Part shown: positions 1 to 32,534 of the stretch, piece by piece
Layout of the letters: every line of letters begins with the position of its first letter
Position numbering within the stretch: position 1 is the stretch's first letter
Assembly: GCA_019115225.1 (NCBI GenBank)
Contig: DXEA01000088.1
Location: 1 to 32,534 of the forward strand
Direction: 5' to 3'
From: Candidatus Evtepia faecigallinarum
GTDB lineage: Bacteria > Bacillota > Clostridia > Oscillospirales > Oscillospiraceae
DNA length: 32,534 bases
The notes under the pieces: model-generated
Databases searched by the model: none
Told to the model about the DNA's origin: nothing
Seen by the model: the letters and a program-made list of their open reading frames with translations, nothing else
Program-made: the position numbers and the translations under genes

Positions 1-1
1 G

Positions 2-46
2 CTGCAGGAGGAGTATCCCGAACACATCAATGTTATGGAGGTGTAA
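2..46 (+). CDS. prp: C-terminal end of ribosomal-processing cysteine protease Prp (truncated by window edge)
   Basis: Open frame ...LQEEYPEHINVMEV* ending just before rpmA; position matches the conserved rplU-prp-rpmA order. Only 14 residues visible. Confidence 0.6.
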   Translation: MQEEYPEHINVMEV

Positions 47-49
47 CCA

Positions 50-337
50 ATGCTTCAGATCGGACTTCAGTTCTTCGCACATAAGAAGGGCGTCGGCTCC
101 ACCCGGAACGGCCGTGACTCCATGGCACAGCGCCTGGGCGTGAAACGGGGCGACGGACAGTTCGTGCTGGCCGGCAACATTCTGGTCCGTCAGCGCGGCA
201 CCCACATCCATCCCGGCACCAACGTGGGCATCGGCAAGGATGACACCCTGTTTGCCCTGAAGGATGGCCGCGTCAAGTTTGAGCGGCTGGGCAAGGACCG
301 CAAGCAGGTTTCCATCGTGGAGGCCGTTGCGGAGTAA
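50..337 (+). CDS. rpmA: 50S ribosomal protein L27
   Basis: [37 protein letters not shown]... is a classic L27 with the Firmicutes N-terminal extension. Confidence 0.98.
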
Positions 338-352
338 TTCCCTGCGCAACCA

Positions 353-379
353 AGCCCCGGACGCCGTCCGGGGCTTTTT
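353..379 (+). terminator. Intrinsic terminator after rpmA
   Basis: agccccggacgccgtccggggcttttt: GC-rich stem plus T run. Confidence 0.85.
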
Positions 380-398
380 CCGTACCAACACACCGCGC

Positions 399-494
399 AA
401 AAGCCTCGCAGCCGTTTCCCGCCCCCAGGCGGGAAACGAACATCCCATCTCTTTTTCCGCGGACATGCGCCGGGGAAAAATTCCCGTTTTTGGA
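399..494. repeat. Degenerate/partial copy (C) of the multi-hairpin intergenic repeat
   Basis: aaaagcctcgcag + hairpin tttcccgcc-ccca-ggcgggaaa + degenerate T-rich/A-rich stem, colinear with the start of copies at 26417 and 31196. Confidence 0.6.
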
Positions 495-502
495 GGTACC
501 CC

Positions 503-1783
503 ATGGCAAACACATTCATTGACACCGCCCGGATCCTGGTGCGCTCCGGCGCCGGCGGGAACGGGGCGGTGGCCTTTCACCGGGAGAAATACGTGGCCGC
601 CGGCGGCCCCGACGGCGGGGACGGCGGCCGGGGAGGCGACGTGATCCTCCAGGTGGACGACCGGATGTCCACCCTCATGGACTTCCGGTACAAGCGGAAG
701 TACGTGGCCGAAAACGGCGGCAACGGCGCCGGCAAGCAGTGCTCCGGCAAGAACGGCGCCCCCCTGATCCTCAAGGTCCCCCGGGGCACCGTGGTGCGGG
801 ATGCGGAGACCGGGGAGATCATCCAGGACATGTCTGGGGACGAGCCCTTCGTCCTCTGCCGGGGGGGCAACGGCGGCTGGGGGAACAAGCACTTTGCCAC
901 CCCCACCCGGCAGACCCCCCAGTTCGCCAAGGCCGGCCTGCCGGGGAAGGAGCGGTCGGTGATCCTGGAACTGAAGCTCCTGGCCGACGTGGGCCTGGTG
1001 GGCTTCCCCAACGTGGGGAAATCCACCCTCCTGTCCGTGGCCACTAAGGCCCGGCCCAAAATCGCCAACTACCACTTCACCACCCTGTTCCCCAACCTGG
1101 GGGTGGTGTTCGTGGACGAGGGGGTGTCCTTCGTCATGGCGGACATCCCCGGCATCATCGAAGGGGCCGCAGAGGGGGCCGGCTTGGGCCACGACTTCCT
1201 GCGGCACATCGACCGGTGCCGGCTACTGATCCACATTGTGGACGTGTCCGGCTCCGAGGGGCGGGACCCGGTGGAGGATTTTGAGACCATCAACGCCGAG
1301 CTCAAAGAGTACAGCCCGGAGCTGGCCAGCCGGAAGATGCTGGTAGCCGCCAACAAGACGGACATTCTGGCCGACCGCACCTTGCTGGAACAGCTCAAGG
1401 CCCACGTGGAGGGCCTGGGCCTGCCCTTTTTCGAGCTCTCCGCCGCCACCCACCAGGGGGTGCGGGAGCTGATGAAGGCCGCCGCCGGGGAGCTGGCCCA
1501 CCTGCCGCCGGTGATCACCTACGAGCCGGAGTATGTGGAGCGCCCGCCCCAGGTGGACACCACCGAGCCCCTCACTATCCGCCACGAGGACGACGTGTGG
1601 ATCGTGGAGGGCCCCTGGCTGCAAAAGATCATGGCCAACGTCAATTTTTCCAACTACGAGTCCCGCAACTGGTTTGACCGGATGCTCCGCAACGCCGGCC
1701 TCTTTGACCGCTTAGAGGAAATGGGCATCAAGGACGGGGACCTGGTGAGCCTGTATAACCTTGACTTTGAATACCAGCGCTGA
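503..1783 (+). CDS. obgE: Obg family GTPase (Obg fold, G domain, OCT domain)
   Basis: MANTFIDTARILVRSGAGGNGAVAFHREKYVAAGGPDGGDGGRGG..., GFPNVGKST, DIPGIIEGAAEGAGLGHDFLRH, NKTD. Confidence 0.98.
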   Translation: MANTFIDTARILVRSGAGGNGAVAFHREKYVAAGGPDGGDGGRGGDVILQVDDRMSTLMDFRYKRKYVAENGGNGAGKQCSGKNGAPLILKVPRGTVVRDAETGEIIQDMSGDEPFVLCRGGNGGWGNKHFATPTRQTPQFAKAGLPGKERSVILELKLLADVGLVGFPNVGKSTLLSVATKARPKIANYHFTTLFPNLGVVFVDEGVSFVMADIPGIIEGAAEGAGLGHDFLRHIDRCRLLIHIVDVSGSEGRDPVEDFETINAELKEYSPELASRKMLVAANKTDILADRTLLEQLKAHVEGLGLPFFELSAATHQGVRELMKAAAGELAHLPPVITYEPEYVERPPQVDTTEPLTIRHEDDVWIVEGPWLQKIMANVNFSNYESRNWFDRMLRNAGLFDRLEEMGIKDGDLVSLYNLDFEYQR

Positions 1784-1798
1784 GCGTGCCTGCCGCAG

Positions 1799-1853
1799 AG
1801 CGGGCCGGGCCGAAGAGAGGGAGTTTTCCCCCCTTTTTTCGGCCCGGCCCGCT
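1799..1853 (+). terminator. Long GC-rich hairpin after obgE
   Basis: 16-bp inverted repeat agcgggccgggccgaa ... ttcggcccggcccgct. Confidence 0.7.
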
Positions 1854-1892
1854 GAAAATTTTTCTGGCAATTTGTCTCCCGATGTGGTATTC

Positions 1893-1980
1893 TATCTACG
1901 ACTGGTTTCCACACCCGGTCCAACCGGCGGGCAGCGTTGCTGTCCGCCGCTGTGCGGTTCGCGCGCCGTACTCTAAATAC
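1893..1980 (+). promoter_or_regulatory. Probable preQ1-III riboswitch upstream of queT
   Basis: ctggtttccacacccggtccaaccggcgggcagcgttgctgtccgccgctgtgcggttcgcgcgccgtactctaaatac: successive hairpins CCGGTccaACCGG, GGCGGgCAGCgttGCTGtCCGCC, GCGGttcgCGCG and an A-rich tail directly 5' of queT, as in the preQ1-III class. Boundaries approximate. Confidence 0.72.
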
Positions 1981-2000
1981 GAAAATGGAGGCAAAGACAC

Positions 2001-2537
2001 ATGCGCTCAAAAACCCAACTGCTGGCCCTCAACGGGGTCATTGCCGCGGCCTACGCCGCCCTGACCCTGGTGGCCTCGGCCATGAACCTGGCTTACGGCC
2101 CCGTCCAGTTCCGCTTCTCCGAAGCCCTGACGGTGCTGCCCTTCCTCTTCCCCGGCACCTGGCCGGGGGTTTTTGTGGGCTGCCTGGTGGCCAACCTGCT
2201 CAGCCCCTACGGCCCCATCGACATCATCATCGGCTCCCTGGCCACCCTCATCGCCGCCCTGCTGACCCAAAAGACCAGCCACGCCTGGCTGGCCCCTCTG
2301 CCCCCGGTGGTGTGCAACATGGTCCTGGTGGGCGGGATGCTGGCCTGGTACGAGGTGGGCTTCTCCGCCCAGTTCCCCGCCCTCTTTGCGGTCAATGCCG
2401 TGTGGGTGGGCATCGGCGAGGCGGTGGTGTGCTACGTCCTGGGCATCCTGCTGCTGCGGGCCATCCCCAACGTGAGCTACCTGCGCCGGTATGTGCCGGA
2501 AGAGCGGCGGAGCTTCCGCCGGGCCCATTCGGTTTGA
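2001..2537 (+). CDS. queT: QueT-family queuosine precursor transporter (ECF S component-like)
   Basis: MRSKTQLLALNGVIAAAYAALTLVASAMNLAYGPVQFRFSEALTVLPFLFP..., multi-TM; characteristic QFRFSEAL segment. Confidence 0.9.
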   Translation: MRSKTQLLALNGVIAAAYAALTLVASAMNLAYGPVQFRFSEALTVLPFLFPGTWPGVFVGCLVANLLSPYGPIDIIIGSLATLIAALLTQKTSHAWLAPLPPVVCNMVLVGGMLAWYEVGFSAQFPALFAVNAVWVGIGEAVVCYVLGILLLRAIPNVSYLRRYVPEERRSFRRAHSV

Positions 2538-2547
2538 GGAAAAAACA

Positions 2548-2588
2548 CAGCGTGTCCCCTTGCGCGGCGGGGACACGCTGCTTTTTTA
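2548..2588. terminator. Bidirectional terminator between convergent queT and aroK
   Basis: aaaaaacacagcgtgtccccttgcgcggcggggacacgctgctttttt. Confidence 0.88.
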
Positions 2589-3104
2589 TTCCTTGGAAGG
2601 GTTCTCGAATTTCTTCAGGGCCTGCAGGACCCGCTGCAAGGTGTGCTCGATGTCCTGCCGGCCGCAGTCCACGGTGATGTGGGCGTATTTCTCATACAGG
2701 GGCACCCGCTCGTCGTAGAGCATCCGCAGGGTCTGGCCGGGGCGGAGGACCACCCCCCGGTTCTTCAGGTTCCCCAGCCGCCGGGACAGGGTCCGGTAGC
2801 CCCACTTGAGATAGACCACCGTGCCCAGGGAGCGCAGGTTGGCCATGCCTTCCGGCTGATAGACCACGCTGCCCCCGGTGGCGATGACCGCGTTCCGGGT
2901 GTGCAGGCCGGCGCACACCGACCCCTCCACCGCCAGGAAGCCGTCAATGCCCTTCCGGGCGATGATGGACCGGAGCAGGGCGTTCTCCCGCTGCTGGATG
3001 AGCAGGTCGGTGTCCAGAAAGGTCATGCCCAGGGTCTTGGCCAGCAGCACGCCCAGGGTGCTCTTGCCCGCGCCGGGCATGCCGATGAGGATGACGTTGT
3101 TCAT
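2586..3104 (-). CDS. aroK: Shikimate kinase
   Basis: MNNVILIGMPGAGKSTLGVLLAKTLGMTFLDTDLLIQ..., GGSVVY; small P-loop kinase with DTD motif. Confidence 0.88.
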   Translation of the reverse strand: MNNVILIGMPGAGKSTLGVLLAKTLGMTFLDTDLLIQQRENALLRSIIARKGIDGFLAVEGSVCAGLHTRNAVIATGGSVVYQPEGMANLRSLGTVVYLKWGYRTLSRRLGNLKNRGVVLRPGQTLRMLYDERVPLYEKYAHITVDCGRQDIEHTLQRVLQALKKFENPSKE

Positions 3105-3128
3105 AGAGGCTTCCTCCTTTCCGGCCGG

Positions 3129-3935
3129 TCAGCGGCACAGGTCCGGGTGGTACAGGTCGGGGTGGCGGTGGTTCAGGTAGTTGAGAAAATCGTCCTGGGC
3201 GATGGTGTCGGCCATGTCCACCGGGGCGTAGAGCATGACTGCCGTCTCGGTGTCCCCCTCGGCCAGGATCTTCCCGGTGGGGTGGAAGGCCCCGCTCTGG
3301 CCGCAGTAGTGAAAGCGCTTTTCCGTTCCCACATAGTTGCAATAGAGGGTGTAGGCCCGGTTCTCCATGGCCCGGGTGCGCATGTACTGGAAGTGGTAGT
3401 CCTCATAGGGGCTCATATTGGCCGCGCACATGCACAGGAGCTTGGCCCCGTCCAGGGCCAGGGTGCGGGCGGTTTCGGGGAACTCCCCGTCGTAGCAGAC
3501 CAGGATGCCCATGCGGCCGAAGGAGGTGTCAAAGGCCTTCAGGCTGGTGCCGGGGTCGAACATCTTCTCCTCGCCGCCGAAGAAGTGGGTCTTGGCCTGG
3601 GTGCCGGCGATGGTGCCGTCCCGGTCGATCATCACCACGGCGTTGTAGGGCTTGCCGCCGGGGTGTTTCAGGGGCATCCCCATCACCACCCCCAGGGAGA
3701 GTGCGCGGGCCTTTTTTTGCAAAACGCCCAGGGCAGGGCCCTGGTCCAGGTCCTCGGCCAGCTCCTCTAACTTGTCCCGGATGAGGTAGCCGGTGAGGAA
3801 CATCTCGGGAAAGAGGATGAGCTCGGCCCCCTGGGCGGCGGCAGTCTCCATGGCGGCCAGGGCCCGGTCCAGGTTGGCGGCCTTGTCATAGGGCAGGGAG
3901 GTGGTTTGGACGATGCAGGCGGTGAAGGGGGACAT
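3129..3935 (-). CDS. Carbon-nitrogen hydrolase (nitrilase superfamily)
   Basis: E-K-C triad: LILFPEMFLTGY, TQAKTHFFG, ILVCYDGEFPE. Start chosen at MSPFTACIVQ, preceded by an aaaggag SD; the longer ORF start at 3992 lies in the terminator. Confidence 0.88.
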   Translation of the reverse strand: MSPFTACIVQTTSLPYDKAANLDRALAAMETAAAQGAELILFPEMFLTGYLIRDKLEELAEDLDQGPALGVLQKKARALSLGVVMGMPLKHPGGKPYNAVVMIDRDGTIAGTQAKTHFFGGEEKMFDPGTSLKAFDTSFGRMGILVCYDGEFPETARTLALDGAKLLCMCAANMSPYEDYHFQYMRTRAMENRAYTLYCNYVGTEKRFHYCGQSGAFHPTGKILAEGDTETAVMLYAPVDMADTIAQDDFLNYLNHRHPDLYHPDLCR

Positions 3936-3955
3936 AGGAAACTCCTTTCTCAGAA

Positions 3956-3988
3956 AGAAAAAAGACGCGCCGGGGTGCGGCGCGTCTT
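3956..3988 (-). terminator. Intrinsic terminator of rpsF-ssb-rpsR operon
   Basis: Minus strand: aagacgcgccgcaccccggcgcgtctt followed by T-rich tract. Confidence 0.85.
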
Positions 3989-4000
3989 GCAAAGACGGAC

Positions 4001-4243
4001 TCAGTCGGTCACGTAGGGCAGCAGAGCGATCTGACGGGCACGCTTGATGGCCTCGGTCAGCTGACGCTGATGCATGGCGCAGGTGCCGGTGGTTCTGCGG
4101 GGCAGGATCTTGGAGCGCTCGGAGAGGAACCGGCGCAGCTTGGCGGAGTCCTTGTAATCGATGTGCTCGACCTTATCCACACAGAACGTACAGACCTTGC
4201 GGCGTTTCCGACCGCCGCGGGGGCGTTCTCTATCCATAGCCAT
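4001..4243 (-). CDS. rpsR: 30S ribosomal protein S18
   Basis: [65 protein letters not shown]. Confidence 0.98.
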
Positions 4244-4299
4244 GGTAGCAAACCTCCTTATAAAAAAGTAAAATCAAAGTGGTCTGGGCCGCGTTGGGC

Positions 4300-4812
4300 T
4301 CAGAAGGGCAGCTCGCCGTCGTCGTCGGTCAGGTCCGCGAACTGATCCACCGCGGGCCCGGCGGAGTAACCGCCATCGACAGGGGGAGGGGGCGCGTAGC
4401 CGCCGGCGGGCGCGCCATAACCGCCCCCGGCAGGGGCGCCATAGCTGCCGCGGCCGGCCTGAGGGGCGTAGCCGCCGCCGTCGCCGTCCCGACGGGAGTC
4501 ACCGAAGTAGACGTTGTCGGACACCACTTCCGTGGCATAGCGGCGGTTGCCGTCCCGGTCGGTATACTCCCGGGTCTGGAGCTTGCCCTCCACAATGGCC
4601 ATACGGCCCTTGGTGAAGAAGCGGGAGACAAACTCCGCCGACTGCCGCCAGGCGACGATGTTGATGAAATCTGCCTTCCGCTCACCGGTCTCCCGGTCCT
4701 TGAAGTCCCGGTCCACCGCCAGGCGGAAGGAAGCCACGGCCACGCCGTTCTGGGTGTGCCGCAGTTCCGGGTCGGCCACCAGCCGGCCCTGCAAAAAGAT
4801 CTTATTGAGCAA
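4300..4812 (-). CDS. ssb: Single-stranded DNA-binding protein (TTG start)
   Basis: LNKIFLQGRLVADPELRHTQNGVAVASFRLAVDRDF..., Gly/Ala/Tyr/Pro-rich linker, acidic tip DDDGELPF; TTG start with upstream SD, between rpsF and rpsR. Confidence 0.95.
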   Translation of the reverse strand: MLNKIFLQGRLVADPELRHTQNGVAVASFRLAVDRDFKDRETGERKADFINIVAWRQSAEFVSRFFTKGRMAIVEGKLQTREYTDRDGNRRYATEVVSDNVYFGDSRRDGDGGGYAPQAGRGSYGAPAGGGYGAPAGGYAPPPPVDGGYSAGPAVDQFADLTDDDGELPF

Positions 4813-4826
4813 GTTGGGTCCCCCCC

Positions 4827-5123
4827 TTACTCGTCCTTGCAGATGATCATGGAGCGCATGATGCCTTCGGTGATCTTCAGCACGCGGTCCAGCTCGGCGG
4901 GGAGCTCGGGGGTCGCGGTGAAGGTCATCAGGACGTAATGACCCTCGTTCAGGTCGTTGATGGGATAGGCCAGCCGGCGCTTGCCCCAATCGTCGATGGC
5001 GCTCACAGTGCCGGCGGTCTCCACCAGGGCCTTGAACTTCTCGATCATTGCGGCGATGGCTTCCTCACCCAGGGAGGGGTCCATGATGTAGACCACTTCG
5101 TAGTTTGCGTTTACCTTTGCCAT
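4827..5123 (-). CDS. rpsF: 30S ribosomal protein S6
   Basis: MAKVNANYEVVYIMDPSLGEEAIAAMIEKFKALVE...DWGKRRLAYPINDLNEGHYVLMTF. Confidence 0.98.
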   Translation of the reverse strand: MAKVNANYEVVYIMDPSLGEEAIAAMIEKFKALVETAGTVSAIDDWGKRRLAYPINDLNEGHYVLMTFTATPELPAELDRVLKITEGIMRSMIICKDE

Positions 5124-5214
5124 GTTCGTTGCACCTCCTTATGGACAGTTGGCCGGCAGTCCCTGCTGCCGGCAAGGATATGCCTGTCGTGACGATAAAT
5201 AGACAGGCTATACT

Positions 5215-5242
5215 ATTATACCGAAAAGACCCCGTTTGTCAA
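5215..5242 (-). promoter_or_regulatory. Vegetative promoter for rpsF operon
   Basis: Minus strand TTGACA - 16 nt - TATAAT (exact consensus hexamers). Confidence 0.85.
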
Positions 5243-5327
5243 GGGTTTTCTCCCTCTTTTTCTGCCCGGCGGCAGGAAAGGCATACTTTTCTCTCCCTGG
5301 GGCATACTGCCGGGGAGGTGATGCTCT

Positions 5328-5780
5328 GTGGATCTGAACAAACTCAGCAGCGAGGAATACAACGCCTATGTCAAAAGCAAGGCCCAGCCCTCCCCCCTGG
5401 GCCGGAACATGGTCTGGGCCTTCGTGGTGGGGGGCCTGATCTGCGTGGCGGGCCAGGCCCTGCTGGACGGCTACCGCGCCCTGGGTCTGGATGAGGAGCT
5501 GTCGGCCATGGCAGTGTCCATCACCCTGATCTTCGTCACCGCCCTGCTGACGGGCATCGGCATCTTTGACCGCTTTGCCAAGCACGCCGGGGCAGGGACC
5601 CTGGTGCCCATCACGGGCTTTGCCAACGCGGTCACCGCCCCGGCCATGGAGTTCAAGCACGAGGGCCTGGTCACCGGCACCGGGGCGAAAATTTTCACCG
5701 TGGCCGGCCCCGTGCTGGTCTACGGCATCGCAGCCAGCGTGGTCTATGGCCTCATTCTGTGGCTCGCCGGCCTGTTCTGA
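5328..5780 (+). CDS. spoVAC: Stage V sporulation protein AC (SpoVAC)
   Basis: NMVWAFVVGGLICVAGQ...TLIFVTALLTGIGIFDRFAKHAGAGTLVPITGFANAVTAPAMEFKHEGLVTGTGAKIFTVAGPVLVYG; GTG start with ggggaggtg SD. Confidence 0.9.
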   Translation: MDLNKLSSEEYNAYVKSKAQPSPLGRNMVWAFVVGGLICVAGQALLDGYRALGLDEELSAMAVSITLIFVTALLTGIGIFDRFAKHAGAGTLVPITGFANAVTAPAMEFKHEGLVTGTGAKIFTVAGPVLVYGIAASVVYGLILWLAGLF

Positions 5781-5789
5781 GGACAGGAA

Positions 5790-5824
5790 CGCCCGGCGGA
5801 AGACCTGGGGTCTCCCGCCGGGCG
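5790..5824. terminator. Strong hairpin between convergent spoVAC and phoH
   Basis: cgcccggcgg aa gacc tgg ggtc tc ccgccgggcg; no clear T run. Confidence 0.55.
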
Positions 5825-5841
5825 AAGGGGAATGGGTTGCG

Positions 5842-7212
5842 TTACAGCCGGCGCACGGCATCGGTGGCCAGGGCGGAGCGCTCGCACTCCTCCGCCGTCA
5901 GGGAGACCTGGAAGCAGAGGGGACTGCCCTTCATGTGCTCCGCAGCATAGCTCAGGCCGTTGGTACGCTCGTCCAGCAGGGGGGTGTCGATCTGGTTGGG
6001 GTCGCCCAGGAGGATGATCTTGGTGCCGATGCCCGCCCGGGTGATGATGCCCTTGGCCTGCTTGGGGGTGAGGTTCTGGGCCTCGTCGATGATGAGGTAG
6101 GTCTTGGTCACAGAACGCCCCCGGATGAAGTTCAGGGCCTGGGTGCTGACGATATCCCGGTCAAAGAGCTCCTCCACCTTCCCCGACAGGCTGACCTCGT
6201 CGGCAAAGCGTTCATCCTCGTTCTGGTCCACCAGCAGCTCCAGGTTGTCGATGACCGGGCGCAGGAGGGGGGCGATCTTCTCCCCCTCGTCGCCGGGGAG
6301 AAAGCCGATGTCATCGTCAAAGTGGACGTTGGGACGGCTGATGAGGATACGGCGGTAAAGGGGCTGGTCCTGCTCCAGCATGGCGTGCAGGCCCACGGCC
6401 AGGGAGTAAAAGGTCTTGGCAGTGCCTGCCATGCCCTTGACGATCACCAGGGGGGCTTCCCCGGCCCCGGTCATCAGGGCCTCCTGGAGGAAGTACTGCC
6501 CCACGTTGCGGGGGGCGATGCCATAGGGCTTTTTCTTCTTGTAGGCCAAAGGCACGATCTTTTTTCCGTCAAAGCGGCCCAGCTGGGTTTTGCGGTTGGA
6601 CTGGTCGGCCCGGAGAAGGAGGAACTGGTTGCGCACCAGCGCCACCGGATGGGGCGCCCCGGCTTCGTCCACCTGATAGACGTCCTCCGGGGCCAGGCTC
6701 TTTTTGGGGAAATGCTCGAACTTCTTCTCAGCCACAAAGACCTCGCACCGGCCGGTGTACTGCTCCTGACTCACGGGCACCTGCTCACGGGTAAAATCCT
6801 CGGCTGCCAGCCCCAGCATCTGGGCCTTGATGCGCAGCAGGATGTTCTTGGTGACCAGGGTGGCCTGGCCCTTCTCCTGCCGGAGAGCCTGACAGACCTG
6901 GAGGATGCGCCGGTGGTTGGGATACCCCGGCAGACTGCCGGGCAGCGGTGTGTCCACGCAGTTGGTCTCCACCCGCAGCGTGCCCCCGCCGGGCAGCCCC
7001 ACGCCGGAGAGCAGGCTGCCCCGGGCCCGAAGGGCCTCCAGATGACGGATGGCCTGGCGGGCGTTGGCGCCCTGCTCACCGTCGGCGCCTTTCAGGGCGT
7101 CCAGTTCTTCCAGGACCACGATGGGGAGAACAATGTGGTTCTCCTCAAAGGCTTCCAGGGCGGAGGGGGTTTGAAGGAGGACGCTGGTGTCCAGTACATA
7201 GGTCTTTTCCAT
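5842..7212 (-). CDS. PIN domain-PhoH family ATPase (PhoH2/YlaK type)
   Basis: N-terminal MEKTYVLDTSVLLQTPSALEAFEENHIVLPIVVLEELD (PIN), C-terminal VKGMAGTAKTFYSLA, IIDEAQNLTPKQAKGIITRAG, ILLGDPNQID (PhoH). Start at 7212 rather than 7380. Confidence 0.93.
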   Translation of the reverse strand: MEKTYVLDTSVLLQTPSALEAFEENHIVLPIVVLEELDALKGADGEQGANARQAIRHLEALRARGSLLSGVGLPGGGTLRVETNCVDTPLPGSLPGYPNHRRILQVCQALRQEKGQATLVTKNILLRIKAQMLGLAAEDFTREQVPVSQEQYTGRCEVFVAEKKFEHFPKKSLAPEDVYQVDEAGAPHPVALVRNQFLLLRADQSNRKTQLGRFDGKKIVPLAYKKKKPYGIAPRNVGQYFLQEALMTGAGEAPLVIVKGMAGTAKTFYSLAVGLHAMLEQDQPLYRRILISRPNVHFDDDIGFLPGDEGEKIAPLLRPVIDNLELLVDQNEDERFADEVSLSGKVEELFDRDIVSTQALNFIRGRSVTKTYLIIDEAQNLTPKQAKGIITRAGIGTKIILLGDPNQIDTPLLDERTNGLSYAAEHMKGSPLCFQVSLTAEECERSALATDAVRRL

Positions 7213-7394
7213 GGTTGGTTCCCTGCCTTTCGTTGGGAAGAAGTGGGTTCTTCTGCCTCCATTGTAAAAGAGCAGGGGGGTGGGCTTCCATCCGGCTTTC
7301 GTAAAATTTTGGGGAAATCCCGGTGTGATCCCGGCGGGAGAAACGAAACGTGACCCGGCAGACCAACGCTGCCGGGTCACAAAACCATGGGAGC

Positions 7395-7706
7395 TCAGCG
7401 GAACTTCACCGCCGTGCCGTAGGCCATCACTTCTGCGGCCCCCTGCATCACGGCAGAGGAGGCGTAGCGGACGTTCACCACCGCGTCGGCCCCCAGCTGC
7501 TCGGCCTCGGCGGCCATGCGCTTGGTGGCCAGGGCCCGGGCCTGGTTCATCATGTCGGTGTAAGCCCCCAGCTCGCCGCCCACCAGGGTCTTGAAGCTCT
7601 GGGTGATGTCCCGGCCGATGTTTTTCGACTGGATGGTGGCGCCCTTGACCAGGCCCAGCATCTCCAGTTCTTTTCCGGTAATATAATCAGTATTGACTAA
7701 GATCAT
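7395..7706 (-). CDS. YbjQ family protein
   Basis: MILVNTDYITGKELEMLGLVKGATIQSKNIGRDITQSFKTLVGGELGAYTDMMNQARALATKRMAAEAEQLGADAVVNVRY. Confidence 0.9.
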   Translation of the reverse strand: MILVNTDYITGKELEMLGLVKGATIQSKNIGRDITQSFKTLVGGELGAYTDMMNQARALATKRMAAEAEQLGADAVVNVRYASSAVMQGAAEVMAYGTAVKFR

Positions 7707-7923
7707 CTTCTTCTCCTCCATTGATTTCACGAATTCTTACCAGGGCTGCCGCCATCACCAGGACGGCGGCGGCCAGCAGCACCAGGGCAAAGCCCCAGAA
7801 CAGGGGGGTCAGCCCCCAGCGTTTCCAGGCCAGCAGCACGCCGGCGGCCTGGAGGGCCAGGGGAAGAAGCACTGCCAGCACCGACAGCCACACCCCAGCC
7901 TTTTTCTTTCCCCGGGCGTCCAT
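7687..7923 (-). CDS. Small membrane protein of unknown function
   Basis: 78 aa with two hydrophobic segments; ORF overlaps the ybjQ-like start, consistent with coupling. Confidence 0.65.
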   Translation of the reverse strand: MDARGKKKAGVWLSVLAVLLPLALQAAGVLLAWKRWGLTPLFWGFALVLLAAAVLVMAAALVRIREINGGEEDDLSQY

Positions 7924-7941
7924 GCCGCCCCTCCTTTCCGG

Positions 7942-8154
7942 TCACTCGATGTCCAGCTCCGGCGGCACGTCGATCTCGTCGGAAACGTACTTGCCGTTCT
8001 TCTTCCGCTGCCGGACGCACTCGGTCAGCAGGTATTCGATCTGTCCGTTTACCGAGCGGAAGTCATCCTCCGCCCAGGCGGCGATGGCGGCGTACAGTTT
8101 GGCGGAAAGCCGGAGGGGGATCTGCTTCTTGGCATCCTTCTTGCTCTCAGCCAT
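7942..8154 (-). CDS. Ribbon-helix-helix/Arc-like small protein
   Basis: [44 protein letters not shown] resembles Arc-type RHH. Confidence 0.7.
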
Positions 8155-8167
8155 AGGCGCCCCCCTC

Positions 8168-9178
8168 TCAGTACAGGCTGCCGGTGTTCACCACGGGCTG
8201 GGCCTCGTGATTGCCGCACAGGACCACCAGCAGGTTGGAGACCATGGCCGCCTTGCGCTCCTCGTCCAGCTCCACCACGCCGCTCTGGTTCAGCCGCTCC
8301 AGGGCCATCTCCACGGTGCCCACGGCCCCCTCCACGATCATCTTCCGGGCGTCGATGATGGCGGAGGCCTGCTGGCGCTGGAGCATGGCGGCGGCAATCT
8401 CCGAGGCGTAGGCCAGGTGGGTGATCCGGGCCTCTAAGATCTCCAGGCCGGCCTCGGTGACCTTGGACTGGATCTCCTCCCGGATGCGGGCGGCCACCAC
8501 GTCACTGGAGCCCCGCAGGCTGCCCTCGTCGGGCTGGCCGTCGCCGGTGGTGTCCACTCCCTGGGCCACGTCATAGGGGTAGAGGCGGACGATATTCCGC
8601 AGGGCGCTGTCGCACTGCAGGGAGAGAAACTCCTTATAATTGTCCACGTCAAAGACCGCCTTGGCGGTGTTGACCACCCGCCAGGTCACGGCGATGCCGA
8701 TCTCCACGGGGTTGCCCAGGCAGTCGTTGATCTTCTGCCGGGAGTTGCTCAGGGTCATGATTTTCAGGGAGACCTTTTTGTTCACCAGCTCCTTGTTCAA
8801 GGACTGGTTCCCCCCCAGGGCGGCCAGGACCTTGGAGCCCTTGCCGCTGTCCACGTCGCCGCTCTGGCTCAGCTGGGTTTTGGCGGCGGGGTTCACGGCC
8901 ACGCAGAAGGGGTTGACGAAGTAAAAGCCCTCCCCCTTCAGGGTGCCTACATAGTTGCCGAAGAGGGTGAGGACCAGGGCCTCCTGGGGTCCCAGGACCT
9001 TCAGTCCCGGCAGCAGCAGCCAGCCCAGGGAGAGCCAGACGATGCACACCACCATCAGGGCCGTCAGCCCCGCCCCGGCAGAGAGGACCAGGCCTGCCAC
9101 GGCGGCGAGGTACAGCAGGATGGTGAGCAGCAGCACGGCCATACCGTGTTTTTTGTTGGTGAGGGCGATTTCCTTCAT
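8168..9178 (-). CDS. SPFH/band 7 (stomatin-like) membrane protein
   Basis: N-terminal TM segments followed by [31 protein letters not shown]...[42 protein letters not shown]...[57 protein letters not shown]. Confidence 0.93.
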
Positions 9179-9200
9179 TGGTTGCACCTCCAATCTATTT

Positions 9201-9238
9201 GATATCAAAAACATATCACATTGAAACAACGTTGTCAA
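9201..9238 (-). promoter_or_regulatory. Promoter of the SPFH operon with degenerate XRE operator over the -10
   Basis: Minus strand TTGACA - 17 nt - TATGTT; plus-strand gatatcaaaaacatatc (9201-9217) spans the -10. Confidence 0.6.
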
Positions 9239-9253
9239 GAGGGAAGGGGACAA

Positions 9254-9433
9254 TTATCCCGCCGGCGAGTGAAAGAGGAGCAGGCCCAGGACCGTCAGCA
9301 GATACAGCACCAGTGCGATGCCCGCCGGCACCCAGGGGAACAGGGTGGTCCAGGGCCACAGGGGGGAGGGAGGGAGGAAGCAGGCAGAGAGCAGGCCGGA
9401 AACAAATCCGGCGGCGGGCAGGGTGGGGCGCAT
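9254..9433 (-). CDS. Small hydrophobic membrane protein, unknown function
   Basis: MRPTLPAAGFVSGLLSACFLPPSPLWPWTTLFPWVPAGIALVLYLLTVLGLLLFHSPAG; aaaggag SD upstream of the ATG. Confidence 0.6.
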   Translation of the reverse strand: MRPTLPAAGFVSGLLSACFLPPSPLWPWTTLFPWVPAGIALVLYLLTVLGLLLFHSPAG

Positions 9434-9455
9434 GGCGGGGCTCCTTTCGGGGGAT

Positions 9456-9479
9456 GTGATATCCAAATGGATATCACAC
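9456..9479. promoter_or_regulatory. Operator 1: TGTGATATCCAAATGGATATCACA palindrome
   Basis: 10-bp arms around AAAT; core repeated exactly at 9514. Confidence 0.8.
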
Positions 9480-9513
9480 AACCGGGATACACCGGGGAAG
9501 GGCTACTGTCAAG

Positions 9514-9531
9514 ATATCCAAATGGATATCA
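9514..9531. promoter_or_regulatory. Operator 2: GATATCCAAATGGATATC palindrome
   Basis: Exact second copy of the 18-bp core, 12 bp upstream of the XRE start codon. Confidence 0.8.
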
Positions 9532-9542
9532 GTGGAGGGAGT

Positions 9543-9770
9543 ATGGCATACTACAAACGCATCCGTGACCTGCGGGAGGATCACGACCTGACCCAGCGCC
9601 AGCTGGCGGCCCGGCTGCAGATGACCCAGACCCAATACTTCCGGTACGAACAGGGGTACCGGGATATCCCCAGCGACATTCTCATCCGGCTGGCCGACCT
9701 GTATCAGACGTCCACCGACTACATCCTCGGCCGCACCGACGACCCCCGGCCCCCGGGCCGGCGGCGGTGA
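9543..9770 (+). CDS. XRE/Cro-like helix-turn-helix regulator
   Basis: MAYYKRIRDLREDHDLTQRQLAARLQMTQTQYFRYEQGYRDIPSDILIRLADLYQTSTDYILGRTDD. Confidence 0.93.
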   Translation: MAYYKRIRDLREDHDLTQRQLAARLQMTQTQYFRYEQGYRDIPSDILIRLADLYQTSTDYILGRTDDPRPPGRRR

Positions 9771-9844
9771 GAATGTTTCTTGTCAAGAATGGGAAGATAT
9801 GGTATCATGGGGCAAAGAGACAAAGTGGGTAAGGGGAAATCGCC

Positions 9845-10696
9845 TTGAAAACTGCCATTGTAACAGACACCAACAGCAGCATTTCCGCCCAGGAGGCCCG
9901 GGAGCGGGGGATCTATCTCATTCCCATGCCCTTCTGCGTGGACGGAAAGACCTATCTGGAGGGGAAAGACTGCACCCCTGCCATGTTCTTTGACCAGATG
10001 AGCGCAGGCAAGGCTGTGAGCACCTCCCAGCCCGCCCCGGAGGAGATCACCGCCCTCTGGGAGCACCTGCTCCAGACCTATGACGCCGTGCTGCACTTTC
10101 CCATGACCTCCGGCCTGAGCGGCTCCTGCCAGACTGCCAAGGCCCTGGCCCAGGATTACGACGGCCGGGTGGTGGTGGTGGACGACCACCGCATCTCCGC
10201 CACCCTGGCCCAGTCCATCCGCAACGCCCAGGTCCTGCTGGCGCAGGGAAAGACGGCCTGTCAGGTCCGGGACATTTTGGAGGAGGAGAAGGACGCCTCC
10301 AGCATCTACATCGCCGTGAACACCCTGGAATATCTGAAAAAGAGCGGCCGGGTCACCGCCGCCGGGGCGGCCATGGCGGCGGTGCTGCACATCAAGCCCG
10401 TCCTCCAGATCCAGGGGGGCAAGCTGGATGCCTACAAAAAGGTCCGGGGGATGCTCCAGGCCAAAAAGACCCTCATCAGCGCCCTCAGTCACGATCTGAC
10501 CACCCGCTTTGCGGGGATGAAAATGGCGGTGTTCTCCGGCTACTCCGGGGGAGATCCGGCCCTGGGAGAGCGCTGGCAGCAGGAAGTCCAGGCGGCCTTC
10601 CCCCAGCACCGGGTGGGGCTGATCAGCCTACCCCTGAGCATCTGCTGCCACACCGGGGAGGGGGCCCTGGGGGTGGCCTGCGCCAAACAGTGGTGA
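9845..10696 (+). CDS. DegV family (fatty acid-binding) protein
   Basis: MKTAIVTDTNSSISAQEARERGIYLIPMPFCVDGKTYLEG...FPMTSGLSGSCQTAK...KSGRVTAAGA; TTG start. Confidence 0.92.
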   Translation: MKTAIVTDTNSSISAQEARERGIYLIPMPFCVDGKTYLEGKDCTPAMFFDQMSAGKAVSTSQPAPEEITALWEHLLQTYDAVLHFPMTSGLSGSCQTAKALAQDYDGRVVVVDDHRISATLAQSIRNAQVLLAQGKTACQVRDILEEEKDASSIYIAVNTLEYLKKSGRVTAAGAAMAAVLHIKPVLQIQGGKLDAYKKVRGMLQAKKTLISALSHDLTTRFAGMKMAVFSGYSGGDPALGERWQQEVQAAFPQHRVGLISLPLSICCHTGEGALGVACAKQW

Positions 10697-10733
10697 GAGA
10701 GACCGGGATTTCAGGAAATATTTCTCAGAAAAT

Positions 10734-10787
10734 TTAAGGGAAACTTGAGTTTTTCTTTATGCTTTCTTTATTTTTTCTCGGTATACT
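10734..10787 (+). promoter_or_regulatory. Promoter P1 with OmpR-type direct repeat (TTAAGGGAAACTTGAG ... TATACT)
   Basis: Aligns without gaps to 10939-10992 (36/54 by hand count), same 32-bp box to -10 spacing. Confidence 0.6.
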
Positions 10788-10793
10788 GTCCTC

Positions 10794-10929
10794 AGCGGAA
10801 CACTCCCGCCTCCTGTTCCCCTGAAAGGGGGAGCGGGTGCCTGATATAAGTCTCTCTCTCTTTCTGCTTGCTCCGTACAAGCGGGCTGCGCCCCCCAGGT
10901 ATCCTGTCCCTGGGGGGCGTGGTCTTTTT
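10794..10929 (+). ncRNA. Candidate small non-coding RNA or leader/attenuator
   Basis: Lies between P1 and a terminator-like hairpin cgccccccagg...ccctggggggcg-tggtcttttt; also hairpins at 10801-10839 and gcttg-ctccgta-caagc; no convincing ORF. Confidence 0.5.
10889..10929 (+). terminator. Terminator-like hairpin ending the candidate RNA
   Basis: cgccccccaggtatcctgtccctggggggcgtggtcttttt. Confidence 0.65.
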
Positions 10930-10938
10930 GGGGGAGAC

Positions 10939-10992
10939 TTAATGAAATCTTAAGAGATTCCCCATTCTTTCTTTAGACTTCTTCGTTATAAT
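10939..10992 (+). promoter_or_regulatory. Promoter P2 with OmpR-type direct repeat (TTAATGAAATCTTAAG ... TATAAT)
   Basis: 11-bp-period repeats 32 bp upstream of exact TATAAT; no good -35, as expected for an activated promoter. Confidence 0.65.
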
Positions 10993-11059
10993 AGGAAGCA
11001 CAAAAGGAAGAAGGTCGCGGGGCCGGCACCGGGCCGGCGCGCAGTGAAGGAGGACGAAG

Positions 11060-12214
11060 ATGATGAAGAAGCGAAATCGCGTGACCATTTGTCTTGTGGC
11101 CGGGGTGCTCATTCTGGCAGTCTCTGCCGCGGCAGCCTTTGGCAGCGTCAACGGCTACAGCCGGTACAAAGAGGCATTGAAGGCACTGGCGCTGGAGACG
11201 AACAATTTTTCCGCCCAGGGCACCATGGTGGTCACCTACGGCGGCCAGGAGGTCATGCGCACCAGCGGCGAGTACGCCATGGACGGCGCCAACAATGCCG
11301 TTCACAGCAAGGAATGGAACATGGGCAAGGAGACCGAGTATTTCAGCACCCGCCTCAACGGGGTGAGCACCTGGTTTGACAGCATGGACAAGGTGTACCA
11401 TCAGACGGAGTACAGCGGGGAAGAGGGCAGCACCGCAGCCGAGAACCTGCTGGGGGTGGACACCGACGATGAGATGCTCAACCGGATGATGAACTTTGCC
11501 GAGATCGCCACCGACACCGTCATGGGCGAGCTGAAGAACAACTTCGTCCAGGTGGGCAAGGAGAACGGCTCCACCCTCTATCAGGTGGAGATTGCCCAGA
11601 ATCAGGTGCCCTCTCTGGTCAATGCCGGCCTGTCCCTGTTTGCCTACGGGGTGGGCCAGTCCAACCAGATGGACAACGCGGTGATTTTTGAGGACTACAG
11701 CGCCACCGTCCTGGCCCGCTACGAGAAGATCACCGGCGAGACCCTGCCCCAGGAGTTCCGGGACGGCTACCTGAAGGGGAGCAGCGAGACCTGGTATGAG
11801 ACCTATGGCGACCTGCTGGAAAAGGTCAACGAGTCCAACGAGGACAGCTGGGAGGACTACTACTACCAGCTCCTGGACGAGAAGAACAACACCGGCATCA
11901 TCTATGTGAACGCCGACAGCAGCTATGATTACTACAAGACCTATCAGGAGTACAAGGCTGCCCACCCGGAGGAGGTCAACCAGGACCTTGAGACCTATGT
12001 GGGCCAGGACATGAGCCTGAAGACCGTGCTGTGCAAGTTCGGCGTGGACGACCAGGGCCGCCTGACCAGCAACAACCTGGCGGTGACCTTCCAGACCGTG
12101 GACCTCGACGGCACCACCCACGAGCTGGTCATCAACGTGGACGTGACCCTGGGCGGCTACGGCACCACCGTCATCCAGCCCCTGGATGTGGGGGGCCGGG
12201 AAAAGGCATCCTGA
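11060..12214 (+). CDS. Membrane-anchored/exported protein of unknown function
   Basis: MMKKRNRVTICLVAGVLILAVSAAAAFGSVNGYS... one N-terminal hydrophobic segment then a ~350 aa polar domain; good ATG and SD; no family recognised. Confidence 0.85.
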   Translation: MMKKRNRVTICLVAGVLILAVSAAAAFGSVNGYSRYKEALKALALETNNFSAQGTMVVTYGGQEVMRTSGEYAMDGANNAVHSKEWNMGKETEYFSTRLNGVSTWFDSMDKVYHQTEYSGEEGSTAAENLLGVDTDDEMLNRMMNFAEIATDTVMGELKNNFVQVGKENGSTLYQVEIAQNQVPSLVNAGLSLFAYGVGQSNQMDNAVIFEDYSATVLARYEKITGETLPQEFRDGYLKGSSETWYETYGDLLEKVNESNEDSWEDYYYQLLDEKNNTGIIYVNADSSYDYYKTYQEYKAAHPEEVNQDLETYVGQDMSLKTVLCKFGVDDQGRLTSNNLAVTFQTVDLDGTTHELVINVDVTLGGYGTTVIQPLDVGGREKAS

Positions 12215-12327
12215 GGCCAATCATCAAAAACGTGCATCATTGCGGGAACACCCCGGGGGTCTTGTGACCTTCGGGGTCGTCCCGCCCTGTCCGGTCTTTG
12301 GACCGCTGGGAAAGGAGCGTCATAGTA

Positions 12328-13059
12328 TTGGATACCGTCTTGGCCTTGGACCATTTTTCCAAAATCTACCCCAACGGCCGGGGGGCCCGGAACATCACCT
12401 TCTCCGTGGAGCGGGGCCAGGTGGTGGGCCTGCTGGGCCCCAACGGGTCGGGGAAGACCACCATCATGAAGTCCCTGACGGGGCTGGCCCAGCCCACCGA
12501 GGGCACCGTCACCCTCTTCGGGGTGACCGTTTCCGACCGGGAGCGGGCCCTGGCAAAGGTGGGGGCCCTCATCGAGCAGCCCGCCCTGTATGAAAATCTC
12601 ACCGCCCTGGACCACCTGTACATGGCGGCCCGGTACTACCCCGATGTGGACCAGGCCCGCATCGAGAAGGTGCTGCAGATCGTGGGCCTGACCCCCTATG
12701 GCAGGGAGCGCTGCGGCAAGTTCTCCTTAGGCATGAAGCAGCGCATGGGCCTGGCCCTGGCCCTGCTGTCCCAGCCGGAGCTGATGATCCTGGACGAGCC
12801 CACCAACGGCCTGGACATCGAGGCCACCGTGGAGGTGCGGGAGATCATCCTCCGCCTGGCCAAGGAGAAGGGGGTCACCTTCCTGGTGGCCAGCCACCTG
12901 GCCTCGGAGATCGAAAAGATGTGTGACAAGGTCCTGGTCCTCTATGAGGGGGAGATGCTCTCCTTTGAGACCAAGGAGGAGGCCCTGCGCCTGCACCCCT
13001 CCCTGGAGGACTACTTCCTGGCCAAGGTCCGGGACAAAAAGGGCTCCGTGGTGCTGTGA
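12328..13059 (+). CDS. ABC transporter ATP-binding protein (BcrA/lantibiotic-export-like)
   Basis: LLGPNGSGKTT, FSLGMKQRMGLALALLSQPELMILDEPTNGLD; TTG start downstream of aaaggag. Confidence 0.93.
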   Translation: MDTVLALDHFSKIYPNGRGARNITFSVERGQVVGLLGPNGSGKTTIMKSLTGLAQPTEGTVTLFGVTVSDRERALAKVGALIEQPALYENLTALDHLYMAARYYPDVDQARIEKVLQIVGLTPYGRERCGKFSLGMKQRMGLALALLSQPELMILDEPTNGLDIEATVEVREIILRLAKEKGVTFLVASHLASEIEKMCDKVLVLYEGEMLSFETKEEALRLHPSLEDYFLAKVRDKKGSVVL

Positions 13060-13075
13060 GGGAGGAAAGAGAGAG

Positions 13076-13828
13076 ATGGAACGATTCGCAGCCAATCTCC
13101 GCAACGAGCTGTTCAAGCTGCGCAAGCGGAAGAAATATCTGGTTTTTCTCATCCTGGGGGGACTGATCTGTGTGGCCAGCGCCCTGCGGGTGCTGGTGGT
13201 CACCTATTTTACCGACGGGATGATCTCCCGCCAGGCCATTCTGGGGGGACTCATGTCCTCCAACCTCCCCTTCATCCTGCTGCTCTTTCTGCCCCTCATG
13301 GCCATCATGGCCACCGGGGACCTGTTTGTGGGGGAGCAGGCCGACCACACCGTCCGCTTTTCCCTCATGCGTCCGGTGAGCAAGGGGAAGCTCTTTTTCT
13401 CCAAAGGGGCGGCGGTGCTGGTGCTGTGTGCCTTTGATCTGGCGGTGCTCTATCTGGTCTCCACCCTGGCCCAGGTGGTCTTAGGCGGGGGGACGGAGGG
13501 CATCCTCACCAGCCTGGGGGCCTGCCTGCTGGACCTGATCCCCCTGACGGTGCTCATCCTCTTTTTCAGCCTCATCAACCAGATGCTCAAAGGGTCGGGG
13601 CTGACGGTGCTGCTGTGCATGGTGGTCTACATCGCCCTGCTGCTCATGGGCACCTATCTGCCGGCAGTGGGGGGGCTGGTCTTTACCGGCTACCTGCGCT
13701 GGCACAACCTGTGGATCGGCATCACCCTTCCCTTCCTGTCCCTGCTGCCCCGCATCGGCCTGCTGGCCGGCTACGGCCTGGTCTTTGCCTGCTGCGGCTA
13801 CTTCCTCTTCGAGCGGAAGGAAGCCTGA
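13076..13828 (+). CDS. ABC-2 type transporter permease
   Basis: MERFAANLRNELFKLRKRKKYLVFLILGG... about six TM segments, immediately after the ATPase. Confidence 0.88.
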   Translation: MERFAANLRNELFKLRKRKKYLVFLILGGLICVASALRVLVVTYFTDGMISRQAILGGLMSSNLPFILLLFLPLMAIMATGDLFVGEQADHTVRFSLMRPVSKGKLFFSKGAAVLVLCAFDLAVLYLVSTLAQVVLGGGTEGILTSLGACLLDLIPLTVLILFFSLINQMLKGSGLTVLLCMVVYIALLLMGTYLPAVGGLVFTGYLRWHNLWIGITLPFLSLLPRIGLLAGYGLVFACCGYFLFERKEA

Positions 13829-13840
13829 GGGAGGGAGAGC

Positions 13841-14998
13841 ATGGACAAAAAGATCACGCTGCGCGGCCAGGTGCTGCGCACCTGCCTGCTGATGCTGGCC
13901 CTCTCCCTGGTGCTGGGCCTGGTGGCCATCGGGGTGATGATGGCCCTGTTTGCCGCCAAGGTGCCCAACGGGGAACAATTCTTAGTGGACAGCTTCGCCT
14001 TCCTCTTTGGCAAGCAGACCTATGGCCCCCGGCGCTTCGTGCCCTACATGATCGTGGTGGGGGTGGTGCTGTGCCTGCTGGTGGCGGCGGTGTGCATTCT
14101 GCTGACCTCCCGGCTGACCGGGCGGATGACGGCCACCCTGAAAACCCTCCGCCAGGCGGCGGACAACCTGCGGGACGGGGAGCTGGACTTTCAGATCCTC
14201 TCCTGCGACTTTCGGGAGATGGACCAGGTGGCCCAGTCCCTGGAGAGCGTGCGCCGGCGGCTGAAGGCCGCCGCCGTGGCCGAGGCCGCCGCCCAGGAGG
14301 AGCGGGGCCTGCTCATGGCCAACCTCTCCCACGACCTGCGCACCCCCATCACCGCCATCAAGGGCTATGTGGAGGGCATCCGGGACGGCATCGCCAACAC
14401 CCCGGAGAAGCAGGACCATTATCTGGGGATCATTTACAACAAGTCCCTGCTCATGGAAAAGCTGGTGCGGAACATGTCCGACTTTTCCGAATACGAGCTG
14501 GGGCGGATGCAGTACCACTTTGAATATGTGGACCTGGCCCCCTTCCTGGGGGACCTGGGGGAGGAGTATGCCGAAGACGCCCGGCAGAGCCAGATGACCT
14601 TCACCAGCCGCATCCCCGGCGGCCGCTATGTGGTCACCGCCGACCGGGGCAAGCTCAAGCGGGTGCTGGACAACCTCATCTCCAACGCCATCAAATACGG
14701 CCGCCCCGGCGGGGCCATTGCCCTGACGGCGGAGGAGTATGAGGGGGGCATCGTGATCCAGGTCTCCGACAACGGCAAGGGGATCAGCGCCGAGGCCCTG
14801 CGCCATGTCTTTGACAGCTTTTACCGGGAGGACACCGCCCGCACCAGTGCTGTGCCCGGCAGCGGGCTGGGGCTGGCCATCTGCCGGAGCATCGTCAGCA
14901 GCCACCACGGAAAGATCTGGCTGACCAGTGAGGAGGGGGAGGGCACCCGGGCCTTTATCTATCTCCCCCTGCAGAAAGAGGAGGATTGGTTGGGATGA
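13841..14998 (+). CDS. Sensor histidine kinase (HAMP, HisKA, HATPase)
   Basis: Two TM segments; LLMANLSHDLRTPITAIKGYVEGI, LDNLISNAIKYG, SDNGKGIS, GSGLGLAICRSIV. Confidence 0.95.
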   Translation: MDKKITLRGQVLRTCLLMLALSLVLGLVAIGVMMALFAAKVPNGEQFLVDSFAFLFGKQTYGPRRFVPYMIVVGVVLCLLVAAVCILLTSRLTGRMTATLKTLRQAADNLRDGELDFQILSCDFREMDQVAQSLESVRRRLKAAAVAEAAAQEERGLLMANLSHDLRTPITAIKGYVEGIRDGIANTPEKQDHYLGIIYNKSLLMEKLVRNMSDFSEYELGRMQYHFEYVDLAPFLGDLGEEYAEDARQSQMTFTSRIPGGRYVVTADRGKLKRVLDNLISNAIKYGRPGGAIALTAEEYEGGIVIQVSDNGKGISAEALRHVFDSFYREDTARTSAVPGSGLGLAICRSIVSSHHGKIWLTSEEGEGTRAFIYLPLQKEEDWLG

Positions 14999-15687
14999 AC
15001 ATTCTCATTATCGAAGACGACCAGAGCGTGGCCGAGCTGGAGCGGGACTATCTGGAGATCAACGGGGGCTTTTCCTGTGACCTGTACACCGACGGCACCC
15101 AGGGCCTCCAGGCAGCCCTGACAGGGGACTATGCCCTGGTGATCGTGGATGTGATGCTGCCGGGACTGAGCGGCTTTGAGATCTGCCGCCGCCTGCGGGA
15201 GGAGAAGGACATCCCGGTCATCATCATCTCCGCCCTGGCCGACGACATCGACAAGGTCCGGGGCCTGGGGCTGGGGGCCGACGACTACATGACCAAGCCC
15301 TTCTCCCCCAGCGAGCTGGTGGCCCGGGTCAAGGGGCACATCCAGCGCTACCAGCGCCTGGTGGGCAGCCGGGAGAAGGCCCGGCCTGAGGTATTAAAAA
15401 TCCGGGGCCTGGAGATCGACCGGGAGAGCCGCCGGGTGTGGGTCAACGAGAAGGAGGTCAACATGACCAGCAAGGAGTACGACCTCCTCCTCTTCCTGGC
15501 CGAGCACCCGGACACGGTGTTCTCCAAGGACCGCCTCTTTGACGGGGTGTGGGGGGTGGACGCCTACGGGGATGTCTCCACCGTCACCGTCCACATCAAG
15601 CACATCCGGGACAAGATCGAGAACAACCCCGACCGGACCCAGTACATCGAGACCGTCTGGGGGGTGGGTTACCGCTTCCGGGGCTGA
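14995..15687 (+). CDS. OmpR/PhoB-family response regulator
   Basis: MNILIIEDDQSVAELERDYLE...VDVMLPGLSGFE...GADDYMTKPFSPSELVARVK...C-terminal winged helix TVTVHIKHIRDKIENNP...TVWGVGYRFRG; overlaps the kinase stop by ATGA. Confidence 0.96.
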   Translation: MNILIIEDDQSVAELERDYLEINGGFSCDLYTDGTQGLQAALTGDYALVIVDVMLPGLSGFEICRRLREEKDIPVIIISALADDIDKVRGLGLGADDYMTKPFSPSELVARVKGHIQRYQRLVGSREKARPEVLKIRGLEIDRESRRVWVNEKEVNMTSKEYDLLLFLAEHPDTVFSKDRLFDGVWGVDAYGDVSTVTVHIKHIRDKIENNPDRTQYIETVWGVGYRFRG

Positions 15688-15711
15688 GGCTTTTGCCATT
15701 TGCAAAGAAGA

Positions 15712-15765
15712 AAAAGACAGCATCCCTTCCTCCGGCTCAGCCGGAAGAGGGGATGCTGTTTTTGC
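15712..15765. terminator. Bidirectional terminator between response regulator and greA
   Basis: aaaaagacagcatcccttcctccggctcagccggaagaggggatgctgttttt. Confidence 0.88.
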
Positions 15766-15771
15766 CTGTGC

Positions 15772-16275
15772 TCAAAAGGTGCTGATGGGGATGTCCGGGT
15801 CCTCGCCGGTCTTTTCCACCTTGCGGATCTGGACATAGTAGCCAAAGCTGTCGCTGACCTGGATGCGCACCCGGTCCCCCTCCTTGCGGCCCAGCAGGGC
15901 CTTGCCCACGGGAGATTCCTTGCTGATGAGGCCCTTCAGGGCGTCCTGGCGCAGGGTGGTCACCAGCTGGATGGTCTCCTCCGCGTCGTCGTCCTCCACA
16001 TAGAAGGTGACCTTGTCAAACAGGGCGATGCCCCCGCCGGCCGCGGCGGGGTCGATGACCACGGCGGTCTTGATCATGTTCTGCAGATAGCGGATGCGGC
16101 TGTCGTTGCGGTTTTTCTCCCGCTTGGCGGCCTTGTACTCAAAGTTCTCGCTCAGGTCACCGAAGGACCGGGCCACCTTCACCTCTTCGATGAGCTGGGG
16201 GCGCAGGACCTGGATGCGGTGCTGGAGCTCCTCCTTCATTTTGTCGATGTCCACTTGGGTCAGTTCGTCGTGCAT
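15772..16275 (-). CDS. greA: GreA/GreB family transcription elongation factor
   Basis: RSFGDLSENFEYKAAKREKNRNDSRIRYLQNMI...SPVGKALLGRKEGDRVRIQV. Confidence 0.9.
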   Translation of the reverse strand: MHDELTQVDIDKMKEELQHRIQVLRPQLIEEVKVARSFGDLSENFEYKAAKREKNRNDSRIRYLQNMIKTAVVIDPAAAGGGIALFDKVTFYVEDDDAEETIQLVTTLRQDALKGLISKESPVGKALLGRKEGDRVRIQVSDSFGYYVQIRKVEKTGEDPDIPISTF

Positions 16276-16305
16276 GCAAATACGCCTCTTTTCGTGGGAT
16301 AGCAG

Positions 16306-16797
16306 TCAGAGAAATTTGGGGGGCAGGGGTGGGCCTCCGGCGGCGGCCAGCAGCTCTCCTAACCCCTGGCGGCCGGCCAGGAGCATGAGCTTGGAGGTGC
16401 CGTGGGCCAGCAGCTTCCCCGCCCCGTCCTTCACCGTGGCCTCGGCCAGACAGATGGACCGGCCCGCCCGCAGGACCCGCCCCTCGGCCACCAGGGTGCC
16501 TGTGCGGGCCATGGAGAGGTTTGTCACCGTCAGGTCCAGGGAGGTATAGCCCTGGCCGGCGGGCATGCGGCAATAGGCGGCCCAATAGGCCACCGTGTCC
16601 AGCAGGGAGGAGTAGACCCCGCCGTGGATGCTGCCAAAGGCGTTGCCGTGGCGGGTTTCGTCCAGGTCCAGGGTCAGGCGGCAGTAGTCCGGCTGGATGG
16701 CCTGAAAGCGCATGCCCAGCAGGGCGAAATAGGGGGCCCGGTCCAGCAGGTCCATGAGGGCCTGGATGTGTTGGGGGTTCAGGTGGGGGGACGGCAT
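16306..16797 (-). CDS. PaaI-type hotdog thioesterase
   Basis: LDETRHGNAFGSIHGGVYSSLLDTVAYWAA...TSLDLTVTNLSMARTGTLVAEGRVLRAGRS. Confidence 0.88.
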   Translation of the reverse strand: MPSPHLNPQHIQALMDLLDRAPYFALLGMRFQAIQPDYCRLTLDLDETRHGNAFGSIHGGVYSSLLDTVAYWAAYCRMPAGQGYTSLDLTVTNLSMARTGTLVAEGRVLRAGRSICLAEATVKDGAGKLLAHGTSKLMLLAGRQGLGELLAAAGGPPLPPKFL

Positions 16798-16894
16798 AGG
16801 GCACCTCCGAATAGGACAAAGGACCGCCGGCCGGCGATCCTTTGTCGGGCTGTTATGGTTATTGTAGCACGCGCCGGCCGTTCGGGCAAGCCCC

Positions 16895-17773
16895 TCAGGC
16901 CAGGCGCACGTCCTCATCCCCCTCAAAGAAGAGGGCCAGGGAGCCGGGGCCGGCGTGGCTGCCGCAGGTGGGGTCGAAGGGGGCGATGAGCAGGTGCTTG
17001 GGGGGATTGTTCTGCCGCAGCAGGCCGGCCAGGGTCCTGGCATCCTGGGGGCAGCCCCCGTGGGCGATGCACACGGTCTGGTCGCCGGGGTAGCGGACCA
17101 GGGCGTCGTAGCGCTGGGCCAGGGTCTTGATGGCCTGGGCCCGCCCCCGGGCCTTGCCGGCCAGGACGATGTGCCCCTGGTCATCCCCCTTGAGCAGGGG
17201 CTTGATGCCCAGGACGGTGCCCAGCAGGGCCTTGCCCCCGGACAGCCGTCCGCCCCGGCTGAGGTAGAACAGGTCGTCCACAGTGAACAGGTGGGCGATG
17301 CGCAGGCGGAGGGAGAGGAGGGCCTGGGCGGTCTCCTCCAGCCCCAGCCCCCGCTGGCGCAGGGCAAAGGCCCGCAGCACCAGCAGGCCCTGGCCCAGGG
17401 AGGCGGACAGGGAGTCCACCACCCGCACCGTCCGCTGGGGGAAGGCCTCTGCCAGCTGCTTGGCAGCAGAGCAGGCGGCGTGGTAGGAGGAGCTGATGCC
17501 CGAGGAGGTGCTGACCATGAGCACATCCAGCCCGGACTGGAGCAGGGGCTGCATATATTCCACAAAGCGCTGGGGGGGCACCATGGAGGTGGACACCTGG
17601 GCCCGCTGCTTCATGGCCTGGAAAAAGGCGGCGCTGTCATAGCCCTCGGGGGCCAGACAGAGGTGCTCCCTGCCCTGGAAGGAGAAGGACAGGGGGACCA
17701 CCACCAGCCCCCGGCGGGCGATCTGGTCCAGGGGCAGGCCGGCCAGAGAATCGGTCACGATGGCAAAAGACAT
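16895..17773 (-). CDS. DegV family protein (second paralog)
   Basis: MSFAIVTDSLAGLPLDQIARRGLVVVPLSFSFQG...STSSGISSSYHAA...VVDSLSASLGQGLLV...LSRGGRLSGGKALLGTVLGIKPLL. Confidence 0.92.
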   Translation of the reverse strand: MSFAIVTDSLAGLPLDQIARRGLVVVPLSFSFQGREHLCLAPEGYDSAAFFQAMKQRAQVSTSMVPPQRFVEYMQPLLQSGLDVLMVSTSSGISSSYHAACSAAKQLAEAFPQRTVRVVDSLSASLGQGLLVLRAFALRQRGLGLEETAQALLSLRLRIAHLFTVDDLFYLSRGGRLSGGKALLGTVLGIKPLLKGDDQGHIVLAGKARGRAQAIKTLAQRYDALVRYPGDQTVCIAHGGCPQDARTLAGLLRQNNPPKHLLIAPFDPTCGSHAGPGSLALFFEGDEDVRLA

Positions 17774-17896
17774 AATTTTTGCCTCCTTGTTATATAATAC
17801 GCATCATTAGATTAACAGGAGGCAGAGACGATGTCAAGGGATATGAAGGTCTATTAGCGAAAGGTTTACAAAAAAGACACACAACCCCCTTGGCAC

Positions 17897-17933
17897 AAAA
17901 AGCCCCACCCGCGCAGCAGGGCGCGGGTGGGGT
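17897..17933 (-). terminator. Intrinsic terminator of the flavodoxin-like gene pair
   Basis: Minus strand accccacccgcgccctgctgcgcgggtggggcttttt. Confidence 0.85.
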
Positions 17934-17942
17934 CTGGAGGGG

Positions 17943-18551
17943 TCAGGCGTCCTCGATCTGCATGGTGGCCATCTGCTCCCTGGTGATGCCCCTGCGCGCG
18001 CCATAGGCCGTCCAGTAGGCGGCAGAGGCCCGCAGGAAGAGGAATTTGGGCAGGGGCATGGTCACCTGGAGCTGCCGGTGGCGGCCGGCGGCGATGGCGG
18101 CGGCCAGGCGGTTGATCTTCCGGTGGGCCAGGCCCCGGAAGGGGGTGGTGAGGATGGCCTCGCCGCCGCCGATCTTCAGGCTGGAGCCGAAGGGGAAGCC
18201 GCAGTTCTGACAGAAACACTGGACCATCTTCACGGCCACATCGTTTTGTGCCGGCTCCAGAAAGCCGCAGTTGATGAGGACGGACACGGTGGGCTTGTGC
18301 TGGGGGAGGTGCTCCTCCAGGGTTTTCAAAAAGTGCAGCAGGGTCACCGGCAGGCTGTCCACATAGAGGGGAGAGACCAGCAGCAGGTGGTCGCAGCGGC
18401 CCACCCTGGCGCACAGGTCCAGGTGGTTGTCCCTGGTGATGCTGTGGGACTGGACCTCCCCCGGCCAGGCGCCGGCAAAGAGGGCGGCGTACTGCTTGGA
18501 GTTGGACCGGGGCGCCCGGGGACTGCCGTTGAGTATCAACATGCTTCCCAT
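17943..18551 (-). CDS. Flavodoxin-fold / NADPH-dependent FMN reductase-like protein
   Basis: MLILNGSPRAPRSNSKQYAALFAG...DHLLLVSPLYVDSLPVTLLHFLKTLEEH. Confidence 0.75.
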   Translation of the reverse strand: MGSMLILNGSPRAPRSNSKQYAALFAGAWPGEVQSHSITRDNHLDLCARVGRCDHLLLVSPLYVDSLPVTLLHFLKTLEEHLPQHKPTVSVLINCGFLEPAQNDVAVKMVQCFCQNCGFPFGSSLKIGGGEAILTTPFRGLAHRKINRLAAAIAAGRHRQLQVTMPLPKFLFLRASAAYWTAYGARRGITREQMATMQIEDA

Positions 18552-19051
18552 GCCTGCACCTCATTTCTCACGGTCTCCTCCACCGCCCTCTCAGGCACCA
18601 CCAGCACCCGGTGGCGGAGGAAGTTCATGTTTCTGGCGTTGCGGTCTGCCAGCTGCCGGAAGAGGTCCTCCTCCTGGGCGGAGACCGGGCCGTAGCCCAC
18701 GATGACCGCCTGCTTGGGGGTCACCGCCCGCTGGAGGTGGTGGGTCTCCCCCTGGTGCAGGCGGAGAAAGGCCTGCTGGATGGGGATGGCGCGCTCGAGC
18801 ATGGTTTTCAGGGTGGTGTCATAGCCCCCGTAGCGGATGCGGCTGACGTAGAGGATCTTGTCACAGGCAGCGATGAGGGGATAGACCGTCACCCCGTCGT
18901 CCCGGATGACGCATTTGCCGGGGGTTTTCGTCCAGCAGCCAAAGCAGCCGACGCAGTGGGCGATGTTCAGGCGGGACAGGTCGAGGATGACGGTGGTTTC
19001 GGGGTCGGATGGAGAGATGGCCAGGGGCCTGTCACTCAGGATCAGATGCAT
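18536..19051 (-). CDS. Flavodoxin family / NAD(P)H-dependent oxidoreductase-like protein with Cys motif
   Basis: SRLNIAHCVGCFGCWTKTPGKCVIRDDGVTVYPLIAACDKILYVSRIRYGGYDTTLKTMLERAIP; overlaps the next gene. Confidence 0.78.
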   Translation of the reverse strand: MHLILSDRPLAISPSDPETTVILDLSRLNIAHCVGCFGCWTKTPGKCVIRDDGVTVYPLIAACDKILYVSRIRYGGYDTTLKTMLERAIPIQQAFLRLHQGETHHLQRAVTPKQAVIVGYGPVSAQEEDLFRQLADRNARNMNFLRHRVLVVPERAVEETVRNEVQAWEAC

Positions 19052-19089
19052 GGGGGGTCCTCCGGTTGGCGGGCATTGCGGGAAGGAAT

Positions 19090-19124
19090 AAAAAAAGGAA
19101 GATACGACATCTATCGTATCTTCC
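19090..19124 (-). terminator. Intrinsic terminator of tRNA-Leu
   Basis: ggaagatacga-n6-tcgtatcttcc with A run on plus (T run on minus). Confidence 0.85.
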
Positions 19125-19125
19125 T

Positions 19126-19213
19126 TGGTGCGCGAGGCGGGACTTGAACCCGCACGTGCGTATTGCACACTAGAACCTGAATCTAGCGAGTCTGCCAATT
19201 CCACCACTCGCGC
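19126..19213 (-). tRNA. tRNA-Leu (anticodon CAG), CCA encoded
   Basis: Minus strand GCGCGAGTGGTGGAATTGGCAGACTCGCTAGATTCAGGTTCTAGTGTGCAATACGCACGTGCGGGTTCAAGTCCCGCCTCGCGCACCA; anticodon loop TTCAGGT, long variable arm. Confidence 0.96.
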
Positions 19214-19262
19214 TTATCTTTTTTTGCCCCGTCGAGAAGGTGTCTCGTTCAGTGCGAGACTT

Positions 19263-19291
19263 ATAATAGCACAGGAAGGGGAAAGTGTCAA
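19263..19291 (-). promoter_or_regulatory. Promoter of tRNA-Leu
   Basis: Minus strand TTGACA - 17 nt - TATTAT. Confidence 0.8.
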
Positions 19292-19321
19292 GGGATTTTT
19301 TCGACTTTTTTTCAAATTTTC

Positions 19322-19366
19322 AAAAAAGTTTTTTCGCCCCCGGTCCGGCGGTCCGAACCGGGGGCG
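19322..19366 (-). terminator. Hairpin after upp
   Basis: Minus strand cgcccccggttcggaccgccggaccgggggcg with a downstream T tract a few nt away. Confidence 0.65.
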
Positions 19367-19372
19367 GCGGGG

Positions 19373-20002
19373 TCATTTGGTGCCAAAGATTCGGTCGCCG
19401 GCGTCCCCCAGGCCGGGGACAATATAGCCGTGCTCGTTGAGCTTTTCATCCACGGCGGCCACATAGATCTCCACGTCGGGGTGCTCCTGGCGCACCCGGG
19501 CGATGCCCTCCGGGGCGGCCAGGATGTTCATGAGCTTGATGTTCTTCACCCCGTACTCCTTGACGAAGGTGATGGCGGCGGCGGCGGAGCCGCCGGTGGC
19601 CAGCATGGGGTCGAGGATGATCACATCCCGCTCGGCGATGTCCGAGGGCATTTTGCAATAGTACTTCACCGGCTCCAGGGTCTCCGGGTCCCGGAACAGG
19701 CCGATGTGGCCCACCTTGGCCGAGGGGATGAGGGTGAAGATGCCCTCCACCATCCCCAGCCCCGCCCGCAGCACGGGCACGATGGCCAGCTTCTTGCCGG
19801 CAATCTGCCGGGTGACGGCCGGACCCACAGGGGTCTGGACGGGCACGTCCTGGAGGGGAAGGTCCCGGGTGGCCTCGTAGCACATGAGGGTGGCGACCTC
19901 CCCCACGATTTCACGGAATTCCTTCACGCCGGTCTTTTCATCCCGCAGGATGGACAGCTTGTGCTGCAGCAGGGGGTGGTCCAGAATGTGTACCATTTCC
20001 AT
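19373..20002 (-). CDS. upp: Uracil phosphoribosyltransferase
   Basis: [40 protein letters not shown]...[14 protein letters not shown]...[16 protein letters not shown]. Confidence 0.97.
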
Positions 20003-20024
20003 GTTTCGTTGTCTCCCTTCTGTC

Positions 20025-20741
20025 TCATGGGGTGGTGGGGGTTTGCTGCTCCCTGGCCAGGCGCTCCCGTTCGGCCTGGGACAGGCGGTGGTAGACGGGC
20101 ACCAGGGCCTCCGGGGGGACGGTCTGCCCGGCCCGGGCCAGCTCCAGGGCCTGCCGGGCCACCCCCCAGGCGGTCTGCTGGCGCAGGTTGGGGGGCGCCA
20201 GACGGGCGGGGATGCCTGCGGCGGTGAGGGCGTCATAGCACAGCCGGGCACCGTCCCCCACCACCAGCTGGGGGGTGTCGCAGCCCCGGAGCTCCTCGAT
20301 GAGATCCTCTAAGGCGATGGCCCGGTCGGGGGTCAGCCGCCGGGGGGCGGTACCGTCCACCTGAAAGCGGGCGTTGTAGACCTGGTGCCGCCGGGCGTCC
20401 ATGGCCGCGCACACCTGGCCGGAAAAGCCCGCCAGGCTCCAGGCCATGGCCTCTAAGGTGGAGCAGCTGGCGCAGGGGAGCTGGGCGGCCCAGGCCAGGC
20501 CCTTGGCCGCCGCCACGCCGATGCGCAGGCCGGTGAAGGAGCCGGGGCCCGCCGCCACGGCGATGAGGTCCAGGTCCCGGACGGTGAGGCCGCAGTCGGC
20601 CAGCAGCCGCTGGGCCATGGGCAGCAGGGTCTGGCTGTGGGTCAGGCCCGTGTGCAGAAAGCTCTGGGCGATGAGCTCCTCCCCCTGGCACAGGGCCACG
20701 GAGGCCGCTGTGGCGGAGGATTCCAAGGCTAAGATCTTCAT
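20025..20741 (-). CDS. tsaB: tRNA t6A threonylcarbamoyladenosine biosynthesis protein TsaB
   Basis: [26 protein letters not shown]...HSQTLLPM...[25 protein letters not shown]. Confidence 0.95.
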
Positions 20742-21187
20742 GGGGTGTCCTCCCTTTCCTCCTCCAGGCCGGGGCCGCGGAGGGTGAGGATGCGGTCATT
20801 CTCCCCCTGGCCCCGGCGGATGTCCACGAAAATGGTCTCCCCGTCCAGGGCGGAGCGGATGTTTTCGCTCCACTCCACGGCGCAGATGCCCCCCCGGGCC
20901 AGGAAGTCCTCCCAGCCGATGTCAAAGAGGTCCTCGGCATCCCGCAGCCGGTACATGTCAAAGTGGAACAGGGGCAGCCGGCCCCCCTCGTATTCGTTGA
21001 CGATGGTGAAGGTGGGGCTGGTGACCCGCTGGGCGATCCCCAGGCCCCGGGCCATGCCCCGGACAAAGGCGGTTTTTCCTGCGCCCAGGTCTCCGGTAAA
21101 GGCCACCACGGCGCCGGGGGACAGGCGGGCAGCCAGGTCCCGGCCGATGGCCTCGGTCTCCCCTTCGCTTGTGGAATATCGCTGCAT
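20738..21187 (-). CDS. tsaE: tRNA t6A biosynthesis ATPase TsaE
   Basis: GAVVAFTGDLGAGKTAFVRGMARGLG...SPTFTIVNEYEGGRLPLFHFDMYRL; 4-bp overlap with tsaB. Confidence 0.95.
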   Translation of the reverse strand: MQRYSTSEGETEAIGRDLAARLSPGAVVAFTGDLGAGKTAFVRGMARGLGIAQRVTSPTFTIVNEYEGGRLPLFHFDMYRLRDAEDLFDIGWEDFLARGGICAVEWSENIRSALDGETIFVDIRRGQGENDRILTLRGPGLEEEREDTP

Positions 21188-21355
21188 GAGATGGGTTCCT
21201 TTCCTGGGGACCGGTCCGATCCCCGGTTTTTTTGTATTCTACCATAAAACGGCCCCGGTTGCACCCCTCTGCGACAAAATTTCTCGCCCCGGCTGGGTAT
21301 CATAAGGGGAGACTGTTTTTTGTGCGAAAGAGGCAGAGAGGGGAGGAGAGGGCCC

Positions 21356-22483
21356 ATGGGACGCAGAAGAGGGGAAAAGCCCCTGTTTTTTCTCAGCCTG
21401 GCGGCGGCCCTGTACGGCCTGGCCCTGATCTTCAGCGCCACCCGCTACGACCCCGACCTCCAGGGCCTGGCGGGCAAGCAGGCCATCGCCCTGGCGGTGG
21501 GGGTGGCCCTGTGCCTGCTGCTGTGTGCCCTGGACGTAAGGCGGCTGCTGGAGCGGCTGTGGTGGCTGCTGCCCATCCTGAATGTGGCCCTGCTCCTGCT
21601 GCTGGTTCCCCTGGGCAACGACGACGGCACGGGCAACAGGAGCTGGATCTCCCTGCCGGGGGGCGTGTTCAACCTCCAGCCGGCGGAGATCGTGAAACTC
21701 TCCTTCCTGCTCCTGCTGGCCGTCCAGCTGGATAGGCTGGCGGAGAAGGGCCTGGACCGGCTCAAAGCGGTTCTGGCCCTGCTGGCCCATGTGCTGGCCC
21801 TGTGCGCCCTGCTGTACGGGGTGTCCGGGGATATCGGCATGGCGGCGGTCTATCTGGCGGTCTATTTTGGGATGCTGTTTTCGGCGGGGGTCCACCCCCT
21901 GTGGCTCCTGGGAGAGGCCGCCGCCGGGGTGGCGGGGGTGGTGGTGCTCTGGCCCCGGCTGCCGGAGTATGTCCGCCTGCGCTTTCTGGTGGTCCTGGAC
22001 CACGACCTGGACCCCTTGGGCAAGGGCTTTCAGCAGGAGCGCAGCCTGCTGGCCATCGGCTCCGGCCAGGGGCTGGGGCAGGGGTATTTGCAGGGGACCC
22101 AGACCCAGAGCCCGTCCCCCTCCGCCCTGCCCGCCCGGCACACGGACTTTATCTTTTCCGTGGCGGGGGAGGAGCTGGGCCTGCTGGGCTGCCTGGTGAT
22201 CCTGGCCCTGCTGGGGGCCATCATTTTCCGCTGCCTGTGGCTGGCCCGGCGCAGCCGGGACCGGGTCTTTTCCGCCGTGGCCGCCGGGGTGGCGGCCATG
22301 TTCGGGGCCCAGACCCTGCTGAATGTGGGCATGTGTCTGTATGTGGCCCCGGTGGTGGGGGTGACCCTGCCCTTTTTCAGCTATGGCGGTTCTTCGCTGA
22401 TCACGGCCTTTGGCGCAGTGGGCCTGGTGCTGTCCATGAAAAAGGAGAGATTGGGAGGAAGCGGCAGCGGGCCGGGGGCATAA
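21356..22483 (+). CDS. FtsW/RodA/SpoVE family (SEDS) protein
   Basis: Multi-TM; GNRSWISLPGGVFNLQPAEIVKLSFLL, HTDFIFSVAGEELGLLGC, LPFFSYGGSSL. Start chosen at MGRRRGEK with gggaggag SD. Confidence 0.93.
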   Translation: MGRRRGEKPLFFLSLAAALYGLALIFSATRYDPDLQGLAGKQAIALAVGVALCLLLCALDVRRLLERLWWLLPILNVALLLLLVPLGNDDGTGNRSWISLPGGVFNLQPAEIVKLSFLLLLAVQLDRLAEKGLDRLKAVLALLAHVLALCALLYGVSGDIGMAAVYLAVYFGMLFSAGVHPLWLLGEAAAGVAGVVVLWPRLPEYVRLRFLVVLDHDLDPLGKGFQQERSLLAIGSGQGLGQGYLQGTQTQSPSPSALPARHTDFIFSVAGEELGLLGCLVILALLGAIIFRCLWLARRSRDRVFSAVAAGVAAMFGAQTLLNVGMCLYVAPVVGVTLPFFSYGGSSLITAFGAVGLVLSMKKERLGGSGSGPGA

Positions 22484-22505
22484 GCAAGGCCTGCCCGGAG
22501 AGACT

Positions 22506-23519
22506 ATGACCAACGCTTCAACGAGGAGGTCATTGCAAATGGCACAGTCTTGCTTTCCGAAACGGCTGGGAGCGCTGCTGCTCCTGGCCGTTCTCTCTCT
22601 TGCCCTATCCCTGCCCGCCCTGGCCCTGTTTGACCGGACGGAGGAGGACGACGGGCAGGCCCCCATCGCCGAGAACTTCTCCCTGTCCACCTACCGGGAC
22701 GTGGCCATCAGCGGCACCTTTTCCGGAATCGACCCCCAGGGGGATGCCCTGACCTTCCGGGTGACCAAAAACCCGGCCCGGGGCTCTGTGACCCTGGCAG
22801 AGGACGGCTCGGGCCGCTTCACCTATGCCCCCTATGAGAAGAAGACCGGGAAGGACTCCTTCACCTATGTGGCCATAGACCCGGCAGGGCACACCTCCCA
22901 GCCGGCAGAGGTCTCCGTGCGCATTGAAAAGCCCGACACCAAGGTCACCTATGCCGACATGGACGGCAACCCCGCCCACAAGGCGGCCATCTCCCTGGCC
23001 GAGCGGGAGATCTTTGTGGGGGAGAAGCTGGGCCAGACCTGGTTCTTCCGGCCGGAGACCCCGGTGACCCGGGAGGAATTCCTGGCCCTGGCCATGGACA
23101 CCGTGGAGATGGACACCCTGACCCAGGCCCAGCTGACGGGCTTTGCCGACGATGAGAGTATCTCCGCCTGGGCCCGGCCCTATGTGGCCTCCGCCCTGGG
23201 GGCGGGGATGGTCCAGGGGACCACGGCAGCAGGGGAAGGGACCACATTCGATCCTGACCGGGTCATCACCCGCACCGAGGCGGCGGTGATCCTGGACCGC
23301 CTGCTGCGGGTGGCGGACGTGGCCGGCCAGGAGGACCTGGTCTCTGCCGCCGCCCCGGCCTGGGCCCGGCAGTCGGTGGTGAACCTCTCGGCAGTGGGAG
23401 TGCTGGAGGGGGCGGCGGAGACCGAGGAAGCCCTCTCGGCCCCCCTCACCCGGGCACAGGCGGCCCAAATGCTGCAATCTGCCATAGAAGTGCTGGACTT
23501 TCGGGAAGAAATTTGGTAA
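22506..23519 (+). CDS. Exported S-layer homology (SLH) protein with Ig/cadherin-like domain
   Basis: Signal peptide; PIAENFSLSTYRDVAISGTFSGIDPQGDALTFRVTKNPARGSVTLAEDGSGRFTYAPYEKKTGKDSFTYVAID; SLH-like repeats (PVTREEFLALAMD, FDPDRVITRTEAAVILDRLL, LTRAQAAQMLQSAI). Alternative starts possible. Confidence 0.85.
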   Translation: MTNASTRRSLQMAQSCFPKRLGALLLLAVLSLALSLPALALFDRTEEDDGQAPIAENFSLSTYRDVAISGTFSGIDPQGDALTFRVTKNPARGSVTLAEDGSGRFTYAPYEKKTGKDSFTYVAIDPAGHTSQPAEVSVRIEKPDTKVTYADMDGNPAHKAAISLAEREIFVGEKLGQTWFFRPETPVTREEFLALAMDTVEMDTLTQAQLTGFADDESISAWARPYVASALGAGMVQGTTAAGEGTTFDPDRVITRTEAAVILDRLLRVADVAGQEDLVSAAAPAWARQSVVNLSAVGVLEGAAETEEALSAPLTRAQAAQMLQSAIEVLDFREEIW

Positions 23520-23602
23520 ACTGTACCTGCAAACGTCTTTGCCCACGGACGCGGCGCCCCCGGCAAGCGGGTGCCGCGTCCTCACAAGAAAGAGAGTGCG
23601 CC

Positions 23603-24103
23603 ATGGAGCAAGCAGTGATCCACTCACCCTTAGGCCCCCTGACCCTGTTCGCGGAAGACGGACACCTGATCGCCCTGGTCTTTGGAGACTATGGCGGCTA
23701 TGACGACCTGCCCCTGTTCCGGCAGGCCAGGCACCAGCTGGAGGAATACTTCGCCGGCCAGCGCCGCACCTTCTCCCTCCCCCTGGCCCCGGAGGGGACG
23801 GCCTTTCAGCGGCGGGTGTGGCAGACCCTGCTGCACATTCCCTACGGCCAGGTGATCTCCTACCGGGACCTGGCAGCCCAGGTGGGCTCCCCCCGGGCCT
23901 TCCAGGCGGTGGGGCAGGCCAATGGCAGGAACCCTCTGCCCATCCTCATCCCCTGCCACCGGGTCATCGCCGCCGACGGCACCTTGGGGGGCTATTCCAG
24001 CGGGGTGGGCCACAAGGCCTTCCTGCTGCGGCTGGAGGGGGTCCAGGTCCCTGAGTCCGCCCCGCCCCGCCGGCTGGGGAAACGGGGGGTGAGCGCCCAT
24101 TGA
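23603..24103 (+). CDS. ogt: Methylated-DNA--protein-cysteine methyltransferase
   Basis: GTAFQRRVWQTLLHIPYGQVISYRDLA...VGQANGRNPLPILIPCHRVIAADGTLGGYSSG. Confidence 0.95.
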   Translation: MEQAVIHSPLGPLTLFAEDGHLIALVFGDYGGYDDLPLFRQARHQLEEYFAGQRRTFSLPLAPEGTAFQRRVWQTLLHIPYGQVISYRDLAAQVGSPRAFQAVGQANGRNPLPILIPCHRVIAADGTLGGYSSGVGHKAFLLRLEGVQVPESAPPRRLGKRGVSAH

Positions 24104-24146
24104 GCCATGGCACAGACCAGCGGAAGGCTGTTTGGCAGAAAAGAAA

Positions 24147-24193
24147 ACGCCCGCACCGGGACGGCAATGTCCTTTGGTGCGGGCGTGTTTTTG
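24147..24193. terminator. Bidirectional terminator between ogt and argF
   Basis: acgcccgcacc ... ggtgcgggcgt + ttttt, with A-rich tract on the other side. Confidence 0.85.
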
Positions 24194-24208
24194 TCGCAAT
24201 GGGTCAGC

Positions 24209-25117
24209 TCACTTCATGAGCAGGTACAAAACGGCCTTCTGGGCGTGCAGGCGGTTTTCCGCCTCGTCGAAGATCTCATCGGCGTGGGCCTCAAAGACCT
24301 CGGCGGTGATCTCCTCCCCCCGGTGGGCGGGCAGGCAGTGCTGGACCATGGCCTCGGGGTGGGCCACGGCCATGACGGCGTCGTTGATCTGATAGCCCTC
24401 AAAGACCAGCTTGCGCTGGCCAGACTCCTCCTCCTGGCCCATGGAGGCCCACACGTCGGTGTAGAGGACATCGGCGTCCTTGGCGGCGGCCTGGATGTCG
24501 GGGGTGCAGAGGAAGTGGCCGGGGTACTGCTGGGCAAAGGCCATGACCTCCGGGTCGGGCTGATAGGTCTCGGGGCAGGCGATGGCCACGTCCATGCCGC
24601 ACTTGAGGCAGCCGACGATGAGGGAGTTGGCCATGTTGTTGCCGTCGCCGATGTAGCACAGCTTCAGGCCCTCCAGCTTGCCCTTGTGCTCCCGGATGGT
24701 CATAAGGTCTGCCAGCACCTGGCAGGGGTGGCAGAAGTCGGTCAGGCCGTTGATGACGGGGATGGAGGCGTACTTGGCCAGGGTCTCCACCTCCTCCTGG
24801 GCGAAGGTGCGGATCATGATGCCGTCGCAGAACCGGGAGAGGACCCGGGCGGTGTCCTGGACGGGCTCGTTGCGGCCGATCTGGCTGTCCTTGTCAGACA
24901 GGTAGATGGCGTTGCCCCCCAGCTGATAGATGCCGGTCTCGAAGGAGACCCGGGTGCGGGTGGAGCTCTTTTCAAAGATCATGGCCAGGGTCTTGCCGGC
25001 CAGGAAGGGGTGCTGGATGCCCGCCTTCTTCATGGCTTTGAGCTGGTCGGCGGTGTCCAGGATCTCCAGAATTTCTTCGCTGGACAGGTCCAGCAGCTTC
25101 AGTAAGTCTTTCTTCAT
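24209..25117 (-). CDS. argF: Ornithine carbamoyltransferase
   Basis: FEKSSTRTRVSFETGIYQLGG, DFCHPCQVLADLMT, HCLPAHRGEEIT. Confidence 0.97.
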   Translation of the reverse strand: MKKDLLKLLDLSSEEILEILDTADQLKAMKKAGIQHPFLAGKTLAMIFEKSSTRTRVSFETGIYQLGGNAIYLSDKDSQIGRNEPVQDTARVLSRFCDGIMIRTFAQEEVETLAKYASIPVINGLTDFCHPCQVLADLMTIREHKGKLEGLKLCYIGDGNNMANSLIVGCLKCGMDVAIACPETYQPDPEVMAFAQQYPGHFLCTPDIQAAAKDADVLYTDVWASMGQEEESGQRKLVFEGYQINDAVMAVAHPEAMVQHCLPAHRGEEITAEVFEAHADEIFDEAENRLHAQKAVLYLLMK

Positions 25118-25138
25118 AAGTCTCTCCTTTTCTCTCTC

Positions 25139-26317
25139 TTATCCTGCCAGGGTCTGCTTCATGATGGCCAGGCCCTGGTCGATCTCGTCCTTGGTGATGA
25201 CCAGGGGGGGCAGCAGGCGCAGCCGGGAGCCGGCGGTCAGGCAGAGCAGGCCGTTGTCGATGAGCAGGGCGGCCAGCTCCTTGTTGGTGCGCCCTCCCTT
25301 CACGTCGATGCCCAGCATGAGGCCCATGCCCACGATCTCCCCCAGCTGGGGGCAGCCCAGGGCCCGGATGCCTTCTCGCAGGTAGGCCCCCTTCTCCTGG
25401 ACCTGGGTGAGGAAGTCCTGGTCGATGGTCTCCAGCACGGCAAGGCCCGCAGCGGTGGAGACGGGGTTGGCCCCGAAGGTGGAGCCGTGGGTGCCGGGGG
25501 TGAGGACCGTGGCGCATTTCTCGTTGGTGAGGATGCCCCCCAGGGGCAGGCCCCCGGCGATCCCCTTGGCGAAGGAGACCACGTCGGGCTGGATGCCAAA
25601 CTGCTGGAAGGCGAAGAGACTGCCCGTGCGGCCGATGCCCGTCTGAACCTCGTCCACCAGCAGCAGCCAGTCTTTCTCCTTGCACAGGTCGGCAAGGCCC
25701 TGGACCATGGCTTTGTCCAGGGGGTTCAGGCCGCCCTCGCCCTGGATGAGTTCCACCATGACACCGCACACGTCGTCCCCGGCCTGGGCCTGGATGCTCT
25801 CCAGGGTGGGGTCAGCGTAGCGGAAGGCCTCGTTGAAGGGGAAGAAGTAGTTGTGGTAGCTGTCCTGGCCGGTGGCGGTGAGGGTGGTGATGGTGCGGCC
25901 GTGGAAGGAGCGGTTGAGGGTGAGGATGGTGCTTCTCCCCTTGCCGTACTTGTCAAAGCTGTACTTCCGGGCCACCTTGATCATGGCCTCGTTGGACTCG
26001 GCGCCGGAGTTGCCAAAGAAGACCTTGGACATGCCGCTGCGGGTACACAGCTCCCGGGCCAGCAGCGCCCCCGGCTGGGTGTAGAAGAGGTTGGAAATGT
26101 GCCCCAGCTTGGCGATCTGAGCCGTGATGGCGGCGATCCATTGGGGGTTGGCGTAGCCCAGGGAATTGACCCCGATGCCGCTGGTAAAGTCGATGTACTT
26201 TCGCCCGGACAGACTGTACAGAGTCGCCCCCTCCCCGTGGTCAATATCCACCGGGAAGCGCCCATAGGTGTGCATGACATAGGTCTCGTCCATCGCTTTC
26301 AGTTCTTCAAACGTCAC
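25139..26317 (-). CDS. argD: Acetylornithine aminotransferase
   Basis: YIDFTSGIGVNSLGYANPQW...SFHGRTITTLTATGQ...LLLVDEVQTGIGRTGSLFAFQ...LAKGIAGGLPLGG; GTG start preceded by aaaggag. Confidence 0.96.
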   Translation of the reverse strand: MTFEELKAMDETYVMHTYGRFPVDIDHGEGATLYSLSGRKYIDFTSGIGVNSLGYANPQWIAAITAQIAKLGHISNLFYTQPGALLARELCTRSGMSKVFFGNSGAESNEAMIKVARKYSFDKYGKGRSTILTLNRSFHGRTITTLTATGQDSYHNYFFPFNEAFRYADPTLESIQAQAGDDVCGVMVELIQGEGGLNPLDKAMVQGLADLCKEKDWLLLVDEVQTGIGRTGSLFAFQQFGIQPDVVSFAKGIAGGLPLGGILTNEKCATVLTPGTHGSTFGANPVSTAAGLAVLETIDQDFLTQVQEKGAYLREGIRALGCPQLGEIVGMGLMLGIDVKGGRTNKELAALLIDNGLLCLTAGSRLRLLPPLVITKDEIDQGLAIMKQTLAG

Positions 26318-26416
26318 GGCTCTCACTCCTTTTTCCAAATCAATGTGTGCTTACTGGTATCTGGTATGGTTCTTTCCTGTCCCATGAGCGAACAAAACCC
26401 CTGCCGCCGCAGCGGC

Positions 26417-26609
26417 AAAAAAGCCTCGCAGAGTTTTCCCGTCCGCAGACGGGAAAATAAATTCCAATGAATTTTTTCGCCGGCTCCGCCGGCGAAAAAA
26501 TACTTCTCAGCCGCAAGTGTGAACCATGGCCGCTACGCGGCCATGGTTTGCGCGCAGTCGGCTGCACCCCCCCAATTTTTGAAGCCCAGCGCAGCGGGTT
26601 CAAAAATTC
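26417..26609 (-). repeat. Multi-hairpin intergenic repeat, copy A (argB-argD gap)
   Basis: Shares order, spacing and stems with 31196-31370; ends directly at the argB stop codon. Confidence 0.85.
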
Positions 26610-27470
26610 TCACTCCCAGATCATCGTACCGATACCCTGGTGAGAGAGCATTTCGGTGAGGATGGAGTGGGGGATGCGGCCGTCGAGAATGTGGGTGCGG
26701 TGGACGCCGTTTTCCAGGGCGCTCACACAGCACTGGATCTTGGGGATCATCCCGCCCCCGATCACCCCGCTGGCCAGCAGGGAGGGGATCTCCTCCAGCC
26801 GGATCTGGCGGATGAGGGTGCTCTCATCCTTGGGGTCCCGCAGCACGCCCCGCACGTCGGTGAGCAGGATGAGCTTCTCGGCCCCCAGGGAGACCGCCAG
26901 CTCCGCCGCTGCCGTGTCGGCGTTGATGTTGTAGGCGGTGTCGTTGTCGATGCCCAGGGCCACCGTGGAGACCACGGGGATATACCCGCAGGTCAGCGCG
27001 TCGTTGACCACCTGGGGGGCCACCTTGACGATCTTGCCCACCAGCCCGTATTTCTCGTCCAGCTTTTTCGCCTGGAACAGGGCCCCGTCCAGGCCGCACA
27101 GGCCGATGGCTCTGCCGCCCAGGTTGTTGATGATGGAGACCAGGTGCTTGTTGACCTTGCCGCACAGCACCTGCTGGACAATGTCCATGGTCTCCTCGTC
27201 GGTGTAGCGCAGGCCGTCCACAAACCGGGACTGCTTGCCGATCTTCTCCAGCATGTGGCCGATCTCCGGCCCGCCGCCGTGGACCATGACCACCCGGACG
27301 CCCACCAGGTGCAGGAGGATGATGTCGCTGATGACCGCCCCCCGCAGCTCTTCAGAGATCATGGCGTTGCCGCCGTACTTGATGACCACGGTCTTGCCAT
27401 AGTACTTTTGAATGTAGGGCAGCGCCTCCACCAGGACGGTGGAGCGCTCCATATAATCGTGTTTATCCAT
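26610..27470 (-). CDS. argB: Acetylglutamate kinase
   Basis: ALPYIQKYYGKTVVIKYGGNAMISEELR...VVMVHGGGPEIGHMLEKIG...GGMIPKIQCCVSALENGVHRTHILDGR. Confidence 0.97.
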   Translation of the reverse strand: MDKHDYMERSTVLVEALPYIQKYYGKTVVIKYGGNAMISEELRGAVISDIILLHLVGVRVVMVHGGGPEIGHMLEKIGKQSRFVDGLRYTDEETMDIVQQVLCGKVNKHLVSIINNLGGRAIGLCGLDGALFQAKKLDEKYGLVGKIVKVAPQVVNDALTCGYIPVVSTVALGIDNDTAYNINADTAAAELAVSLGAEKLILLTDVRGVLRDPKDESTLIRQIRLEEIPSLLASGVIGGGMIPKIQCCVSALENGVHRTHILDGRIPHSILTEMLSHQGIGTMIWE

Positions 27471-27493
27471 GAGGGTCTCTCTCCTTCGGCGGC

Positions 27494-28729
27494 TCAGCTG
27501 CGGTAGTCGCCGTTGATCTTCACATAGTCATAGGTCAGGTCGCAGCCCCAGCAGGAGCAGGAGGCCTGGCCGGCGGTGAGGGTGACCAGAATGGTGACCT
27601 CGTCCTGGGACAGCACTTCCTTGGCCACGCCCTCGTCAAAGGGCACGCCCTGGCCCCCGGCGCACACCAGCAGCTCGCCGGCCTGGGAGAGGAATTTCAC
27701 CTGGACATCCTTGGGATCGAACTGGGCCCCGGAGTAGCCCACGGCGCACAGCACCCGGCCCCAGTTGGCATCGGTGCCGAAGACGGCGCACTTGACCAGG
27801 GGGGAGCGGACCACGGCCTTGGCCATGAGCTCGGCCTGCTCCTCGCTCTCGGCCCCCTCCACGGTGCAGGTGACCAGGCGGCCGGCGCCCTCGCCGTCGC
27901 CGGCGATCATCTTGGCGCCGAACTCACAGACATAGCGCAGGGCGGCGAAGAAGGCGTCGTAGTCAGCGCCGGGGCCGGTGATGGGGGCGTTGCCCGCCAG
28001 ACCGTTGGCCAGGACGACGCAGGTGTCGTTGGTGGAGGTGTCCCCGTCCACGGTGATGCGGTTGAAGGTTTTGCTCACCACCTGGCGCAGCATGTCCTGG
28101 AGCAGGTCCCCGTCGATGGCGCAGTCGGTGGTGACGCCGCAGAGCATGGTGCCCATGTTGGGGTGGATCATGCCGGAGCCCTTGGCGATGGCGCCGAGGG
28201 TGACGGTCTTGCCGCCGACCTGGGTGGTCACGGCGATCTCCTTGATCTTCAGGTCGGTGGTGAGGATGGCGTGGGCGGCGTCCTGGGAGGCCTGGGGGGT
28301 GTCGGCCAGGGCGGAGACCAGGGCGGGCATGCCGGCCTCGATGGCGGCGATGTTCAGCTCCACGCCGATGATGCCCGTGGAGCAGACGGCAAAGTCCTGG
28401 GGGGCCAGGCCGGTGGCCTGGGCGGCGGCGGCGGCCATGCGCCGGGCGTTCTCCATGCCCTTGGGGGCGCAGGCGTTGGCGTTGCCGCTGTCAAAGACAA
28501 TGCCCCGGGCGGTGTGGTCGGCCAGGTGCTCCATGGTCAGCAGCACGGGGTCGGCCTTGACCACGTTGCGGGTGTAGGTGCCCGCGGCGGCACAGGGCAC
28601 GTCGGAGAGGATCATGGCCAGGTCCTTCTTCTCCGGCTGGGGGGTGGTGAAGTTGTCCTTGATGCCGCAGTGGATGCCTGCGGCCTTAAAACCTTTGGGG
28701 GCGGTGACGCCGCCGGAAATGATGTTCAT
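27494..28729 (-). CDS. argJ: Bifunctional glutamate N-acetyltransferase / ornithine acetyltransferase
   Basis: GGVTAPKGFKAAGIHCGIK...TGIIGVELNI...AIAKGSGMIHPNMGTMLCGVTTD...DGDTSTNDTCVVLANG; start at MNIISGG. Confidence 0.97.
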   Translation of the reverse strand: MNIISGGVTAPKGFKAAGIHCGIKDNFTTPQPEKKDLAMILSDVPCAAAGTYTRNVVKADPVLLTMEHLADHTARGIVFDSGNANACAPKGMENARRMAAAAAQATGLAPQDFAVCSTGIIGVELNIAAIEAGMPALVSALADTPQASQDAAHAILTTDLKIKEIAVTTQVGGKTVTLGAIAKGSGMIHPNMGTMLCGVTTDCAIDGDLLQDMLRQVVSKTFNRITVDGDTSTNDTCVVLANGLAGNAPITGPGADYDAFFAALRYVCEFGAKMIAGDGEGAGRLVTCTVEGAESEEQAELMAKAVVRSPLVKCAVFGTDANWGRVLCAVGYSGAQFDPKDVQVKFLSQAGELLVCAGGQGVPFDEGVAKEVLSQDEVTILVTLTAGQASCSCWGCDLTYDYVKINGDYRS

Positions 28730-28766
28730 GGAAAAAACCTCCTTTGAGAAAGGGTGAGAAAGGGGC

Positions 28767-29699
28767 TCAGAGGCCGGTGGTCTCGTCAAAGCCCAGCATC
28801 AGGTTCATATTCTGTACCGCCGCCCCGGAGGCCCCCTTGCCCAGGTTGTCGAACAGGGCGGTGATGGTGGTCTGCTCCTCGTGGCCGCAGACGATCAGCC
28901 GCAGCTGGTTGGTGCCCACCAGGGTGTCGGAGTAGATGACGGACTCGTCCCCGCCGAAGGGGGCCACGGAGACAAAGTTCTGCCCCTCATAGTAGGCCTC
29001 CAGCACGGAGTAGATGTTGTAGGCTGTGGGCCCGCCGGGGAGGGTGTCGTTGCGGAGCATGACGGTGGTGGCCATCCCCTGGATATAGTCCCCCAGAATG
29101 GGGTGAAAAACCGGGGGGGCATCCAGCCCGCACACATGGACCATTTCCGGCAGGTGCTTGTGATGGAGGGTGGTGCCGTAGATCCGGGCGGAGGCGTGGC
29201 GGGGGTCCCGGTTGGGGTCTTCATACTCGGCAATGAGCTTCTTGCCGCCCCCGGAGTAGCCGGTGAGGGAGTAGGCACACAGGGGGTGGTCCGGGGGAAT
29301 GAGCCCCAGCTGGACCAGGGGATAGACGGAGGAGATGAAGCCCGAGGCGTGGCAGCCGGGGTTGGCCACCCGCTTGGATTTCACAATGGCCTCCCGGTGT
29401 TTGGCGGAGAGCTCCGGGAACCCGTAGTCCCAGCCGGGGGCCGTGCGGTGGGCGGTGGAGGCGTCGATGACCCGGGTGTTGGGGTTGTCGATCATGGCCA
29501 CCGCCTCCCGGGCCGCCTCGTCGGGCAGGCAGAGGAAGACCAGGTCGGCGGCGTTGAGGCACTTTTTCCGCTCCGCCGGGTCCTTGCGCTTCTCCTCGTC
29601 GATGAGCAGCAGCTCAATGTCCTGCCGGGGGGTCAGGCGGTCGTAGATTTGCAGGCCGGTGGTGCCCTCCCGGCCGTCAATGAATACCACAGGTTTCAT
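28767..29699 (-). CDS. argC: N-acetyl-gamma-glutamyl-phosphate reductase (short, type 2-like)
   Basis: MKPVVFIDGREGTTGLQIYDRL...VIDASTAHRTAPGWDYGFPEL...RVANPGCHASGF...LTGYSGGGKK. Confidence 0.95.
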   Translation of the reverse strand: MKPVVFIDGREGTTGLQIYDRLTPRQDIELLLIDEEKRKDPAERKKCLNAADLVFLCLPDEAAREAVAMIDNPNTRVIDASTAHRTAPGWDYGFPELSAKHREAIVKSKRVANPGCHASGFISSVYPLVQLGLIPPDHPLCAYSLTGYSGGGKKLIAEYEDPNRDPRHASARIYGTTLHHKHLPEMVHVCGLDAPPVFHPILGDYIQGMATTVMLRNDTLPGGPTAYNIYSVLEAYYEGQNFVSVAPFGGDESVIYSDTLVGTNQLRLIVCGHEEQTTITALFDNLGKGASGAAVQNMNLMLGFDETTGL

Positions 29700-31078
29700 G
29701 CTTCACGCTCCTGGATGAATGCCTTGAGGTTGGCGATCTGGACCTTCACGGCCTCGGGGGCGGGGCCGCCGTAGACCTTCCGGCCGCCCACGCAGGTCTC
29801 CAGGGACAGGGCGTCGTAGACGTCGTCCTCGAAGTAGGGGGAGACCTTTTTGTACTCCTCCAGGGGGAGGGTCTCCAGGCTGTGGCCGGTTTCCACACAG
29901 TGGCCCACCAGCTTGCCCACGATGCCGTAGGCCTCCCGGAAGGGCATGCCCTTCTTGGCCAGATAATCCGCGCAGTCGGTGGCGGAGATGAAGCCGCCGT
30001 TGGCCGCCTGACGCATGTTGGCCCGGTTGACGGTGAGGGTGTCCATCATGGCGGTAAAGACGGGCAGGCAGAGCTCCACGGTGTCGATGGTGTCAAAGAC
30101 GGGCTCCTTGTCCTCCTGCATGTCCTTGTTGTAGGCCAGGGGGAGGCCCTTCATGACGGTGAGCAGGGTGATGAGGGAGCCATACACCCGCCCGGTCTTG
30201 CCCCGGACCAGCTCGGCCACGTCGGGGTTCTTCTTCTGGGGCATGATGGACGAGCCGGTGGCATAGGCGTCGTCCAGCTCGATGAACTTAAACTCCCAGC
30301 TGCACCACAGGATGAGCTCCTCCGACAGGCGGGAGAGATGCATCATCAGGATGGAGCAGGCGGAGAGGAACTCGATGGCAAAGTCCCGGTCGGACACCCC
30401 GTCCAGGGAGTTGTCCATGGGTTTCTGAAAACCCAGGAGCTGGGCGGTGCGGAACCGGTCCACCGGATGGGTGGAGGTGGCCAGGGCCCCGGAGCCCAGG
30501 GGGGACTCATCCAGCCGGGCCCGGCAGTCCTCCAGCCGGGTGATGTCCCGGCGGAACATGTTGGCATAGGCCATCATGGCGTGGGCAAAGGTGATGGGCT
30601 GGGCCCGCTGGAGATGGGTATAACCGGGCATGATGGCGTCCAGGTTGGCCTCCGCCTGACGGACAAGGGCCTTTTCCAAGTTGACGAGCATGCCCACGAT
30701 GACGGGGATCTCCTCCTTGACGAACAGGCGGAAGTCCACGGCCACCTGGTCGTTGCGGCTGCGGGCGGTGTGCAGGCGCTTGCCGGTGGCCCCGATGCGC
30801 TCGGTGAGCAGGACCTCCATGTTCATGTGGATGTCCTCACTGTCCTTGGTGAACTCCACCTTGCCGTCCTCGATCTCCTGTAAAAGGACCTTTAAGGTCT
30901 CCACGATCTTCTCGGCCTCTTCCTTGGCGATGATCCCCTGTTCCCCCAGCATGGTGGCGTGGGCGATGGAACCGGTGATGTCCTGCCGGTACAGCCGGGC
31001 ATCAAAGGAAATGGAGGAGTTAAAGTCGTTGACCTGATCGTCGGTCTCCTTCTGAAACCGTCCAGCCCATAATTTCAT
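29696..31078 (-). CDS. argH: Argininosuccinate lyase
   Basis: MKLWAGRFQKETDDQVNDFNSSISFD...TARSRNDQVAVDFRLF...GYTHLQRAQP...GSSIMPQKKNPD. Confidence 0.98.
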   Translation of the reverse strand: MKLWAGRFQKETDDQVNDFNSSISFDARLYRQDITGSIAHATMLGEQGIIAKEEAEKIVETLKVLLQEIEDGKVEFTKDSEDIHMNMEVLLTERIGATGKRLHTARSRNDQVAVDFRLFVKEEIPVIVGMLVNLEKALVRQAEANLDAIMPGYTHLQRAQPITFAHAMMAYANMFRRDITRLEDCRARLDESPLGSGALATSTHPVDRFRTAQLLGFQKPMDNSLDGVSDRDFAIEFLSACSILMMHLSRLSEELILWCSWEFKFIELDDAYATGSSIMPQKKNPDVAELVRGKTGRVYGSLITLLTVMKGLPLAYNKDMQEDKEPVFDTIDTVELCLPVFTAMMDTLTVNRANMRQAANGGFISATDCADYLAKKGMPFREAYGIVGKLVGHCVETGHSLETLPLEEYKKVSPYFEDDVYDALSLETCVGGRKVYGGPAPEAVKVQIANLKAFIQEREA

Positions 31079-31195
31079 AAGCATGTTCCTTTCCTATAGA
31101 ACGGCGCAGAGCAGGACCCAACGATCCTGCCCCCGCCATAGTTTTCCTGTCATACAGACTTCCCGGCCATCCCCCAAACACCAGGGGCGCAGCCC

Positions 31196-31370
31196 AAAAG
31201 CCTCGCAGAGTTTCCCGCCCCGCAGGGCGGGAAATCAAATCCAATCCATTTTTTCACCGGCTCCGCCGGTGAAAAAATTCTTCTCAGTCCGGGAGTGCCT
31301 GGCCCCGCCAGGCGCGGTTCGGACTGCAATCCCCAAATTTTGAAGCCCAGCGCAGCGGGTTCAAAATTTC
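31196..31370 (-). repeat. Multi-hairpin intergenic repeat, copy B (argG-argH gap)
   Basis: Same ordered hairpins as copy A with compensatory substitutions. Confidence 0.85.
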
Positions 31371-31376
31371 ACGCTC

Positions 31377-32534
31377 TCAAAGTTTCTTCTGTTCTCTCAG
31401 CGCCTGAACGGTGTCGGGCAGACCCCAGAGGTTGATGAAGCCGGTGGCGTCATCCTGGTTGTAGTCGCTCTCCTCAAAGGTGACCAGCTTTTCCGAGTAC
31501 AGGCTCTCGGGAGAGGTGACGGAGGAGGTGATGATGTTGCCCTTGTACAGCTTCAGCTTCACGGTGCCGGTGACGTGCTTCTGGGTGTCGATGGCAAAGG
31601 CGGTCAGGGCCTCCCGCAGGGGGGTGAACCACTTGCCGTTGTACAGCAGGTCGGCCCAGTCGATGGCCAGCTTCTGCTTCATGTGCTTGGTGTCCTTGTC
31701 CAGGGTGATCATCTCCAGCACCTCGTGGGCCCGGTAGAGGATGGTGCCGCCGGGGGTCTCATACACGCCGCGGTCCTTCATGCCCACCAGCCGGTTCTCT
31801 ACGATGTCCAGCAGGCCGATGCCGTTTTCGCCGCCCAGCTTGTTCAGGCCCTCGATGATCTTGGAGGCCTTCATCTTCTCGCCGTTGAGGGCCACGGGCA
31901 CGCCCTTTTCAAAGTCCAGGGTCACATAGGTGGCCTCGTCAGGGGCCTTGAAGGGGGAGACGCCCATCTCCAAAAAGCCGGGCTTGTCGTACTGGGGCTC
32001 GTTGGCGGGGTCCTCCAGGTCCAGACCCTCGTGGGAGAGGTGCCACAGGTTCTTGTCCTTGGAGTAGTTGGTCTCGCGGCTGATCTTCAGGGGCACGTTG
32101 TGGGCCTCAGCGTAGTCGATCTCCTCGTCCCGGCCCTTGATGTCCCACTCCCGCCAGGGGGCGATGATGGTCATATCCGGGGCGAACCGCTTGATGGCCA
32201 GCTCGAACCGCACCTGGTCGTTGCCCTTGCCGGTGCAGCCGTGGGCGATGGCGTCGGCGCCCTCCGCCTTGGCGATCTCCACCAGCTTCTTGGCGATGAT
32301 GGGCCGGGCGAAGGCGGTGCCCAGCAGATACTGCTCGTAGCTGGCGCCCATTTTCAGGGAGGGGATGATGACGTCATCCACCATCTCGTCGGTGAGGTCG
32401 GCGATGTACAGCTTGCTGGCGCCGGTCTTGATGGCCTTTTCCTCCAGGCCCTCCAGCTCGTCGTCCTGGCCCACATCGCCGGACACGGCGATGATCTCGG
32501 GATCATTGTAGTTCTCCTTCAGCCAGGGGATGAT
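31377..32534 (-). CDS. argG: Argininosuccinate synthase (N-terminus beyond window edge)
   Basis: [47 protein letters not shown]...[15 protein letters not shown]; frame open through position 32534. Confidence 0.97.

Follow-up and report, generated by a model that had tools for sequence, protein, structure and literature searches.

IS1272, a member of the IS1182 family, is reported to target stem-loops and terminators by structure rather than by sequence, and its insertion replaces or partly deletes the stem-loop without duplication (PMC5678879, PMC4923244). A route by which the whole stem-loop would be duplicated has been drawn as pathway b in Fig. 13 of PMC5678879. Bacterial MITEs, on the other hand, are short, non-coding and multi-copy, and share terminal inverted repeats (TIRs) and target duplications with full-length insertion sequences (PMC10969869), while the BOX elements of Streptococcus pneumoniae are intergenic repeats with stem-loops (PMC3049150).

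The repeat family described here resembles each of these systems in part. With IS1272 and TnSha1 of staphylococci it has in common the transposase family and the stem-loop or terminator targets, but there the stem-loop is lost without duplication, whereas here it is duplicated whole, and the elements are non-coding and about 200 bp long. It differs from the described MITEs in its conserved and covarying interior of at least four stems, and in that the target is a terminator hairpin, duplicated as a whole. The likeness to BOX elements is one of type and implies no relation in sequence. We conclude that the copy lying between argB and argD (copy A) belongs to a non-autonomous, MITE-like family, whose TIR-bearing members were probably inserted into intrinsic terminators by a DDE transposase of the IS1182 family. 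The block is thus best seen as a parasitic piece of DNA, and hardly as an RNA specific to arginine genes. An earlier description of the family was not found in an open-access library, where absence is no proof; the searches there led to the IS1272 work and MITE reviews only.

The window, i.e., the whole stretch of 32,534 nucleotides analysed, contains the following features.

402–485 (region 392–490), plus strand: partial element copy C, with the core only, immediately upstream of obgE
25139–26338, minus strand: argD, class-III aminotransferase (Aminotran_3)
26398–26421, minus strand: terminator-like hairpin next to but outside the element, on the side of the argB transcript
26417–26609, plus strand: element copy A, subfamily I (the plus orientation is the one in which AAAAAAGCCTCGCAGAG precedes and stem 4 comes last)
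26425–26433, plus strand: mini-hairpin CTC-GCA-GAG of 3 bp (GTC/GAC, ATC/GAT and TTC/GAA elsewhere in the family)
26434–26457, plus strand: stem 1 of 10 bp with loop CGCA, TTTTCCCGTC-CGCA-GACGGGAAAA
26471–26501, plus strand: stem 2 of 14 bp with loop TCC, ATTTTTTCGCCGGC-TCC-GCCGGCGAAAAAAT (other copies have an ACATGCG-type loop)
26502–26508, plus strand: conserved unpaired ACTTCTC
26508–26564, plus strand: compound stem 3, with outer CAGCCG (26508–26513) and CGGCTG (26559–26564) and internal loop CAAGTGTG / TGCGCGCAG
26522–26548, plus strand: inner 12-bp stem of stem 3, AACCATGGCCGC-TAC-GCGGCCATGGTT
26574–26608, plus strand: stem 4, AATTTTTGAA-GCCCAGCGCAGCGGG-TTCAAAAATT, the outer end abutting the argB stop
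26610–27470, minus strand: argB, amino acid kinase (AA_kinase)
31189–31379, plus strand: element copy B (L028), between the genes for argininosuccinate synthase and lyase, with its core at 31199–31285 and stem 4 at 31335–31369

The original prediction had described ordered hairpins at 26417–26609 and a further one, TGCCGC-CGCA-GCGGCA, outside the block; all those named are present where it placed them, the latter at about 26400–26415. The mini-hairpin at 26425–26433 had escaped it, and copy C is likewise an addition to it. Stem 4 stops one base short of the argB stop codon (26610–26612). The TGCCGC hairpin is followed by TTTTGTT on the minus strand and is the sole terminator-like site of the argB-argD gap, though one such site against 0.7 expected is near chance. 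Both CGCA loops of copy A do read as C(UGCG)G on the minus strand, as had been pointed out. These UNCG-type loops are real in copy A, but in many other copies the stem 1 loops differ from CGCA. The conservation of ACTTCTC is partly due to the selection of hits, because CTTCTC sat in one search pattern.

Copy A folds far better than expected from its composition, with z = -9.5 as plus-strand DNA and z = -5.9 as minus-strand RNA (200 dinucleotide shuffles in each case, none as good). For the covariation analysis, 29 copies of the host's own genome were aligned, for which RNAalifold predicts 45 pairs. Across these pairs 98.2% of the cells are paired, and 27 pairs carry changes on both sides; in stem 1 (helix 6) this holds for 8 of the 10 pairs. 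Compensatory cells number 192, compared with 62 (sd 6.5) in shuffles and 7–38 in slid controls, with phylogeny and inter-copy exchange unmodelled; since copies often exchange entire stems, 192 is not a count of independent events. The excess over shuffles supports the claim of a structured repeat.

In the 2.3-Mb host genome (G000), 65 matches were obtained by DNA search and about 44 cores by a covariance model built on the left 86 positions. The element is about 200 bp long, multi-copy and without a transposase gene, as a MITE should be. Its roughly 44 copies adjoin unrelated genes, such as obgE and ssrA, and most lie away from arg genes. The stem 4 side usually faces a gene 3' end, often a few bases off, according to gene calls from codon-usage scores, which miss some genes; longest-ORF calls are unreliable and wrong even for copy A, because this GC-rich genome has long antisense ORFs. 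The site of copy B is also occupied in G009. Besides copy C, copies just upstream of obgE occur in other genomes (L119, L169), pointing either to a site shared since long ago or to a target used repeatedly. In addition, extra copies of the last module are found in the family. They recall BOX elements, which are modular in make-up, though we know of no terminator duplication in BOX.

Beyond the host, scanning 85,462 named genomes for the pattern gave at least 118 stretches, and the matches listed all come from records whose titles name Oscillospiraceae, Ruminococcaceae, Eubacteriales/Clostridia or member genera, among them Sporobacter, Papillibacter, Flavonifractor and Pseudoflavonifractor. In an order-wide draw the pattern occurs in 14 of 247 genomes (families f1, f7 and once f3), and the reversed pattern is absent from the matches listed for these 247; in a class-wide draw the covariance model matches 2 of 292 genomes, both in the host's family. 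The repeat family is one of Oscillospiraceae and a few neighbouring families. The further copies anticipated in the host and its relatives thus exist. No Rfam family matches the element at the gathering score or at permissive thresholds, the best weak matches reaching 22–27 bits against cut-offs of 46–50, and a tRNA is the only match in the window; at these thresholds the block is not covered by Rfam, a point which the original prediction had asked to be checked.

The mobile members of the wider family bear TIRs of about 13 bp, TCAGnCTGTCAAAAAAG. Their core is bounded by inverted repeats, with TCAGnCTGTCAAAAAAGC on the left and TTTTTTGACAGTCTGA on the right, or variants of these, and the element is flanked by two direct copies of one local terminator hairpin, which is different at each locus. 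Such whole-hairpin direct repeats, about 20–36 bp long, flank 44 of the 103 copies outside the host genus, counting left-right flank matches that score above every mismatched-pair control. In 40 of 45 duplicated hairpins the stem is perfect over 7 bp or more (median 12), and in 37 of the 45 the outer edge carries a run of A or of T, compared with 7% of control stretches. Outer runs of this kind are typical of bidirectional terminators. The 45 include those of a second subfamily in the host genome (L308, L309). At locus L295 of Flavonifractor sp. An82 the gene is followed by terminator, element and terminator; in the relatives' empty sites L296, L299, L301 and L306 a single terminator follows this gene.

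IS1182-family elements (NF033551) are present in 16 of 60 relatives and in 10 of 19 element-bearing genomes, and several element-bearing genomes have no IS1182 match. Two of these autonomous elements, L229 (Flavonifractor An10) and L237, encode proteins that match DDE transposase domains. Their ends, CAGGCTGTCGAAAAAG and TCAGCTTGTCAAAAAAC, resemble those of the short elements, and each has a duplicated hairpin on its two sides, 35 bp long for L229 and 30 bp long for L237. As ends of the same kind occur in L226, L227, L228 and L179, the family at large shares its TIRs with six IS1182 elements (L226–L229, L237, L179) and its type of target duplication with L229 and L237. Matching ends were not found on an IS1182 element of the host genome, where L193 terminates in GGGTCTGTTGACAAAGT and those of L181 could not be placed. 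L182 and L193 are IS1182 elements with other ends (GGGGCTGTTGACAAA and GGGTCTGTTGACAAAGT, respectively) that lie in interrupted inverted repeats, which looks closer to the mode of IS1272, which replaces the inverted repeat; they were not counted as support, and both insertion modes may exist within one bacterial group. The comparison and the empty sites provide evidence for the duplication of a whole stem-loop, which had been drawn for the IS1182 family and not seen for IS1272 (PMC5678879, PMC4923244).

We propose that an IS1182-family DDE transposase, acting in trans, would insert the TIR-bearing short elements into intrinsic terminators. Cleavage would presumably be staggered, at both feet of the terminator stem-loop, and subsequent gap repair would leave one whole terminator hairpin on each side. 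Subfamily I copies are now stable at gene 3' ends, with their stems kept paired by compensatory change, either through selection for pairing, through gene conversion between copies, or through both. If so, the 3' ends of genes in this common group of gut bacteria bear many copies of a repeat whose every insertion duplicates the host terminator, and the gene keeps a terminator on either side of the parasite.

Subfamily I, to which copy A belongs, does not bear these marks itself. No TIR was found at either end of its copies in the host genome, copy A included, and no hairpin duplication in any of 22 host copies or of 11 copies from genus relatives; a search with strict criteria for hairpins flanking the host copies gave almost none. 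The membership of copy A therefore rests on homology, that is, on the shared core, which matches the family with 84.5 bits. Since subfamily I has lost or never had TIRs and duplication, we infer the origin of copy A by such insertion from its relatives. Its site at the argB 3' end is occupied in G000, G009, G011, G012, G002 and G001, partly so in G010, and empty in G015, G006, G014, G003 and G008. At least 9 host sites are common to sister species. Of 23 orthologous pairs, 18 show higher similarity in the element than at the flanks' least conserved codon position, an estimate biased low by construction. Compensatory changes in place are seen between some orthologs, such as L288/L293 and L281/L293. 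On the other hand, copy A is 94% identical to L002 at an unrelated locus of its own genome but 75–80% identical to its G009 ortholog, where the flanks are 87% identical, so exchange between copies or re-insertion has also occurred.

With this distribution in mind, the reading toward which the original prediction leaned, an RNA inside the arg transcript serving as attenuator or other cis-regulatory element of the operon, is very unlikely. Copies A and B do both lie among arg genes, and the argB site is kept across species. However, the approximately 44 copies beside unrelated genes, the absence of the element from argB in the five genomes listed above and the lack of such an Rfam family all argue against it, as do the IS1182-type ends and duplications and a G.T bias antisense to argB-argD, so this part of the prediction is not supported. 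Still less probable is a repeat of REP/BIME type with a REP-associated Y1 transposase (RAYT) as its mover. Many intergenic palindromes near stop codons would fit it, but TIRs and hairpin duplications are foreign to REPs, and Y1_Tnp (PF01797) was not found in the host genome, which is 93% complete, while control genomes were positive. The family also carries a caution: covariation and richness in hairpins alone can make a mobile element resemble a regulatory RNA.

A plain MITE needs no conserved interior, and an interior conserved and paired across genera, with a G.T bias on one strand, points to an extra function beyond that of a plain MITE. A functional structured RNA made from the element's plus strand and spread by transposition, serving propagation or a host 3'-end function, would account for the pairs changed on both sides, the excess of compensatory cells and the in-place changes between orthologs. 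It would also explain why, in 176 distinct copies, G.T mispairs exceed A.C on the plus strand by 157 to 22. As this count is inflated by one shared stem 2 loop type, we counted instead each context once and kept to those 4 bp or more away from the loop, and obtained 40 versus 13 (p = 3e-4), the contexts being not fully independent; the split is clear in the wider set (29 versus 6) and not clear in genus relatives (11 versus 8). The excess holds for either direction of the host gene, with 11 versus 2 where the minus strand is transcribed, although outside the host genome this orientation split rests on crude longest-ORF gene calls. The plus strand of copy A is antisense to argB-argD, so the excess speaks against selection acting on the strand of the arg transcript. 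As for an RNA read from the minus (arg) strand, a first count in the host genome gave no strand bias, and the larger set favours the plus strand. Nevertheless, strand-biased mutation or stable single-stranded DNA predicts the same bias, which leaves open plus-strand RNA, single-stranded DNA and strand-biased mutation; a promoter-like site was not found in the copy A region, and the host genome has one G.T in about 1070 pairs. For the family as a whole, we regard the RNA reading as unlikely.

The near absence of mismatches in the host genome fits with stems being kept perfect not by selection but through template switching, which corrects palindromes, or through gene conversion among copies, and so does the closeness of copy A to L002 rather than to its ortholog. 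Such correction is a serious candidate, at rather less than even chances, since alone it explains neither the plus-strand G.T bias nor the conserved loops, and some orthologous copies change no faster than their flanks. More speculatively, and in our view improbably, the plus-strand fold, as RNA or single-stranded DNA, could be required for the IS1182-driven movement into terminators; if true, structure would be what a family of DDE transposons recognises in cargo and target alike. The terminator-targeting, MITE-like element, which we prefer for the origin of the family, offers in its strand-biased G.T mispairs a testable case for an RNA or single-stranded DNA role.

Several other elements were met in the course of the survey. 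A second, unrelated element of about 210 bp has the same ends (TGAGnCTGTCAAAAAA...TTTTTTGAC) and occurs at L137 (4523–4730) and L076 (6544–6745). At L137 it adjoins the first element, and the same terminator hairpin (aacaggccaggaatttttcctggcctgtt) occurs three times. In two species, copies lie directly upstream of the tmRNA gene ssrA (L311 in C105 of the host genome, L050 in G002), and both have a long extra sequence in the stem 4 loop. Finally, L077, L095, L124, L144, L139 and L150 have long inserts in the region of stem 3, in which another hairpin, AGCCCAGCG..GCGGGT, and a stretch resembling GGAAAGGAG occur.

Follow-up and report, generated by a model that had tools for sequence, protein, structure and literature searches.

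A family of short multi-hairpin elements in Oscillospirales genomes, probably mobile, with relatives that flank themselves with duplicated terminator stem-loops

The window studied here, a stretch of 32,534 nucleotides from Candidatus Evtepia faecigallinarum, carries two copies (A and B) of a repeat between genes of an arginine biosynthesis cluster. The original prediction pointed out that differences between the copies preserve the pairing of their stems, which was taken to suggest selection on structure and a possible role in differential expression within the operon. Do these repeats serve the arginine genes, or are the arginine genes merely one of the places where they are found?

Structure of the repeat and how its stems change

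Five hairpins common to copies A and B could be confirmed in the sequence, as could the paired differences between them. Stem 1 reads cccgTC/GAcggg in A and cccgCC/GGcggg in B; a G-C pair of stem 2 in A is an A-T pair in B; the compound stem of B has one extra T-A pair; and a T-A pair of the last stem in A is A-T in B. In addition, the 5' end of the element carries a mini stem (STC-GCA-GAS), the inner hairpin of H3, the compound stem, is completely exchanged between the two copies, and a third, decayed copy exists; none of these had been part of the original prediction. The positions are collected in Table 1. As a side observation, another genome of the comparison (G004) has a fuller copy (L053) at the same place as the truncated third one.

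Table 1. Elements and arginine genes in the window (gene calls from a simple codon model; CM R1, covariance model R1)
Feature	Position	Strand	Basis
Copy B, complete element of the stop-adjacent (S) subfamily, argH/argG gap	31194..31370	+	CM R1 191.9 bits, E 2.9e-56; fold z -8.6
Mini stem CTC-GCA-GAG of copy B, preceded by conserved AAAAGC	31202..31210	+	column-pair counts, boundary profile
H1 hairpin of copy B, TTTCCCGCCC-CGCA-GGGCGGGAAA	31211..31234	+	covariation, fold
H2 hairpin of copy B, ATTTTTTCACCGGC-TCC-GCCGGTGAAAAAAT	31248..31278	+	covariation, fold, G.T/A.C mismatch counts
H3 compound hairpin of copy B, with internal loop	31285..31326	+	covariation, fold, alignment A1
H4 terminal hairpin of copy B, AAATTTTGAAGCCCAGCGCAGCGGGTTCAAAATTT; argG stop codon 7 nt away	31335..31369	+	fold
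Copy A, complete element, argD/argB gap; 3' end abuts argB stop codon	26417..26609	+	CM R1 187.5 bits
Third copy, decayed, mainly H1 and H2, upstream of obgE	397..489	+	CM R1 42.2 bits, E 1.6e-11; direct repeat D1
argG, open at window end; stop codon abutted by copy B	31377..32534	-	ORF; sister-species tblastn
argH, downstream gene of the operon	29696..31084	-	ORF; sought in 16 genomes of the genus
argB, stop codon abutted by copy A	26610..27470	-	ORF

The pairing extends well beyond these two copies. In an alignment of 40 copies that was made without structure, and from which R1 was built, 97.6% of the stem cells pair and 34 of the 51 stem pairs change on both sides. The covariation score of 0.415 compares with 0.141 in shuffles and at most 0.091 when the partners are slid. 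Unpaired changes are far from being as common as compensatory ones, with about 48 unpaired cells (2.4%) against 290 cells changed on both sides. In the mini stem, column pair 11-19 is CG in 18 of the 40 copies and GC in 18. H1 exists as 171 distinct hairpins whose arms are near-perfect despite this diversity.

For copy B, the z score of the + strand fold is -8.6 as RNA and -8.8 as DNA, and that of the - strand, as RNA, is -4.6. On the + strand, G.T mismatches in unique hairpins outnumber A.C mismatches 106:9 in H2 and 49:2 in H4, and the two are equal in H1 (18:18); these counts are not fully independent, since a single conserved wobble position, common to related copies, accounts for part of the excess in H2. 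The wobble pairs and the internal loop of H3 are conserved, as are the unpaired linkers. The excess of G.T over A.C speaks for a + strand that folds in single-stranded form, as RNA or as DNA.

The stems do not seem to change only by single steps. At five orthologous loci of sister species with closely similar flanks (L194/L151, L035/L057, L047/L054, L050/L293 and L045/L270), the linkers are near-identical and whole hairpins are different. Covariation in this family is therefore not simply stepwise compensation, and what separates A from B in the stems is in part the exchange of blocks rather than a set of independent compensatory steps. The suggested selection on structure thus stands in one respect, as the single-strand structure appears constrained (pairing is kept across copies and across genera, and G.T far exceeds A.C), but each A/B pair cannot be counted as independent evidence for it, because whole hairpins are exchanged at one and the same locus. 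Paired substitutions between repeat copies should be read with caution in general, as they can arise from the exchange of hairpin blocks.

Distribution of the family and its stop-adjacent members

The genome of the window (G000, a MAG of 93% completeness) contains 57 matches by DNA search and 66 by the covariance model. Covariance-model matches in sister species of the genus range from 0 to 81, with none in 5 of 16. At the level of the order we found matches, T and S types (see below) taken together, in 31 of 197 genomes and 22 of 110 genera from several families, the best ones being full length. A scan of public genomes for the pattern yielded 120 loci, and those listed belong to Oscillospiraceae or related Clostridia. 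About 100 strong copies lie in named MAGs and isolates, the latter including Sporobacter termitidis DSM 10068 and Oscillibacter sp. ER4; most of the genomes compared are MAGs. The boundaries of the element are sharp, with almost no conservation upstream of AAAAGC or downstream of H4. Rfam recognized only a tRNA in the window and gave no match to the element above the gathering score; phage and plasmid collections yielded partial matches only, one of them in a Vescimonas replicon. Searches of the open-access literature, literal consensus strings included, returned no description of the element. The family thus is large, spread across Oscillospirales genomes and apparently unreported.

Some copies deviate from the standard architecture. 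The short loop of H4 gives way in L033, L043, L045, L048 and L054 to a domain that is about 60-100 nt long and has motifs in common (CACCCCCGT and CGAACGAAG), and L007, L013, L015, L022, L025 and L029 end, on the 3' side, in a tandem repetition of the H3-H4 or H4 module. On its 5' side, the element often has a second dispersed repeat as its neighbor (GCCCCCTCATCAGTCACC...AGCTTCCCCCCAAGGGGAAGCC and GGCGTCGGTAATAGACGCACCCACC), which gives rise to mosaics, as seen at L217 in the argJ-argC gap of G011, in the 5' flanks of L003 and L011 and in many other G011 copies.

The arginine gaps are occupied in a patchy manner. The argG-argH gap contains the element in three genomes (G000, G009 and G011) and is free of it in seven (G012, G007, G015, G003, G006, G008 and G001). 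The argD-argB gap is filled in G009 as well (L044), and G011 carries an additional copy in its argJ-argC gap. In the argG-argH gap of G011, the stop codon of argG falls inside the terminal hairpin of the element. No clear terminator could be seen next to argG in the argG-argH gaps of the sister species. The same gap harbors a GAGCAGG...CCTGCCC hairpin (at about 31105-31140 of the window) that nearly all sister species conserve, whether or not they carry the element; it is possibly a leader structure of argH.

Copies A and B belong to the S subfamily, whose 3' hairpin typically ends at a distance of 1-7 nt from a stop codon, that of a gene encoded on the other strand. The median distance is 5 nt for S copies of the genus and 7 nt for those of other genera; for the T type described below it is 50 nt. 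Of the S elements in tandem gaps (both groups), 77 run antisense to both genes and 23 run in sense; copies A and B, on the + strand, are likewise antisense to the arg transcript.

For nine S sites of G000 we sought the orthologous gaps in G009 and G011, and seven were comparable. At five of these (L022, L029, L058, L021 and L026), a stem-loop of 13-20 pairs in an element-free sister corresponds in position to the element in G000, and G000 shows no stem of more than 7 pairs. At L018 the sister hairpin is weaker, and at L019 there is none. Replacement is not universal, since the element-free gap in one case (L045/L270 compared with the G000 gap in L058) is an operon gap of 14 bp without a terminator. 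A terminator scan of both strands detected no canonical intrinsic terminator within copies A or B, and one terminator (26421-26398, minus strand) at the margin of copy A. Since neither strand has a canonical intrinsic terminator, a takeover of termination by S elements can be put forward only as a hypothesis. If S elements do replace terminators, mobile DNA would take over transcription ends genome-wide.

Terminator-duplicating relatives and an IS1182-family partner

About half of the relatives outside the genus of the window are of a second type (T), with the same core and the same order of hairpins as S. They are about 180-265 nt long and lack a transposase gene. The two flanks of a T element carry one and the same locus-specific stem-loop, as seen in 62 of 134 order-level copies, whose flank pairs score at least 12, where 0.2 would be expected from mismatched flank pairs. 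The direct orientation prevails (54 versus 26 at a score of at least 20). The duplicated unit is the entire terminator stem-loop (20-43 nt as aligned), and isolates are among the cases. Between the stem-loop and the core, both ends carry CAGNCTGTC(A/G)AAAAA inverted repeats, the count of ends being anchored on CAG, with the following positions not part of the anchor. An occupied and an empty site could be compared directly: L363 in G207 lies between two identical stem-loops, while the corresponding gap of G224, G227 and G221 contains only one. Copies that are up to 99% identical occur at different loci of G207, and from such near-identical copies we infer that T elements have moved recently in this genome. 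By type of gap, T copies are found in convergent (26) and tandem (16 and 8) positions and never in divergent ones (0). In three T copies (L366, L177 and L160), the two duplicated stem-loops have loops of opposite orientation, which suggests hairpin inversion after insertion.

A search for the DDE_Tnp_1_6 domain uncovered a partner insertion sequence. Its transposase belongs to the IS1182 family (NF033551, 385.9 bits with a cut-off of 270, E 3e-115) and contains the domains PF13751, PF01609 and PF05598. Two insertion sequences, L389 in G040 and L390 in G175, are complete, with ends CAGACTGTCGAAAAAC and CAGTTTGTCAAAAAAC. Each of them (L389/L423 and L390/L425) sits between two copies of one stem-loop and has ends as in T elements, the CAGNCTGTC(A/G)AAAAA ends being common to L423, L424, L425 and L431. 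Complete IS1182-family elements with T-like ends and stem-loop duplication thus occur in the same bacterial family. G175 and G012 have transposase homologs of 72-74% identity; the one in G012, which belongs to the genus of the window, has the same right end and stands beside a terminator. G000 showed no close IS1182 partner, its best homolog having 30% identity and different ends; this absence is weak evidence, because most of the genomes are MAGs (that of G000 being 93% complete) and repeats assemble poorly. G000 also contains a different IS1182-like element (L384, on C24) with ends GGGTCTGTTGACAAAG, unlike those of the repeat.

T relatives are short and dispersed, share their inverted repeats with an insertion sequence and duplicate their target as it does, so they have the appearance of MITEs of an IS1182 transposase that targets stem-loops, and the ends and the stem-loop target shared with a complete IS1182-family element suggest that they are moved in trans. 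The S subfamily is different in this respect. Local alignment of the flanks, which would miss very short duplications, found a duplicated stem-loop in only 2 of 136 genus copies, and these two (L063 and L064) are the T copies that G000 itself possesses. A loose end motif is present in the left flank of 11 of the 136, two of which are again the T copies. Copies A and B start with AAAAGC and end in H4 without CAGNCTGTC, so that neither the inverted repeats nor the target duplication expected of MITEs of an IS1182-type insertion sequence is found in them.

Possible explanations and known systems

Which explanation fits the two copies best? A cis-regulatory RNA of the arg operon, in which the copies tune argH and argB/argJ through the structure of the operon transcript, could account for two strongly folded copies between arg genes. 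However, dozens of copies lie beside unrelated genes, the operon transcript is the minus strand, with its weaker fold (z -4.6 versus -8.6) and A.C in place of G.U mismatches, and the same gap is element-free in most sister species. We regard this explanation as very improbable, and arg-specific regulation was rejected on the grounds of distribution and strand. The proposed role in differential expression is unsupported also because some relatives appear to be transposable and no conserved upstream sequence fit for a promoter exists; the arg operon appears as one host among many. A trans-acting RNA gene, dispersed and transcribed from the + strand, with its wobbles and linkers under selection at the RNA level, would agree with the G.T bias of H2 and H4, the conserved wobble pairs of H3 and the conserved unpaired linkers. 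We consider it rather unlikely, as there is no conserved promoter-like sequence upstream of the 5' boundary, a promoter scan of the arg region found none, Rfam gives no match and H1 has no wobble bias; moreover, single-stranded DNA would produce the identical strand bias.

Palindromes of the REP/BIME type, moved by a RAYT (Y1 HUH) transposase that acts on single-stranded hairpins, would likewise be short multi-hairpin elements in intergenic 3' regions with a + strand bias and mosaic combinations of hairpins. Yet Y1_Tnp has 0 matches in G000 (MAG, 93% complete) and its presence is unrelated to copy number across the genus, and T relatives show inverted repeats of the DDE type along with target duplication, so that we give this idea hardly any credence. 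More serious is the possibility that the paired differences come from mutation and recombination instead of selection, with template switching perfecting the arms and gene conversion exchanging the hairpins. The block-wise differences at orthologous loci with largely identical linkers and the near-perfect arms of the many H1 variants speak for it, but a strand-symmetric correction does not predict the strand-biased wobbles of H2 and H4 or the conserved internal loop of H3. We hold this to be a real, if not the favored, possibility; it bears on the origin of the covariation alone and is compatible with the explanation we prefer.

According to that preferred explanation, which we think is probably right, copies A and B are short, non-coding members of a mobile family whose multi-hairpin core is conserved, T relatives being MITEs mobilized via IS1182 and S members taking the place of a terminator, and they are not an arg switch. 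A travelling element is favored over an arg-gene switch because close relatives appear to insert into, and duplicate, the hairpins that end transcripts. An IS1182-type transposase would act in trans and join the T element at the feet of a terminator stem-loop, and repair would then duplicate the stem-loop. Both flanking genes would keep a terminator, so that T elements may multiply harmlessly. S elements could have come to occupy the place of the terminator through an insertion that replaced it, through a loss of the terminator at a later stage or by way of another mobilizer. The hairpins of the + strand would matter as a single strand, either as DNA during transposition or as RNA. A bolder version, which we advance with considerable doubt, is that one core with two kinds of ends and insertion (terminator duplicated or replaced) serves as a mobile, replaceable terminator that forms the transcript end or boundary of dozens of genes, its + strand hairpins being read as single-stranded DNA by the transposase and exchanged as cassettes. 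The two copies in the arginine cluster would be part of a structured mobile family across Oscillospirales, some of which is tied to a transposase.

The BOX and RUP repeats of pneumococci are small, interspersed repeats of Firmicutes that are modular and form hairpins as the present element does; their target and architecture differ. They were contrasted here by description (PMC3049150). With REP/BIME and RAYT (PMC2817692), the element has in common dispersed intergenic hairpins, a mosaic make-up and 3' positions; it is unlike them in that no RAYT was found in G000, its hairpins are joined by conserved linkers and its relatives have DDE IS1182-type ends. T relatives resemble MITEs (PMC10969869) in being short, non-coding and multi-copy, with inverted repeats shared with an insertion sequence and a target duplication. 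Unlike MITEs, they duplicate an entire terminator stem-loop as target, and their internal multi-hairpin core is conserved across families; copies A and B show neither the inverted repeats nor the duplication of MITEs.

The closest parallel is IS1272 of the IS1182 family, which, like the partner insertion sequence, encodes a DDE transposase and has its target set by stem-loop structure and not by sequence (PMC5678879). IS1272 transposes by replacing the stem-loop (PMC5678879), an outcome that the S subfamily of the window seems to resemble but without the ends. Here, in contrast, duplication is the outcome, and it involves both complete insertion sequences and non-coding elements, in Oscillospirales, with other ends (CAGNCTGTC...). 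Stem-loop duplication by IS1182-type elements had been proposed before only as an alternative in a model (PMC5678879), and the T elements and their partner provide sequence-level evidence for it.
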